Source: Parvibaculaceae bacterium
GTDB taxonomy: Bacteria; Pseudomonadota; Alphaproteobacteria; Parvibaculales; Parvibaculaceae
DNA: 64,000 bases
Reading direction: 5' to 3'
Assembly (NCBI GenBank): GCA_028283765.1
Contig: JAPWJY010000008.1
Location: forward strand, 310,001 to 374,000
A program made the translations under genes and the position numbers. The notes below the pieces were generated by a model. It made no database searches. It was not told the origin of the DNA and saw only the letters and a program-made list of their open reading frames with translations. Shown here one piece after another: positions 1 through 64,000 of this stretch (positions within the stretch are counted from its first letter, which is position 1; every line of letters begins with the position of its first letter).

Positions 1-43
1 GTACGATAAAGGGAGGAGGATCGCCTGTCTGTAGCGGGCGGCC

Positions 44-661
44 TCAGAATCCGGGGATCGAAATACCTAGCGCCTCCAGAATGGCGAGCACTCCCAGCGC
101 GAAGAAGATCGCGGCGGCGATGGTGCGCACATACTGGAGCGGCAGCCGTTCCGCCGCGGCATGGCCGAGGAACACCACCGGCACATTGGCCAGCATCATG
201 CCGAACGTGGTCGCAGATGCCACCAGCGCCAGATCATGAAAACGGGCGGCGAGCGCCATGGTGGCGATCTGGGTCTTGTCGCCGATCTCGACAATGAAGA
301 AGGCGAAAGTCGTGGTCAGGAAGGGGCCAAAGCGGGAGAATTTGCCGATGGATTCATCGCTTTCCTTGTCGGGAATGAGCATCCACAGGCCGGTCGCGAT
401 GAACGAGATACCAAGCAGCCAGGAGAGTGTCTTCGGCGTGAGCCAGCCCGAAATCTCGATCCCAAGCCAGGAGGCAAGCCCATGATTGACGATCGTGGCG
501 ACGAAGATGCCTGCGATCACCGGCCATGGCCGCTTGAACTTCGTGGCGAGCAGCAGCGCCAGAAGCTGGGTGCGGTCGCCGATCTCGGCGATGGCGACGG
601 CGCTGGTGCAGATCAGAAAGACTTCCATCGGGGTGAACTCGTCGACCGGGGCATAAACCAT
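44..661 (-). CDS. TMEM165/GDT1 (UPF0016) family cation exporter
   Basis: A 205-residue inner-membrane protein made almost entirely of hydrophobic segments, about six, in two homologous halves. Each half carries the family signature E-x-G-D-(R/K)-T: EIGDRT at residues 26-31 and EIGDKT at 125-130. These acidic motifs line the cation path in GDT1/TMEM165 proteins, and bacterial members export Mn2+ (sometimes Ca2+). The manganese-riboswitch signature just upstream on the same strand supports Mn2+ as substrate. Start at 661 is the first ATG after the riboswitch hairpin; an ATG at 668 is out of frame. Family call is firm; ion specificity is inferred from the riboswitch. Confidence 0.92.
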   Translation of the reverse strand: MVYAPVDEFTPMEVFLICTSAVAIAEIGDRTQLLALLLATKFKRPWPVIAGIFVATIVNHGLASWLGIEISGWLTPKTLSWLLGISFIATGLWMLIPDKESDESIGKFSRFGPFLTTTFAFFIVEIGDKTQIATMALAARFHDLALVASATTFGMMLANVPVVFLGHAAAERLPLQYVRTIAAAIFFALGVLAILEALGISIPGF

Positions 662-669
662 GGCTCATG

Positions 670-861
670 GCCGTTCCCCCCGGTCAGCGGGAACGGCAGA
701 GCCAATGGTCTCGCCAGAACCGGAAATCGCTGGTGCAACGATCTTCCCGCCCGCGCGTGCCATGAAATCCGCTCCTGCGAGCGCCTCTCAAGCTTGTTGA
801 CACGCGCCCCTCTCGACCCGCAAGACGGCGGGCGGAGGGCGACTACTCCCCAAAGGACGTT
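670..861 (-). promoter_or_regulatory. yybP-ykoY manganese riboswitch
   Basis: On the minus strand the leader has the hallmark GGGGAGTAG (about 851-843), then GTCAACA about 60 nt later, and GCGAGACC near 714-707 before a closing segment. This is the conserved order of the yybP-ykoY aptamer. It is followed by a 9-bp hairpin (arms GCCGTTCCC / GGGAACGGC, 697-689 and 678-670) that holds the only purine-rich ribosome-binding stretch before the start of the GDT1 gene. That suggests translational control: Mn2+ binding would open the hairpin and switch on the exporter. The exact 5' end is not determined. Confidence 0.85.
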
Positions 862-908
862 TTCCGATTAGCACGGGAGGGGCTGGCCTCGCAAGGGCGG
901 CCGTCCGC

Positions 909-1580
909 TCAGGCTTTATTCAGGGGCAGGGCCTTGTATCCCTGCAACACCATGGCCGTGGCGAATTCGGCGGCGGCCTGGGCGTCCGGCTTCTCCCGCA
1001 GGAACATGCGGTCGCCGAGTTCCATGGCGATGCCGACCACGGAGGCCATCAGGTAATCGGCGTCGACGGGCGGCAGATTGCCGTCCTTGATGTCTTCCTC
1101 GATATAGATCCGGATTTCCTCGAAAGTGGCGAGAACTTCAGCCGTATCCATCCGTACACGAATGGCTCCCGCATTGCGCCGCATCATTTCATAGGTGGTC
1201 CGGTCGTCCACCAGATAGCTGAAATAGGTGCGATAGGCGTTGCGGATAAAGTCCTCGAACGTGCGCGAACGGATCCGCTCGGCCTTGAGCCGGGGCCGGA
1301 TGCGCATGGCGCTGTAGTCGATCAGCGCCTCGAATACTTCTTCCTTGCTTTTGAAATAATTGTAGAAGGTGCCGGACGCGAGACCCGTGCCCCGTATGAT
1401 GTCGCGCACCGTGGTGCCGCCATAGCCCAGTTCGGCGAACACGATCCGGGCCGCCGAAAGGATGGCCTCGCGATTGTTGACCTTGGTCTGCTCGCGCTTG
1501 CCGAGCGGACGCCCGGCCTCTTTCCGGTCCACCGGCGCCTGGCCCGGCAACGGGGCGGGCTGCAACGTCGCATCGCTCAT
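909..1580 (-). CDS. TetR/AcrR family transcriptional regulator
   Basis: About 223 residues. A helix-turn-helix domain lies roughly at residues 30-75 (the pattern ILSAARIVFAELGYGGTTVRDI, then GLASGTFYNYFKSKEEV, typical of TetR), followed by an all-helical ligand domain. A GTG 15 nt further upstream is in frame, but the ATG at 1580 has GGAAGGG seven bases before it and is preferred. It is divergent from the thioesterase pair at 1943, so that pair is a plausible target; ligand unknown. Confidence 0.88.
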   Translation of the reverse strand: MSDATLQPAPLPGQAPVDRKEAGRPLGKREQTKVNNREAILSAARIVFAELGYGGTTVRDIIRGTGLASGTFYNYFKSKEEVFEALIDYSAMRIRPRLKAERIRSRTFEDFIRNAYRTYFSYLVDDRTTYEMMRRNAGAIRVRMDTAEVLATFEEIRIYIEEDIKDGNLPPVDADYLMASVVGIAMELGDRMFLREKPDAQAAAEFATAMVLQGYKALPLNKA

Positions 1581-1942
1581 AGGTTGCCCTTCCACTTGTG
1601 CGCATATCCCATGGTCGCGAGCCGGTATCCTTCAGTCATCATCAAGGCCAGACAAACTACGCTGAAAACAGATCGACGGGGCACTCTACCATGGTCCGGC
1701 GCAACCGTGTAGCCCGGCGAAACCGGCCGTCTTGCCCGCCGTCCGTCCCGCTGTCCGCCCGGGCGGGACGCCTTGTCTCCTGCCGGGCCGGAAAAGGGGT
1801 CTATGTCTGATGACGGAATATTTCCGGGCTCCCATGGCTGCAATCCCGGCCCGGATATGTTGTGGAAGCGCTGTTGACGGCCCGCCATGATGACGCCTAC
1901 CGTTTGGGATGAATCCAGTCACAGCCTTACGTAGCGTTCCCC
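1581..1942. other. Divergent intergenic region
   Basis: A 362-base gap between a leftward TetR gene and rightward thioesterases. It must hold two promoters. I see a TTGACG hexamer near 1873 facing right but no convincing -10, and a GC-rich imperfect inverted repeat around 1746-1771. No coding frame with codon bias is visible. Confidence 0.4.
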
Positions 1943-2443
1943 ATGACCGACAATAAAGCCGCCGCCCGAAATCTTGCCCTGATGAGAATGAAAGAGGCGC
2001 TGATCGAGCATGTGCCTCATGCCCGGGCCATCGGCATGACGGTCGTGGACGTCCGCAGGGGGCAGGCGTGGCTCATGGTCCCCTATGATGCCAAACTCGT
2101 CGGCAACCCCGACACCGGGGTCATTCATGGCGGCGTCATCACCACATTGCTCGACAACGCCTCGGGCGCCGCCGTCCAGCTTGCGCTCCCTGAGCGCCAG
2201 GCCATCGCCACGCTCGACCTTCGCATCGACTATATGAAACCCGCCACGCCCGGCGAGGATCTTCATTGCCACGCGCATTGCTACAAGCTGACAAGGAACA
2301 TCGCCTTTGTCCGGGGTGTCGCCTACCACAAGGACCCGGCGGATCCCATCGCCACTTCGGTCGGCACCTTCATGCTGGCGGCCAACCGGGCCGAGGTCAT
2401 GCCTGTGGAGATAGACAAGATTCTCGGGAAGGAGGCCCAGTAA
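1943..2443 (+). CDS. PaaI-type hotdog-fold acyl-CoA thioesterase
   Basis: 166 residues with one hotdog domain. The segment NPDTGVIHGGVITTLLDNASG (about residues 53-73) matches the PaaI/YbgC pattern of an N..G..HGG turn followed by the central helix with its acidic catalytic residue. Members hydrolyse acyl-CoA or aromatic acyl-CoA thioesters in the cytoplasm. The stop codon overlaps the next start as TAATG, so the two thioesterases are translationally coupled. Substrate cannot be read from the sequence. Confidence 0.85.
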   Translation: MTDNKAAARNLALMRMKEALIEHVPHARAIGMTVVDVRRGQAWLMVPYDAKLVGNPDTGVIHGGVITTLLDNASGAAVQLALPERQAIATLDLRIDYMKPATPGEDLHCHAHCYKLTRNIAFVRGVAYHKDPADPIATSVGTFMLAANRAEVMPVEIDKILGKEAQ

Positions 2444-2889
2444 TGGATATTCTCAGCCGTGCCCATGAGCGGGGCGAAACGCTGGACCTTCAGGCTTTCA
2501 TCGACCAGATTCCCTATACGAGGTTCCTGAACATCAAGGTGGACCGCAAGGGCAGCGAGATCACCACGATCCTGAAGTTTCACCATGAACTGATTGGCAA
2601 CCCGTCGCTGCCCGCTCTTCATGGCGGGGCCATCGGGGCGTTTCTGGAAACGACCGCGATCATCCAGCTCGCCTATGAGATTTCGAGCGGCAAGCTGCCG
2701 AAGCCCGTGGACATCACGATCGATTATCTGCGCTCGGGCCGGCCGGTCGACACCTATGCCCGCGCGCGCATCAACAAGCAGGGCCGCCGCGTCGCCAATG
2801 TCCACGTCGAAGCCTGGCAGGAAGACCGCTTCAAGCCCATCGCGGCTGCCCACGGGCATTTTCTGCTGACGCCGCCCGACGAGGGCTGA
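2443..2889 (+). CDS. Second PaaI-type hotdog thioesterase
   Basis: 148 residues, starting at the ATG inside TAATG at the end of the preceding thioesterase, with GGAGG ten bases upstream. It keeps the same hotdog core (NPSLPALHGGAIGAFLETTA, with Glu at the catalytic helix position where the upstream copy has Asp). The two proteins are diverged paralogues that may form a heteromer, or act separately on different acyl chain types. The longer frame upstream overlaps the first gene and is rejected. Confidence 0.85.
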   Translation: MDILSRAHERGETLDLQAFIDQIPYTRFLNIKVDRKGSEITTILKFHHELIGNPSLPALHGGAIGAFLETTAIIQLAYEISSGKLPKPVDITIDYLRSGRPVDTYARARINKQGRRVANVHVEAWQEDRFKPIAAAHGHFLLTPPDEG

Positions 2890-2917
2890 CCTTATCCCTT
2901 CGTGGAAACTTTTATTT

Positions 2918-4249
2918 ATGACGGCCATTTCCACGCCGCCCGGGCGCCGGGTCACGACGCGCAAGGTGCTGGCGATCGCCCTGCCCATCGCCGTCGCCAA
3001 CCTGACCATCCCACTGCTGACGCTGGCGGACATTGCGGCTGTCGGGCAGGTGCCCGATGCCGCCCTGATCGGGGCCGTGGCGCTCGGCGGCGTCATCTTC
3101 AGCTTCGTGTTCTGGGGCTTCTCGTTTCTGCGCATGGGCACCACGGGCCTCACCGCGCAGGCCTTCGGCGCGGACAACAGGGATGAAATCCGCGCCACGC
3201 TGGGGCGAGCGCTGCTGATCGCGGGCGGGGCGGGCCTGCTGATCATCATCCTGCAAGGCCCCATCGCCGCCATCGCCTTCGGCCTGCTGCACGCCAGCGC
3301 AAGGGTGGAGGAACTGGCGCGCTCCTATTTCGCCGTTCGCATCTGGATCGCGCCGCTGGCCCTTTCCAATTTCGCGCTGACCGGCTGGTTCATCGGCCGC
3401 CAGCGCGCGCGCATCGCGGTCTTTCTGCAATTGCTGCTCAATGGCCTCAACCTCACGCTCGACCTCACTTTCGTGCTGGTTTTCGGCTGGGGCGTGCCGG
3501 GGGTGGCGCTCGGCACCGACATTGCGGAAGGGACCGCCGCCCTTCTCGGCCTTTACATCGCGGCGCGGGAGCTGAAGGCGCTGGGCGGGCGCTGGAGACT
3601 GAAGCGGCTGCTCGATCCGGTCCGGCTGCGGCGCACCTTCACGGTCAATCGCGACATCATGGTGCGGTCGCTCTGCCTCATCTTCGTGCTCAGTTTTTTC
3701 ACCGCCCAGGGCGCGAAAACCGGGGATGTCACGCTTGCCGCCAATGAGGTGCTGATGCAGTTCATCCTGCTGGCGGCCTTCCTGCTCGATGCTTTCGGCA
3801 CGGCGTCGGAAGCGCTGGTCGGAGAATCCATCGGCGCGCAGGACCGGCGCGGGCTTATCGACGCGATGAAGCTGCCGGGCCTGTGGGCGCTCGGCGTTTC
3901 CCTCATTCTCGCCGCCGGTTTTCTCCTGCTCGGGCCTTTCGTCATCGACATCCTGACAAGGGAGGAGGCCGTCCGTCTTGCGGCCCGGACCTATCTGCCA
4001 TGGTGCGCCTTTGCGCCGCTTGTCGCCGTCTGGTGCTTTCAGCTCGACTCGATCTTCATCGGCGCGACGCTTTCCCATGCGCTGCGCAATGCGATGATGG
4101 CGTCTCTTTTCGTTTTCCTGCTGGCCTGGTGGGCCCTGCACGGCCCCTTCGGCAATCACGGCCTGTGGGCCGCGATGATGATCTTCTACTTCGCGCGGGC
4201 CGCCTCGCTGGCCTTCTATCTGCCGGGCCTGCTGAGGCGGACCTTGTGA
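2918..4249 (+). CDS. MATE family efflux transporter (DinF-like)
   Basis: 443 residues with about twelve membrane segments in two six-helix halves. The N-terminal half shows the MATE features LALPIAVANLTIPLLTLADIA and GTTGLTAQAFGA, and the C-terminal half repeats the pattern around EVLMQFILLAAFLLDAFGTASEALVGE. MATE proteins export cationic drugs or metabolites in exchange for H+ or Na+, and this one is closest to the DinF branch. It starts 28 nt after the thioesterase pair, so it may share their transcript. Confidence 0.88.
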   Translation: MTAISTPPGRRVTTRKVLAIALPIAVANLTIPLLTLADIAAVGQVPDAALIGAVALGGVIFSFVFWGFSFLRMGTTGLTAQAFGADNRDEIRATLGRALLIAGGAGLLIIILQGPIAAIAFGLLHASARVEELARSYFAVRIWIAPLALSNFALTGWFIGRQRARIAVFLQLLLNGLNLTLDLTFVLVFGWGVPGVALGTDIAEGTAALLGLYIAARELKALGGRWRLKRLLDPVRLRRTFTVNRDIMVRSLCLIFVLSFFTAQGAKTGDVTLAANEVLMQFILLAAFLLDAFGTASEALVGESIGAQDRRGLIDAMKLPGLWALGVSLILAAGFLLLGPFVIDILTREEAVRLAARTYLPWCAFAPLVAVWCFQLDSIFIGATLSHALRNAMMASLFVFLLAWWALHGPFGNHGLWAAMMIFYFARAASLAFYLPGLLRRTL

Positions 4250-4258
4250 AGGCAGCTT

Positions 4259-5170
4259 CTATTCGGCCGCCTTCTTTGCGCCCGTGGCCCGCTGGGTGGC
4301 GGCGGTGATGGCGTCGGCGAAGGTGCCGACCAGCGCCACCGCGAAATCATGTCCCATGCCCGGCACGATGCGAAGCTCGGCGCCGGGAATGTTTTCCGCC
4401 GTGTCCTTGCCGCCCGCGACCGGCACCAGCGGATCATCCGCCCCGTGCAGCACCACGGTCGGGACCTTGATGGTCTTGAGTTTGGGGCGGCGGTCGCCAT
4501 TGGTCAGGATGGCGGCCATCTGGCGGGTCATGCCGACCGGATAGAAGGAGCGGCGGAAATCGCGCAGGATTCGTTCGCGCAGGATGGTTTCGTCGGTCGG
4601 ATAGCCCGGGCTGCCGATGACTTTCCAGGCGGAGACGCCGCGCTCGACGACCGATTCGAGGTTGCTCGGGTCGGCGGGGGGCGCCATCAGCGCCGCCAGC
4701 GCTTCCGGCTTGCCCTGGGGCAGGGCGGGATTGCCGGTAGTGGACATGATCGAGGTGAGGGAGAGCACCCGGTCGGGATGATTGGCGGCGACAAGCTGGG
4801 CGATCATGCCGCCCATGGATGCGCCGGCGATGTGCGCCTTGTCGATGCCGAGCGCGCTCAGCAGGCCCACCGCGTCCTTCGCCATGTCGTCCAGCGAATA
4901 GGGGGCCAGCGCCGGTTTTCCCGACATCAGCGACATCATCAGCGTGCCTATGTCGGGCGCGCCCAGCTCCTCGAGCTTCGAGGACAGGCCGACGTCGCGG
5001 TTGTCGAAGCGGATGGCGCGGTAGCCCCGCCGCACCAGTTCCTCGCAGAGCGCCTCCGGCCACATGGTGAGCTGCGCCCCGACGCCCATGATCAGCAGGA
5101 CGGTTTCCCGGTCTTCCGGGCCAAAGCTCTCATATTCGATGGTGATGCCGTTGGCCTTGATCTGCGTCAT
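4259..5170 (-). CDS. Alpha/beta hydrolase
   Basis: 303 residues from the ATG at 5170 (GGGGAC just upstream; a longer frame to 5224 lacks a ribosome-binding site). The alpha/beta hydrolase fold is clear: oxyanion strand LLIMGVGAQ, the nucleophile elbow GASMGG around residue 105, and late Asp (GADDPLVP) and His (MGHDF) completing the triad. The family includes esterases, C-C hydrolases and lactonases, so the substrate is open. It converges with the MATE gene, with only nine bases between stops. Confidence 0.85.
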   Translation of the reverse strand: MTQIKANGITIEYESFGPEDRETVLLIMGVGAQLTMWPEALCEELVRRGYRAIRFDNRDVGLSSKLEELGAPDIGTLMMSLMSGKPALAPYSLDDMAKDAVGLLSALGIDKAHIAGASMGGMIAQLVAANHPDRVLSLTSIMSTTGNPALPQGKPEALAALMAPPADPSNLESVVERGVSAWKVIGSPGYPTDETILRERILRDFRRSFYPVGMTRQMAAILTNGDRRPKLKTIKVPTVVLHGADDPLVPVAGGKDTAENIPGAELRIVPGMGHDFAVALVGTFADAITAATQRATGAKKAAE

Positions 5171-5279
5171 GTCCGTCCCCGTGGTTGCCGTTCTTTGCGC
5201 AAGCCTATCAGAGCGCCTTGCCATGTCGAAAGGCGCGAGGCAATCTAATGGGAAACATTAGAAAATGGGAAGCGCTCTT

Positions 5280-5930
5280 ATGACACTGACTTTCGACCTG
5301 TTCTGGTCCTTCCGTTCGCCCTATTCCTACCTCATCACCCCTCGCATGATCGAACTGGAAAAGACCTATGACGTGCAGGCGCGGGTGCGCCCGGTCTATC
5401 CCATCGCGGTGCGCATCGATGGTTTCTTCAAGCAGGTGAACCCGATGTGGCCGCCCTACCTGATCCGCGACACGGTGCGGATCGCGGAGATGGCGGGCAT
5501 GCCCTATGCCTGGCCCTATCCAGATCCGATACAGATGGACCTGCGCAGCGGCGAGGTGCCGAAGGAGCAGCCCTATATCCATCGCCTGACCCGGCTGGGC
5601 GTCGCGGCGGTGGAGGCGGGCAAGGGGCTCGCATTCCTTCATGAGATCGGCAGCGTGATTTTCGGCGGTGTCCGGAACTGGCACGAGGGGGATCATCTGG
5701 CTGAGGCGAGCGCCCGTGCCGGGCTTGACCTTGCCGCGCTCGATGCACGGATCGAGGCCGATCCGGATCATTTCGAGACGGTTATCGTGGAAAACGAGGC
5801 GGCCCAGAAGGCGGCGGGCCATTGGGGCGTGCCGCTGATGGCGTTCGAGGGCGAGCCGTTCTTCGGGCAGGACCGGGTCGATCATCTGGTCTGGCGCATG
5901 AAGCAGAAGGGGCTGGCTCCACGCGGCTAG
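5280..5930 (+). CDS. 2-hydroxychromene-2-carboxylate isomerase/DsbA-like thioredoxin-fold protein
   Basis: 216 residues. The N-terminus LFWSFRSPYSYL has the serine-containing motif of the HCCA-isomerase (kappa-GST-like) family in place of a CxxC. A conserved GVPLMAFEGEPFFGQDRVDHL near the end is the cis-proline strand and C-terminal thioredoxin half. Family members isomerise 2-hydroxychromene-2-carboxylate in naphthalene breakdown using glutathione, but no aromatic-ring genes are adjacent, so that role is unproven. An ATG 15 nt upstream (5265) is an alternative start. Confidence 0.82.
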   Translation: MTLTFDLFWSFRSPYSYLITPRMIELEKTYDVQARVRPVYPIAVRIDGFFKQVNPMWPPYLIRDTVRIAEMAGMPYAWPYPDPIQMDLRSGEVPKEQPYIHRLTRLGVAAVEAGKGLAFLHEIGSVIFGGVRNWHEGDHLAEASARAGLDLAALDARIEADPDHFETVIVENEAAQKAAGHWGVPLMAFEGEPFFGQDRVDHLVWRMKQKGLAPRG

Positions 5931-5996
5931 GAGCCGCTGGACCCGGACGTCCGCTCCAGATAGCTTCCCCTCGAATTCATGATGTGGAACGAAGCG

Positions 5997-7676
5997 ATGA
6001 AGCGCGACCTCGAAGCGATGGCGGCAATGGAGCACGATCTGGTGATCGTGGGCGGCGGCATCACCGGCGCCTCGGTCGCGTGGGATGCCTCGTTGCGTGG
6101 CCTCAAGGTGGCGTTGCTCGAAAAGGCGGACTTTGCCCATGGCACCACCTCGGGCTCCTCCAAGCTCGTTCATGGCGGGCTTCGCTATCTCGTCAACGGC
6201 GAGCTGAAGCTGGTGCGCGAATCCCTGCGCGAGCGCCGCATCTGGGAGAGCGTCGCCCCTCACATGGTCCATCCGCTGCCCTTCATGCTGCCGACCTACG
6301 GTTTCGGCATGAAGGGTGGCCCGGTCCTCTCCATCGGCCTCTTCCTCTATGATCTGCTGTCCTACGACCGCAACTGGCTCATGGACGACGACCACAAGCT
6401 GCCCGCCTTCCGCACCGTCTCGAAAAAGCAGGCGCTGAAGATCATGCCGACGCTCCAGCCGGAAGGGCTGACCGGCGCGAAGATTTATTATGACTGCCAG
6501 ATGTGGCTGCCCGAGCGGCTGTGCCTCGAGGTCATCGAGGGCGCGGTCGAATATGGCGCGATGGCAGCCAACTATGCCGAGGTCACGGGGTTCGACATCG
6601 AGCGGCTGGGGGCGGCGGGCCGCGTCCACGGCGTCGATGTCACCGACAGGCATACCGGCAAATCCCACCGCATCCGGGGCAAGGTCATCGTCAATGCGTC
6701 CGGTCCGTGGGCGGACAGCATGATGCGCCTTGCCGAAAACGGCCCGCCTGCCCGCAAACTCATCCGCTCCAAGGGCATCCACATCGTCACCCGCAATATC
6801 TCCGGCAACTATGCGCTCACCATGCAGTCGGAGCTTGGCGGGCATTTCTTCGTCATCCCGTGGCGTGGCCACACGCTGATCGGCACCACTGATACCCTGT
6901 TCGAGGACGATCCCGACCATCTCCATGTCAGCGAGCGCGATCTGGAAAGCTTCCTGCGCGTGGTCAATGGCGGCCTGCCGGGGCTCAATCTCGAACGCAA
7001 GGACATTCTTTATTTTTACGCGGGCCTGCGCCCCCTCGTCGATCACACCAGGGAGGGCGAGGCCAAGGATTCCTACAAGGCCAGCCGGTCGGCGGAAGTT
7101 TGCGACCATGCGAAGGTCGATGGCTTTGAAGGCTTCATTTCCGCCATCGGCGGCAAATGGACGACCTCGCGCCATCTGGCCGAGCAGGTGGTCGATCTGG
7201 CCGCGGCAAAACTCGACCGCAAGACGAAATGCGAAACCCATTGCACGCCCACCTATGGCGGCGAGATCGGCCGGCTGAAAAGCTTCATCCGGCGCGCCCA
7301 GGCCCGCCATGCGGGCCTCGCGCCTGAACTGGTGACGCATCTGGTCAATCTCTATGGCAGCCGCATCGACGAGGTGCTGGCCTCCGCCGACGAGCGTCCG
7401 GGCGAGCGTGCCCTGCTGCTGCGCCGCATCTCGCCCAACCGGCCCGACATCAACCTTCAGGTCATCCACGCCATCCGTCACGAGATGGCCTCGACCCTTT
7501 CCGACGTCATGTTCCGGCGCACCGGTTTCGGCACGCTGGGCCATCCCGGCGTGCCGACCATGAACGCGATCTGCGATCTGATGGCGCGCGAGCTGGACTG
7601 GGACGAGGGCGAGATCGCCCGCCAGATGGCCGAGGCCGGGCAGGCCTACAGCACCGTCGATGGCGCGGCGTCATGA
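5997..7676 (+). CDS. glpD: Aerobic glycerol-3-phosphate dehydrogenase
   Basis: About 559 residues. The FAD-binding Rossmann motif DLVIVGGGITGASVAWDAS sits near the N-terminus, followed by GTTSGSSKLVHGGLRYL, the characteristic GlpD/GlpA block that packs on the flavin. The C-terminal helical domain matches GlpD length. The enzyme oxidises sn-glycerol-3-phosphate to dihydroxyacetone phosphate at the inner membrane and passes electrons to quinone. GGAACG before the ATG at 5997 favours that start over 5979. Its stop overlaps the next gene by ATGA, so the two are coupled. Confidence 0.93.
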   Translation: MKRDLEAMAAMEHDLVIVGGGITGASVAWDASLRGLKVALLEKADFAHGTTSGSSKLVHGGLRYLVNGELKLVRESLRERRIWESVAPHMVHPLPFMLPTYGFGMKGGPVLSIGLFLYDLLSYDRNWLMDDDHKLPAFRTVSKKQALKIMPTLQPEGLTGAKIYYDCQMWLPERLCLEVIEGAVEYGAMAANYAEVTGFDIERLGAAGRVHGVDVTDRHTGKSHRIRGKVIVNASGPWADSMMRLAENGPPARKLIRSKGIHIVTRNISGNYALTMQSELGGHFFVIPWRGHTLIGTTDTLFEDDPDHLHVSERDLESFLRVVNGGLPGLNLERKDILYFYAGLRPLVDHTREGEAKDSYKASRSAEVCDHAKVDGFEGFISAIGGKWTTSRHLAEQVVDLAAAKLDRKTKCETHCTPTYGGEIGRLKSFIRRAQARHAGLAPELVTHLVNLYGSRIDEVLASADERPGERALLLRRISPNRPDINLQVIHAIRHEMASTLSDVMFRRTGFGTLGHPGVPTMNAICDLMARELDWDEGEIARQMAEAGQAYSTVDGAAS

Positions 7677-8641
7677 GTTACCCGGTTTCGACGCCCCATG
7701 TCGCCGCCGTGATCAACCCGCGCTCGGGCGGCGGCCACACGGGCCGGTCGTGGCGGGTCATTTCAGGCGAGCTTGAAAAGCGGCTGGGGCCCATCGTGCC
7801 CCTGTTCACGCGCCAGCCCGCCACGCCGCATTTTTTGCCCGGCGCGGAGCTTGCCCGCGAGGCGCTGCGCCACAATGCCCAGCTTGTCATCGCGGTCGGC
7901 GGCGACGGCACCATCAGCGAGGTCGCCAACGGCTTTTTCGGCGAGGATGGCAGGCCGGTCAATCCCGACGCCCATTTCGCCATCATCCCGGCGGGCACCG
8001 GCGGCGATTTCCGCAAAAGCTTCGGCCTCTCCAACGATCCGCAGGAGGCCATCGCCCGCATCGCCAGCGGCAAAACCGTCAGCCTCGATGTCGGGCATAT
8101 GCGCTTCGTCAGCCATGACGGGCTCGAAACCAGCCGCTATTTCGTCAATATCGCCAGCTTCGGCCTTTCCGGCGTCGTGGTCGCCCGGGTCAACCGTTCT
8201 GGCTGGCCAAGGCTTCTGGGCGGCCGCTTCACTTTTTTCTGGGAGTCCCTGATCGGGTCTCTGGGCTACCGGCCCCAGCCGGTCCGGCTCACCATCGAGG
8301 GCGAGGAGCCGGGCGACGTCCGGGTTCTCGTCTCGGCGCTGGGCAATGGCCGCTTCTTCGGCGGCGGCATGATGATCGCGCCCGACGCCCGCCCGGACGA
8401 TGGCCTGTTCGATTTCGTCACGCTCCGCGACATGGGCTTCTGGGGCCTGAGCCGCCTTTCCGGGGCGATCTACAAAGGCACCCACACCGGCCATGCCCGG
8501 GTCGTCTCCCGCCGGATCAGGGCCCTGACCGCCGAGCCGCTGGATGAAAAGCCGGTGCTGCTGGATGTGGACGGCGAGGCCCCGGGCCGCCTTCCCGCCC
8601 GTTTCGAGCTGCTGCCGGGCGCGCTCACCCTGCGGATCTAG
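7673..8641 (+). CDS. Diacylglycerol/lipid kinase family protein (YegS-like)
   Basis: 322 residues with the DAGK catalytic domain at the N-terminus: [10 protein letters not shown] (residues 16-25) for the phosphate loop, and [13 protein letters not shown] near residue 80, the GGDGT signature for ATP binding. The second domain carries the beta-rich C-terminal half typical of YegS/BmrU/sphingosine kinases. It phosphorylates a lipid hydroxyl, perhaps diacylglycerol or a long-chain base. ATGA overlap with glpD ties it to glycerol-phosphate and phospholipid turnover. Exact lipid substrate unknown. Confidence 0.87.
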
Positions 8642-8799
8642 CCCCCTTTCCGGGGATATGGACTTGGCGGAATGATCCCTGTATAACCCCGCTCAATCAG
8701 GCCGGGTGCCCAGCGCCGGGCCGTGGACCCATTATCACCATTTTGTCCTTCAGCGATGCCCGCAAGGCCAGCGCGGACAAGTCAGACCGGAGCCAGACC

Positions 8800-8982
8800 A
8801 TGGCCGTACCAAAGCGTAAAACCAGCCCCGCCAAGCGCGGCATGCGCCGTTCAGCCGATGCGCTGTCCCAGCCCGCCTATGTGGAAAGCCCCGATTCGGG
8901 CGAACTGCACCGCCCGCACCATGTCGATCTGAAGAGCGGCATGTATCGCGGCCGTCAGATTCTCAAGGCCAGGAACAACTAA
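8800..8982 (+). CDS. rpmF: 50S ribosomal protein L32
   Basis: 60 residues, basic N-terminus [18 protein letters not shown] and a C-terminal MYRGRQIL, matching alphaproteobacterial L32 along its length. There is no zinc-binding cysteine set, as is usual in this class. The start at 8800 has GGAG nine bases upstream. It stands alone: in many bacteria rpmF is followed by plsX-fabH, but here the next gene is on the other strand. Confidence 0.95.
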
Positions 8983-9002
8983 TTCCCTTTCGCGGGGGAT
9001 GC

Positions 9003-9037
9003 AAAAGGCGCTCGCGGGCTTCCGCGCAGCGCCTTTT
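9003..9037. terminator. Bidirectional rho-independent terminator
   Basis: A strong stem-loop with A4/T4 flanks: arms AAAAGGCGCTCGCGG and CCGCG-C-AGCGCCTTTT around a GCTT loop. It lies 20 nt after the rpmF stop and 22 nt after the stop of the convergent DUF2817 gene, so it serves both. Confidence 0.8.
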
Positions 9038-9058
9038 CCCGTTTCTGGACTCCCATTT

Positions 9059-10187
9059 CTAGATGCTGGCCAGCCCCTTCAGCGCATTGCGGATGTGCCG
9101 TTCGGCCTGCTCGTGGACCATGCCCGCCCAGTCGTCCTCCTCGATCAGGAAAACCGAGCGGATCGCCTGCTTGATCGCGGCCGCCTGCGGGTCGTCGGGC
9201 CCCTTGCCCTTCATGTGCAGCCAGTTGTCCGCCATCAGCGCCGCGCCTACATCGCTCTGCGGCCTCGTGCCGTATTCGATGGAAACGGCCATGATCTGGC
9301 GCTCGCGCCCGGGCTCCTGCGTCAGCCGGTCGATCAGCGCCGCCTTCATCGAGCCCTTCACATCCGCCGAAACCGAGGTTCCCGCCTGGGTGGAGCGGAT
9401 ATCCGCGCCCAGCCATTGCTGCGCCAGGGCGAAGGAGGGGCTGTCGGGTGCGACCGTGGACAAAACGCTCGCCCATGCCGCGTTCGCCCAGCCCGGTGTG
9501 AATGTCGAAAAATGCCAGCGCCCGCGCCGGTGCGAGTTCCGTCTCGAAAATCGCCCTTACGGTTCCGTTCGACCATGAAGGTCCGTGGCCGCCGAAGAAC
9601 AGGCCCTGCGGATGGGTATATTGCCCCGTGCTCACGGCATCGACATAGGCCTGCTGGCCCCGGGTCTTGACGAAATCCAGAATGCTCTCCAGCAGCGCCG
9701 TCTGTGTCGCCTGCGTCCATTCATCGGGCAGCAGCGCGTCATGGAGCAGGGCGTAATCCTCATTGGACGGAAGAGGCGCGCTGAAATCGACGAAGTTGCG
9801 GTTGAGGTCGATATTGTCCTCGTTCACCCGCCGCCCCCAGGCAAAGCCATGGGGGTTGAGGGCATGGATGAAAACCAGCGCTGTGTCGGCGGGCAGCCCG
9901 TCCGCCAGCCCCCGTTCCAGCAAGGTCGTCTGGATCGCCGAGCCGCAATAGCCCTCGATGCCGTGCGTGCCGGAAACGACGCTGAGCACCTTCTCCGCGC
10001 GGGCGGGGCCTATCCGGGCCACATCCATCGCCAGATCCTCTCCGCGAGGCCCTTTCAGGGGATGAGGATAGGTGGTGAGCGCGCCTCCCGCCTTCTGCGC
10101 CGCCGCGCGAAAGCGGGCGCGGGCGGTGGCGTAATCCGGCGAAAAATAATCGGCGGCCTTTTCGTTGAGCGTTTCTGCCATGGCCAT
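9059..10187 (-). pseudogene. DUF2817 (M14-like) peptidase, frameshifted
   Basis: The first part (10187 to about 9466) encodes a metallocarboxypeptidase-like fold: VVSGTHGIEGYCGS contains the zinc-binding H..E, NPHGFAWGRRVNEDNIDLNRNF follows, and FFDIHTGLGERGMGE contains a third zinc histidine. Directly after this, similarity moves to a different frame (LSTVAPDSPSFALAQQW... to the stop at 9059). Removing one T from the T4 run on the minus strand (plus-strand A4 at 9462-9465) restores a continuous protein of about 375 residues. Either a genuine +1 frameshift mutation or a homopolymer sequencing error. Without repair, translation runs on to 8979 in a nonsense frame. Confidence 0.82.
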
Positions 10188-10252
10188 GAGCCGGGCTCCC
10201 CTTGTCTTGTGATCCCGAAGGAGTCGTTTCTTGTTATGGCTGAGGCGGGGCG

Positions 10253-11104
10253 TCAGAGCCCGCCATAGGCCTCGTCGTCGATCAGCAGTTCATAGGCGGC
10301 CTGCAGGCGTCCCGTCAGCCCGTGGGCGGGCACTTCCCGGCTTTCCAGGGATGACAGAGGCACAAGGCCGATCAGGCTGTTGGTGAGAAAAAGGCCGCTG
10401 GCCGCATGGAGCCGTTCGAGGCTGATGCTTTCCTCCGTCACGGCCAGCTTCAGATAGCGGGCAAGCTCGATCACGGTGGCGCGCACGATGCCGGGAAGCA
10501 CGCCGTCGGAAAGCGGCGGCGTCACCAGCCGGTCGCCTTCCCAGAGAAATACATTGGCGGCCGTCGCGCAGGCCAGCGCGCCATGCGTATTGAAAAGGAT
10601 CGCCTCGTCCGCGCCGCGCCCCCGCGCTTCCTGTTTGGCCAGCACGCTGTCGAGATAGGTCAGCGCCTTGAGGTTGGCGGAAGGTGACAGCTCGTTGCGC
10701 CGCCCGGTCGCGATGATCGCCGTCAGCGAGACGGGTGGCGTTGCGGCGGGCGAGGCCGTCACCAGCAGGGTCGGGATCGTCTCGCCCGGCGGCAGGAGTC
10801 CGCGCGGCCCGGTACCCCGCGTCAGCGTGATGCGCACGGAGGCGTTCTGCGCGTTGGCGAGGTCGTTGCGCTCCAGCACCCCGCCGCAGGCGAACGCCAG
10901 TCCCGGCTCCATGGCCGGGAGCGGAATGCCGAGCGCCCGTGCGCCCGCTTCCAGACGGGCGATATGCGCCTCGAACAGAACCAGCCGCCCGCGCCGGACA
11001 AGCACCGTTTCAAAAAGACCATCGCCCAGCAGAAAACCGCGGTCGTTCGGCATGATCGCCGCGTCGCTTTCATCGAGAAAAATCCCGTTGAGCCAGACGA
11101 TCAT
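10253..11104 (-). CDS. pabC: Aminotransferase class IV, probable aminodeoxychorismate lyase
   Basis: 283 residues of fold-type IV PLP enzyme: DRGFLLGDGLFET near residue 21, the PLP lysine in SANLKALTYLDS (Lys146), and the phosphate-binding LPGIVR near the C-terminus. Paralogues include branched-chain and D-amino-acid aminotransferases, but this gene overlaps pabA by four bases and follows pabB. The best reading is therefore PabC, releasing pyruvate from 4-amino-4-deoxychorismate to give p-aminobenzoate for folate. Confidence 0.83.
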   Translation of the reverse strand: MIVWLNGIFLDESDAAIMPNDRGFLLGDGLFETVLVRRGRLVLFEAHIARLEAGARALGIPLPAMEPGLAFACGGVLERNDLANAQNASVRITLTRGTGPRGLLPPGETIPTLLVTASPAATPPVSLTAIIATGRRNELSPSANLKALTYLDSVLAKQEARGRGADEAILFNTHGALACATAANVFLWEGDRLVTPPLSDGVLPGIVRATVIELARYLKLAVTEESISLERLHAASGLFLTNSLIGLVPLSSLESREVPAHGLTGRLQAAYELLIDDEAYGGL

Positions 11105-11700
11105 GGGCAGGCTGCCTCCGGCATTGCGCGTGAACCGAGCTTGAGGAAATTCCCCAGCAGCCTGTGCCCGTCCGTGGTCAGCACGGATTCGGGGTGAAAC
11201 TGCACGCCGATGATCGGCAGGGTTTCGTGCGCCAATGCCATCAGTTCCCCGTCGTCGTCCGCTTGCGCGATGGTGCGCAGTGGGCCTTCAGGATCGAGAC
11301 CGGCCACCAGCGAATGATAGCGCCCGGCCTCGAACGGATTGGCCATGCCGTCGAACAGCGGATGGCCGTCATGGTGGATGGGCGATGGCTTGCCATGGCG
11401 CGGGCGGGCGGCGCGGCGCACGGTGCCGCCGAAGGCCGCTGCAATGGCCTGATGCCCGAGGCAGACGCCAAGCAAGGGCAGACGCGCCCGGGCCGCCGCA
11501 TGAACGAGCGCGACCGAGATGCCCGCCTCCGCCGGTCCGCAGGGCCCTGGCGAGAGGATGATCGCGTCAGGCGCGAGCGCCAGCGCCCCCTCCACGCTGA
11601 TCGCGTCATTGCGCACCACCATGCGCTCGTGGCCCAGCTCGCCAACATAGCGCGCGAGATTCCAGACGAAGGAATCATAATTGTCGATGATCAGGATCAT
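11101..11700 (-). CDS. pabA: Aminodeoxychorismate/anthranilate synthase glutaminase subunit
   Basis: 199 residues of class I glutamine amidotransferase. The nucleophile is Cys80 in LLGVCLGHQ, and the His-Glu of the triad lies in GVQFHPESV near residue 170. The N-terminal IDNYDSFVWNLARY is typical of PabA/TrpG. It hydrolyses glutamine and delivers ammonia to PabB. Overlap with pabB upstream and pabC downstream makes p-aminobenzoate synthesis its main role; sharing with TrpE is possible in bacteria with one such subunit. Confidence 0.9.
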   Translation of the reverse strand: MILIIDNYDSFVWNLARYVGELGHERMVVRNDAISVEGALALAPDAIILSPGPCGPAEAGISVALVHAAARARLPLLGVCLGHQAIAAAFGGTVRRAARPRHGKPSPIHHDGHPLFDGMANPFEAGRYHSLVAGLDPEGPLRTIAQADDDGELMALAHETLPIIGVQFHPESVLTTDGHRLLGNFLKLGSRAMPEAACP

Positions 11701-13115
11701 CGCGGGCGTCCCTTCCTCCCCTGCAAGGCGGGCTCTTCATGGGCTGGGGCGGCAAAGCCCAGCGCCACCATCATGGCCCTTGCCTTGACCAGCGTTTCCT
11801 CATATTCGCGAAAAGGATCGGAATCCGCAACGATCCCGCCACCGGCCTGAAAACTGGCCCGCCCCTCGCGCACCACCATGGTGCGGATGGCGATGGCGCT
11901 GTCCATGGCGCCATCCGCCCCGATATAGCCGATGGCACCGCAATAGGGGCCGCGCAAGGTGGGTTCGAGTTCGGCGATAATCTCCATCGCCCGTACCTTC
12001 GGCGCGCCAGTGATCGAGCCGCCGGGAAAGCAGGCGGCCATGAGATCGATGGCCGTCATGCCGTCCTGCAACACGCCCGTCACCGTCGAGACCAGATGAT
12101 GTACGGTCGCAAAGCTTTCCAGTGCGTTAAGCTTTTCCACTTTGACGGAGAAATCCTTGCAGACCTTCGAGAGGTCGTTGCGCAGCAGATCGACGATCAT
12201 GGTGTTTTCCGCCCGGTCTTTTTCGGATGCCAGCAGTTCGGCGGCAAGGGCCGCGTCCTCTGCCGCATCGCGCCCGCGCGGCCGCGTGCCCTTGATCGGC
12301 CGGGTTTCGACAAGGCCGTCCCGGCATTGCAGAAATCGCTCCGGTGAATTGGAGACGAGCGTCCCTTCGCCGAAATTGAAGAAGGCGGCGTGCGGCGCGG
12401 GAGCCTGCGCCGTCAACCGGCGATAGAGCATGAAGGCGTCGTCGCCGGGTGCCAGCCGCGCCTCGAAACGCTGTGACAGGTTGGCCTGAAAAATGTCACC
12501 CGCATGGATGTAGTCGATCACCCGGGCAACCGCATCGCGATAGGCGGCAGGGCTGAAATTCGAGGATAATTCAGTTTGCGGACGAACTGGCGAGGTGGAA
12601 ACCGGTGGTAGCTGTGCCCGGGACGGCGCAAAAGCCGCCATCGCCTTTTTCTCCGCGCCCGGACGCGCGATCACGAAGACGCGGCGGCGCGCCGCATCGA
12701 ACGCCAGCAGGAAATCATAGGCCCCGAGCGCCAGTCCCGGCAGGTGCTGGTCATCCACCGCGAACGGCGGCCGGGGCGGCGGCAGGCGCTCAAGGCTCGC
12801 GCCCAGATCATAGCCGAGATAGCCGCCGACCCCGCCCATGAAGGGCAGGCGAACCCCTTCCGCAAAAAGGGCGTCCTGCGCCGGACAGTTGCCGGCATAA
12901 AAGGCGCGCAGCGCGTCGAAGGGCCTGAGCTCCGTCGCCGCGCCGTCGCGCAGCAATTCGTCGCCTTTCATCGTCAGGGTGCTGAAAGGCCGGACGGCGA
13001 TGAAGCTCCAGCCCGTCTGCGCCCAGTCGAGCAGCAGGGCGAAGGGCTCATCGGCAAAAGGCGCGAACGCCTCGACGGGCTCGCGCCAGGGCAGTTCGTC
13101 GATTACGCGGTACAT
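11697..13115 (-). CDS. pabB: Aminodeoxychorismate synthase component I
   Basis: 472 residues of the chorismate-binding family. GDIFQANLSQRF, SPERFL, RAENTMIVDLLRNDL and GSITGAPKVRAMEII are the conserved blocks around the chorismate and Mg2+ site. The motif PIKGT (about residue 272) has Lys where anthranilate synthases have Ala, which distinguishes PabB from TrpE. It aminates chorismate using ammonia from PabA. The gene leads a tight three-gene operon, pabB-pabA-pabC, with four-base overlaps throughout. Confidence 0.93.
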   Translation of the reverse strand: MYRVIDELPWREPVEAFAPFADEPFALLLDWAQTGWSFIAVRPFSTLTMKGDELLRDGAATELRPFDALRAFYAGNCPAQDALFAEGVRLPFMGGVGGYLGYDLGASLERLPPPRPPFAVDDQHLPGLALGAYDFLLAFDAARRRVFVIARPGAEKKAMAAFAPSRAQLPPVSTSPVRPQTELSSNFSPAAYRDAVARVIDYIHAGDIFQANLSQRFEARLAPGDDAFMLYRRLTAQAPAPHAAFFNFGEGTLVSNSPERFLQCRDGLVETRPIKGTRPRGRDAAEDAALAAELLASEKDRAENTMIVDLLRNDLSKVCKDFSVKVEKLNALESFATVHHLVSTVTGVLQDGMTAIDLMAACFPGGSITGAPKVRAMEIIAELEPTLRGPYCGAIGYIGADGAMDSAIAIRTMVVREGRASFQAGGGIVADSDPFREYEETLVKARAMMVALGFAAPAHEEPALQGRKGRPR

Positions 13116-13127
13116 GGGGCGTCATTC

Positions 13128-14627
13128 TCAAGGGTGGGTCGTGAGCAGATAGGCGGCGAGGTCCTGCTTGTCGTGGGCGTCCAGTTCGAAGAGCGGCATG
13201 TTGGACGGCGGCGCGGCCAGCAGGGCCGCTATGTCCTGCGCGTTATAGCGTTGCCGCAGGGCCTTGAGCGGCACCTTTCTTTCAGGCGGGGCGTCGCTGC
13301 CATGGCACTCAAGGCAGCCGGTGGTTTCGAACAGCCTTTTGCCGCGGTCGATGGAGGCGGGCGCGAAGCTTTCGCGAAGCTCCGTGCCGCCGCCCGCGAC
13401 CGCTGGCGCAGGCGTGGCCGCGGCCGTTTCGCCGCTGAAGCTGAGGCGGTAGACCGCGCCTGCGTAATCGTCCGAGATATAGATTGCCCCGTCCGGTCCC
13501 TGCGCCGTATCGACCGGACGGCCGATCACATTTTCGTTGCTCTGGAACCCGCTGACGAACGGCGCGAGGCTCACCTTGCCGCCCGCGTCCCATGACAGGG
13601 CGACGACCTCATAGCCGATTTTCTTCGTGCGGTTCCACGACCCATGGAGCGCCACCAGCGCCTTGCCTTCATAGCCGTGAGGCGCGTTGGCGCCGGTCAG
13701 GAACTTGATGGACAGCGCCGCGCCGTGGGGCGGCAGGGCGAACCAGGGGGCGGCATAGCTGGCGAGCCTCGGGTCCTGATGGTTGCCGAAATCCGGGTCC
13801 GGCACATTGTCGCCGTTGCGATAGGGCCAGCCATAGAATTTGCCTTTTTCGACGCGCTGAAGCTGGTCGGGCGGGAAATCGTCGCCCAGCAGGTCGCGCC
13901 CGTTGACCACCGCCCAGAGCTGTCCCTGCGGATCCCAGTCGAAGCCGACCGCGTTGCGCAACCCGTCTGCATAGACTTCGAGGCCGGAGCCGTCCGGTCT
14001 GAAGCGCATGATCGTGGCCCGGCGCGGATCGGTCTCGATGCAGACGTTGCAGTCCGAACCCACGTTCACATACATGAAGCCGTCCGGCCCCATGCGCAGC
14101 GTCCGGGTCCAGTGGTTGCCGCCGCCCGGCAGGCCGGTGACGATGCGTTCGACCGCGCCCGAGACCGCGCCGGTCGCCTCATCGAAGCGGATGCGGGCGA
14201 TGGCGTCGGTCTCGCCGATATAGAGCCAGCCGTCGTGGAGTTCGAGGCCATGGGGCCGGTTCAGTCCCTCGACCAGCACTTTCGTGCCGTCGGCCCTGCC
14301 ATCATGGTTGGCGTCGCGGCGGAGCAGCAGCACCTCGCCCTTGCGCGGCACGGAGACGAGAAGATCGCCGCCTGCGGTCCAGCGCAGGATACGCGCCTGC
14401 GACAGGCCGTTTGCATAAATGTTGATCGTCGCGCCCGCCGGGATCGTCAGCTGCTTGCGCAGCGCATCCTCGGGCGTTGGCTCGCCGCCCCAGCCGAACA
14501 GGGAATTGGTGATGGGGGCGTTGACGGTCCAGCTCTTCGGCCAGAACAGCCATGCGCCGCCCGCGCTCACCACAATGAGCGCCAGCACCCCCAGCAGAAT
14601 CCTCGTCACGATCTTGCGCAGCATCAT
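13128..14627 (-). CDS. PQQ-dependent sugar dehydrogenase-type beta-propeller fused to cytochrome c
   Basis: 499 residues. A membrane anchor or signal segment spans residues 5-28. A six-bladed GDH/sorbosone-dehydrogenase beta-propeller follows (for example NRPHGLELHDGWLYIGET, GGNHWTRTLRMGPDGFMYV, GRPVDTAQGPDGAIYISDDY). A C-terminal class I cytochrome c domain has the haem site CLECH (Cys438, Cys441, His442) and probable axial Met477. It is a periplasmic quinoprotein dehydrogenase passing electrons into the respiratory chain; sugar or aldose substrate unknown. A second ATG at 14624 is better spaced from AGGGG. It lies 12 nt upstream of pabB, possibly co-transcribed but functionally unrelated. 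Confidence 0.85.
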   Translation of the reverse strand: MMLRKIVTRILLGVLALIVVSAGGAWLFWPKSWTVNAPITNSLFGWGGEPTPEDALRKQLTIPAGATINIYANGLSQARILRWTAGGDLLVSVPRKGEVLLLRRDANHDGRADGTKVLVEGLNRPHGLELHDGWLYIGETDAIARIRFDEATGAVSGAVERIVTGLPGGGNHWTRTLRMGPDGFMYVNVGSDCNVCIETDPRRATIMRFRPDGSGLEVYADGLRNAVGFDWDPQGQLWAVVNGRDLLGDDFPPDQLQRVEKGKFYGWPYRNGDNVPDPDFGNHQDPRLASYAAPWFALPPHGAALSIKFLTGANAPHGYEGKALVALHGSWNRTKKIGYEVVALSWDAGGKVSLAPFVSGFQSNENVIGRPVDTAQGPDGAIYISDDYAGAVYRLSFSGETAAATPAPAVAGGGTELRESFAPASIDRGKRLFETTGCLECHGSDAPPERKVPLKALRQRYNAQDIAALLAAPPSNMPLFELDAHDKQDLAAYLLTTHP

Positions 14628-14795
14628 TTCCCCTAACCCTGTCCATGGTAATATAGGGGCTGACAGGCCCCCGGGGATAAGTTTTTGAACGAAGCGGCCC
14701 CTGCGTCATCCCTCCCGGCATGGCGGTCGCTCTTGCGCGTCCTTTCTTTTGCGGGCTTCATGCCGGGCAAAACCACAGGAAACGGGCAGGATTCC

Positions 14796-15596
14796 ATGCA
14801 GGACGCATTCAAGGAAAAGGTACTCGCGGGCAAGGTCGCCTTCATCGCCGGGGCTTCCAGCGGCATCAATCTGGGCATCGCCCAGCATTTCGCCCGGCAC
14901 GGCGCGAAGGTCGCCATCATCAGCCGCAGCGCGGAAAAGATCGCGGCGGCCGCCAAAACCATGACCGACGAAGGCCATGAAGCGCTCGGCATCTCCGCCG
15001 ACGTGCGCAATTTCGACAGCGTCGACGCCGCCCTCAAGGCTGCCCATGACAAGTTCGGCAAGATCGACGTGGTGGTATCGGGCGCGGCGGGCAATTTCGT
15101 CGCCCCGGCGCTCGGCATGTCGTCCAACGGCTTCAAGACCGTGGTCGACATCGATCTTGTCGGCACCTTCCATGTGCTGCGGGCCTCGTTCCAGTATCTG
15201 AACCGCCCCGGCGCGTCGCTGATCTCGATCACCGCGCCCCAGGCGGTTAATCCATCCCTGTTCCAGGCCCATGTCTGCGCGGCCAAGGCGGGCATCAACA
15301 TGCTGACCAAGTGCCTTGCCATGGAATGGGGTCCGGCGGGCGTGCGCGTCAACGCCATCTCCCCCGGCCCCATCGCCGAGACCGAAGGCATGCTGCGTCT
15401 CGCAGGCAGCCCGGAAGCGGAAAAGGCGATCAAGGCGCGGATCGCCCTTCGCGATTACGGCACCAAGACCGACATTGCCGACACCGCGCTCTTCCTTTCG
15501 ACCCCCAATGCCAAATACATTACCGGCTCGATCATCGACTGCGATGGCGGCTCGAAGCTGGGCGATGCGGGCGCGGACGCGCTGGCGGGCAACTAG
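14796..15596 (+). CDS. 2,4-dienoyl-CoA reductase-like short-chain dehydrogenase
   Basis: 266 residues, SDR fold: GASSGINLGIA for NADP(H), and a middle segment with SGAAGNF in place of the usual NNAG. Where classical SDRs have YxxxK, this has VCAAK: the tyrosine is missing and only the lysine is kept, as in mitochondrial and peroxisomal 2,4-dienoyl-CoA reductases. The PGPIAETEGMLRLAG block also matches the DECR2 type. It likely reduces 2,4-dienoyl-CoA intermediates in breakdown of unsaturated fatty acids. Start at 14796 has AGG upstream. The next gene begins 11 nt downstream. Confidence 0.8.
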   Translation: MQDAFKEKVLAGKVAFIAGASSGINLGIAQHFARHGAKVAIISRSAEKIAAAAKTMTDEGHEALGISADVRNFDSVDAALKAAHDKFGKIDVVVSGAAGNFVAPALGMSSNGFKTVVDIDLVGTFHVLRASFQYLNRPGASLISITAPQAVNPSLFQAHVCAAKAGINMLTKCLAMEWGPAGVRVNAISPGPIAETEGMLRLAGSPEAEKAIKARIALRDYGTKTDIADTALFLSTPNAKYITGSIIDCDGGSKLGDAGADALAGN

Positions 15597-15607
15597 GGAA
15601 AAATCAC

Positions 15608-16840
15608 ATGGCGGCGGCATTGCCCGGGCACGGCACGGACTGGGAAACCCTGAAAGCCCGCATGATCGCGCGCGGCGACCATGACGTGAAATGGCGCGAG
15701 GGCAAAACCGCCGTCTATGTTTTCAACGCGGGGCCTGAAGTCCTCGCGGTGCAGAAGGAAGCCTATGCCCTTTACATGTCCGAGAACGGACTTGGGCCGA
15801 TGGCTTTCCCAAGCCTGAAAAAGATGGAGGAGGAGGTCGTCGGTTTCGGCCTCTCCCTCCTTCACGGACCGGAAGGCTCGGTCGGCAACATGACGTCCGG
15901 CGGCACCGATTCGATCAGCATGGCGATGAAGACCGCGCGCGATCATGCCCGCTCGAAGGGGATGACGGGTCAGCCCAACATCGTTCTGCCGAGAAGCGCC
16001 CACCTCGCCTTCGACAAGGCGGCGCAGATGATGGAGATCGAGGTCCGGCGTGTGCCCCTGAAGAATTTTCTGGCGGACGCGGAAGCCATCGGCGTGGCGG
16101 CGGACGCCAACACCATCATGATTGCGGGCTCCGCGCCCTGCTTTCCCTATGGCCTGATCGACCCGATCGAGGAACTGGGCCGTCTCGCGCAGGAGCGCGG
16201 TCTCTGGCTCCATGTCGACGCCTGCGTCGGCGGCTATGCGGCCCCCTTCGTGCGCATGAACGGCGCGGACATCGCGCCCTTCGATTTTGCCGTGCCGGGG
16301 GTCAACTCCATATCCGCCGACCTGCATAAATATGGTTTCTGCGCCAAGGGCGCGTCCACCGTGTTTTTCCGCTCGGAGGCGCTGCGGGCCCACATGATCT
16401 TCGACGTCAGCGACTGGCCCGGCGGGCGCATGGTGACGCCGACGCTGGCCGGCACCCGTCCCGGCGGCGCGATTGCGGCCGCCTGGGCGGTCATGAATTT
16501 CCTGGGGGTTGACGGCTATCGCGCCAGGCACAGGCAGGTGACGGACGCGCGCGAGAAAATCGAGGCTGGCGTAAAAGCGCTTGGCTTCACCGTCATCGGC
16601 CAGCCGCAACTGGGGCTTCTGGCCTTCACCCGCGCGGATGTGGATTGCATGGCGGTCTGGGGCAAGCTTTTCGAGCGCGGCTGGTTCACCAGCCTGACGA
16701 CCGAACCCAAAGGGCTCCATCTGATGCTTTCGCCCTTCCATCTGGAAGTGGCGGACACCTATCTCGCGGATCTTGAATGGGCGCTGGGCGAAGTCCGCAA
16801 GGGCGCGGCGGGCGAAAAGCGGGAAGCGCGCTACAGCTAG
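15608..16840 (+). CDS. PLP-dependent decarboxylase-family enzyme, sphingosine-1-phosphate lyase-like
   Basis: 410 residues of group II PLP decarboxylase fold. Lys241 in SADLHKYGFCAKG is the Schiff-base residue, HVDACVGG holds the PLP aspartate, and TSGGTDSISMAM is the phosphate/aldimine loop. PTLAGTRPGG after the lysine resembles the PTIAGSRPG segment of sphingosine-phosphate lyases and not glutamate decarboxylases. Such lyases split phosphorylated long-chain bases into a fatty aldehyde and phosphoethanolamine. The DECR-like gene 11 nt upstream supports a lipid-degradation role. Substrate is inferred. Confidence 0.78.
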   Translation: MAAALPGHGTDWETLKARMIARGDHDVKWREGKTAVYVFNAGPEVLAVQKEAYALYMSENGLGPMAFPSLKKMEEEVVGFGLSLLHGPEGSVGNMTSGGTDSISMAMKTARDHARSKGMTGQPNIVLPRSAHLAFDKAAQMMEIEVRRVPLKNFLADAEAIGVAADANTIMIAGSAPCFPYGLIDPIEELGRLAQERGLWLHVDACVGGYAAPFVRMNGADIAPFDFAVPGVNSISADLHKYGFCAKGASTVFFRSEALRAHMIFDVSDWPGGRMVTPTLAGTRPGGAIAAAWAVMNFLGVDGYRARHRQVTDAREKIEAGVKALGFTVIGQPQLGLLAFTRADVDCMAVWGKLFERGWFTSLTTEPKGLHLMLSPFHLEVADTYLADLEWALGEVRKGAAGEKREARYS

Positions 16841-16848
16841 CTGAGCAA

Positions 16849-17724
16849 TCAGCGCGTCGGGATCGGGTGCTCGCCGCGGTAATCGTAGAAACCGCGCTGG
16901 GTCTTGCGGCCAAGCCAGCCCGCCTCGACATATTTGGTCAGGAGCGGGCAAGGACGGTATTTCGAGTCCGCCAGCCCCTCGTAAAGCACGTGCATGATCG
17001 AGAGGCAGGTGTCGAGCCCGATGAAATCCGCCAGTTGCAGCGGCCCCATCGGATGGTTCGCGCCAAGCTTCAGAGCCCTGTCGATGTTCTCGACCGTCCC
17101 CACCCCTTCATAGAGCGTATAGACCGCCTCGTTGATCATGGGCAGCAGGATGCGGTTGACGATGAAGGCGGGAAAATCTTCCGAGTTGGCGGCGGTCTTG
17201 CCCAGATCGATGACAAGCTGGTTCATGGTCTTGTAGGTGTCATCGTCGGTGGCGATGCCCCGGATCAGTTCCACCAGTTCCATCACCGGCACCGGGTTCA
17301 TGAAATGCATGCCCATGAAGCGCTCAGGCCGGTCGGTCGAGGCGGCGAGCCTCGTGATCGAGATCGAGGAGGTGTTGGTGGCGACGAGTGCCTCGCTTTT
17401 CAGCGACGGACAGAGCTGGGCGAAGATCTTGCGCTTGATCGTCTCGTCCTCGGTGGCCGATTCGATCACCAGATCGCAGGTCTCGAAGGCTTCCATGTTG
17501 CCTGCGGGCTGGATGCGGTCAAGAGCCGCATCCCGCTGCTCTTCCTTGATGTGCCCCCGGGCGACCTGGCGGGCCAGATTGCCGGTGATGGTGGCAATGC
17601 CCTTCTCGATTCGTTCGGTCGTGACGTCGTTGAGCAGTACCTGATAGCCGGAGAGCGCGCACACATGGGCGATGCCGTTACCCATCTGGCCGGCGCCTAT
17701 GACGCCGATCTGCTTGATGCTCAT
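16849..17724 (-). CDS. hbd: 3-hydroxybutyryl-CoA dehydrogenase
   Basis: 291 residues. The N-terminal NAD(H) Rossmann motif IGVIGAGQMGNGIA is followed by the catalytic His in GMHFMNPVPVMELVE (His-Asn pair), and a C-terminal all-helical dimer domain. Length matches single-domain HBDH/PaaH proteins. It oxidises 3-hydroxybutyryl-CoA to acetoacetyl-CoA in beta-oxidation or polyhydroxybutyrate turnover, feeding or draining the C4 pool used by crotonyl-CoA carboxylase/reductase in this window. It starts at the ATG at 17724, downstream of etfBA on the same strand but separated from it by a terminator-like hairpin. Confidence 0.9.
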   Translation of the reverse strand: MSIKQIGVIGAGQMGNGIAHVCALSGYQVLLNDVTTERIEKGIATITGNLARQVARGHIKEEQRDAALDRIQPAGNMEAFETCDLVIESATEDETIKRKIFAQLCPSLKSEALVATNTSSISITRLAASTDRPERFMGMHFMNPVPVMELVELIRGIATDDDTYKTMNQLVIDLGKTAANSEDFPAFIVNRILLPMINEAVYTLYEGVGTVENIDRALKLGANHPMGPLQLADFIGLDTCLSIMHVLYEGLADSKYRPCPLLTKYVEAGWLGRKTQRGFYDYRGEHPIPTR

Positions 17725-17830
17725 CGAAACTTGCCTGCCTGCTCTGCCTGTCGGCCGCCCCGGTGCGGCATCGACCATCCTCACGGTGCGTATGGTGCAA
17801 CATTATCGTCCGGTCCGCTACCGGACAAAC

Positions 17831-17867
17831 AAATGGCGCGGCCAGCTTTTCGCGGACCGCGCCATTT
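17831..17867 (-). terminator. Stem-loop terminator after etfA
   Basis: An 11-bp stem, arms AAATGGCGCGG (17831-17841) and CCGCGCCATTT (17857-17867), lies 20 nt after the etfA stop. It is T-rich beyond the arm on the minus strand, with a T6 run on the plus strand. It probably ends or attenuates the etfBA transcript before hbd. Confidence 0.65.
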
Positions 17868-17886
17868 TTTCGCAGTGGAACAGGGA

Positions 17887-18828
17887 TCAGAGGCCGATTT
17901 TGCCGAGTTCGCTTTCCAGCTCCGGCACGGCCGTGAACAGGTCCGCGACGAGGCCGTAGTCGGCCACCTGGAAGATCGGGGCTTCCTCGTCCTTGTTGAT
18001 CGCGACGATCACCTTGGAGTCCTTCATGCCCGCCAGATGCTGGATGGCGCCGGAGATGCCGACCGCGATATAGAGGTTCGGGGCGACGACCTTGCCGGTC
18101 TGGCCAACCTGATAATCGTTGGGCACGAAACCCGCATCGACCGCGGCGCGGGAAGCGCCGACCGCCGCGCCGAGCTTGTCCGCGACCTTTTCCAGCATGT
18201 GGAAATTGTCGCCCGACTGCATGCCCCGGCCACCGGAGACGATGATCTTGGCGGAGGTCAGTTCCGGCCGGTCCGACTTCGTCAGCTTCTCGTCAACCCA
18301 TTCGGAAATGCCGGGGTTGGCGACAGCCGCGATCTTTTCGATGGCGGCCGAGCCGCCCGCAGGCGCCGACGGGAAGGCGGTGGTGCGAACCGTGATGACC
18401 TTCCTGGCATCGACCGATTTCACGGTCTGGATCGCGTTGCCCGCATAGATCGGACGCTCGAACGTGTCCGCGCCATGAACGTCGGTGATTTCCGAGATCT
18501 GCTGCACGTCGAGGAGGGCGGCCACGCGCGGCATGAAGTTCTTGCCGATGGTGGTGGCGGGCGACAGGATCGCGTCATAGGAACCGGCGAGGCTGACGAC
18601 CAGAGCCGCCAGCGGCTCGGCGACCGCATGGGCGTATTCCGCGTCGTCGGCGACCAGAACCTTGGTCACGCCGGTGAGCTTCGAGGCCGCTTCGGCGGCA
18701 CCGCCCACGTTCTGGCCGATCACGAGCACATGCACGTCGCCGCCGATCTTCGTGGCGGCGGTCACGGTCTTGGCCGTGGCATCGTTCAGCGAGTCGTTGT
18801 TATGTTCAGCGATTACGAGGGTTGTCAT
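17887..18828 (-). CDS. etfA: Electron transfer flavoprotein alpha subunit
   Basis: 313 residues. The C-terminal FAD domain shows the ETF-alpha signature [12 protein letters not shown] followed by [41 protein letters not shown]. EtfA binds FAD; with EtfB it carries electrons from acyl-CoA dehydrogenases to the membrane quinone through ETF-QO. Methylsuccinyl-CoA dehydrogenase in this window is a natural donor. The start overlaps the etfB stop (ATGA). Confidence 0.96.
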
Positions 18829-19574
18829 CCGATCACTCCCGCTTCCTTGAGCTTCGACACAAGCTCGGCAACACTCTCGACCTTGATGCCGGCCTTGCGC
18901 TGCGGCGGCTCGGTCACCTTGAGCACCTGCAGGCGGGCCGAAAGCTCGACGCCGAAGTCGCCGGGCGCCTTCTCGTCGATCGGCTTCTTCTTCGCCTTCA
19001 TGATGTTCGGCAGCGAGGCATAGCGCGGCTCATTGAGACGCAGGTCCGTCGTGACGATGGCGGGAAGCTTCAGGTTGAGGGTCTGGAGACCGCCGTCGAC
19101 CTCGCGGGTGACGACAAGCTTGCCGTCGCCCACTTCCACCTTGGAGGCGAAGGTGCCTTGCGGCCAGCCGAGCAGGGCGGCGAGCATCTGACCCGTCTGG
19201 TTGCAGTCATCGTCGATGGCCTGCTTGCCCAGAATGACGATGTCGGGCTTTTCGGCCTCGACGACGCCCTTGAGGATCTTGGCAACATTGAGGGGTTCTA
19301 CGGTTTCGTCCGTCTTGACCAGAATGCCCCGGTCAGCGCCCATGGCAAGCGCGGTGCGGAGCGTTTCGCTCGCCCCGGCAGGCCCGATGGAGACGACGAC
19401 GACCTCGGTCGCCTTGCCGGCTTCCTTGAGACGGACGGCTTCTTCGACGCCGATTTCGTCGAAGGGATTCATGGACATCTTCACGTTGGCGAGTTCGACA
19501 CCCGTTTGATCCGATTTGACGCGGATCTTCACGTTGTAGTCGACAACCCGCTTCACGGGTACGAGCACTTTCAT
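18825..19574 (-). CDS. etfB: Electron transfer flavoprotein beta subunit
   Basis: 249 residues. N-terminal [18 protein letters not shown] and the AMP-binding [26 protein letters not shown] block are diagnostic of ETF-beta. It binds AMP structurally and docks with acyl-CoA dehydrogenases. Start is the ATG at 19574; an in-frame ATG nine bases upstream is less likely. Transcription probably begins about 190 nt upstream from the TTGACA/TAGGTT pair. Confidence 0.96.
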
Positions 19575-19634
19575 GCGGTGCACTCCTGCGTGTTGCCAAA
19601 CGGCGGCCTTGTTCCGCGGGGACCGCCACTCCGC

Positions 19635-19652
19635 CCCGGATGATCATCCGGG
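19635..19652. repeat. Perfect 18-bp palindrome in the etfB leader
   Basis: CCCGGATGATCATCCGGG is self-complementary over its full length. It lies about 60 nt upstream of the etfB start and inside the predicted transcript. It could be a dimeric regulator site or a short hairpin; the sequence does not decide. Confidence 0.6.
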
Positions 19653-19770
19653 AACGCCCCCTCGTGCGGATTCCCGCGTGACAGGCATGGGGAGGAACCC
19701 CTCGGCAAACCCATCATTCGGGAAGATCAGGCCGGCGTCATGTGAGTTAAAGCGACCGGTATGGTGCGGC

Positions 19771-19800
19771 AACCTAGTCGGCACCTGCGCCCCTTGTCAA
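19771..19800 (-). promoter_or_regulatory. Probable sigma-70 promoter of etfBA
   Basis: On the minus strand TTGACA (19800-19795), an 18-base spacer, then TAGGTT (19776-19771). The -35 box is perfect and the -10 box is a weaker match. Predicted start of transcription is near 19764, giving a leader of about 190 nt. Confidence 0.5.
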
Positions 19801-20328
19801 CGAATGCGAAAGGTTCTGCGGCCATTCGCAACAACCGGGGGATGCGGGCCGGTGAAAGCGCCGCAATCCCTTACAAATAAAGGGGATACAGGCCGCCTCC
19901 CTGATCGATTTCCCGGTCCCGCCGGCATGGCGGCGGACGCCGGCCGAACCCGATCCGGGCGGAGGCCGGGAGGGGCCGGGAAAGGGCGGGACAAGAAGGC
20001 CGGTTTGCCGCTGCCCACCGGGGGTATTCATGACCATGGTTCCGAAGGCGGGAATTCCGGGTGCATTCATGTTCAATTTTATTCGCCTGTGCCTCCCGTG
20101 GCATGTACTCGCCCATGCAGATGGATAAATACGATCCATAAACGGAACTTTTTATTATATTTTCAGGGAGATGATCTGCGCCATACTTGGCTGGCGGAAA
20201 TGCATGTCCGTGAGCTTCCTGTGAGTATTCCGCAGATCGCCGCCATGGGGATGGGGCATCTTTCGGAAAATCCGGTTTCAGCCCGGTCAATTCATGCCAT
20301 GCTTGCGCCCTCAACAAGGATCTCCTCC

Positions 20329-21342
20329 ATGCGCCTTATCTCCCTGACCGCCGCCCTGACAGCAGCCATGTCTTTTCTGCTCATATCGGGGGCAGGTCCG
20401 GCGCTTGCCTTCGATTGCGGCAAGGCCAGCGACAAGATCTCGAAGGCCATCTGTGCCGATCCGGCGGTCAGGACGGCCGACGGCGAAATGACGGCGGCAT
20501 ATGAGGCCCTGAAAAAGAGTCTGCCTCCCTCTCGCGCCGTTTTCCTGCGGGACCAGCAGCGGGCATGGCTGGAGACGCGCAACAACAATTGCACCGGCTG
20601 GGACAACAAGGCACCGGTCGACAATGCCTGCATGCTGGCCCAGACAAGGGCCCGGACCGCCGCGCTCAACCCCAGACCTGAGCTTGCGCTTCCCGGCGCG
20701 CCCGTTTTCGCCGCCGCCATCGACGGGCGGATCGACCCTTCCTTCAGGCTTTCCGCCACCCTGATCTATCCGCAGGTGCCTGAAGCCTCGACGCCCGGTC
20801 TCAAACGGCTCAACGCGGCCATCAGAAAGGCGGCGGAAGGGGACGGCCAGTGGCGCACGGTCAGCAAGAAGGACATGGGCGGCAGCGCGGCTGGCTACCA
20901 GTACATGCAGACCTACACGATCCCCTATGCCTCGCCGGACCTCGTTTCGGTCGCGCTTTCGATTTACGCCTTCACCGGCGGCGCGCATGGCATGTCGACG
21001 GTGCAGGGGGTCAATGTTCTGACGAAACTCGACCGGCCGCTGAAAGCGGGCGACATCGTCGCGCCGGAGAAGCTCAAGGAGGCGACAGCCTTCTGCCGCG
21101 GCGTGCTCGGGAAGATCAAAAGCAAATATGAGGACCCGGCGACGGACAGCTTCATGACCGACGACGCCATCGCCGCCAACATGAAAGAGGACGGCGACTG
21201 GATCATCGGGAAGGACGGGGCGACGGTTCATTACAACCCCTATGACATCGGGGCCTATGCGGAAGGAGCTTTCGACTGCCTGATTCCGTGGGCGGATCTC
21301 AAGGGTTTCGCGCCCGCACAATCGCCCCTGCCGTTTCCCTGA
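20329..21342 (+). CDS. Secreted LprI/DUF1311-DUF3298-type protein
   Basis: 337 residues from the ATG at 20329 (AAGGA eight bases upstream). A Sec signal peptide covers residues 1-26 (cleavage after ALA). Residues 27-85 resemble the LprI N-terminal domain: FDCGKASDKISKAICADP and LRDQQRAWLETRNNNC, with paired cysteines. The C-terminal part (YTIPYASPDLVSVALSIYAFTGGAHG, FDCLIPWADLKGF) resembles the DUF3298/RsiV fold seen in lysozyme-sensing or lysozyme-inhibiting proteins. It is probably periplasmic. Function not known; it interrupts the otherwise leftward etf-cobalamin gene run. Confidence 0.78.
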   Translation: MRLISLTAALTAAMSFLLISGAGPALAFDCGKASDKISKAICADPAVRTADGEMTAAYEALKKSLPPSRAVFLRDQQRAWLETRNNNCTGWDNKAPVDNACMLAQTRARTAALNPRPELALPGAPVFAAAIDGRIDPSFRLSATLIYPQVPEASTPGLKRLNAAIRKAAEGDGQWRTVSKKDMGGSAAGYQYMQTYTIPYASPDLVSVALSIYAFTGGAHGMSTVQGVNVLTKLDRPLKAGDIVAPEKLKEATAFCRGVLGKIKSKYEDPATDSFMTDDAIAANMKEDGDWIIGKDGATVHYNPYDIGAYAEGAFDCLIPWADLKGFAPAQSPLPFP

Positions 21343-21373
21343 ACCGGTCTCTGAGCGGGCTTTTTGCCGGGCT

Positions 21374-21955
21374 TCAGCGGTTCGCGCCCGGCACCCACAG
21401 AATATCCCCCGAGGCCCGGGCATTGAGATAGCGGGAGGCCACGAACAGGAAATCGGAAAGCCGGTTCATATATTTGATCGCCGGGCCGCTGACGATTTCG
21501 CCCTCGACCTGCGAGAGTTCGACGATCAGCCGTTCCGCCCGGCGGCAGACCGTGCGGGCGAGATGGAGATGGGCCGCGCCCGGCGTACCCCCCGGCAGGA
21601 TGAAGGAGCGCAGCGGCGCCAGTTCCTTGTTGAAGCGGTCGATTTCCCGCTCCATGTTGTCGACCTGCGCCTGAATGATGCGCAGCGGCTCATATTCCAG
21701 CTTTTCGCCTGTGTCCGGGGTTGCGAGATCGGCCCCCAGATCGAACAGATCATTCTGGATGCGGCCGAGCACGGCATCGAGATCCGGCGCTTCCGCGAGC
21801 GTATGGAGCCGGGCAAGGCCGATGGCGGCGTTGGTTTCGTCCACTGTGCCATAGCTCGACACCCGGACATGGTGCTTGACGAGCCGCCCGCCGGTGGCGA
21901 GCGCCGTTGTCCCGTCATCGCCAGTTCGCGTGTAAATGCGGTTGAGCGTAACCAT
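21374..21955 (-). CDS. Cob(I)yrinic acid a,c-diamide/cob(I)alamin adenosyltransferase, PduO type
   Basis: 193 residues. The N-terminus RIYTRTGDDGTTALATGGR is the ATP-binding loop of PduO/MMAB adenosyltransferases, VDETNAAIGLA follows, and the C-terminal RRAERLIVELSQ and MNRLSDFLFVASRYLN are the helices lining the cobalamin site. It converts cob(I)alamin and ATP to adenosylcobalamin, the cofactor of the ethylmalonyl-CoA mutase encoded at 27368. GGGAGGCGGAG precedes the start. Confidence 0.93.
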   Translation of the reverse strand: MVTLNRIYTRTGDDGTTALATGGRLVKHHVRVSSYGTVDETNAAIGLARLHTLAEAPDLDAVLGRIQNDLFDLGADLATPDTGEKLEYEPLRIIQAQVDNMEREIDRFNKELAPLRSFILPGGTPGAAHLHLARTVCRRAERLIVELSQVEGEIVSGPAIKYMNRLSDFLFVASRYLNARASGDILWVPGANR

Positions 21956-21987
21956 CTCCGCCTCCCGGAAAGTTCAGTCGATGCAGG

Positions 21988-22659
21988 CTAGACGTCCGCA
22001 GGGGCGTCCAGCTTCTTCTTTTTTGACTTCTTCTTGAGTTTCTTGAGCTTTTTATGCTCATCCTGCTCCCGGAGTCTGGCGACGTTGTTCTCCGTTTCGG
22101 TCAGGAATTCGCATCCCGCCCTCAGCAGACGCTCCGACACGGGGATGCTGTTGACGGCGCGGGCAAGGGTCATGGCGCCCACGCACAGGGAAATGACGGC
22201 GAGCGCCCGGTCGCCCGCACCCTGGTCGATGCCCGTGCCGATGAGGGCGCTCAGGGCCTGCGCCGTCCCGGCCAGTTGCGCCTCGATCGCCTTGCGCTGA
22301 TCCTCAGGGCCGATCGCAACTTCCTGGCCGACGGTGGCGAAGAAACAGCCGTTCTCGCGATGGTCGCGGTGCTCGCGGGTGAGATAGGCGCGCGCGGCCG
22401 CGCCGAGCCGTTCCGCCTCGGGCTTTTCACCCGCCTGCGACAGCCAGCTTTCATAAAACCCCGCCGCCGTGCCGATGGCCTCGGTGACCAGCGCGTCCTT
22501 GTTCCTGAAGTGAGCGTAAAAGCCGCCGTGGGTGAGGCCCGCGTCGGCCATCACATCGGCTACCCCCATGTCGCGGATGCCCTGGAGACGGATGCGCCGG
22601 GCAGCCGCCGCCACAATGGCTCCATGCGAGCGCGCCTTCTGCTCGGTGCGCCTTGTCAT
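21988..22659 (-). CDS. TetR/AcrR family transcriptional regulator
   Basis: 223 residues. The helix-turn-helix region (IVAAAARRIRLQGIRDMGVADVMADAGLTHGGFYAHFRNKDALV, residues 16-59) is typical of the TetR subgroup containing FYAHF. The C-terminus is a lysine-rich tail of about 20 residues (KKLKKLKKKSKKKKL), unusual for the family and perhaps aiding non-specific DNA binding. It sits between the HIG1-like gene and the adenosyltransferase, a place where related genomes have no regulator as far as I recall. Confidence 0.86.
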   Translation of the reverse strand: MTRRTEQKARSHGAIVAAAARRIRLQGIRDMGVADVMADAGLTHGGFYAHFRNKDALVTEAIGTAAGFYESWLSQAGEKPEAERLGAAARAYLTREHRDHRENGCFFATVGQEVAIGPEDQRKAIEAQLAGTAQALSALIGTGIDQGAGDRALAVISLCVGAMTLARAVNSIPVSERLLRAGCEFLTETENNVARLREQDEHKKLKKLKKKSKKKKLDAPADV

Positions 22660-22737
22660 CAATCCTGCCCTCTAAAACCTCTCATGAAAGGACATAATGG
22701 CAGCCCCGGTTCCATCCGTCTCGCCTAAACCGGCGTT

Positions 22738-22929
22738 TCAACGGCTGGTCAGATAAAGGCCGAGCATCAGGATGATGATGGCGACGAACTGGAGCAGGAC
22801 CCGCAGGCGCATCAGTTTCTGGGAACGGTTGGAGGAGCCGCCCCGCATCATGTTGACGAGGCCAGCCACCAGCACCGCGACAACGGCGAAAATGGCGATG
22901 GGGCCGAGATATTGTACGAAACCCGTCAT
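22738..22929 (-). CDS. HIG1-like twin-transmembrane protein
   Basis: 63 residues with two membrane helices (about 9-27 and 43-60) joined by a basic loop, RGGSSNRSQKLMRLRVLLQ. This matches the small HIG1-domain proteins of alphaproteobacteria, relatives of mitochondrial respiratory supercomplex factors. The position upstream of the adenosyltransferase and etfBA is the classical one, here with a TetR gene in between. The longer frame to 23016 lacks a ribosome-binding site. Confidence 0.8.
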   Translation of the reverse strand: MTGFVQYLGPIAIFAVVAVLVAGLVNMMRGGSSNRSQKLMRLRVLLQFVAIIILMLGLYLTSR

Positions 22930-23052
22930 TCTTCTGTTCTTTCCGAGTATCCAGATTTCCGGCAGGCCGCACGGCGTGCGGCGGTTCTGCCGACACCCTA
23001 GCTCATCATGGACCAAAATGCAGACGACAGGGAGACGCAGAGCGCCGGGCCG

Positions 23053-23691
23053 TCAGCCCTCGCGGTCGAACTCGGCCTGAATCGCGACATGCACCTCGTT
23101 GCCGACCGCCGGATACCAGCTGCCCAGATGGAAATCGGCCCGGCTGAACGTGCCCTGCGCGGAAAAGCCAAGGGTTTCCTTGCCGGTCAGCGGATTGGGC
23201 GATGCGCCGTTGAAGGTGACGTTGAGGCTGACCGGATGTGTCTGGCCGCGGATGGTGAGATCGCCGGTCATGACGCCCTGATTGGGGCCGGTCCGCTCCA
23301 GCTTCGTGCTTTTGAAGCTGATTCTGGGATAGGCGCCGGCATCGAACATGTCCGTGCCCTTGACCATGACGTCGAGCGCGGGAACCTTGGTGTCGACGCT
23401 CGCCGCCTCGATCTCCACCTCGATACGGCTGGCGGCCGGGTCCTTGCTCACGAAATCGAGGGTGGCGCTCGCCTTGTCGAAGCGGCTGACGAAGCGCGAA
23501 TAGCCCAGATGATCGACGTCGAAGAGAATGCTCCAGTGATCGGCGTCGAGCTTGTAGCGGCCGTCCGGCGCATTGACCGGATCATTGTCGACGCTGTGGG
23601 TCAGCACATCGACGGCGGTGCAGCCGGGGAGCGCCGCCACCGCCGCAAGGACGATCATCAGGACCGCAAGCCCGGCGAAACGGGCGATCAT
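23053..23691 (-). CDS. YceI family lipoprotein
   Basis: 212 residues from the ATG at 23691. The N-terminus has a lipoprotein signal ending LAALPGC, so the mature protein begins at the acylated cysteine near residue 25. The rest is a YceI lipocalin-like barrel: YKLDADHWSILFDVDHLGYSRFVSRFD, MTGDLTIRGQTHPVSLNVTFNG and SRADFHLG. YceI proteins bind isoprenoid-type lipids in the periplasm. The start lies one base after the mcd stop (TGACATG), so its translation is coupled to methylsuccinyl-CoA dehydrogenase. Confidence 0.88.
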   Translation of the reverse strand: MIARFAGLAVLMIVLAAVAALPGCTAVDVLTHSVDNDPVNAPDGRYKLDADHWSILFDVDHLGYSRFVSRFDKASATLDFVSKDPAASRIEVEIEAASVDTKVPALDVMVKGTDMFDAGAYPRISFKSTKLERTGPNQGVMTGDLTIRGQTHPVSLNVTFNGASPNPLTGKETLGFSAQGTFSRADFHLGSWYPAVGNEVHVAIQAEFDREG

Positions 23692-23692
23692 G

Positions 23693-25369
23693 TCAGTTGC
23701 CACCTTCCAGCAGACGGCGCGCGATGACCTGCGCCTGAATTTCAGCCGCGCCCTCGAAGATATTGAGAATGCGCGCGTCGCAGAGTACACGGCTGACCGG
23801 ATATTCGAGCGCGAAACCGTTGCCGCCATGGATCTGGAGCGCATTGTCGGCGGCGGCCCAGGCCACGCGCGCGGCCAGCAGCTTGGCCATGCCCGCCTCC
23901 AGATCGCATCGCCGGCCTGAATCCTTTTCGCGCGCGGCGAAATAGGTGATCTGGCGCGCCACCATGATCTCGACCGCCATCATCACCAGCTTGCCGAAGA
24001 CGCGCGGGAACGAATAGATCGGCTTGCCGAACTGGACGCGCTCCTGCGCATATTTGAGCCCAAGCTCGAACGCGCACTGGGCCACGCCCACGGCGCGCGC
24101 GGCTGTCTGGATGCGGGCGCTCTCGAAGGTCTGCATCAGTTGCTTGAAGCCCTGGCCTTCCTCGCCGCCGAGCAGGTTTTCAGCCTTCACTTCAAAATCG
24201 TCGAAGCCAATCTCGAATTCCTTCATGCCGCGATAGCCGAGCACCTCGATCTCGCCGCCGGTCATGCCCTGCGCCGGAAAAGGCTCGGCATCGTCGCCGC
24301 GCGGCTTTTCGGCCAGCAGCATGGAAAGGCCCTTGTAGCCCGGCGCATCCGAGGTGCGGCAGAGGAGGGTCATCACATCGGCCCGCGCCGCATGGGTGAT
24401 CCATGTCTTGTTGCCAGTGATCTTGTAGACGTCGCCCTGCCTGCGGCCGCGCGTGCGCAGCGAGGCGAGGTCGGAGCCCGTGTTGGGCTCGGTGAAAACG
24501 GCGGTCGGCAGCTTTTCGCCCGAGGCGATCTTGGGCAGCCAGCTCTGCTTCTGCTCTTCGGTGCCGCCGCCCAGAATGAGTTCGGCGGCGATTTCCGAGC
24601 GGGTGCCGAGCGAGCCGACGCCGATGTAGCCGCGCGACAGTTCCTCGGAGACCACGCACATGGATTCCTTGCCGAGGCCAAGCCCGCCATATTCCTCCGG
24701 GATGGTGAGCCCGAAGACGCCAAGCTCCGCCATCTGCCCCAGCACGTCGAGCGGAATGTAATCGTCCTTCAGGTGCCATTCATGGGCGAAGGGCACGACC
24801 TTGTCGTCGGCGAAACGGCGCATCTGCTCGCGGATCGCCTGGTAGGTGTCCTCAAGACCGGTATCGCCGAAGGTCGCGCCGTTATAATCGTTGATGAGTT
24901 CGCCAAGGCGCGCGCGCACCGGTGCCGTGTTGCCCGCGCGGATCAGTTTGTTGACGGAGGACGTGAAGTAGGCGCTCACATCCACTTCCGTCAGACCCAG
25001 ATCCTGCGGGCGCACGATCTCGCCCTGGCTCATGGGAATGCCGCCCGCGATCTGCCAGAGATATTCGCCGAACGCCGCCTGCACGATCAGCTTCTCGATC
25101 TCGCCGAAACGGCCTTCCGTCTTCATGCGCGCGGCATAGGCAACCAGTTGCTTCAGCGCCTCGACATAGGTGGCGAGCCAGGCAAGCCCGTGGGCCGCGA
25201 ACTGCTCGCGCTCGATCGCCGCCGCCGACACCTTGCCGTCGACACTCACTTTTTCCCGGACGGTGAGCTTGGCCCGGGCCAGCAGCGTTTCCGCCGAAGC
25301 AAGAGCATCCTGCGCCAGCGGCACGAGATCGTCGGGAATGAGCGGGGCATCTGTGGCGGCAAGGCTCAT
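23693..25369 (-). CDS. mcd: (2S)-methylsuccinyl-CoA dehydrogenase
   Basis: 558 residues, much longer than ordinary acyl-CoA dehydrogenases because of an N-terminal extension of roughly 160 residues, the feature that marks Mcd. The dehydrogenase core follows: IPEEYGGLGLG, FTEPNTGSDLASLRT for FAD, NKTWITHA, QIHGGNGF, and catalytic Glu539 in LNIFEGAAEIQ. It oxidises methylsuccinyl-CoA to mesaconyl-CoA in the ethylmalonyl-CoA pathway and donates electrons to ETF, whose genes lie 4 kb away. It follows ccr on the same strand after a 98-base gap with a hairpin. Confidence 0.92.
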   Translation of the reverse strand: MSLAATDAPLIPDDLVPLAQDALASAETLLARAKLTVREKVSVDGKVSAAAIEREQFAAHGLAWLATYVEALKQLVAYAARMKTEGRFGEIEKLIVQAAFGEYLWQIAGGIPMSQGEIVRPQDLGLTEVDVSAYFTSSVNKLIRAGNTAPVRARLGELINDYNGATFGDTGLEDTYQAIREQMRRFADDKVVPFAHEWHLKDDYIPLDVLGQMAELGVFGLTIPEEYGGLGLGKESMCVVSEELSRGYIGVGSLGTRSEIAAELILGGGTEEQKQSWLPKIASGEKLPTAVFTEPNTGSDLASLRTRGRRQGDVYKITGNKTWITHAARADVMTLLCRTSDAPGYKGLSMLLAEKPRGDDAEPFPAQGMTGGEIEVLGYRGMKEFEIGFDDFEVKAENLLGGEEGQGFKQLMQTFESARIQTAARAVGVAQCAFELGLKYAQERVQFGKPIYSFPRVFGKLVMMAVEIMVARQITYFAAREKDSGRRCDLEAGMAKLLAARVAWAAADNALQIHGGNGFALEYPVSRVLCDARILNIFEGAAEIQAQVIARRLLEGGN

Positions 25370-25417
25370 GGCGTTATCCTTGGGATATTGTTCTTTTCAG
25401 GGTGAGCGGATCCATAT

Positions 25418-25450
25418 GCCGGATGCAGACGGGACTCATCTGCATCCGGC
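25418..25450 (-). repeat. Perfect 12-bp hairpin between ccr and mcd
   Basis: Arms GCCGGATGCAGA and TCTGCATCCGGC around a nine-base loop, 18 nt after the ccr stop and 50 nt before mcd. There is no T-tract on the minus strand, so it is more likely an attenuator or mRNA-stability element than a full terminator. Confidence 0.6.
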
Positions 25451-25467
25451 GTGTTGTATGCGGAATG

Positions 25468-26751
25468 TCAGTTGCCGTTACCAGCCTCGATCGCGTCCTC
25501 GAAGGTGCGGAGACCCGTGCGCTTGGCCGAAACCAGCACGGCCATGTTGCCGGGCAGATGCTGGTTCTTCCACATCTTGGTGTGCGCCTTGGGAATGTCG
25601 CTCCAGGGGAAGACTTCTGACATGCCGGGGTCGATGCGCCGCTCGATGACGAGCTGGTTCGCGGCCGCCGCCTGCTTGAGGTGAGCGAAATGCGAGCCCT
25701 GAATGCGCTTCTGGCGCATCCAGACGAAACGCGCGTCGAAGGTGAGGTTGAAGCCGCTGGTGCCTGCGCAGAACACGATCATGCCGCCGCGCTTGGCGAC
25801 CATGCAGGAAACCGGAAAGGTCTGTTCGCCGGGATGCTCGAAAACGATGTCGGGATCGATGCCCTTGCCCAGAATGTCCCAGATCGCCTTGCCGAACTTG
25901 CGCGCCTCTTTCATGAAATCGTTGAATTCGGCGGAATTGACCTTGGGCAACTGGCCCCAGCAATCGAAGTCCTTGCGGTTGATGACGCCCTTGGCGCCCA
26001 TCGACAGGACGAATTCGCGCTTGGATTCATCGGAAATGACGCCGATGGCATGTGCGCCCGCCGCCGCGCACAACTGCACGGCAAAGGAGCCAAGGCCGCC
26101 GGACGCGCCCCAGACCAGCACGTTCATGCCGGGCTCGACTGCATGGGGCAGATGGCCGAACAGCATGCGGTAGGCGGTGGCGAGCGTCAGCGTGTAGCAG
26201 GCGCTTTCCTCCCATGTCAGATGCCTGGGGCGCGGCATCAGCTGCTGGGCCTGCACGCGGCAGAACTGGGCGAACGAGCCGTCCGGCGTCTCATAGCCCC
26301 AGATGCGCTGGGAGGGCGACAGCATCGGATCGCCGCCGTTACATTCCTCGTCGTCGCCATCGTCCTGGTTACAGTGGATGACGACCTCGTCGCCGACCTT
26401 CCAGCGCTTCACCTTGGAGCCGACGGCATAGACGACGCCGGCGGCGTCCGACCCGGCGATGTGATAGTCGAGCTTGTGGACATTGAACACGGAAATGGGC
26501 TCGCCGAGCCCCGCCCAGACGCCGTTGTAATTGACGCCCGCCGCCATCACCAGCACCAGCACCTCATGGCTGTCGATGGTCCATGTGGGCACGACCTCAA
26601 GCTGCATGGCCTGCTCGGGCGGCCCATGGCGGTCCTTGCGGATCGTCCATGCGTACATTTTTTCCGGCACATGCCCGAGGGGCGGAATCTCGCCCACCTC
26701 GTACAAATCCTTGAGGGGGAGACTGGTCAAACCTGCTGCCGTCACACTCAT
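25468..26751 (-). CDS. ccr: Crotonyl-CoA carboxylase/reductase
   Basis: 427 residues of the medium-chain dehydrogenase/reductase superfamily. The opening LYEVGEIPPLGHVPEKMYAW and the block CNQDDGDDEECNGGDPMLSPSQRIWGYETPDGSFAQF are characteristic of Ccr and not of ordinary quinone reductases; VLVWGASGGLGSFAVQL is the NADPH site. It reduces and carboxylates crotonyl-CoA to (2S)-ethylmalonyl-CoA, the committed step of the ethylmalonyl-CoA pathway. Start at 26751 is supported by GGAGAAC three bases upstream; the frame to 26781 lacks one. Divergent from ecm. Confidence 0.96.
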   Translation of the reverse strand: MSVTAAGLTSLPLKDLYEVGEIPPLGHVPEKMYAWTIRKDRHGPPEQAMQLEVVPTWTIDSHEVLVLVMAAGVNYNGVWAGLGEPISVFNVHKLDYHIAGSDAAGVVYAVGSKVKRWKVGDEVVIHCNQDDGDDEECNGGDPMLSPSQRIWGYETPDGSFAQFCRVQAQQLMPRPRHLTWEESACYTLTLATAYRMLFGHLPHAVEPGMNVLVWGASGGLGSFAVQLCAAAGAHAIGVISDESKREFVLSMGAKGVINRKDFDCWGQLPKVNSAEFNDFMKEARKFGKAIWDILGKGIDPDIVFEHPGEQTFPVSCMVAKRGGMIVFCAGTSGFNLTFDARFVWMRQKRIQGSHFAHLKQAAAANQLVIERRIDPGMSEVFPWSDIPKAHTKMWKNQHLPGNMAVLVSAKRTGLRTFEDAIEAGNGN

Positions 26752-26940
26752 TCTGTTCTCCGTCTGCGCCGGTTCACGCATTCACGCCATGTCTTGCCCA
26801 TCATGCCCCGCGCTGGCCACGTTCCGCGTCAAATCCCGCCATGGATCGCTCGCTGGCGGCGGCAGACCCTAAGGCAATGATCTTCCGCGGTGCAACATAA
26901 ACATTAGCAGCCTGAGCCCGCATGTCTTTTGAAAAATTGA

Positions 26941-26968
26941 TTGAAATAGATGCCATACTTGCTAGAGT
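26941..26968 (+). promoter_or_regulatory. Candidate ecm promoter
   Basis: TTGAAA, a 16-base spacer and TAGAGT match the sigma-70 consensus at nine of twelve positions. It lies in an AT-rich dip in the ccr-ecm gap and points toward ecm. Confidence 0.4.
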
Positions 26969-27062
26969 GAGGCTATACGTAGTTATTCTCCGTGTTGCCG
27001 TGCGGGTGATGCCCTGCCAGCGTAACCGGAGCCAGACTACAGGTCAGGATTCGCTGAATTCT

Positions 27063-27091
27063 ATTGTGGCCTGCGAGCGGCAGGACACAAT
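27063..27091 (+). repeat. Inverted repeat in the ecm leader
   Basis: Arms ATTGTG-G-CCTGC and GCAGG-A-CACAAT, 12 positions with one mismatch, around a GAGCG loop. It would fold as a stable hairpin in the leader RNA or act as a dimeric protein site. Confidence 0.55.
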
Positions 27092-27367
27092 GCCGTGCGG
27101 TGCCGGAGCATGGAGAAGGTGCGACGATCCCCCGGGACTTCCCTGTCCCCGTCTAATCCCCAACACCTGACCCTTGTTTCGGCATCTGCATGTGCCTTTC
27201 GCGCCGCCCGGCGCGGCAATTTTCACCGATAACACGCCCGGCCGGTCCGGCTGGCCGCTTTTCTCGCGCTGCCCCTCTTTTGCACTGCATCAATGCGTAT
27301 GATAATCCCCGTTGCCGCAAGGGAGACCGGCCGCAGGGTTGGGGCGCAAGGCAAGGGTGGGCGTGAG

Positions 27368-29359
27368 ATGAGCGAGCAGGAAACCAGACCGGTGAAACGC
27401 GACGAACCGTGGATTTTCCGCACCTATGCGGGGCATTCGACGGCGCGGGCCTCCAACGAGCTTTACCGCACCAACCTCGCGCGCGGCCAGACCGGCCTCT
27501 CGGTCGCCTTCGATCTGCCGACCCAGACCGGCTATGACAGCGACCATGTGCTGGCACGCGGCGAGGTCGGCAAGGTCGGCGTGCCGGTCTGCCATCTGGG
27601 CGACATGCGGGAACTCTTCCACGACATTCCGCTCGAGGTGATGAACACCTCGATGACGATCAACGCCACCGCGCCGTGGCTGCTTGCGCTCTATATCGCT
27701 GCCGCCGACGAGCAGGGCGCGGACCGCAAGAAGCTGCAAGGCACGGTGCAGAACGACATCATCAAGGAATATCTGTCCCGCGGCACCTATGTGTTTCCGC
27801 CCGAGCCCTCGATGCGGCTGCTGACCGACGTGGTCGCCTATACCTATAACGAAGTGCCGAAGTGGAACCCCACCAACGTCTGCTCCTACCATTTGCAGGA
27901 AGCGGGGGCGACGCCGGTGCAGGAACTGGCCTTCGCGCTGGCGACCGCCCAGGCGGTGCTCGACCATGTGCGCGATTGCGGGCAGGTGCCGGAAAAGGAT
28001 TTTCCCACGGTCGTCGGCCGCATCAGCTTCTTCGTCAACGCGGGCGTGCGCTTCGTCACCGAAATCTGCAAGATGCGCGCCTTCGTCGATATGTGGGACG
28101 AGATCTGCCGCGACCGCTATGGCGTGACCGAGGCCAGGCACCGGCGCTTCCGTTATGGCGTGCAGGTGAACTCGCTGGGGCTGACCGAGCCGCAGCCTGA
28201 AAACAACGTCTACAGAATATTGATCGAGATGCTGGCTGTCACGCTGTCGAAGGACGCGCGCGCGCGCGCCGTGCAGTTGCCCGCATGGAACGAGGCTCTG
28301 GGCCTGCCCCGGCCATGGGACCAGCAATGGTCGCTGCGCGCCCAGCAGATCCTCGCCTATGAAACCGACCTGCTCGAATATGACGACATCTTCAATGGCT
28401 CGACCGCCATCGCGAAAAAGGTCGAGGAGCTGAAGCGCGAGGCGCGTGAGGAACTCGACCGCATCGAGGCGATGGGCGGTGCGGTCGCCGCCGTCGAAAG
28501 CGCCTATATGAAAAGCCGCCTTGTCGAGTCGAACGCCGCAAGGCTCGCCGGAATCGAGAGCGGGGCGCAGGTGGTGGTCGGCGTCAACAAATACATCGAG
28601 AGCGCGCCCTCGCCGCTGGCCACGGGCGAGGATTCGATCATGACCGTCGCCGCCCACATCGAAGACGAGCAGATTTCCAGATTGAAGGAATGGCGCGCGG
28701 CCCGGGACGACAAGGCAGTCAAGGCGGCGCTCGCCGATCTGCGCCGCGCCGCGATCGAGGGACGCAACATCATGGAGCCCTCCATCGTTTGCGCCAAGGC
28801 GGGGGTGACCACCGGCGAATGGGGCTCTATGCTGCGCGAGGTCTTTGGCGAATATCGCGCGCCCACCGGCGTGGCCCATGCCGCCCGCAACGACGCCCGC
28901 GATCTCGACGAGGTGCGCGCCGAGGTCGATGCCGTCTCCGTCAAGCTTGGCCGGCGGCTCAAGTTTCTGGTCGGCAAGCCCGGCCTCGACGGCCATTCCA
29001 ACGGCGCGGAACAGATTGCGGTGCGCGCGCGCGATTCCGGCATGGACATTGTTTATGAAGGCATCCGGCTGACGCCTGAGCAGATCGTCAAGTCCGCGCT
29101 TGAGGATGACGTCCATGTGGTCGGGCTCTCGATCCTCTCGGGCAGCCATATTCCACTCGTTACCGAAGTGCTGGAGCGGATGCGCGTGGCCGGGATCAGC
29201 CATATTCCGGTCATTGTCGGCGGCATCATTCCGCCGGAGGATGCCGAGCGGCTGAAGGCGGCGGGGGTCACCGCCGTCTATACGCCGAAAGATTTCCAGA
29301 TCACCGACATCATGTCCGATATCGTTCGGCTGGTGGATGCGAAAGTCGAGGCCGCCTGA
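27368..29359 (+). CDS. ecm: Ethylmalonyl-CoA mutase (MeaA-type B12 mutase)
   Basis: 663 residues. The N-terminal TIM barrel has the acyl-CoA mutase blocks FRTYAGHSTARASNELYR, GLSVAFDLPTQTGYDSD and TNVCSYHLQEAGA. The C-terminal cobalamin domain has D541-G-H543-x-x-G546, the lower-ligand motif, then GLSILSGSH. Length and the start of the barrel fit the MeaA/Ecm branch and not the large methylmalonyl-CoA mutase subunit. It converts (2R)-ethylmalonyl-CoA to methylsuccinyl-CoA, using adenosylcobalamin. A start 75 nt upstream (27293) is possible, but 27368 fits family length. Confidence 0.93.
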   Translation: MSEQETRPVKRDEPWIFRTYAGHSTARASNELYRTNLARGQTGLSVAFDLPTQTGYDSDHVLARGEVGKVGVPVCHLGDMRELFHDIPLEVMNTSMTINATAPWLLALYIAAADEQGADRKKLQGTVQNDIIKEYLSRGTYVFPPEPSMRLLTDVVAYTYNEVPKWNPTNVCSYHLQEAGATPVQELAFALATAQAVLDHVRDCGQVPEKDFPTVVGRISFFVNAGVRFVTEICKMRAFVDMWDEICRDRYGVTEARHRRFRYGVQVNSLGLTEPQPENNVYRILIEMLAVTLSKDARARAVQLPAWNEALGLPRPWDQQWSLRAQQILAYETDLLEYDDIFNGSTAIAKKVEELKREAREELDRIEAMGGAVAAVESAYMKSRLVESNAARLAGIESGAQVVVGVNKYIESAPSPLATGEDSIMTVAAHIEDEQISRLKEWRAARDDKAVKAALADLRRAAIEGRNIMEPSIVCAKAGVTTGEWGSMLREVFGEYRAPTGVAHAARNDARDLDEVRAEVDAVSVKLGRRLKFLVGKPGLDGHSNGAEQIAVRARDSGMDIVYEGIRLTPEQIVKSALEDDVHVVGLSILSGSHIPLVTEVLERMRVAGISHIPVIVGGIIPPEDAERLKAAGVTAVYTPKDFQITDIMSDIVRLVDAKVEAA

Positions 29360-29431
29360 GCGCCCCGTCACCGCAGCGTCATGAAACTGACGGAATGTGC
29401 GGCGAAGAATCCACCCTGGCCAGAGGACGTC

Positions 29432-30067
29432 ATGAGCGAATATTACGAATACCGGACTATCCTGCTGAAACGCGGCATCTCGCCGGTCACCCATTTCGCC
29501 AGTCTTGTTCTGGGGAAGGGCGTTTCCCACATCACGGAAGACGGCGGCACCTTTATCGGCCTGTTCTCGCCGCAGTTCGGCTTCCAGTCCAACGAGATGG
29601 TGGTGCTGACACAATGGCCGGAAGACATCGACATGTCGCAGGAAAGCGAGGAGTCGATCTACGATACCGACGATGTCGAGGATTATCTGGTCGAAATCCT
29701 GCATCCGACGCCCCGTCCGCGCAGCGCCGACAGGCTGAAGCCCGGCGGCGTTTACGTCCATCGCTGGTTCACGGTGGACGCGGAGCGGGTCAACGAATTC
29801 ATCGAGCTTTCCGACAAGGCATGGGAGAGCTTCGAGAAGAAGTTCGACGCGCAGGTCTATGGCCTGTTCGAGGCCGAGCGCGACGAGGAGGACCTTGAAC
29901 ATGGCGAGACCCGTCTGCTGCTGCTGACGCGCTACGCCAGCCTCGCGGTCTGGGAGCATTCCCGCAGCGAGGACGCTGATCCCGACGCCTGGGGCCTGTT
30001 CCGCCGCCGGGTCGAACTGACCCGTTCCACCGTCGCCCGCAGCTCGCTGCTGGTGGTCCCGGACTGA
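29432..30067 (+). CDS. Uncharacterised protein with possible NIPSNAP-like/dimeric alpha-beta barrel fold
   Basis: 211 residues from the ATG at 29432 (GAGGAC upstream; an ATG at 29381 is also in frame). I do not recognise it firmly. Two halves each alternate short strands and helices: YEYRTILLKRGISPVTHFASLVLGKG with FGFQSNEMVVLTQW, and YVHRWFTVDAERVNEFIELSDKAWESFE with TRLLLLTRYASLAVWEHSR. That pattern looks like tandem ferredoxin-like (NIPSNAP/EthD-type) domains. It is soluble, acidic and without a signal peptide. It follows ecm by 72 nt, so may be co-transcribed with it. Function unknown. Confidence 0.7.
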   Translation: MSEYYEYRTILLKRGISPVTHFASLVLGKGVSHITEDGGTFIGLFSPQFGFQSNEMVVLTQWPEDIDMSQESEESIYDTDDVEDYLVEILHPTPRPRSADRLKPGGVYVHRWFTVDAERVNEFIELSDKAWESFEKKFDAQVYGLFEAERDEEDLEHGETRLLLLTRYASLAVWEHSRSEDADPDAWGLFRRRVELTRSTVARSSLLVVPD

Positions 30068-30080
30068 TTTTCCAGCGGCA

Positions 30081-31013
30081 TCAGATCCGGCCGGAGGCGG
30101 CGGCCGGTTCCGGCGGCAAGCCGATCAGCCGCTTTATATCGTCCGGCCCCATGCCCTCGTCGCGATAATCCCGCAATGATTTCGATGTCATGGATTTGGA
30201 GAGTTTGCGCCCCTCCGCGTCGCGTATCAGCCCATGGTGGTGATAGCGCGGCGCGGGGAGGCCCAGCAGCACCTGCAACAGCCGGTGGACATGGGTGGCG
30301 GGGAAGAGATCGCGCCCGCGCGTCACCAGCGTCACGCCTTGCAGGGCGTCATCCACCGTCACCGCCAGATGATAGCTTGTCGGCACGTCCTTGCGCGCCA
30401 GCACGACGTCGCCGAAAAGTTCCGGCTTGATGGTCTGCTCGCCCGTTTCCCCGGCCGGACCCTGACCTTCCTCGGCAAAGCAGATCGGTCCGCCCGCGAT
30501 GCGTTCGGCCTCCGCTTTCGCTTTCGCCATGTCGAGCCGCCAGGCGAACGAGCGCTCCTCCAGCAGCAGGGCCTTGAGCTGGCGGGCGGGCAGGCCGCGG
30601 TAAAGGCCGGGATAGACCGGCGCGCCATCCGGGTCGCGCGGCCAGCGCTCGAGCCCGATGCCGGTTTCGGCGATGGCGTCGAGGATTTCGCCGCGCGTGG
30701 CGAAACAGGGATAGACCAGATTCTGTGCCCGCAGGCGCTGCAGGGCGCGCTCATAATCCCCGAAATGTTCAGACTGGCGGCGAATTTCGCCATCCCATTC
30801 GATGCCGAGCCAGGCGAGGTCGCCGATCAGCTCGCGCTCCAGATCGGGGCGGCAGCGGCCCCGGTCGATGTCCTCGATGCGCAGCAGATAGCGGGCGCCG
30901 CGCGCCCGGGCGAGCCGTTCGCCGGTCAGGGCCGAAAAGGCGTGGCCGAGATGGAGACGGCCATTGGGACTTGGCGCGAACCGCAGGACCTCCTGTTGTT
31001 CCCTCGACATCAC
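30081..31013 (-). CDS. gluQ: Glutamyl-Q tRNA(Asp) synthetase
   Basis: 310 residues, a truncated glutamyl-tRNA synthetase without an anticodon-binding domain. FAPSPNGRLHLGHA holds the HIGH-type motif (residues 21-24) and GRKLSKS is the KMSKS-type loop near residue 268. LRIEDIDRGRCRP is the glutamate/ATP pocket. GluQ-RS attaches glutamate to queuosine at position 34 of tRNA-Asp. The cysteine-type zinc site of some members is reduced to a single Cys (VYPCFATRGE). Confidence 0.92.
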   Translation of the reverse strand: MMSREQQEVLRFAPSPNGRLHLGHAFSALTGERLARARGARYLLRIEDIDRGRCRPDLERELIGDLAWLGIEWDGEIRRQSEHFGDYERALQRLRAQNLVYPCFATRGEILDAIAETGIGLERWPRDPDGAPVYPGLYRGLPARQLKALLLEERSFAWRLDMAKAKAEAERIAGGPICFAEEGQGPAGETGEQTIKPELFGDVVLARKDVPTSYHLAVTVDDALQGVTLVTRGRDLFPATHVHRLLQVLLGLPAPRYHHHGLIRDAEGRKLSKSMTSKSLRDYRDEGMGPDDIKRLIGLPPEPAAASGRI

Positions 31014-31220
31014 CGGGTCTCCTGCCTCACCTCCTGGTCAAGGGGGGCATCGTGTGGTTTTCACCGATCCATGACCTTATGCCCAGGTGCCGTTTCCAGA
31101 TGAGAGGGGCGCGCTTTGGCGGATCATGCTCTAGACTGCCCCCGCTTATAGCCGAAAACGGGGCGGACCGGGCGTCTGTTTCCCCGGAATTGATGATGAA
31201 GACAGGGACTGTGAACGAAA

Positions 31221-31916
31221 ATGGCAATCATGCTTTCCGGGCCAAGCATGCCCCCCCAGAGCGGCAAGGCCGGGCAACTCGTGGTGCTTTGCCATGGCTA
31301 TGGCTCGGACGGGAATGACCTGATCGGGCTTGCCCCCCACTGGCAGCGCGTGCTGCCGGGTGCGGCTTTCGTTTCCCCCAATGCGCCCGAGCCCTGCCAG
31401 ATGAACCCCGGCAGCTACCAGTGGTTTCCCCTGACCCGCCTCGATCCCGCTGAAATCGGGCGGGGCGTCGAGGCGGCGGCCCCTGTGCTCAATGCCTTTC
31501 TCGATGCGGAACTGGAGCGGCGCGGCCTCGACGGCTCCAGGCTCGTGCTGGTCGGCTTCAGCCAGGGCACCATGATGGCGCTGCACACGGGCCTGCGCCG
31601 GGCGGTGCCGCCAGCCGCCATCATCGGCTTTTCGGGCGCGCTGGCCCTGCCGGAGAAGCTCGCCGCGGACATAACCGGGCAGCCGCCTGTTCTGCTGGTC
31701 CATGGCGATCAGGATAATGTCCTGCCCGCCGCGCGCATGTTCGAGGCCGTGATGACGCTCGGCGCGGCCGGCCTTGCCGTGCGCTGGCACCTTTCCCACG
31801 GCCTTGGCCACGGGATCGATCCAGACGGTCTGGAGCTTGGCGGCCGCTTCATCGCCGACGCCATCCGGGGCGCTTTCCGCGGCGCCCGGGGCGGCGAACA
31901 TTGGCCCCGCGCCTGA
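31221..31916 (+). CDS. Phospholipase/carboxylesterase (alpha/beta hydrolase)
   Basis: 231 residues, matching the AB_hydrolase_2 family (YpfH, acyl-protein thioesterase type). LVVLCHGYGSDGNDLIGLA forms the oxyanion hole, the nucleophile is Ser114 in LVGFSQGTMMA, Asp lies in VHGDQDNVLP, and the catalytic His in LSHGLGHGI. It hydrolyses short carboxylic esters or lysophospholipids in the cytoplasm. No strong ribosome-binding site is seen; a second ATG at 31230 is an alternative. Confidence 0.87.
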   Translation: MAIMLSGPSMPPQSGKAGQLVVLCHGYGSDGNDLIGLAPHWQRVLPGAAFVSPNAPEPCQMNPGSYQWFPLTRLDPAEIGRGVEAAAPVLNAFLDAELERRGLDGSRLVLVGFSQGTMMALHTGLRRAVPPAAIIGFSGALALPEKLAADITGQPPVLLVHGDQDNVLPAARMFEAVMTLGAAGLAVRWHLSHGLGHGIDPDGLELGGRFIADAIRGAFRGARGGEHWPRA

Positions 31917-32012
31917 CGCCGGAAGGCCGGACAAAGAGCCCTCCGGGACAATTGTCAGGGGCGACGCTTTCGTCTATGGTCCGCCCATCCTGAACCGGGC
32001 AAGCCCCGGCGC

Positions 32013-32089
32013 GCACCCGTAGCTCAGCTGGATAGAGCGTTGCCCTCCGAAGGCAAAGGCCACACGTTCGAATCGTGTCGGGTGCACCA
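32013..32089 (+). tRNA. tRNA-Arg (anticodon CCG)
   Basis: A complete cloverleaf: acceptor arms GCACCCG / CGGGTGC, D-stem GCTC / GAGC, anticodon stem TTGCC / GGCAA with loop CTCCGAA (anticodon CCG, reading CGG), T-arm ACACG-TTCGAAT-CGTGT, discriminator A and an encoded CCA. 77 nt. Confidence 0.96.
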
Positions 32090-32222
32090 TCACTCCGGAA
32101 CAAATGAGCGAATACTCCCGCCCGTGGTCTGGCCAGGACATTTCGTTCAGGTTGATGATTTCCCAATATCGTGTTCTCTTCCATATCCATACGAGCGCGT
32201 TGCCGTTACCGGGGGGAAACGT

Positions 32223-32726
32223 ATGGTAAACGTCGTCATGATGCTTCTGGGCGTGCTGCTGCCGTTGCTGCACCTGGTGCTTGGCAAGGGGCCCTGGACA
32301 CGCCGCAACATCCTTCGCCTGCTTCTTGTCTACGCATTCGTTTTTGACGTCGGCGGTGTCGGCTTCATCTTCGGTTTCATCCCGCATGTCTTCTACGCCG
32401 ACGAGGCCGCAAAGCTGATTGGCTGGCTACCCGGCAGTCCGTTCCAGTTCGAGGTCGGGCTGCATGACGGCGCCTGGGGCATCCTCGGCTTTCTGTGCGT
32501 CTTCATCGGCGGCGGGTTCTGGCTGGCGACTGCGCTCGGCTGGTCGTTCTTCCTGCTCGGCGCCGCCTACGGCCATGTGCATCAGCTGCTCGTCGAGGGC
32601 GATTTCGCGCCATACAACCTCATGCCGGCATTCACCGACACGTTTATCCCGTTGTGGCTGCTCGGACTGCTCTACGCCTACTATCGCAACGGCGGCCTCG
32701 AGGGTTTGTTGCGCCGGGAACGTTGA
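32223..32726 (+). CDS. Small multi-pass membrane protein, DUF6790-like
   Basis: 167 residues with about four membrane helices. FVFDVGGVGFIFGFIPHVFYADEAAKLIGW, FEVGLHDGAWGILGF and YGHVHQL resemble the DUF6790 family of uncharacterised inner-membrane proteins. The start at 32223 has GGGGGGAAA just before it; longer frames would run through the tRNA. It lies directly downstream of tRNA-Arg. No function can be offered. Confidence 0.8.
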   Translation: MVNVVMMLLGVLLPLLHLVLGKGPWTRRNILRLLLVYAFVFDVGGVGFIFGFIPHVFYADEAAKLIGWLPGSPFQFEVGLHDGAWGILGFLCVFIGGGFWLATALGWSFFLLGAAYGHVHQLLVEGDFAPYNLMPAFTDTFIPLWLLGLLYAYYRNGGLEGLLRRER

Positions 32727-33127
32727 AATGCATGGCGGCCCTGTGCGGCTGGCGGATGCCGTTTGTGGTGCCACAGGGATCGTCTCGATCCATGCAGCGC
32801 AGGACCATCATGTGCCGTGCCTTGCAGTTCAGGTGATTCGGAAATGGCCTGCGCCGGGGTTCAGGATCGCCGGCCCCACCCGTTGCCGCCATGGCCGTTC
32901 TTCCCAAAACCGCCGGGAAAATAATTCTGCCGGAGTGGCGCGGACTGGCCACCTTCAAACATCAGTACGCAGTCCATAGCCAGGGGAATGGTCAGGCTGG
33001 CTCCTCATTATACCGAAGGGCGGAGGCCGTATTTTATTAAGCCGGCAAGATATAAGTAGTAATCTTACGTATTTTAGAAAATTACTGAAATAATTATTCA
33101 ATCTATTGTTTATTTTTCAAATAAAAA

Positions 33128-33154
33128 TTGACACGAATAAAAAGCAAACATACT
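33128..33154 (+). promoter_or_regulatory. Candidate autotransporter promoter overlapping an inverted repeat
   Basis: A perfect TTGACA (33128-33133) is followed by CATACT (33149-33154) at 15-base spacing, which is short. The -10 position falls within the left arm of the 18-bp inverted repeat, so a protein bound there would block RNA polymerase. The upstream 90 bases are A/T tracts that could act as an UP element. Confidence 0.35.
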
Positions 33155-33177
33155 GGATGCCAGTATGTTTGCTTTTT
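33139..33177. repeat. Perfect 18-bp inverted repeat (3-base loop)
   Basis: AAAAAGCAAACATACTGG, ATG, CCAGTATGTTTGCTTTTT. The arms match at all 18 positions and end in A5/T5, so it can also act as a bidirectional intrinsic terminator. It lies 52 nt upstream of the preferred autotransporter start. Confidence 0.85.
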
Positions 33178-33229
33178 CTGGGGATGGGGAAGCATGGGCA
33201 TTGTTTCCCCAGGTGAGGGATTTTTGTCG

Positions 33230-36200
33230 ATGTTTTCTCTGACGTCTTGCTCGGACTCCGTTTCTTCGCAGGAGAGGCTCCGGTATGGCCTGAGAGCTGC
33301 CCTGCTGGCCTCTGTGGCTGGTGTGGTGCTGATCGCCCAGGCCGTTTCGCCTGCCCTGGCGGCTGACGGCGACGGGGGCAGGGGTGGCCCTTTCGATCTC
33401 GCGGGAGCGGCTGGACAAGGCAGCGCCACAGGGACCGGCGGTAGCGGTGGATCTGCTGCCAGTCCTTTTGGCGGCGGCGGCGGCGGCAGCGGCATTGTGG
33501 GTGGTAGTGGAGGAAACGGCAGTCCAGCCAGCCCGGTCATCCCGGGCGGTGCCGGTGGCAGCACTCCTGGCAGTAACGGTCAAAACGGCACCACTGCTGC
33601 AGGCGGCAGCGGCGGCGGCGGCGGCGCTCATGGTTATGTCGGTACGCTCAGCGGTTTCCCAGGTGGCTCGTTGAAGGGCGGCGATGGAGGTAACGGGGGG
33701 CTGGCCCTCGGATACGGCGGCGGCGGCGGCGGCGGCGGGTTTGGCGCGGTCCTCATCGGCCTTTCCAATACAAACTTTGCGATTACCAACTTGAGCTCCA
33801 TGACGGGCGGCAATGGCGGCGATGGCGATTGGGCTGCCGAAGGCGGCAGTGGCGGCAGCGGTCTTGTTCTTTCGAACCCGAACAGTTCCGCCGTGACGCT
33901 CGACACCATCATGACGGGGGGTAATGGCGGCACCGGCAGCGCCAACGCCAGCGGCGGCGGCGGCGGCAGCGGCTTTGTCCTTTCGAACCCGACCGGTTCG
34001 ACTACTATGACGATTAATGCCAGCGCGACGGGTGGTAGCGGTGGCGCCAGTACCAGCGGAAGCGGCGGAAGCGGCGGCATCGGCGCGAGAGTGGATAACA
34101 GTGGCGGCGCGGCTGCAACCCTCATCGTCAATGCCGCCGTCACAGGTGGCACGGGTGGTGCCGGGATTATTGCCGGTGCCGGCGGAGCGGGTATCCAGGG
34201 CCAGGACGTCACGGTCATTCTGGAGGCCGGCGCGGATGTCTCGGGAGGGTTGAGCGGCGCCGGAACACGCGCCGCCGCGATCTCCTTCACCGGGGGGACG
34301 AATGTTCTGGAACTCCAGAGTGGCGCAACCGTCACCGGCAACGTGACCGGGGCAAACGGGGACGATACCCTGAACCTCGCCGGTACCGCAGACGCCAGCT
34401 TTGCGCTTGCCGGCCTCAATTCCGGTGGCCAGTTCGGTGGCTTCGGCACCGTGCAGAAAAAGGACAGTTCCACCTGGACGCTGACCGGCAGCACCACTTC
34501 CGGTGCCGCATGGACTGTTCAGGCGGGCGTGCTCGCTCTGGTGGGCAGCGACGGATCCATCGCAAACGCGGGCAGCGTCACGGTAAACGGCACGTTCGAC
34601 ATTTCCGGCACCACGGCCGGTACGGCCATCAGGAACCTTTCCGGCACCTCTGCCGACGGTGACGTTGTTCTCGGAACCAAGGCGCTGGGGCTCACCCAGA
34701 GCACCAATGGCAGCTATGCCGGTGCCATCTCGGGCAGCGGCACATTCACCAAGAGCGGCACCGGCATGCTCAGCCTCTCCGGCAACAGCAGCGGCTTCAC
34801 CGGAACGACCCAGGTACAGGCCGGCGTCCTCCATATCGGGAACGGAACGAGCGGCACATTGGGTGGCGAGGTCAATGTCGCATCCGGCGCGACGCTGGAA
34901 GGCAGCGGCGGGACGGCGGACGGAGACGTCTCCATCGCCTCGGGCGGTGTGCTCCACGGCGGGCAGAATGGCGGCGGCCTGACCATGGGTTCGCTCATCC
35001 TCAATGCAGGCGCGATCACCAATGTGAGCCTTGCCACGCCCACCATCAGCAGCGCCGTCTTCAACACCACGGGTGCGCTCATCGTGAATGGCACGCTGAA
35101 CGTGACCGGTGAACCCGGCTACGGTCTGGGCGTCTACCGGGTTTTCGCCAGCGGCGGCACGCTTACCGATAACGGCCTTGCGCTGGGCAGCCTGCCGACG
35201 GGCAACTTCGTCACCTCGCTCGAGGTGGGGGAGACAGCCGTGGACGTCGTGGTCGATGCGCCCGACACCAGCCTCCAGTACTGGAGCGCGGATGGCATCA
35301 GCCGGGGCGGCAGCGGCAGCTGGACCGCCGCCAATGACTGGCTGAACCGGAGCGTCGGCACGGTCTCGCCCTGGGCTGGCAACACCGGCGTCTTCACGGG
35401 CACGGCCGGTACGGTGAGCGTGGCGGGAACGCAGGCTTTGGGCACCCTTGAATTTCTGACCTCGGGGTATGTGGTCGAGTCCGATGCCGGCGGCACGCTC
35501 GATCTTGGCGCCGGCGGACGGCTGTGGGCGGAGGGCGACGACACCACCGCCACCGTCTCGGCCGCCATCACCGGCAGCGGCGCCCTCACCAAGATCGGCG
35601 CAGGCACCATCGTGCTTTCAGGCGAGAACACTTACGAAGGGGGTACGGTCTTCGATAGCGGCACGCTCCAGGTGGCGGGCGACGCCAGTCTGGGTGCGGC
35701 CTCCGGCGGGCTCACCTTCAACGGCGGCACCCTGGCGACGACGGAGAGCTTCTCCAGCGCGCGCGACATCACCCTCAATCCGGCTGATGTGCTGCCCGGC
35801 AGCGGTACGCTGGACGTGGCGGACAGCACGGCGCTCACGCTGTCGGGCGTGATCTCGGGAGGCGGCGGACTCACCAAGGAGGGCGACGGCACCCTCATTC
35901 TCATCGGCGACAACACCTATACCGGCCTGACCACCATCAATGACGGCACGCTGCAGATCGGCAACGGGGGCACAACCGGGTCCATCGTCAGCGATGTGGT
36001 GAACAACGCCAGCCTCGTTTTCGACCGCTCCGGTACCTACAGCTTCCCCGGCAGCATCACCGGCAGCGGCACGGTGTCCTTCCTTGGCGGCGGCACCGTC
36101 CTGTTCGCCACGCCCGGCGCATACAACGGCCCGATCTCGGTCGAGGATGCGACCGTGACGCTTCAGCCGGGCGCGACGTCGGCCTCTCCCTTTACGGTCG

Positions 36201-37744
36201 GCGATGGCGGCATGATCAACGGCAATGGCACCATCGGCGGGCTGACGGTGAATGACGGCGGCACGGCATCCCCCGGCAACTCGCCAGGCACCATCCATGT
36301 AAATGGCGACGTCGCCTTCAACGACGGCTCCATTTACCGGATGGATGCGACGCCCGCAGGCGCACATGACCTCATCAGCGCCACCGGGGCAGTGACCATC
36401 TCCAGCGGCGCGGCGGTGGACGTGATCGCCCAGCCGGGCACCTACAGCCCGACCTCCACCTACGGCATTCTCACCACCACGGGCACCCTTGCCGGCACCT
36501 TCGGCAGCGTCACCACGGACTACGCCTTCCTCACCCCGCAACTCAGCTATGACGCGCAGAATGTCTACCTCACCCTCATCTATGACGGGGGCGATAGCGA
36601 GAGCGGCGGCATACGCTTTGCCGATTATGCCCGGACGGCGAACCAGCTGGCGGTGGCCAATGCCGCCCAGGCGCTCGGCGTGGGCAACGGGCTCTTCGAC
36701 AATGTCGTCACCTTGCCGGTTGGCTCGGTGAGGGACGCCTTCAATTCCCTCTCCGGCGAGATTTATCCTTCCGCCACCACGGTCATGCAGGAGCAGTCCA
36801 TCTATCTGCGTGACGCCGTGGGCGCGCGCCTGCGCCAGTCGGTAACGCCGGACGGCGAGACGTTTGCCCTCGCTGCGCAGGGCACGGGACCGGCAACGAG
36901 CCCGCTCAGCCACGGCCACACCACCACGATGTGGGCGCAGGGCTATGGCGGCTGGGGGAACACATCCGGCGATGGCAACGCCGCCTCCACCTCCAGCAAC
37001 ATCGGCGGCCTCCTCGCGGGCGTCGACGTGGCGGTGGCCGGCAACACCCGGGTTGGTCTTGTGGCCGGTTTCAGCCACTCCAACTTCGATGTGGATGCCC
37101 GCTCGTCCAGCGGCGACATGGATAATTACGATCTCGGCCTCTATGCCGGTACGCAGTTCGGCGGTCTCGCGCTGCGGGGCGGCGCGGCCTATACGTGGCA
37201 TGACATCTCGGCGTCCCGCACGGTGGCTTTCTCCGGCCTTGCCGACCATCTGGAGAGCGACTATCACGCGGGTACCGCGCAGGCGTTCGGCGAGGTGGGC
37301 TACGATCTCGCGCTTGGCTCCTATGCCGTCGAGCCGTTCGCGGGCCTCGCCTATGTGAAAGTGGATGGAGACTCCTTCACCGAGACCGGCGGCGTCTCCG
37401 CCCTGAACGTGGACCCGGATACCGAGGACTCGCTCTACTCCACGCTGGGCGTCCGGGCGGCGACCTCCACGCAGCTCTTCGGCCATACGCTGACCCCAAG
37501 CGTATCTGCCGGCTGGCAGCACGCTTCCGATGACAGGACGCCCCGGGCAGCCATGCGGGTTCAGGGCGGGGCGGCGCCTTTCGACATCTCCGGCGTCCCC
37601 ATCGCGCCCAATGCCGCGATCCTCGGCGCGGGCCTTGCCCTCAAGCTCTCGGATCTGGCGAGCGTGCAGGTCTCATACGCTGGCCAGCTTGCGGAGGAGG
37701 CAAAGCAGAACGCCTTCACGGCCCGATTCTCCATGAAGTTCTGA
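33230..37744 (+). CDS. Glycine-rich autotransporter with PATR repeats and beta-barrel domain
   Basis: About 1504 residues. Order: an extended signal peptide (hydrophobic core [17 protein letters not shown], cleavage after ALA near 44); a Gly/Ser-rich segment with four 37-38-residue repeats (to about residue 345); autotransporter-associated beta-strand repeats such as [20 protein letters not shown] and [20 protein letters not shown]; and a C-terminal beta-barrel (roughly the last 280 residues, from [10 protein letters not shown] to terminal FSMKF). This is a type V secretion protein exposing a beta-helix passenger, usually for adhesion or biofilm. GAGGGA lies nine bases before the ATG at 33230; an ATG at 33194 is possible. 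Confidence 0.92.
33800..34250 (+). repeat. Four tandem 37-38-codon repeats in the passenger domain
   Basis: Units begin near 33800, 33911, 34025 and 34139 (spacing 111, 114 and 114 bases). Each encodes T-GG-GG, a short linker, GG-GG-(S)G, then a hydrophobic strand such as [16 protein letters not shown]. Codons differ between units, so they are old repeats. GGC triplet runs (for example 33717-33735) are superimposed. Confidence 0.75.
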
Positions 37745-37761
37745 GAAGCATCGCAAATGCG

Positions 37762-37794
37762 GCGCCTTGCCTGAAAGACGATCAGGCAAGGCGC
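37762..37794 (+). terminator. Stem-loop terminator after the autotransporter
   Basis: A perfect 13-bp stem, arms GCGCCTTGCCTGA and TCAGGCAAGGCGC, seven-base loop, 17 nt after the stop. There is no T-run, so the termination mode is uncertain. Confidence 0.6.
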
Positions 37795-38068
37795 GTCATC
37801 CCGGGTAGAGCCGGGAAATCTGGCGCCCATATTATTCACCAGACCATTAAGCCCAGCCCTGATTTTCAGTTTAATCTCAATGGCGATGCAGAAATGCAAC
37901 AGATTATCAATTGCAAGGAATGGTGGCCGGTGGCCTGGTGTGGAAGTATTCAAGAAAGAAAAAGGCGTTCATTGCTTATAAAGAAGGTTAATTATACTAA
38001 ATTAAAGTGACAGTCGAAGTGTTGGGTGGAGCTTCCGGGAAGCCGGAATAATCCACAATTTCATTGTT

Positions 38069-38087
38069 GATAATGCGTTTCATTATC
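38069..38087 (+). promoter_or_regulatory. Fur box
   Basis: GATAATGCGTTTCATTATC is a 19-base palindrome with seven-base arms identical to the classical Fur consensus arms. It lies 67 nt upstream of a TonB-dependent siderophore receptor. Confidence 0.8.
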
Positions 38088-38102
38088 CTTGTCATTGTTG
38101 CG

Positions 38103-38115
38103 AATGCGTTGCATT
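38103..38115 (+). promoter_or_regulatory. Second Fur-family-like palindrome
   Basis: AATGCGTTGCATT, arms AATGC/GCATT, centred 31 bases (about three helical turns) from the main Fur box. Probably a second Fur or Irr contact. Confidence 0.45.
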
Positions 38116-38154
38116 AGTGTCCCCCGAAACTATCGTTCCATACTGGGGGTATAC

Positions 38155-40497
38155 ATGTCTCTGTCGCGTTTGCGTGATTCATTGTCTTCGGCCGCACCGG
38201 CCTATCTGGCATTGAGTTGCTTCAGTCTTATGGCCTCGCCCGCATGGGCGCAGGATGCGGGCAAAACCGGTGACGAAACGAAACCGGTCGTTCTGGGGGG
38301 GATCGCCGTCACCGATACGGCAGTCACCGACGGCTTCAAGGTCGACAAGGTGTCCTCGCCCAAATTCACACAGCCATTGCAGGATACGCCGCAAACCATC
38401 CAGATCATCAGCAAGGATCTGTACAATCAACAGGGTGCGACCACGCTGACCGAAGCGCTGCGCAACAGCCCTGGCGTCGGCACATTCTATGCGGGTGAAA
38501 ACGGATCCTCCTCCGTCGGCGATTCCATCTATATGCGTGGCTTCGATACGTCGAGCAGCATCTTTGTCGATGGCATCCGCGATCTGGGCACAGTCTCTCG
38601 CGATCTCTTCAACATTGAACAGGTGGAGGTCGAAAAGGGCCCGGCAGGGACCGATAACGGGCGAACCGCGCCAACGGGCGCCATCAACATGGTCAGCAAG
38701 CAGGCCTTTCTCGATAACGTCCAGTCCGGCAGTATCAGCGCCGGTGTCGACGGTCAGAAGCGGGCGACCGTCGACGTCAACCAGACCCTCGACTCACTGC
38801 CCAACGCCGCATTCCGCCTGAATGCGATGTGGCAGGACAGCGATGTGCCTGGCCGCGATCATGTCAAGAACAAGCGTGTGGGTCTTGCACCTTCACTCGG
38901 TCTTGGCCTGGGGACTGCTACGCGGGCCTATATCGACCTCTATTACGTCAACCAGAACAATATTCCGGATGGTTTTGTGCCGACGATCGGCCTGCCGGGC
39001 TGGCAGCCGCAACCGGGGCTTGGGCAACTGGCCGGTCACAAGGTCAATTCAAAGAATTTCTATGGCACGCGCAACGACCACGACGATGTCACGTCGGAAA
39101 TGGCCACGGTGCGTCTCGAACATGATTTCTCCAACAATCTGAAACTGTCCAATATCGCGCGCTGGGGGCAGACCAAGCAGGACTATCAACTCACTTCCTT
39201 CATGTCCACGGGCGGTACAAACGCCACCCCGATGAGCGGCAACATCAAATGGACCGATATCAACGATCTGTCCACCTACACCATGGCGCGCAGCAACCCC
39301 ACCGTGCAGGACCTGAAGAACGAGATCCTGACCGATCAGCTCAACCTGCAGGCGGATTTCGCCACAGGTCCCGTGAAGCACAGCCTGAGCACCGGTATCG
39401 AGATCACCAGTGAAAAGCTGACTTCTTATGGACTGGGTACGACGGGCAGTCTGGCTGCCGCCAACCTCTACGACCCGGACTGGAACGATGTGAACACGCT
39501 CAGCGCGTGGCGCAACGGGGCCCTGGCCAAGGGCAAGACCGATACCCAGTCCATCTATGCATTCGACACCGCGAAGTTCTTCGAGGACAGGCTGTTCCTG
39601 ACCGGCGGCGTGCGGGTCGATCATTACAAGACCACATATGACAGCACGGCGGCATGTGGCGGCACGGGGCGCACCGTTGTGCCCTGCGGGGCGCTGCCGA
39701 CCGGTTCTATCGTCAGCACAGCCGATCTGTCGTCCAGAGACACCTTGTTCAACTGGAAACTGGGTCTGGTCTACAAGCCGGTCAAGGTCGTCAGTCTTTA
39801 TACAGACTATGCGATCTCCCAGCAGCCGCCCGGCGGCGCGAACTTCACCCTCAGCTCGGCGGCCAACAACGCCAATAATCCCAACCTCAAGCCGCAAAAG
39901 GCGAAGACATACGAAGCGGGCGTCAAGTGGAGCGCACTGGACGAGAAACTGGCTCTGAACGGGGCCGTGTTCCAGACCACGGTGACGAACGAGATCAACA
40001 GCGACATTCTGGACGATGCCGGCAACCCCACCCAGACCGGCAAGAAGCGGGTCAGGGGCTTTGAGTTGTCCACCGTGGGCCAGATCACGGATGACTGGTC
40101 GATTTCCGCCGGATACAGCCATCTCAAGACGAAGGTTACGGAAGGCCCCGCCGTTACCAGTGACGGCTCGCCCAATCTGACCTATACGCCGGGTGATTCC
40201 TTCACTCTGTGGACAAACTACACCCTTCCCTTCGGTCTCGAAGTCGCCGGTGGCGCCCGTTACAATGACGGGCTGCACCGCGGGACGGATGGGGCGGTGG
40301 GCACGCCCGCATTTACCAAATCCTATACGGTCTGGGATGCAATGATGGCTTATGCCCTCACGGACAATGTCAAGCTGCGTATGAATGCTTATAATTTGTT
40401 CGACAAGGACTATGTCGTGTCGATCAACAAGAGCGGCTATCGCTACTTGCCGGGCACACCTCGGACGGTCCTGTTCAGCGTGGACTTCCGCCTGTAA
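38155..40497 (+). CDS. TonB-dependent catecholate siderophore receptor (Fiu/PiuA-like)
   Basis: 780 residues from the ATG at 38155 (GGGGG six bases upstream). Signal peptide to about residue 33 (AWA-QD). The plug domain follows (TPQTIQIISKDLYNQQGATTLTEALRNSPGV, then YMRGFDTSSSIFVDGIRD and VEVEKGPAG), then a 22-strand barrel ending in LFSVDFRL. Sequence style and the PiuC gene downstream match the Fiu/PiuA group that imports catecholate or monocatecholate iron complexes with TonB energy. The Fur box upstream implies induction by iron limitation. Confidence 0.92.
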   Translation: MSLSRLRDSLSSAAPAYLALSCFSLMASPAWAQDAGKTGDETKPVVLGGIAVTDTAVTDGFKVDKVSSPKFTQPLQDTPQTIQIISKDLYNQQGATTLTEALRNSPGVGTFYAGENGSSSVGDSIYMRGFDTSSSIFVDGIRDLGTVSRDLFNIEQVEVEKGPAGTDNGRTAPTGAINMVSKQAFLDNVQSGSISAGVDGQKRATVDVNQTLDSLPNAAFRLNAMWQDSDVPGRDHVKNKRVGLAPSLGLGLGTATRAYIDLYYVNQNNIPDGFVPTIGLPGWQPQPGLGQLAGHKVNSKNFYGTRNDHDDVTSEMATVRLEHDFSNNLKLSNIARWGQTKQDYQLTSFMSTGGTNATPMSGNIKWTDINDLSTYTMARSNPTVQDLKNEILTDQLNLQADFATGPVKHSLSTGIEITSEKLTSYGLGTTGSLAAANLYDPDWNDVNTLSAWRNGALAKGKTDTQSIYAFDTAKFFEDRLFLTGGVRVDHYKTTYDSTAACGGTGRTVVPCGALPTGSIVSTADLSSRDTLFNWKLGLVYKPVKVVSLYTDYAISQQPPGGANFTLSSAANNANNPNLKPQKAKTYEAGVKWSALDEKLALNGAVFQTTVTNEINSDILDDAGNPTQTGKKRVRGFELSTVGQITDDWSISAGYSHLKTKVTEGPAVTSDGSPNLTYTPGDSFTLWTNYTLPFGLEVAGGARYNDGLHRGTDGAVGTPAFTKSYTVWDAMMAYALTDNVKLRMNAYNLFDKDYVVSINKSGYRYLPGTPRTVLFSVDFRL

Positions 40498-40514
40498 CAG
40501 TTGCTACGCATGTG

Positions 40515-40550
40515 AATATGGTGGGAGGGGGTCCTCCCGCCATATTTATT
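40515..40550 (+). terminator. Stem-loop between receptor and PiuC gene
   Basis: Fourteen pairs (one G-U) between AATATGGTGGGAGG and CCTCCCGCCATATT around a GGGT loop, followed by TATTT. It begins 18 nt after the receptor stop and would reduce read-through into the dioxygenase gene. Confidence 0.7.
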
Positions 40551-40569
40551 TCAACTATTGGAAACCGGC

Positions 40570-41247
40570 ATGTTGCTCCATATTCCCCAGGTTCTTAATA
40601 CGCAGGAAGTTGCGGAATTCCGTCGCAGGCTCGATGCGGCAGACTGGACCGATGGCCGAGAGACCGTGGGTCATCAGGGCGCGAAGGTGAAACGCAACGT
40701 ACAGTTGTCCGAGACCTCGCCGCTAAAGGTGGAACTCGGTCGCGAGGTGCTTGCTGCATTGAGGCGTACCCCGTTGTTCTTTGCTGCCGCATTGCCCCGG
40801 AAAATCCTGCCGCCCAGATTCAACCGCTATTCGGGAGGCGGTGAGTATGGTTTCCATATCGATGGAGCGGTGATGAGCATCGGTGCGGAAGAGCATCTGC
40901 GCTCGGACATATCCTGCACCCTGTTTCTCAACGATCCGGCGGAATATGACGGCGGCAGGCTGATCATCAGCGATACTTATGGCGAACACGCAGTGGCAAA
41001 GCCCGCGGGGGATGCTGTCATCTATCCCTCCAGCAGCCTGCACCGGGTGGAGCCCGTGACGCGCGGCGCCCGCATGGCCTCCTTTTTCTGGGTTCAGAGT
41101 CTGGTCCGGGACGACAGCCAGCGGCGGACCCTGTTCGAGCTGGACACCTCGATCCAGAAGCTGACGATCGACGGGGCTGACGAGGATGTTCTGTTGCAGC
41201 TTACCGGCGTCTATCACAATCTTCTGCGGCGCTGGTCGGAAACCTGA
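40570..41247 (+). CDS. PKHD-type Fe(II)/2-oxoglutarate dioxygenase, PiuC/YbiX family
   Basis: 225 residues. The cupin-type core has the iron ligands His and Asp in [10 protein letters not shown] and the distal His with the 2-oxoglutarate arginine in [20 protein letters not shown]-terminal [19 protein letters not shown] is typical of the YbiX group. In E. coli and Pseudomonas the same gene follows the Fiu/PiuA receptor and is iron-regulated; its substrate is not settled. Start is the ATG at 40570; an in-frame TTG at 40558 is less likely. Confidence 0.9.
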
Positions 41248-41250
41248 CCG

Positions 41251-42153
41251 TCACCGCAGGCGCGGCAGGCTGGCAGGGTCGATGGGCCCGTCATAATAGG
41301 GAAGGCCGACCTCGCGCGGAGTGTAGGTTCCGGCATCCGTGACGGACTGCACATGCCGGGCAATCTCTTCCATGCTGGCGAACCAGACGTCTTTGGTCTG
41401 CATGTATTCGATCATTTTCGCGATGCGGCTGCACCGGGCGAGTCTGCCTGATACCCAGGGATGCCAGACCGCGACCCACAGGCCGCCATATTCATACATG
41501 GCCTCGAACTCGGCCATGAACACGCCCATTGCTTCTTCAGGCGAACGGATGCTCATGGTGAAGTTGATGTCGATGTTGTGCACATAGGGCGGCCAGTCGT
41601 CGAGCGCCCAGTGGGAGGGCACCTCCCAGAGCGAGCCCGACGCGGTTTTGATGCGGTAGGGAATGTCGTCGGCCATCAGCGAGGCGTCATAGGCGAAGCC
41701 CTGCTGCGCCAGAATGTCGGCCGTGCGGTGCGAGAAATTGTAGAGCGGCGCGCGGAAGCCGCGGGGCCGTTGGCCCGTCATGCGCACGATGGTGTCGATG
41801 GCGCGTTCGATCCAGTAGACCTCGTCCTCATCGGAAAGCTGGTTCATGCCCTCATGCAGATAGCCGTGATGGGCGATCTCATGACCGCCTTCGAGAATGG
41901 TCTCGACCAGCCGGGGATATTGTTCCATGCACCAGGCCGGATAGAAGAAGGTCTGCTTGAGGCCGAAGTCCTTGTACATTTTCACGATGCGCGGGATCGC
42001 GACTTCGTCGTAGCGCAGCCATGAATTGGTCGAGACCAGACTGCGGGCCCGCTCGGGAAAATCGAGATGAAGGAAGCTGTCGGTATCTATATCGAACGTG
42101 ATGGCGACGGCGCATTTGGCTCCGTTCGGCCACGGCACCGGATTTTCGATCAT
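41251..42153 (-). CDS. Polysaccharide deacetylase (CE4, NodB homology) family protein
   Basis: 300 residues. ITFDIDTDS near residue 18 carries the metal-binding Asp pair; GHEIAHHGYLHEG near residue 90 supplies the metal histidines; RGFRAPLYNFSHRT and WHPWVSGR complete the CE4 active site. No signal peptide, so it acts in the cytoplasm, like PuuE-type allantoinases and HpPgdA-type enzymes, on a small amide and not on cell wall. It is the last gene of a six-gene leftward run with an ABC transporter and two dehydrogenases. Substrate unknown. Confidence 0.85.
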   Translation of the reverse strand: MIENPVPWPNGAKCAVAITFDIDTDSFLHLDFPERARSLVSTNSWLRYDEVAIPRIVKMYKDFGLKQTFFYPAWCMEQYPRLVETILEGGHEIAHHGYLHEGMNQLSDEDEVYWIERAIDTIVRMTGQRPRGFRAPLYNFSHRTADILAQQGFAYDASLMADDIPYRIKTASGSLWEVPSHWALDDWPPYVHNIDINFTMSIRSPEEAMGVFMAEFEAMYEYGGLWVAVWHPWVSGRLARCSRIAKMIEYMQTKDVWFASMEEIARHVQSVTDAGTYTPREVGLPYYDGPIDPASLPRLR

Positions 42154-42166
42154 TTTCAGTTTCCCT

Positions 42167-42967
42167 TCAGCGTATGAGATGGCCGCCATCGATCACGAGT
42201 TCGGAACCGGTGACGTAGCAGGATTCATCGGCCGCAAGATAGACGATGCCATGGGCGATGTCGGCGGCGGCACCGATGCCCAGCGGGCAAAGCTGGTCCC
42301 ACTCGGCCCGGACGGCGTCGGAAGCGGCAAGGCCCCGGTTGTGCGTCACCTCGGCGATCTCGCGCTGCAACAGCGGCGTGTCGATGACGCCGGGGTGGAC
42401 GGAATTCACCCGGATGCCGAGCCTGTTGTGGGAGCAATGGAGCGCCGCCGCCTTGGTGAAGTGGCGGACCGACGCCTTGGAGGCGCAATAGGCGGCGTTG
42501 AGATGATCGGCGACCATGGCATAGGTGGACGAGACATTGATGATCGAGCCCGAGCGCTGGTGCTTCATGGCCTCGATCGCGGTGCGCGTGCCAAGGAAGA
42601 CGCTTTCGGAATTGATGCGGAAGACATGGCGCCAGTCGTCGAGCGTCGTCTCGGGCAGGGGCCGGGAAATCTGGATGCCGGCATTGTTCACCAGCACGTC
42701 GAGGCGGCCCTGCATGTCGACCACATGGCTCACCACCTCGGCCCAGCGGGCCTCGTCGCCCGCATCCTGTTCGAGAAAGCATGCCATGCCGCCTTGCGCG
42801 CGGATGAGGTCCATGGTCTGGGCGGCGGCCGCTGGATCAATATCGGTGACGGCCACGAAAGCGTCTTCATCCGCGAAGGCCATGGCCGTCGCCCGGCCGA
42901 TGCCTGCGCCCGCGCCGGTCACGATCGCGACCTTGTTTTCCAGTCTGCCTTTGCGTTCCCTGCTCAT
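42167..42967 (-). CDS. Short-chain dehydrogenase/reductase
   Basis: 266 residues of classical SDR: TGAGAGIGRA for NAD(P), NNAGI, catalytic Ser in INVSSTYAM, and YCASK with Tyr and Lys. DIDP after strand 2 suggests NAD(H) use. Its start overlaps the stop of the next SDR upstream by four bases, and the deacetylase starts 13 nt after its stop. Probably oxidises a hydroxyl in the compound imported by the adjacent transporter. Confidence 0.87.
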   Translation of the reverse strand: MSRERKGRLENKVAIVTGAGAGIGRATAMAFADEDAFVAVTDIDPAAAAQTMDLIRAQGGMACFLEQDAGDEARWAEVVSHVVDMQGRLDVLVNNAGIQISRPLPETTLDDWRHVFRINSESVFLGTRTAIEAMKHQRSGSIINVSSTYAMVADHLNAAYCASKASVRHFTKAAALHCSHNRLGIRVNSVHPGVIDTPLLQREIAEVTHNRGLAASDAVRAEWDQLCPLGIGAAADIAHGIVYLAADESCYVTGSELVIDGGHLIR

Positions 42968-43743
42968 CCGATGAAACTGCCGCGATCCACGTTGAAGGCC
43001 TGCCCGGTGATGTCGCAGGCCGCATCCGACGCGAGAAAGAGATACATCGGCGCCATGGCGGCGGGCTGCATCATGCCGCCGATCGGCTGGCCAACCAGAA
43101 ATTCATCGACCAGATCCTGAAGCGGCCGCCCGGAGCGCCGCGATTCATCCTCCAGCGTCCACATGGAGCCTTCGGTCTCGACCCAGCCGGGGCAGACCGC
43201 ATTGACCGTGATGCCGTCGGGTCCCAGCTCATGGGCGAGCGCCCGCATGAAGCCGATGGTGGCGTGCTTGGAAGCGCAATAGCCGCTGTAGAGCGCCGCG
43301 CCGGATTTGCCCCAGATCGAGGAGGTCAGAATGATGCGCCCGCCGGACTGCATGTGCGGCAGGATTTCCCGGGTCACGTAATAGGTGCCCTTCACATTTA
43401 TATCGATCACCCGGTCGAACTCATGCCGGGTCTTTGCGCTGGTGTCGCGGATCGGCGTCATGGGCTGATAGCCCGCATTGTTGACCAGCACGTCGATGCG
43501 GGGGAGCGGGGCGAGCGCGGCGGTGACGGCTTCAAAATCCGAGATGTCGCAAATGATCGCCTCGACATGCGCGCCGGTTGTCTCGCGCAGCGTTTCGGCG
43601 GCTGTGTTGATGGCCTCGTTTTCCGAAAGGATGAAGAGATGCGCGCCCGCTTGCGCGAAGGCCTGGGCAAGGGCATAGCCGATGCCCTGATTGGCCCCGG
43701 TTACGAGAATGTTGCGGCCGGAGAAGTCGTGGGAGATCGCCAA
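42964..43743 (-). CDS. Short-chain dehydrogenase/reductase
   Basis: 259 residues, classical SDR: VTGANQGIGYALA, NNAGYQ, ILTSSIWGKSGAALYSGYCASKHA with catalytic Ser, Tyr and Lys. SEN follows strand 2 where an acidic residue would select NAD. It differs clearly from the neighbouring SDR, so the pair may catalyse successive or opposite oxidations. It begins three bases after the permease stop, in one operon. Confidence 0.87.
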   Translation of the reverse strand: MAISHDFSGRNILVTGANQGIGYALAQAFAQAGAHLFILSENEAINTAAETLRETTGAHVEAIICDISDFEAVTAALAPLPRIDVLVNNAGYQPMTPIRDTSAKTRHEFDRVIDINVKGTYYVTREILPHMQSGGRIILTSSIWGKSGAALYSGYCASKHATIGFMRALAHELGPDGITVNAVCPGWVETEGSMWTLEDESRRSGRPLQDLVDEFLVGQPIGGMMQPAAMAPMYLFLASDAACDITGQAFNVDRGSFIG

Positions 43744-43746
43744 AGG

Positions 43747-44523
43747 TCAGCCTCGATAATTGGTGATGCGCAGCGCAAGCGTGCTCGCGCCCAGCGTGAA
43801 GAACAGAATGAGCGTACCGAGCGCATTGATGCTCGGATCGAGCGAGGTGCGCAGCATGCCCCATATGAGGGTCGAGAGCGTGAGCCCGCCCCCGATGGTG
43901 AAGAAGGTGATGACGAAATCGTCGAGCGAGATCGACATGGCGATCAGCGTTGCCCCGATCAGGGTCGCCCGGATGATCGGGAGCACGATGGTGCTGAAGG
44001 ATTGCCATGGGCTTGCGCCCAGGTCGCGCGAGCATTCGATCAGCGATTCGTCGAAGCCCTGCATCTGGGCGGTCACGATCAGGATGACGAAAGGCTGGGT
44101 AAAGACCAGATGGCTGAGAATGACCGTCCACAGGCCCAGCGGCGCGCCGATCCAGGAAAAGGAGGTGACGAGCGCCAGCGCGAGCACGAGAGGCGGCAGC
44201 ATCAGCGGAAAGGCCAGCAGGTTCGAAATGCCGCCTGCGAGGCCGGGACGCAGCTTGACGAGCGCAAGGGCCGCGAGCGTGCCGATCACCATGGAAATGA
44301 GGCCGACGAAACCGACGACGATCAGGCTGTTGGTGAGGGCGGGCCAGAAATCGGGATTCGCGGCCAGTTCCCTGTACCAGTCGAAGGTGAAGCCGCCCGC
44401 GGGCAGCGTCGCATGGCGGTTGCCGGTGAAGGAGAAGAACATGACGATCGCCAGCGGCGAGATCATGAACAGAACGCTCACGAGGCCGAAGGCATACCAG
44501 ACGGTCTGGGGAAATCTTTTCAT
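43747..44523 (-). CDS. ABC transporter permease, PotC-like
   Basis: 258 residues with six membrane helices and the binding-protein-dependent transport signature near residue 170 (ECSRDLGASPWQSFSTIVLP, the EAA loop that contacts an ATPase). Related to PotC/YdcV permeases of polyamine, opine and related importers. It begins five bases after the PotB-like stop. No ATPase gene lies in the operon. Confidence 0.9.
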   Translation of the reverse strand: MKRFPQTVWYAFGLVSVLFMISPLAIVMFFSFTGNRHATLPAGGFTFDWYRELAANPDFWPALTNSLIVVGFVGLISMVIGTLAALALVKLRPGLAGGISNLLAFPLMLPPLVLALALVTSFSWIGAPLGLWTVILSHLVFTQPFVILIVTAQMQGFDESLIECSRDLGASPWQSFSTIVLPIIRATLIGATLIAMSISLDDFVITFFTIGGGLTLSTLIWGMLRTSLDPSINALGTLILFFTLGASTLALRITNYRG

Positions 44524-44528
44524 CTCGC

Positions 44529-45461
44529 TCACCTCACCCTGAGGCAGGCGCGCAGAAGGGCACGGGCAATGAGCAGGATGACGAGGCAGCTTGCCAGCAT
44601 CCCGAAACTCAGGGCGGAGCCGAGCGGGGTGTTCATCCGGTTGACGAACTGGCTCTGGATGAAGGTGCCGACCATGAAGGTGCTGGAACCGCCGACGAGC
44701 GTCGGAGTCACATAATCGCCTGCCGTCACCAGAAAGGCGATGGTGAAGGCGACGAAGATGCCGCTCTCGCTCTGGGGCAGGATGATGTCGCGAAAGGCGC
44801 GATGATTTGAGGCGCCGAGATCGCGCGCCGCCTCGATATGCCGTTCGTCGATCCGGCGCAGCGAGGCATAGATGGGCAGCACGGCAAAAGGCAGCAGGAA
44901 ATGCGTGAGCGAAATGATGATCGCGAAGGGGCTGTAGAGAAGCCATGACACCGGTTCGCTGACGAGGCCGGTACCAAGCAGGAACTGGTTGAGAATGCCG
45001 GTCGAGCCGAGGATCGTTTTCCAGGCATAGATCTTGACGAGATAACCGCCGAAGAGGGTCGCGAGGGTAATTAACAGAACGGCTCCGGAGAAACGCCCCG
45101 CCCGGAAGCGGATGAAAAAAGCCATGGCGTAGGCGATGACCAGCGTGATGGCGGCGACTGTCAGGGACATCCAGAGCGTGAAGACCGCGGCATCGAGATA
45201 TTCCGTCCAGGCGACGGCGTAATTGCGAAAGGAGAAGTCCGGATAGAGACGATAGGAGCGCAGCCGCCAGAAACTGAGCACGAAGAACCATGCCATCGGG
45301 AGCAGGAAAAGCGCACTCACGACCAGCAGGGAAGGAGCCAGCATCCACGCCCTCAAGCCGGGCAGGAAGCGGCGGAACAGCATTATCCAGGCACGGATAC
45401 CCGGGCGGGCGTCCGTGCCTGAAGCAGATATGCCGGCTGTCAGCGGGTGGACTTCGCTCAC
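44529..45461 (-). CDS. ABC transporter permease, PotB-like
   Basis: 310 residues from a GTG start that overlaps the binding-protein stop (GTGA). Six membrane helices; EAA loop EAARDLGASNHRAFRDIILPQ near residue 225; LFGGYLVKIYAWKTILG is typical of PotB-type permeases. It pairs with the downstream PotC-like protein to form the membrane channel. Longer frames run into the binding-protein gene and are rejected. Confidence 0.88.
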   Translation of the reverse strand: MSEVHPLTAGISASGTDARPGIRAWIMLFRRFLPGLRAWMLAPSLLVVSALFLLPMAWFFVLSFWRLRSYRLYPDFSFRNYAVAWTEYLDAAVFTLWMSLTVAAITLVIAYAMAFFIRFRAGRFSGAVLLITLATLFGGYLVKIYAWKTILGSTGILNQFLLGTGLVSEPVSWLLYSPFAIIISLTHFLLPFAVLPIYASLRRIDERHIEAARDLGASNHRAFRDIILPQSESGIFVAFTIAFLVTAGDYVTPTLVGGSSTFMVGTFIQSQFVNRMNTPLGSALSFGMLASCLVILLIARALLRACLRVR

Positions 45462-46600
45462 GCCTTGAAGACCTTTTCCCATGCTTCCTGATAATCGTCC
45501 CATGTAGCGTGGACGCCGTCGGAGTCGAGCGGATACATGGAGACCACATTGGTCTTGACGGTGAAATACTGGTCCAGCCCCTTGTAGTCGTAGAGCGCCT
45601 GATTGTCGGGCGGCGTCTGCGGTATCGCATCCGCGATCACCACGGGCATGGAATTCGCGGTCGCGCCCGCAAGCTGTCCCTTGATCGAAAGGGCGTTGTT
45701 GATGAAGGCGTGCGCGGCGTCGATGTTGGGCGAGCCCTTGCCGATGGCGTAGCCCTCGATAAAGCCCATCGCCTGTTCCTTCGGATAGGCGACCTTGATC
45801 GTCGCGGCCTTGCCGACCCATTCCGCCACGGGTTCCCACCCTTGCGCGATAATGACTTCCTTGCTCGACAGCATGGTGACGAGATCGCCATAGCTCGGCG
45901 CAATGGTGCGTAGATGGTTTTTCTTCAGGTCGATCAGCAGGTCGGTGGTCTTCTTCAACTCGTCATAGGTCATGTGCGCAGGGTCCTTGACCCCGGCGAC
46001 CCGCGCCCAGGCGAAGATATTGCCCTGATAGTCGGCGGTGATGGCGCACTTGCCCTTGTATTCGGGCTTGAGCATGTCGGTCCACGAGGTCGGCGCGGTC
46101 TTGATGATATCCGCGTTATAGACCATGCAGTTCGAGCCATAGGTCATGGGCACGGCATACCATTTGCCGTCCTTCGACATATTGCCTTCGCAATATTTCA
46201 GGATGGTCGGATGGATGTTCTTGAAGTTCGGCACCTTGGACAGGTCGATCTCTTCGATCAGGCTGTCTTCGGCCAGAAAATGGTCCGTGGTGAAATAGGG
46301 GGTGCACAGGTCCACCTGGGCGGGGTTGAGCCTGAGCTTGGTGACGATCTCGTCGGTCGAGGAGATGTAGCTCTTCTGGAGCGCCGCGCCGCTCTTCTTG
46401 GAGAAGTCGTCGGCCTCAAGGAAGCTGTCATAGCCTTCCCAGCCGATGAAGTTGAGTTTGGTCGCGGCCTGCGCGGCGAGGGGCGGAAGGCCGGCAACGG
46501 CCAGCGCACCGGCGGCGCCGATGCCCTTCAACAAGGTCCGGCGGTCCATATCCATGCGGAAATGAACAAGATCAGAACGCCCGGTGTTGTCTTTGGTCAT
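45458..46600 (-). CDS. Tat-exported extracellular solute-binding protein, PotD/opine type
   Basis: 380 residues. A twin-arginine signal, MDRRTLLKGIGAAGALAVAG, begins near residue 18. The mature domain opens KLNFIGWEGYDSF and ends DSDGVHATWDDYQEAWEKVF, features of family 1/PotD-type binding proteins for polyamines, opines or similar nitrogen compounds. It heads the operon with two permeases, two SDRs and a deacetylase. The paralogue at 54856 shares the WEGYD and SDGVH motifs. Ligand cannot be deduced. Confidence 0.88.
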   Translation of the reverse strand: MTKDNTGRSDLVHFRMDMDRRTLLKGIGAAGALAVAGLPPLAAQAATKLNFIGWEGYDSFLEADDFSKKSGAALQKSYISSTDEIVTKLRLNPAQVDLCTPYFTTDHFLAEDSLIEEIDLSKVPNFKNIHPTILKYCEGNMSKDGKWYAVPMTYGSNCMVYNADIIKTAPTSWTDMLKPEYKGKCAITADYQGNIFAWARVAGVKDPAHMTYDELKKTTDLLIDLKKNHLRTIAPSYGDLVTMLSSKEVIIAQGWEPVAEWVGKAATIKVAYPKEQAMGFIEGYAIGKGSPNIDAAHAFINNALSIKGQLAGATANSMPVVIADAIPQTPPDNQALYDYKGLDQYFTVKTNVVSMYPLDSDGVHATWDDYQEAWEKVFKA

Positions 46601-46699
46601 CCGCCGCTTCCTTCTTACACGATGAATGGGCAGTTTTTGATCATATTCCCAGCCGGGACGGCCAAATATGCCTAAAAATTAGCCCGTTTACTTGTCTGT

Positions 46700-46711
46700 C
46701 TAATATGTTAG
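46700..46711. promoter_or_regulatory. Candidate LysR-type site
   Basis: CTAATATGTTAG, a dyad with arms CTAA/TTAG, in the 168-base gap between the divergent transporter operon and the LysR gene. Position and dyad fit LysR regulators; the motif is short. Confidence 0.3.
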
Positions 46712-46768
46712 CAATTCAATGCGGCTTGTACATTGTGGAATAGCCGAAGTGAACTTTAGCGAAGGGGC

Positions 46769-47737
46769 ATGCAACGGCGCATGCAGCCAGACGGTATGAG
46801 TGGCATCAGTGGAAGCTCCTTCAGGGGCTATGTTTCCGAGACGGATTTGCGGCTCCTGCGCGTGTTCAAGGCCGTGGCGGACGGCGGGGGCTTCAGCGCG
46901 GCGGAAGTGCATCTCGGCAAGAGCAAATCCGCGATCAGCACCGACATCACCGATCTGGAGCGCCGGCTGGGCGTGAAGCTTTGCCAGCGCGGCCGTTCCG
47001 GTTTTTTACTGACCGCGGAAGGCGAGCATATCCGCCGGGCCGTCGATGAGCTTGTGCAGGATCTGGACCGTTTTCGCGACAAGGTGAACAGGGCCAGGCA
47101 GCACCTCTCGGGCGAGCTTTCGATCTATGTGACCGACAATATCGTGACGCACGATCAATCGCCGATCGTGCGCGCCATCACGGCGTTCGCGCGGCTGCAT
47201 CCCCATGTTTTCCTCACGCTGGTTTCAGCGCCCGCCAGCGATGTCGAGCAGGCGCTGCTGGACGGGCGCGCCAATCTGGGCATATCGATCGTGGCGCGTC
47301 CTGTGCCCAATCTGGACATGCTGCCGCTGTTCGAGGAGATCAATCATCTCTATTGCGGCGCTGAGCATTCCTTGTTCGCAGTGCCGGATGAGGAACTGAC
47401 GTTCGAGCGCATCGCCGATTGCCGCATGGTGGATGTGTCGGCGGCGGGGGAGGCGGGGTTCGTCGAGGCGCTTCGCCAGAAGTTCCAGATTGCGGCGCGC
47501 TCGAACAGCATCGACGCCCGGGTGATTCTGCTGCTCAGCGGCGAGTTTCTGGGTTTTCTGCCGCCGCCTTATGCCCGCACCTGGGTCGAGCGGGGGCAGT
47601 TGCGCGCCCTGATGCCCTCCAGCATCACCACCACGAACGTCTTCTACGCCATTTTCAACCGCGCCGCGCCGCCCAGCCTGATCGTCGATCAGTTCAGGGA
47701 AATCCTGCTGTCCCAGTATCGCCTGCCCCGGCGATGA
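46769..47737 (+). CDS. LysR family transcriptional regulator
   Basis: 322 residues. The winged helix-turn-helix is at about residues 25-85 (TDLRLLRVFKAVADGGGFSAAEVHLGKSKSAISTDITDLERRLGVKLCQRGRSGFLLTAEG, in LysR order), then a linker helix and the periplasmic-binding-like effector domain. It is divergent from the transporter-SDR-deacetylase operon and precedes a desaturase gene, so it likely controls both. ATGs at 46781 and 46796 are alternative starts. Confidence 0.9.
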   Translation: MQRRMQPDGMSGISGSSFRGYVSETDLRLLRVFKAVADGGGFSAAEVHLGKSKSAISTDITDLERRLGVKLCQRGRSGFLLTAEGEHIRRAVDELVQDLDRFRDKVNRARQHLSGELSIYVTDNIVTHDQSPIVRAITAFARLHPHVFLTLVSAPASDVEQALLDGRANLGISIVARPVPNLDMLPLFEEINHLYCGAEHSLFAVPDEELTFERIADCRMVDVSAAGEAGFVEALRQKFQIAARSNSIDARVILLLSGEFLGFLPPPYARTWVERGQLRALMPSSITTTNVFYAIFNRAAPPSLIVDQFREILLSQYRLPRR

Positions 47738-47815
47738 AGGCTGTTTGCAGAAACAGAAGTTCACTTCGCTCATTCGGGAACGTCCGCGACGGATCGAGCG
47801 GCTAGCCTTGGACAG

Positions 47816-48802
47816 ATGGCGAAAGCCGTTTGCATCAGAAGGTGGAGCAGAGACGTGGAGCAGAAGGTCTTCAATCGGCGCGAACTCATCGAACCGGCGC
47901 GGTTGCGGATGTTGAGTGTGCGTTCCAACACGCGGGGGTTGCTGCAACTGTTCAGCCAGCTGGCGGCGATTGCGGTCACGACCACATTGCTCGCTCTCCT
48001 GTGGGGAAGCTGGTGGGGCGTCCTGCCCTTCATGGCACAGGGCATCCTGATCAACTGCCTTTATGCCGGCCAGCATGAAATGAGCCACTACACCGCGTTC
48101 CGCAGCCGCTGGCTGAACGAATGGGTTGGCGAGATCATCGGCTTTTTCGTGATCTATCCTGCGAAGTGGGACCGCTGGTTCCATATGGCGCATCACAAGC
48201 ACACCCAGGACTGGGGCAAGGATCCCGAACTGCTGATCCGCCCGCCTTATACGCGCTGGACCTGGCTGCTGAACATGAGCAGCGTTCTCTACTGGTACGG
48301 GAGAATCCGCAGCACGCTTCGCTGTGCATTTGGCAAGATTCCTCCCTATGCGTGGTGGCTGACGGCAACCCAGCCGCGCGAGGTTGTGGCCGAGGCGCGC
48401 TGGTATGTCGCCGGCTATGTGCTGATCCTGCTGCTCTCCCTCTGGTTCCGCACGCCCGTCGCTCTTCAGTTCTGGCTTGCGCCCATGTTCCTGATGAAAT
48501 GGGTCCACCAGTTCCAGAATGTCGGCGAGCACACAGGGTTGAGCCATCACGGCCTTGATACCATGCGCAACACGCGCACCCTCACGGGGCCTGCCGTCGT
48601 GCGCTGGCTCGTCTGGAACATGTCCTACCATGCAGCCCATCACACCTTTCCCGGCGTGCCCTTTCATCGTCTGCCGGAACTCCAGACGACGGTTATGTCG
48701 GCCGTAAAGCATCCGACGCCCGTCGCCAGCTATCTCGGCGCGCAGCGTGAGATTGCGAAACTTCTCAGCAATAGAACGCGTGACCCCAAGGTGGCGATAT
48801 GA
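47816..48802 (+). CDS. Membrane fatty acid desaturase-family di-iron enzyme
   Basis: 328 residues with four to six hydrophobic segments and three histidine boxes: HEMSH (87-91), HMAHH (123-127) and HAAHH (272-276), plus NVGEHTGLSHH near 240. These bind two irons in membrane desaturases and hydroxylases. The family acts on acyl chains but also on sterols, carotenoids and small amines, so a fatty acid substrate is not certain. The stop overlaps the next gene (ATGA), and the LysR gene is 78 nt upstream. Confidence 0.85.
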   Translation: MAKAVCIRRWSRDVEQKVFNRRELIEPARLRMLSVRSNTRGLLQLFSQLAAIAVTTTLLALLWGSWWGVLPFMAQGILINCLYAGQHEMSHYTAFRSRWLNEWVGEIIGFFVIYPAKWDRWFHMAHHKHTQDWGKDPELLIRPPYTRWTWLLNMSSVLYWYGRIRSTLRCAFGKIPPYAWWLTATQPREVVAEARWYVAGYVLILLLSLWFRTPVALQFWLAPMFLMKWVHQFQNVGEHTGLSHHGLDTMRNTRTLTGPAVVRWLVWNMSYHAAHHTFPGVPFHRLPELQTTVMSAVKHPTPVASYLGAQREIAKLLSNRTRDPKVAI

Positions 48803-49650
48803 CGAACAAAGATGTGAAGCTCGACGTTTATCAGGCGCTCTGGTCGATGCTGCTGCGCAGGCCCGATGGCGTGGAGCGGCCAATCGAGCAGTGCTTCGAA
48901 ATGGTCGGGGCCGCCGGGTTCGATGGCATGTGCATCGATCTCGGGGTCACCGACATGGCGAGCGCGCGCAAGTGCCGCGATCTGTTCACGCAGAACGGAC
49001 TCGGCTGCCTGCTGACCGCTTTCGTGAAGAAGATCGACGATCTGCCGCCGGTGCTCGATCTGGCGCAGGAGCTGGGCGCGAAGTTCGTCAACATCATCGG
49101 GCAGGTCATGCCGCTCGGGGTGGATGCGACCGTGCCTGTGGTGCGGCGCTGGATGGAGATGGCGGACCGGGCAGGGGTGGAAATCCAGTTCGAGACCCAT
49201 CGCAACAGCATCACCAACGATCTTTTCGCGACGCTGCAACTGCTCGACGCCGTGCCCGAAATGACGGTGAGCGCGGACCTCTCCCATTATCTCGTCGGCC
49301 GGGAAATCGAATATCCGCCGTCTCCGGCCTCGCAGGAGCATATCCGCCGCATTCTCACGCGCGCGCAGTCCTTTCAGGGCCGCGTCGCCTCGCGCCAGCA
49401 GATACAGGTGCCCCTGGCCTTTCCGCACAACCGGAAATGGGTCGATCTCTTCCTCGGCTGGTGGGAGACGGGCTTTGCGATGTGGCTGAAGCAGAATCCG
49501 GAAAAGAAGGCGCTTAATTTCCTCTGCGAACTGGGGCCGTCCGAATATGCGATGACGGGCCCGGACGGATATGAACTCTCCGACCGCTGGGAAGAATCGC
49601 TCATGATGAAGGATATGGTTCAGGACATCTGGAAACGTCTGGCCGCGTGA
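48799..49650 (+). CDS. Sugar phosphate isomerase/epimerase-type TIM barrel
   Basis: 283 residues, AP-endonuclease-2-like (xylose isomerase-like) barrel: GFDGMCIDLG, FETHRN (metal Glu), SADLSHY (metal Asp/His) and LCELGPSEYA (metal Glu) occur in the order expected for a divalent-metal site. Members isomerise or epimerise sugars and hydroxy acids. Translationally coupled to the desaturase, which is an unusual partner. Substrate unknown. Confidence 0.83.
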   Translation: MTNKDVKLDVYQALWSMLLRRPDGVERPIEQCFEMVGAAGFDGMCIDLGVTDMASARKCRDLFTQNGLGCLLTAFVKKIDDLPPVLDLAQELGAKFVNIIGQVMPLGVDATVPVVRRWMEMADRAGVEIQFETHRNSITNDLFATLQLLDAVPEMTVSADLSHYLVGREIEYPPSPASQEHIRRILTRAQSFQGRVASRQQIQVPLAFPHNRKWVDLFLGWWETGFAMWLKQNPEKKALNFLCELGPSEYAMTGPDGYELSDRWEESLMMKDMVQDIWKRLAA

Positions 49651-49662
49651 AAGACGCGGCGG

Positions 49663-53190
<3,528 letters not shown>

Positions 53191-53226
53191 GTCGTTACCT
53201 TTCGGGTCGTTTGCCGCGGCATGATG

Positions 53227-53997
53227 TCAGCCGCGATAGCGCGTGATCTGGAGTGCGATGGCGGCAATGCCGAGCGTGATGCAGATGATGCCGGTGCCCA
53301 GCGCATTGATCATGGGTGTGATGGTGGTGCGCATCATGCCCCAGATGAGAATCGAGAGCGTGTTGCTGCTGGTGGTGAAGAAGGCGATGACGAAATCGTC
53401 AAGCGACAGCGCCATGGCGATCAGCAGGCCGCCCACGATGGAGGTGCTGATGAGCGGCAGCGTGATGGTGAGGAAAGCGCGGGTCTGCGTGGCGCCCAGG
53501 TCGCGCGCCGCCTCGATGGCGGAAGGATCGAGCGTGACCACGCGGACATAGATGACGGCGGTGACGAACGGCAGCGTAAAGACGAGGTGGGCGAGCGTGG
53601 TCGCGAAAACGCCGGTCGGGATGCCGATGAAGTTCAGATAGGTGAGGAGGGAAAGGCCCAGCACCAGCGGCGGCAGCATCAGGGGCAGGCTGAGCACGAG
53701 CAGCAGCAGCACGGCGATGCGCTGGGGCAGGCGGGCAAGGCCGAGCGCGGTCGCAAGCCCTACGGCCGTCGCCGAGAAGCCGCAGCCAAGGGTGATCTTG
53801 GCGGTCGTCAGCGCAGCGCGCCAGAACTGGTCCTGCGCGGCAAGCCTTGCATACCAGTCGAGGGTGAGGGCCGGAATCGGGAAGGCGGCGATCGGCCGGC
53901 TGGTGAAGGAGAACAGCACGCACAACACCAGCGGCGACAGCAGGAAGCCGGCGACCAGCCAGGTCAGCAGATGGGAAAGGAAGGTTTCGTTTTTCAT
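53227..53997 (-). CDS. ABC transporter permease, PotC-like
   Basis: 256 residues, six membrane helices, EAA loop EAARDLGATQTRAFLTITLP near residue 170. Start ATG at 53997 overlaps the PotB-like stop (ATGA). The end ALQITRYRG closely resembles the end of the other PotC-like protein in this window (ALRITNYRG), so the two are paralogues. The monooxygenase begins 36 nt downstream. Confidence 0.9.
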   Translation of the reverse strand: MKNETFLSHLLTWLVAGFLLSPLVLCVLFSFTSRPIAAFPIPALTLDWYARLAAQDQFWRAALTTAKITLGCGFSATAVGLATALGLARLPQRIAVLLLLVLSLPLMLPPLVLGLSLLTYLNFIGIPTGVFATTLAHLVFTLPFVTAVIYVRVVTLDPSAIEAARDLGATQTRAFLTITLPLISTSIVGGLLIAMALSLDDFVIAFFTTSSNTLSILIWGMMRTTITPMINALGTGIICITLGIAAIALQITRYRG

Positions 53998-54851
53998 CGC
54001 GGCTGAAGCGTCCTGCGCGCGATGCCGCCGATCAGGACCAGAATGGCGACGCAGCTGGCGATCAGCGAGAAAGACATGGCCGAGCCCATTGGCGTGTTCA
54101 TACGAAGGCCGAACTGGGCCTGAATGAAATTGCCGAACATGGCGTCTCCGGGGCTTCCGACCATGGCGGGGGTCACATAGTCGCCGGTCGAGAGCAGGAA
54201 CACCATGGCGAAGCTTGCAAGCGCGCCGGAGAGAACCTGCGGCAGCACGATGTCGCGAAGCGCCTGCCACCAGCCCGCGCCAAGATCGCGCGCCGCCGAG
54301 ATCGTCGTCGCGTCGATGTTCCGCATGGCGCCGTAAATCGGCAGGATCGCCAGCGGCAGGAGATAATGGGTCAGCGCCACGATCAGCGCGCCCCGGTTGA
54401 ACAGCAGGATTTCCAGCGGCTGGCTGATAAGCCCGCTTGCGAGCAAGGCCGAATTGAGGATGCCATCCAGCCCAAGGATGGTCCGCCAGGAATAGATCTT
54501 GACCAGATAGCCGCCGAACATGGTCATGAGCGCGATCAGCAGGACGATCTCGCCCGACCGCTTCAGCACGAAGCGCACTGCATAGGAAAAGAAGAAGGCG
54601 AACACCGTGGTGATTGTTGCGACGGAGAGGCCGATCATCAGTGTACGGCCCAGAACATCGCGATAGTCGGTATAGACCTTGATGTAGTTGACGCCGGAAA
54701 AGGCGGGGACGACCCGGAACAGGGTCGCCTTCCAGAAGCTTTCGACAAGGAACAGCGACAAGGGGGCGACGAACAGGCCGACGAAAACCAGAAGGGCGGG
54801 GACCAGAAGCAGAATGGTCACGAATATCCGGCTCTGCCCTTCCGTTTTCAT
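53994..54851 (-). CDS. ABC transporter permease, PotB-like
   Basis: 285 residues with six membrane helices. MFGGYLVKIYSWRTILGLDGILN matches the paralogue at 44529, and SAARDLGAGWWQALRDIVLPQ is the ATPase-docking loop. It begins four bases after the binding-protein stop. It forms the transporter channel with the PotC-like partner; the ATPase must come from elsewhere in the genome. Confidence 0.9.
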   Translation of the reverse strand: MKTEGQSRIFVTILLLVPALLVFVGLFVAPLSLFLVESFWKATLFRVVPAFSGVNYIKVYTDYRDVLGRTLMIGLSVATITTVFAFFFSYAVRFVLKRSGEIVLLIALMTMFGGYLVKIYSWRTILGLDGILNSALLASGLISQPLEILLFNRGALIVALTHYLLPLAILPIYGAMRNIDATTISAARDLGAGWWQALRDIVLPQVLSGALASFAMVFLLSTGDYVTPAMVGSPGDAMFGNFIQAQFGLRMNTPMGSAMSFSLIASCVAILVLIGGIARRTLQPR

Positions 54852-54855
54852 GGGG

Positions 54856-56016
54856 TCAGGCCTTCAGGAAGCGTTCGTAGCCGTCGAGCATTTCCTCATA
54901 GGTGACATGCACGCCGTCGCTCTCGGCGGGGAACATGCGAGGATAGATATGCGCCTGGGCGAAATATTCATCGAGGTTGGCGAAGTTGTAGAGCTTCTGA
55001 ACCTCGGGGCTCATCTGCTTTGCCGCCTGCGCATTGACCACGCCGAGGAAATTGTCGTTGCCGAACTTGAGCTGGGCGTCGAGGCTGATGGCCTGATCGA
55101 TGAAGGTCAGGTCGAGGTCATGGTTCGGCGCGTTGTTGGCGATGTTGAAGGTGTCGATGAAGGCCCATGTGCCTTCCACCGGCTTGGCGATTTCCACGGT
55201 CACGCCCTTGGCCTTGCACCACAGCACCATCGGCTCCCAGCCCATGATCATGGCGGCCTCGCCGCGGATCAGCAGGTCTGCGCCGTCGCCGAGACTCGCG
55301 GGCATGGCGCGCACATGCTCCTTCTTCAGCTTGATCAGAAGGTCGATGGTTTCCTTGAGTTCGGCGGGCGTCAGCAGGGTGGGGGTCCTGGTGCCGGTGG
55401 CGACCGGCGCCCACACCACCACATTCGTCATCACGTCGCTGAACAGGGCGACCTTGCCCTTGTATTCCGGCTTGAGGAAATCCTTCCAGCTCGTCGGCGG
55501 GCTGCTGACCATCTTGGGATTGTAGATCAACGGACAGGAGCTGAAGGTGAAGGGCACGCCATAGCGCTTGCCATCGGCTTCCATGCCCTCAAGGGTCTGG
55601 AAGAACGGCATGAGCTGGGAGAAATTCTTCAGCTTGTCCGCTTCAATGGGGGCGAGCAGGCCGCTCTGGCCCATCAGCGCCACATACATCTGGGAGAAGT
55701 TGGTGAGGTCGACCGTGCCCATGCCGCCGGAGCGCAGCTTGGTGATGATGTCCTCGGTGGTGTTGATGTAGGTGGTGTCGATGGCGGCATTGTTCTTCTT
55801 GAGGAAGTCGCCGATATGGAAACCGGCATCATAGCCTTCCCATCCGACAAACGAGACGTGTGCCAGCGTGTCGGCGAGCGCCTTGCCGGGCAGGCCCGCG
55901 CCGACAGCGGCGAGCAGGGCTGCAGCGCCTGCGCCCTTCAAAAGGTTGCGGCGGGAAAGATTTTCCAGAACCGCCGAGAGATCGTTGCCGTCGTTCATCT
56001 TCGTGAGGTTTCGCAT
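54856..56016 (-). CDS. Tat-exported solute-binding protein, PotD/opine type
   Basis: 386 residues from the ATG at 56016 (GGGA eight bases upstream). Twin-arginine signal LSRRNLLKGAGAAALLAAVG, mature start near residue 50. VSFVGWEGYDAGF and ESDGVHVTYEEML parallel the binding protein at 45458. It should bind a small cationic or zwitterionic nitrogen compound in the periplasm. It heads an operon with two permeases and an LLM monooxygenase and is divergent from an Lrp-type gene. Confidence 0.87.
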   Translation of the reverse strand: MRNLTKMNDGNDLSAVLENLSRRNLLKGAGAAALLAAVGAGLPGKALADTLAHVSFVGWEGYDAGFHIGDFLKKNNAAIDTTYINTTEDIITKLRSGGMGTVDLTNFSQMYVALMGQSGLLAPIEADKLKNFSQLMPFFQTLEGMEADGKRYGVPFTFSSCPLIYNPKMVSSPPTSWKDFLKPEYKGKVALFSDVMTNVVVWAPVATGTRTPTLLTPAELKETIDLLIKLKKEHVRAMPASLGDGADLLIRGEAAMIMGWEPMVLWCKAKGVTVEIAKPVEGTWAFIDTFNIANNAPNHDLDLTFIDQAISLDAQLKFGNDNFLGVVNAQAAKQMSPEVQKLYNFANLDEYFAQAHIYPRMFPAESDGVHVTYEEMLDGYERFLKA

Positions 56017-56275
56017 TGGATTTGTCCCGCAAACGGATGTCAGGGAAAGGGGCGGATGTGCGACGAAGCCCGTCGCTTGCGAAGAATTTTTGGTCAAATG
56101 ATCATTCCCGTCAATCGCTAATGACGTTGGAATTGTCCGTTTTCCTCATAAATTTCTAATATGCTGAACAAATATGCGAAGTTGATGCTTTTATCTGCAC
56201 GTTTCTCGTTGGTTCGCCTATATTCGCAGCAGGATAAGAAGAGGTAAATGTGTTTGTTTACGTCCGGGGGCCGAG

Positions 56276-56761
56276 ATGAGCAGTGAAAATGTGCCCGAGA
56301 TCGATGAACTGAGCCGCCAGCTCATTATTGAGTTGCAGGAGAATGGCCGGGCCTCGTTCCGGGAACTGGGCGACAAGCTGGGCGTCGCGCCCAATACGGT
56401 GCGGGCGCGGTTCAAGCAGCTTCAGGACCAGGGCATCATCGACATCATTGCTGTGCCCAATCCGGCCCAGATGGGACTTACGTTTCATGCGACCATCGGC
56501 CTGCGGGTCGAGCCGGGGCAGGTGGAGCAGGCGGTCGCGCTGCTGGAACGCCGGGCTGATGTCGGCTGGATCGGTCTCATCCTCAACCACTATGACATCA
56601 TGTTCGAGATTGCGGCCCGCAATGCCGCCGCTTTCGGCCGCCTCAAGGAAGAGCTTTTCGCGGAAATCACCGGTTTCATCGAGGCCGACGTCTTCATGAT
56701 GTGGGACATCCGCAAGTTCCGCTACCTGATCGCGCCCGAGGGGAGCGATCAGTCCCTCTAG
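56276..56761 (+). CDS. Lrp/AsnC family transcriptional regulator
   Basis: 161 residues. N-terminal winged helix (IDELSRQLIIELQENGRASFRELGDKLGVAPNTVRARFKQLQDQGII, residues 9-55, in AsnC order) and a C-terminal RAM ligand domain. Divergent from the transporter-monooxygenase operon, which it probably controls in response to the transported compound or a product. The 259-base gap between them is AT-richer and must contain its site. Confidence 0.9.
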   Translation: MSSENVPEIDELSRQLIIELQENGRASFRELGDKLGVAPNTVRARFKQLQDQGIIDIIAVPNPAQMGLTFHATIGLRVEPGQVEQAVALLERRADVGWIGLILNHYDIMFEIAARNAAAFGRLKEELFAEITGFIEADVFMMWDIRKFRYLIAPEGSDQSL

Positions 56762-56773
56762 TTTTTGCGCGCC

Positions 56774-57466
56774 TTACTGGAGGCCGAGATCGCGCGACAG
56801 GGCCTGCATCGAGCGGATCAGGGCGCGCACGGCGGCGCGGGAGCGGGCGAGGTCGGGCCAGGCCAGTTCCTGGATGATGATGCCGTCGATCCCCGCCATC
56901 ACCAGTTGCGCGAGCCGGGCGATGGCCTCGCCGGTTGCGGGGATATCGTTGGGGGCATGGGCCGAGAACACATGCTCATGGGCGCTGACATAATCATTGT
57001 ACTGGCGCTTCGCCATCCATTCCGCGCCCTCGGTCCGCAGCGCGTAAAGCGTCAACTCATATTGCACTATCTGGATGGCGCGATTGTCCTCGGCATGGGC
57101 CCAGCCGGTCAGCAGCGCCCGCTTTATGCATTCGTCGAGATCGCGTGCGCCGGTCACGCCCATGCGCAGCGTATGGGCGAAGCGGGCGGAAAGCGTATCG
57201 AGCACGGCCAGCAGCAGCGCTTCCTTGGTGCCGAAATGATAGTGCAGCGTGCCGAGCGGCACCCCGGCCTTGAGCGCGATGCTGCGCGTCGTCGTGCCGA
57301 CCACGCCGTCGTCGCACAGCGCCTGCAGGGCGCCCTCCACCAGCCGTTCGCGGGTTTCGCGCGCCTTGCGCCCTGCCCTCGGTTCCCCGGCCTTCGGCTC
57401 CTTTTCCACCTGCACGGAGGCTGTCCCTGTTGCAGGGGGCATGGGGGGAATCGTCGCCTTTGTCAC
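56774..57466 (-). CDS. TetR/AcrR family transcriptional regulator
   Basis: 230 residues from a GTG start at 57466 (GAGG eight bases upstream). A flexible N-terminus of about 30 residues precedes the helix-turn-helix RERLVEGALQALCDDGVVGTTTRSIALKAGVPLGTLHYHFGTKEAL, with a helical ligand domain after it. Divergent from hyuA; the palindrome at 57578 is its likely operator. An ATG at 57442 is an alternative start. Confidence 0.88.
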   Translation of the reverse strand: MTKATIPPMPPATGTASVQVEKEPKAGEPRAGRKARETRERLVEGALQALCDDGVVGTTTRSIALKAGVPLGTLHYHFGTKEALLLAVLDTLSARFAHTLRMGVTGARDLDECIKRALLTGWAHAEDNRAIQIVQYELTLYALRTEGAEWMAKRQYNDYVSAHEHVFSAHAPNDIPATGEAIARLAQLVMAGIDGIIIQELAWPDLARSRAAVRALIRSMQALSRDLGLQ

Positions 57467-57577
57467 GGGTCTCGCCTCATCTGGGTTCAGGAGTCTCTCC
57501 CTTATCTTCTATAGAGTCGCCGCCGTCTTACACCTGTAAAATCGACGCGCCTGCCCGTTCCGGCCTCTTTTCTAAAA

Positions 57578-57593
57578 TTGGTCTATTGACCAA
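57578..57593. promoter_or_regulatory. Probable TetR operator
   Basis: TTGGTC-TATT-GACCAA, a perfect 6-bp dyad with a four-base centre, lies 111 nt from the TetR start and 156 nt from hyuA. It overlaps a TTGACC hexamer facing hyuA and abuts a TATAAT (57599-57594) on the minus strand facing the regulator, which fits repression of both genes. Confidence 0.6.
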
Positions 57594-57749
57594 ATTATAA
57601 AAAATCATTTTAGTTGATCCCGCTTCATTGATCAGGCGGGCGCGGCCCGGCCTTCCAGATATGACCTGGTGAAAAGCGGTCGCGTGGCCGGTGCGATGCT
57701 TCCTGCCGGATCCGCGGTATTGCGGCGATAGTTCCTTGAGGAGAGTGCG

Positions 57750-59789
57750 GTGCGTAGAATTGGCGTAGACACCGGCGGCACCTTCACCGATTGCGTGCTG
57801 GTGGACGACGAGACCGGCAGGGTCGTGGTCGAAAAAGTACCCTCCCAGCCGGCCACTCCGGAAAAGGCCATTCTCAACGGCTTGCTGCGGCTGGTGGCGC
57901 AGGCCGGTCTCCAGCCCGGCGACATCGACGCCGTGATCCATGGCACCACCATCGCGACCAATATCGTGATCGAGGGCACCTATGCCCGCGCCGGGGTCAT
58001 CGCCACGTCCGGTTGCCGCGATGTGCTGGAAATCGGCACCCAGCAGCGCTATCAGCCCTATGATCTTCTCCATGCGCCGAAGGTGCCGCTGGTGCCGCGC
58101 GATCTGCGCATCGAGGTGGCCGGGCGCATCGCCGCCGATGGCACGGAGGTGACGCCGCTCGATGAAGAAGCGGTTGTGGCCGCCGTCCGCAAGCTGGAGG
58201 CGGCGGGGGTGCGCTCCATTGCCGTCACCGGCCTCTTTTCCTACGAAAATCCCGCCCATGAGCGGCGCATCGCGGAACTGGTGCGCGAGACGGCCCCCGG
58301 CATCTATGTCGTCGCCTCGTCGGACGTTTCGCGCGAGGTGCGCGAATATCCCCGCTTCGCGACCACGGCGGTCAACGCCACGCTGGCCCCCCTGCTTGAT
58401 CCCTATATCCGCCAGCTTCAGGCCGGGCTTGAGGCCGAGGGTTTCAGGGGTGCGCTTTACGTGATGCAGAGCAGCGGCGGCATCGCCACCGCCGCGCGCT
58501 CCATGGGCGAAAAGGCCCATCATCTGGTGCTGTCGGGCCCGGCGGCGGGCATCATCGGCGGCATCTACGCCAGCGAACTTTCAGGGCTCGGCAATCTCGT
58601 CACCCTCGATATTGGCGGCACCAGCGCCGATATCGGCATTGTCGCCAATGGCATTCCGCGCATCCGCTTCGACATGCAGTTGCCGAACGGGGTGCCGGTG
58701 CAGGTGCCCAATCTGGAAATCGAGACCATCGGCGCGGGCGGCGGCAGCATCGCCTGGATCGACGGCGGCGGGGCCTTGCAGGTGGGGCCGCAGAGCGCGG
58801 GGGCCCGGCCCGGCCCGGTCGCCTTCCGTCTCGGCGGCGACAAGCCCACGGTGACGGACGCGCAGGTGGTGTTGCGCCGCCTCAATCCCGGCGGTCTGCT
58901 CGGCGGCAATCTGAAGCTCGATCGCGACGCGGCCTATGTGGCGATTGCGGCGCTGGCGAAGGAACTGGGGCTGACGCCGGAAAAAATGGCGCTCGGCATC
59001 GTTGCTGTGATGGAAGCCAACATGGCAGGGGCGATCATGCGCTCCGCCGCGCGTCATGGCGACGATCTGCGCGATTTCACGCTGGTCGCCGCAGGCGGCG
59101 CGGGCGGGCTCAGCGTGGTGCCGCTGGCAAAGGCGCTCGACATTCCCCGGGTGCTGATCCCGCCGCATCCGGGCCTGCTCAGCGCCGCGGGCCTGCTCAC
59201 CTCGGATCTGCGCCACGATCTTTCCGCGCCGGTGATGATCGATACGGCCAATCCCGATCTCGCCCTGATCGAACGGGTGCAGGGGGAGCTTGAAGCGCGC
59301 GTGCTCGACGACCTTGAGGTCGATGGTGTGCCGGTGGTGCTGCGCAGCGCCGAGCATTCCGTCGAAATCCGCTATGTCGGGCAGGAATATTCCGTGAATG
59401 TGGCGACGGCGCGCGGCGAGGGGCTTTCCGCCATCACCGCCCGCTTCCATGAAACCCATGAGCGGGTCTATGGCCACAGCGCGCCCGATGCGCCCTCCGA
59501 GATCGTCGCCATCCGGGTTTCGGGCCGGGGCGCCGCCGCCGCATCGGACCTGCCCACGGGCGCGCCCCTGCTGGCGGCCCGCGTGGGGGAAACCCGCGAG
59601 GTCTGGTTCGACGAGGCGGGGGGCTATGTCACGACGCCCATCGTCGAGCGCTTCAGCCTGCGCCCGGGCGATGTGGTGACGGGCCCCGCCATCATCGAGC
59701 AGCTCGACACCACGGTGGTTCTGCTGCCGGGCTGGCGGGCCTTCTCCAACGAGCAAAGCTGCCTGATCATCGAAGAGGTGAAGCCATGA
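57750..59789 (+). CDS. hyuA: Hydantoinase/oxoprolinase subunit A family protein
   Basis: 679 residues. N-terminal RIGVDTGGTFTDCVLVDD is the ATP-binding loop of HyuA/oxoprolinase/acetone-carboxylase-beta proteins; HGTTIATN and SGPAAGIIGG with LDIGGTSADIG are further actin-fold elements. The GTG start at 57750 follows GAGGAGAG. HyuA and HyuB act together in ATP-dependent opening of hydantoins or 5-oxoproline, or in related amide-ring hydrolyses. The stop overlaps hyuB (ATGA). Precise substrate unknown. Confidence 0.88.
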   Translation: MRRIGVDTGGTFTDCVLVDDETGRVVVEKVPSQPATPEKAILNGLLRLVAQAGLQPGDIDAVIHGTTIATNIVIEGTYARAGVIATSGCRDVLEIGTQQRYQPYDLLHAPKVPLVPRDLRIEVAGRIAADGTEVTPLDEEAVVAAVRKLEAAGVRSIAVTGLFSYENPAHERRIAELVRETAPGIYVVASSDVSREVREYPRFATTAVNATLAPLLDPYIRQLQAGLEAEGFRGALYVMQSSGGIATAARSMGEKAHHLVLSGPAAGIIGGIYASELSGLGNLVTLDIGGTSADIGIVANGIPRIRFDMQLPNGVPVQVPNLEIETIGAGGGSIAWIDGGGALQVGPQSAGARPGPVAFRLGGDKPTVTDAQVVLRRLNPGGLLGGNLKLDRDAAYVAIAALAKELGLTPEKMALGIVAVMEANMAGAIMRSAARHGDDLRDFTLVAAGGAGGLSVVPLAKALDIPRVLIPPHPGLLSAAGLLTSDLRHDLSAPVMIDTANPDLALIERVQGELEARVLDDLEVDGVPVVLRSAEHSVEIRYVGQEYSVNVATARGEGLSAITARFHETHERVYGHSAPDAPSEIVAIRVSGRGAAAASDLPTGAPLLAARVGETREVWFDEAGGYVTTPIVERFSLRPGDVVTGPAIIEQLDTTVVLLPGWRAFSNEQSCLIIEEVKP

Positions 59790-61447
59790 TCGACGCCATT
59801 TCCGTTGCCGTGATCGGCAGTTCGCTCAAGGCGCTGATCGGGGAGACCGGCGACGCGCTGCGCCGCAGCTCTCATTCCCCCATCATCCGCGAAATGCTCG
59901 ACTATTCCTGCGCGCTCTTCAATGCGGCGGGCGAGCCGGTGGCGGAGGACGCGAATATCCCCGCGCTGCTTGGTTCCATGACCTATTCGATGCCGCATCT
60001 GCTGGCGGAGAACCCCGAGGGCACGGTTTTTCCAGGCGACATCTTCATCGGCAACGATCCCTACCGGGGCTGCACTCACACGCTCGATATTCACATTTTC
60101 GCGCCTGTGTTCGCGGAGGGGAAGATCATCGCCTGGATCGGCAATCTCGCCCACCACACCGACATCGGTGGAACGAATCCGGGAACCGAAGGATTCGCCA
60201 ATCGCTCGATCTTCGAGGAGGGATTACGCTTCCCCTGGGTCAAGCTGGTCGAGGAGGGGCGCGAGAACAGGTCGATCATGCGCTATTTCGAGAACAACAC
60301 CCGCGATCCCGCTTCCAGCATGGGCGATCTGCGCGCGCAGGTGGCGTCCGCCCGGCTCGGCCTGCGCCGGATGGCGGATCTGATCGCACGGTTCGGCGCG
60401 GAACGGGTGTGCGAGGCGATGGAGGAGCGGCTGGCCCAGAGCGAGCGGCGCATCCGCAGCGTCTTCGCCAGTCTGCCCGACGGCGGGGGCTCTGCTGTCG
60501 GCTTTCTCGACAATGACGGCGTCGGCACCGAGCCTGTCCGCATCGAGGTTTCGGTCGAGCTTGCGGGCGATGAACTCACCATCGATTTCACCGGCACCGC
60601 CCCGCAGATGGCGGGCGGCCTCAACTGCTCGCGCACCGCGACGCTTGCGGCGGTCGTTTTCGCGGTCAAGGCCGTGTTCGATCCCGATGCCGACCAGACG
60701 GCGGGGAGCCTGCGCCCGCTCAAGATGAAGCTGCCGGAATCGAGCGCGGTCAATCCCGCCTTTCCCGCCGCCGTCAGCCTGCGCCACCTCGCGGCCCAGC
60801 GGGTGACGGACACCATCATCCGGGCCATCGCCCGGTTCGCGCCGCAACTGAAGGTGGCGGGCTCCTTCGTCGGCTTCTCCAGCCTCGCGGCCGAGTGCCG
60901 CCATCCGCGCACGGGCCTGCCCGTGGTCATGGCGGACGATCTGGGCGGCGGCGCGGGCGGCAATGTGCGCCATGACGGCCTGAGCGCGGTCGATCCCTAT
61001 CTCGGCAATGTCGGGCTGCTGCCGATGGAGATCTGCGAGCGGCAATATCCGATCCGCATCGCCACCACCGAGCTTGCGCCTGACACGGCCGGCGCGGGTG
61101 AACATCGCGGCGGGCTTGGCATCCGCCGGATCTATGAGTTCCTCGACCGCTGCGACGTGGTTTTCTATACCGAGCAGACCAGGCAGGACTTTGCCCCATG
61201 GGGCAGTGGCGGGGGCAGAGATGGCCGGGCCGCGCATCTGGTGTTGCAGCGGCGCGACGGCAGCGAGGAGATCATCCTGAAAAACCGCCTGATCGTGGAG
61301 GCCGGGGACCGGCTCGTCACGACGACGGCGGGCGGCGGCGGCTGGGGCGTTCCCGCGAAACGGGCGCCCGGCGCCATCGTCCAGGATATTCGCGAGGGCA
61401 AACTGAGTGAAGCGAATGCCCTCGCGCTTTACGGATATGCGGGTTAG
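59786..61447 (+). CDS. hyuB: Hydantoinase/oxoprolinase subunit B family protein
   Basis: 553 residues: SSHSPIIREMLDYSCALFNAAGEPVAED, GDIFIGNDPYRGCTHTLDIHIFAPVF and GNLAHHTDIGG are the metal-binding blocks of HyuB, and TTAGGGGWG ends the catalytic domain. Coupled to hyuA by a four-base overlap. Together they form the ATP-dependent hydrolase. No hydantoin racemase or carbamoylase gene lies alongside, so hydantoin itself is not assured as substrate. Confidence 0.88.
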   Translation: MIDAISVAVIGSSLKALIGETGDALRRSSHSPIIREMLDYSCALFNAAGEPVAEDANIPALLGSMTYSMPHLLAENPEGTVFPGDIFIGNDPYRGCTHTLDIHIFAPVFAEGKIIAWIGNLAHHTDIGGTNPGTEGFANRSIFEEGLRFPWVKLVEEGRENRSIMRYFENNTRDPASSMGDLRAQVASARLGLRRMADLIARFGAERVCEAMEERLAQSERRIRSVFASLPDGGGSAVGFLDNDGVGTEPVRIEVSVELAGDELTIDFTGTAPQMAGGLNCSRTATLAAVVFAVKAVFDPDADQTAGSLRPLKMKLPESSAVNPAFPAAVSLRHLAAQRVTDTIIRAIARFAPQLKVAGSFVGFSSLAAECRHPRTGLPVVMADDLGGGAGGNVRHDGLSAVDPYLGNVGLLPMEICERQYPIRIATTELAPDTAGAGEHRGGLGIRRIYEFLDRCDVVFYTEQTRQDFAPWGSGGGRDGRAAHLVLQRRDGSEEIILKNRLIVEAGDRLVTTTAGGGGWGVPAKRAPGAIVQDIREGKLSEANALALYGYAG

Positions 61448-61450
61448 CCA

Positions 61451-62350
61451 TCAACCGGCGGCCCTGACCGACAGCAGGTCTTCAAGGCCGATGCGGCGGA
61501 ACATTTCGGCTCGCACCCGGTCGGCGACGCCATTGACGATCTCGCAGCCGTCCTGGGAAGGATCGATGTGGCGGCGGAACGGCCGTTTGCCGTATGGCAG
61601 GTTCACGATCTCGACGATGGCGTCGGCCACGGTGGCGGGATCGGCGTCTTCAGGTTCCAGCGAGGCAAGGCCCTTCAGGCTCTGCTCGGGAAGCCCGGCA
61701 TAGGGACCTTCGTTATATTCCGCCGCCCGGGCCTCGTCGGCCGGTTTGCCGGAATGGGCGAAATGGTTGGTCCCCTTGGTGAAGGCCCCGGGCACGACGA
61801 TCGAGGTTTCAATGCCCCAGCGGGTCAGTTCGCTGGCATAGGAAACGGCGAGCGAATCCATGGCTGCCTTGGCCGCGAAGTAGGGCGAGAGATAGGGTGG
61901 CGTACCGCCCCGGGCGCTGCTGGAGGAGACCCAGACCACCAGCCCCTTGCCCTGCTTGCGCATGTGGGGAAGAGCGGCGCGGTTGAGGCGCTGGGTCGAG
62001 AGCACGTTGATGTCGTAGAGCTGGGCGAATTGTTCCGGCGTGAACGCCTCGGCGGGGCCGAACGACATGTGCCCGGCATTGTGGATGATCACATCGACGC
62101 GGCCGCATTCGGCGATCACCTTGGCAATCCCCGCCTCGACCGAAGCGTCGTTCGCGACATCGAGTTCGACGGTGCGCAGGTCGACCTTGTTCCCGGCGGC
62201 GTAGCGCGCGGCCTCGGCCACCTGCGGGGCGTTGCGCCCCGCCGTCTCGCGCATCGAGGCGTAGACCGTGTGTCCGGCGTGGGCCAATGCCCGGGCGGTC
62301 AGCGCGCCGAAGCCGCTGGACGCGCCGGAAATAACGATGATCTGTTTCAT
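61451..62350 (-). CDS. Short-chain dehydrogenase/reductase
   Basis: 299 residues from the ATG at 62350 (AAGGAAC upstream). Classical SDR: ISGASSGFGALTARALA, HNAG, WVSSSSARGG with catalytic Ser, and YFAAKAAMD with Tyr and Lys. A longer C-terminal segment, including FTKGTNHFAHSGKP, resembles oxidoreductases of the retinol/17-beta-hydroxysteroid dehydrogenase type. It lies 25 nt after another SDR on the same strand; both are divergent from a LysR gene. Confidence 0.86.
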   Translation of the reverse strand: MKQIIVISGASSGFGALTARALAHAGHTVYASMRETAGRNAPQVAEAARYAAGNKVDLRTVELDVANDASVEAGIAKVIAECGRVDVIIHNAGHMSFGPAEAFTPEQFAQLYDINVLSTQRLNRAALPHMRKQGKGLVVWVSSSSARGGTPPYLSPYFAAKAAMDSLAVSYASELTRWGIETSIVVPGAFTKGTNHFAHSGKPADEARAAEYNEGPYAGLPEQSLKGLASLEPEDADPATVADAIVEIVNLPYGKRPFRRHIDPSQDGCEIVNGVADRVRAEMFRRIGLEDLLSVRAAG

Positions 62351-62375
62351 GATCTTGTTCCTTTCAAATCGGCGA

Positions 62376-63116
62376 TCAGATGATTCCGCCGTTGGCGCGC
62401 AGCGTCTGGCCGTTGATCCAGGCGCCGTCGGGACCGGCAAGGAAGGAAACGCTGGCGGCAATATCCTCGGGCTGGCCCAGCCGTTCCAGCGGGGCGAGCT
62501 TGGCCAGACGCTCGATCAGTTCCGGCGACTTGCCGTCGAGGAAGAGGCCGGTCGCGGTTGGCCCGGGGGCAACGGCATTGACGGTGATGTTGCGGCCGCG
62601 CAGCTCCTTGGCGAGAACGCTGGTCATGGCTTCCACGCCCGCCTTGGTCGCGGCATAGACGCCATAGCCCGGCTGGAGCAGGCCGACCACGCTCGACGAG
62701 AAATTGATGATCCGGCCGCCTTCGCGCAGGCGGTGGGCGGCCTCGCGCAGCGTGTTGAACGTGCCCTTGAGGTTGATCGCGATCTGCCGGTCGAAGATGG
62801 CGTCATCGCTGTCGGCGAGGGGCGCAAGAGTCATGATGCCCGCATTGTTGACCAGCACGTCGACGCCGCCGAAAGCCGCCTCGGCGGATTCGAACATGCG
62901 CTTCACGGCGGCCGCGTCGCTGACGTCGGCCTGAGCGGTGATGGCCTTGCCGCCGGCGGCCTCGATCTTGCGGGCAAGTTCCGCGGCCGGGGCCGCGCTG
63001 CCGGCATAGTTGATGACGACCATGAAGCCGTCCCGGGCAAGCCGTTCGGCGACGCTGGCGCCAATGCCGCGCGATGCGCCGGTGATGATCGCGACCTTGT
63101 CTTTTACAGTGCTCAT
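62376..63116 (-). CDS. Short-chain dehydrogenase/reductase (FabG-like)
   Basis: 246 residues. The ATG at 63116 has GGAGG five bases before it, better than upstream ATGs. ITGASRGIGASVAERLA, NNAGIM, INFSSSVVGL and YAATKAG form the full NAD(P)/Ser-Tyr-Lys set, with DGAWINGQTLRANGGI at the end, typical of FabG-like enzymes. First gene of a two-SDR unit opposite a LysR regulator. Confidence 0.87.
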   Translation of the reverse strand: MSTVKDKVAIITGASRGIGASVAERLARDGFMVVINYAGSAAPAAELARKIEAAGGKAITAQADVSDAAAVKRMFESAEAAFGGVDVLVNNAGIMTLAPLADSDDAIFDRQIAINLKGTFNTLREAAHRLREGGRIINFSSSVVGLLQPGYGVYAATKAGVEAMTSVLAKELRGRNITVNAVAPGPTATGLFLDGKSPELIERLAKLAPLERLGQPEDIAASVSFLAGPDGAWINGQTLRANGGII

Positions 63117-63168
63117 TTTGTCCTCCATGTCCGGCATCAGTGCCGTGGGAGGAATATGTGACCAATTT

Positions 63169-63190
63169 TTATCTGGATAATCATGGATAA
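63169..63190. promoter_or_regulatory. Candidate LysR binding dyad
   Basis: TTATC and GATAA arms spaced by 12 bases in the AT-rich gap between the SDR pair and the divergent LysR gene. Position fits; match is short. Confidence 0.3.
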
Positions 63191-63230
63191 TACGGTAACA
63201 CTATTCCATATTAACGAATAATGAGGGGCC

Positions 63231-64000
63231 ATGGACCGGCTCGACGCCATGCGTCTGTTTGTCAGGATCGTGGAGCGGCGAAGCTTCACGCTCGCCGCCC
63301 AGGACATCGGCATTCCGCGATCAACCGTAACCCAGGCGATCCAGCAGATGGAGACGCGGCTCGGCGTCCGCCTGCTTCAGCGGACCACCCGCACGGTCAG
63401 CCCGACCCTTGACGGCGAAGCCTATTACCGCCGCTGCCGGACCATTCTGGACGATGTGGAGGATGCCGAAGGAGCCTTCAGCGGTGCGAAACCGCAGGGC
63501 CTGCTCCGGATCGAGGTGCAGGGCACCGTCGCCCGGCATTATCTGCTGCCGGGTCTGCCGGATTTCTTCGCGGCCTATCCCGGCATCGAGATCAGCATGA
63601 GCGAGAGCGAGCGCTGGGTGGATATCATCCGGGAGGGGGTGGACTGCGTGCTGCGTTTCGGCAACCTGCCGGACAGCGACATGATCGCCCGCCGGGTCAT
63701 CATGCTGGAGCGGCTGACCTGCGCCGCCCCCGCCTATCTGGCGCGCTTCGGGACGCCGGAAAATCTCGATGCGCTTGCGGACCATCGCATGGTCGGCCTG
63801 CGTTCGCTGACCACGGGCATCCTGCGTCCGATGGATTTCATGGTGGACGGGGAGGAGCGCATGATCACGCCGCCCGCCTTCTTTTCCGTCACCGGGACGG
63901 AGAGCTATCTTGCCGCCGCCCGGCTTGGCCTCGGCCTCGCGCAGGTGCCGCGTTTCCATGCCGTGGAGGATCTGGCCCGGGGCGATCTCGTATCCGTGCT
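63231..64000 (+). CDS. LysR family transcriptional regulator (cut by window end)
   Basis: 256 codons visible with no stop before the window ends. The N-terminus MDRLDAMRLFVRIVERRSF, then IPRSTVTQAIQQMETRLGVRLLQRTTR, is a LysR winged helix of the CrgA/DmlR subgroup. The effector domain follows (GLLRIEVQGTVARHYLLPGLPDF, DCVLRFG). GAGGGG precedes the ATG at 63231. Divergent from two SDR genes, its probable targets; expected full length is about 300 residues. Confidence 0.92.
   Translation, partial: MDRLDAMRLFVRIVERRSFTLAAQDIGIPRSTVTQAIQQMETRLGVRLLQRTTRTVSPTLDGEAYYRRCRTILDDVEDAEGAFSGAKPQGLLRIEVQGTVARHYLLPGLPDFFAAYPGIEISMSESERWVDIIREGVDCVLRFGNLPDSDMIARRVIMLERLTCAAPAYLARFGTPENLDALADHRMVGLRSLTTGILRPMDFMVDGEERMITPPAFFSVTGTESYLAAARLGLGLAQVPRFHAVEDLARGDLVSV

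Follow-up and report, generated by a model that had tools for sequence, protein, structure and literature searches.

A perfect inverted repeat with the build of a bidirectional terminator overlaps a candidate autotransporter promoter in a Parvibaculaceae bacterium

In the 64,000-nucleotide stretch of a Parvibaculaceae genome analysed here (the window), a perfect inverted repeat of 39 bases, AAAAAGCAAACATACTGG-ATG-CCAGTATGTTTGCTTTTT, lies 5' of an autotransporter gene and overlaps its candidate promoter (Table 1). In its build this dyad resembles a terminator, in its placement it does not. The reading that we put first, while holding it at somewhat under an even chance, is that the dyad acts as a bidirectional intrinsic terminator which contains the promoter of the autotransporter gene and so shields that promoter from outside transcription.

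Table 1. Positions in the window of the dyad, the candidate promoter elements and the surrounding features
Feature	Position	Strand	Remark
AT-rich stretch	33020..33180	.	24-32% GC in 120-base windows; window mean 63%
Candidate -35, TTGACA	33128..33133	+	upstream of the dyad
Perfect inverted repeat (dyad)	33139..33177	.	18-base arms, ATG centre; bidirectional terminator-type hairpin (A5-stem-T5)
Candidate -10, TACTGG	33151..33156	+	TANNNN type, 17-base spacer, within the left arm
Weak second leader hairpin	33185..33211	+	10 pairs including one G-T, over ATG 33194
Autotransporter gene	33194..37744	+	start at 33194, or at 33230 with AGGTGAGGG at 33211-33219

A sequence-only reading had described a perfect 18-bp repeat around a three-base centre, and this is what we found, with 18 of 18 positions paired. 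When resampling the 241 bases from 33000 to 33240 with a first-order model (3000 times), the longest perfect arm was 12, reached once, and an arm of 18 never appeared; chance is excluded as the origin of the dyad. We also surveyed perfect hairpins in 464 kb of the genome, comprising the window and 20 sampled stretches of 20 kb (400 kb). Requiring arms of 10 or more bases and loops of 3-9, we found 35, of which the dyad is the longest; the next longest arms have 14 bases. As RNA, the dyad folds with a dG of -23.5 kcal/mol, or -18.3 kcal/mol when the A5 and T5 ends are left out; a single strand folded as DNA gives a z-score of -8.9.

On both strands the dyad has the outline of an intrinsic terminator: A5, a stable GC-closed stem, a loop of 3 and a T5 (the U tract of the transcript) directly after the stem. 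The stem is followed by TTTTTCT on the + strand and by TTTTTATT on the - strand. Terminators between convergent genes of the same genome have this outline too (e.g. AAAAGCCCGGTCC...GGACCGGGCTTTT). To score hairpins we used a d'Aubenton-type terminator score d. Without A5 and T5 the dyad scores 32.0 on the + strand and 37.9 on the - strand, within the range of -3.9 to 67.9 given by 13 convergent-gene hairpins of the genome scored on both strands. A wider scan yielded 37 hairpins with d of at least 20, the dyad being counted on both strands. Among these, 27 follow a stop codon on the same strand, 26 of them at 11-46 bases and the dyad at 418, where the ORF calls are mechanical and the category labels thus approximate; for instance, the - strand of the dyad was labelled as inside a gene because the ORF caller stretched the autotransporter to TTG 33128. 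With its distance of 418 bases, the dyad is therefore called terminator-type rather than a gene-end terminator. Furthermore, its stem GC of 0.46 is the lowest of the 37 (both rows with this value are the dyad), the next being 0.69. The stop-codon distance and the low stem GC both count against a terminator. A generic terminator scan did not list the hairpin, in our view because it counts the T5 into the stem.

The promoter candidate rests on TTGACA upstream of the dyad. This hexamer had been noted before at a distance of 6 bases; it is present, and the gap is five bases (33134-33138). The earlier proposal that the -10 and the start fall inside the dyad survives in its geometry, since TTGACA-17-TACTGG fits the alphaproteobacterial sigma-70/sigma-A consensus and is thus a candidate promoter. 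For Zymomonas mobilis, the cited passages of PMC7566282 give this consensus as TTGNNN, a 17-base spacer, TANNNN and a 6-base discriminator, and they describe the -10 of Z. mobilis and C. crescentus as having no conserved T-7. Taking the same 6-base discriminator, transcription is predicted to start near 33163, in the right arm. The 16S rRNA gene, at about 91% identity to plasmid-borne copies of Phyllobacterium, Ensifer and other Rhizobiales, marks the host as an alphaproteobacterium.

TTGACA-17-TACTGG is the sole TTGNNN-(16-18)-TA on the + strand of 32727-33250. AT-rich DNA often contains the loose pattern by chance: mononucleotide shuffles of 33020-33180 contained TTGNNN-(16-18)-TA in 67% of cases and TTGACA-17-TA in 0.6%. 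Judged by the E. coli type of sigma-70 promoter (TATAAT-like -10 with a final T, spacer of 16-18), the site fails, as TACTGG agrees with TATAAT at two of six positions; CATACT agrees at four of six but requires a 15-base spacer from TTGACA. A generic sigma-70 scan found no + strand promoter at the dyad and only one on the - strand (33120-33093). We think that the scan misses the candidate because it demands a T at -7. In 271 upstream regions of the genome, 17 was the most frequent same-sense spacer between TTGAC. and TA, with seven cases including the dyad site; spacers 12-16 gave 1, 0, 1, 0 and 1, spacers 18-22 gave 1, 5, 1, 3 and 2, and spacer 17 in antisense gave three. This excess is weak and in the expected direction. 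TTGACA alone showed no enrichment ahead of genes, with 12 same-sense and 10 antisense occurrences.

The sequence-only reading had also offered an insulating terminator with a promoter downstream. The terminator anatomy holds, whereas a promoter 3' of the hairpin is unlikely and was rejected, because no TA dinucleotide occurs between the dyad and ATG 33230 (33178-33229). A sigma-54 promoter has GG in its -24 element; such a promoter in the right arm was rejected by eye for want of this GG.

A promoter inside the terminator would work as follows. Polymerase arriving from the left, from the side of the tRNA-Arg and DUF6790 genes, would transcribe the whole hairpin and five U and stop. Polymerase reading the autotransporter gene in antisense, and so coming from the right, would likewise transcribe the hairpin and five U and stop. 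Polymerase initiating at TTGACA-17-TACTGG would begin in the right arm and yield an autotransporter mRNA with no left arm, so that the hairpin could not fold and would not terminate. Thirty-nine bases would thus shield the gene of a surface protein from incoming transcription while its own promoter still fires. The low stem GC would be explained if the arm also has to serve as the -10. We infer that a promoter within a terminator would account at once for the terminator-like build, the unusual position and the GC-poor stem of the dyad; where transcription starts, that it is terminated in vivo and that the gene is shielded are what the sequence leads us to propose. The parts are ordinary and their overlap is unusual; as proposed, this overlap varies what is already known.

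The gene to the right of the dyad is an autotransporter by its Pfam domain (PF03797, E 2.4e-73) and PATR repeats, and has in-frame ATGs at both starts given in Table 1. The second leader hairpin has a z-score of -2.05 and was equalled in 6 of 200 shuffles. To the left lie a tRNA-Arg(ccg) at 32013-32089 and a DUF6790 ORF (32040-32726), whose mechanical start overlaps the tRNA. In other genomes of the family, the DUF6790 matches listed span at most the first 41 residues, about the tRNA-overlapping part, and thus the protein itself appears to be absent from the rest of the family. No repeats of the tRNA-Arg of at least 12 bases were found elsewhere in the window, and no tRNA stood near the hydrolase homologue in any of nine other loci scanned. 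The tRNA-Arg neighbourhood is thus not common to the other loci, but a tRNA-derived island was rejected, since a search for its boundary found none. A GC-rich hairpin with 13-base arms and no T tract lies at 37762-37794, 18 bases past the autotransporter stop.

To the right of the autotransporter follow a TonB-dependent receptor, whose in-frame ATG is probably at 38155, and a PKHD-type hydroxylase. In named genomes, 38 of 38 loci have the hydroxylase close to the receptor, and none of the 38 has the autotransporter. Upstream of the receptor (38065-38118) are two tandem repeats, ATAATGCGTTTCATTAT and GAATGCGTTGCATTAG, which we take to be Fur-box-like. With these repeats of its own and the 38 of 38 against 0 of 38 loci, the receptor-hydroxylase pair forms its own unit, so that the dyad most likely acts on one gene only. 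We rejected co-regulation of the autotransporter with this iron-uptake pair, since elsewhere the pair stands without an autotransporter. The receptor is 72% and the hydroxylase 88% like those of Novosphingobium album (L048), while among 60 relatives the best receptors are only about 40% alike over the larger part of the query. This difference suggests that the pair may have arrived by horizontal transfer.

A check proposed earlier was to look for the same repeat elsewhere in the genome, and none was found: the dyad is unique in its genome. Allowing up to three mismatches, a single arm occurs at four places, two of which are the dyad itself. The 16-base core recurs at nine other places, each with three mismatches, where about nine are expected by chance. 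At up to three mismatches, the 29-base dyad pattern is found in one of 61 genomes, its own, and is absent from the 60 relatives; likewise, only its own among 385 genomes of a class sample, which partly overlaps with the 61, carries the pattern, and the 384 others do not. Exact matches among viral contigs were absent, and a plasmid search gave four weak partial matches. We thus rejected a recurring regulatory motif, as the dyad was not found in relatives, class sample or viral contigs and its near-matches in the genome are at chance level.

The 331 bases around the dyad also match only their own genome among the 61. Autotransporter relatives occur in 30 of the 61 genomes, including this one, and the best from other genomes align mostly in the C-terminal part at about 35-42% identity. 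With surroundings confined to one genome and relatives that are mostly C-terminal, the non-conservation of the dyad says little about its function. When comparing 20 stretches at related autotransporter genes from 19 genomes (one of them, L117, with only 9 bases upstream), we observed no perfect arm above 10 near the mechanically chosen start. Four stretches from other genomes of the family (L114, L118, L126 and L127) have in common a dyad CGCATACCCC-ATCC-GGGGTATGCG (CGCATACCCCATCCGGGGTATGCG), about 115 bases before the related autotransporter ORF, directly past the end of the upstream ORF and without a T tract. Kinship to the present dyad through CATAC...GTATG was dropped, as spacing and place differ.

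An operator, which the sequence-only reading had suggested as a switch of surface display, ranks close behind the terminator with its embedded promoter, and we regard it as possible though doubtful: a dimeric or two-dimer repressor would bind the dyad, which covers the predicted promoter from about -24 to +15, and block RNA polymerase. A dyad over the -10 and the start is the classic position for repression, the distance to the stop codon and the low GC set the dyad apart from the genome's terminators, and promoter regions of E. coli are enriched in inverted repeats, according to the cited part of PMC6060812. Non-terminator dyads do stand upstream of genes in the same genome, as at L096:18127-18151, where an AT-rich dyad, ATACTATATT-GTTTT-AATATAGTAT, abuts TTGACA 26 bases before an ORF; with a d of -39 it appears operator-like rather than terminator-like. 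However, a single repressor dimer reads fewer than the 18 perfect pairs found here, A5/T5 included, and a T5 that follows the stem without a gap is typical of terminators. Furthermore, no related site recurs, the dyad is not kept in relatives, and no regulator gene is adjacent: among 20 ORFs scanned in the window, the only regulators were a TetR (21988) and a LysR (46769), each over 10 kb away from the dyad. A distant regulator with this one target may nevertheless exist. An operator accounts for the placement equally well, but not for the flush A5/T5.

We consider it unlikely that transcription starts upstream in the AT-rich stretch and that the hairpin sits in the 5' leader as an attenuator or a 5' stabiliser of the mRNA. 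The RNA form is highly stable, and the cited part of PMC6060812 describes an enrichment of inverted repeats in the 5' UTRs of E. coli, at 20-45 bases ahead of the start codon. At L088:8478, a terminator-like hairpin (T6, d 46.5), possibly an attenuator, also lies 54 bases before an ORF; 417 bases to its left there is another ORF, on the minus strand. Against a leader hairpin, 32727-33250 offers no second + strand promoter of the above pattern, and the dyad folds in each of the four leader segments that contain it whole, with no antiterminator seen; attenuation with an antiterminator was rejected, as there is no competing fold. Still more improbable is a terminator that has nothing to do with the autotransporter and ends an unannotated transcript of 32727-33138, either a small RNA or a long 3' end. 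The score of the dyad and some 410 bases without a recognised gene would suit it, but this region has no Rfam match and no convincing ORF, and the autotransporter would be left without a promoter candidate. We give equally little credence, if not slightly less, to a cruciform switch, in which the AT-flanked dyad would extrude under negative supercoiling, destroying the -10 and start of the autotransporter, and be reset by passing transcription or relief of supercoiling. Surface display would then track local supercoiling and neighbouring transcription without a dedicated regulator.

When comparing the dyad to known systems, we find its build in bidirectional intrinsic terminators of E. coli and Z. 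mobilis, which have an A tract, GC-closed stem, short loop and U tract on both strands. As far as the cited passages of PMC7566282 go, those of Z. mobilis have a mean dG of about -17, against -18.3 in the dyad, and the mean stem has about 11 pairs, against 13-18; they usually lie just past stops, often between convergent genes, whereas the dyad lies 5' of a gene and overlaps a promoter. At hupA of E. coli, a large inverted repeat with cruciform potential likewise overlaps the promoter, but a DNA-level cruciform with HU is proposed there, and the cited section mentions no terminator trait (PMC3969353). In Porphyromonas gingivalis, too, a large inverted repeat precedes a locus for a surface structure, the K-antigen capsule; that repeat, however, has 77 bp and encodes an antisense RNA, and no promoter within the dyad is described in the cited portions (PMC3969353, PMC8757827). 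Lastly, at vtrB of Vibrio parahaemolyticus an intrinsic terminator also separates incoming transcription from a gene that has a promoter of its own, although it ends an upstream operon with regulated read-through, and the cited text describes no overlap with the promoter (PMC10971746). Our literature search found no report of autotransporter genes with an inverted repeat, an operator, phase variation or a leader terminator or attenuation, and none on the present arrangement among the papers listed.

If the dyad were an operator instead, it could lead to a so far unknown regulator of surface display. If the terminator does contain the promoter, one sequence of 39 bases would serve both functions and form a compact, insulated promoter for a surface protein that is costly to make. 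Such a simple natural part would also allow one to test whether a transcript that is initiated within a terminator escapes termination.
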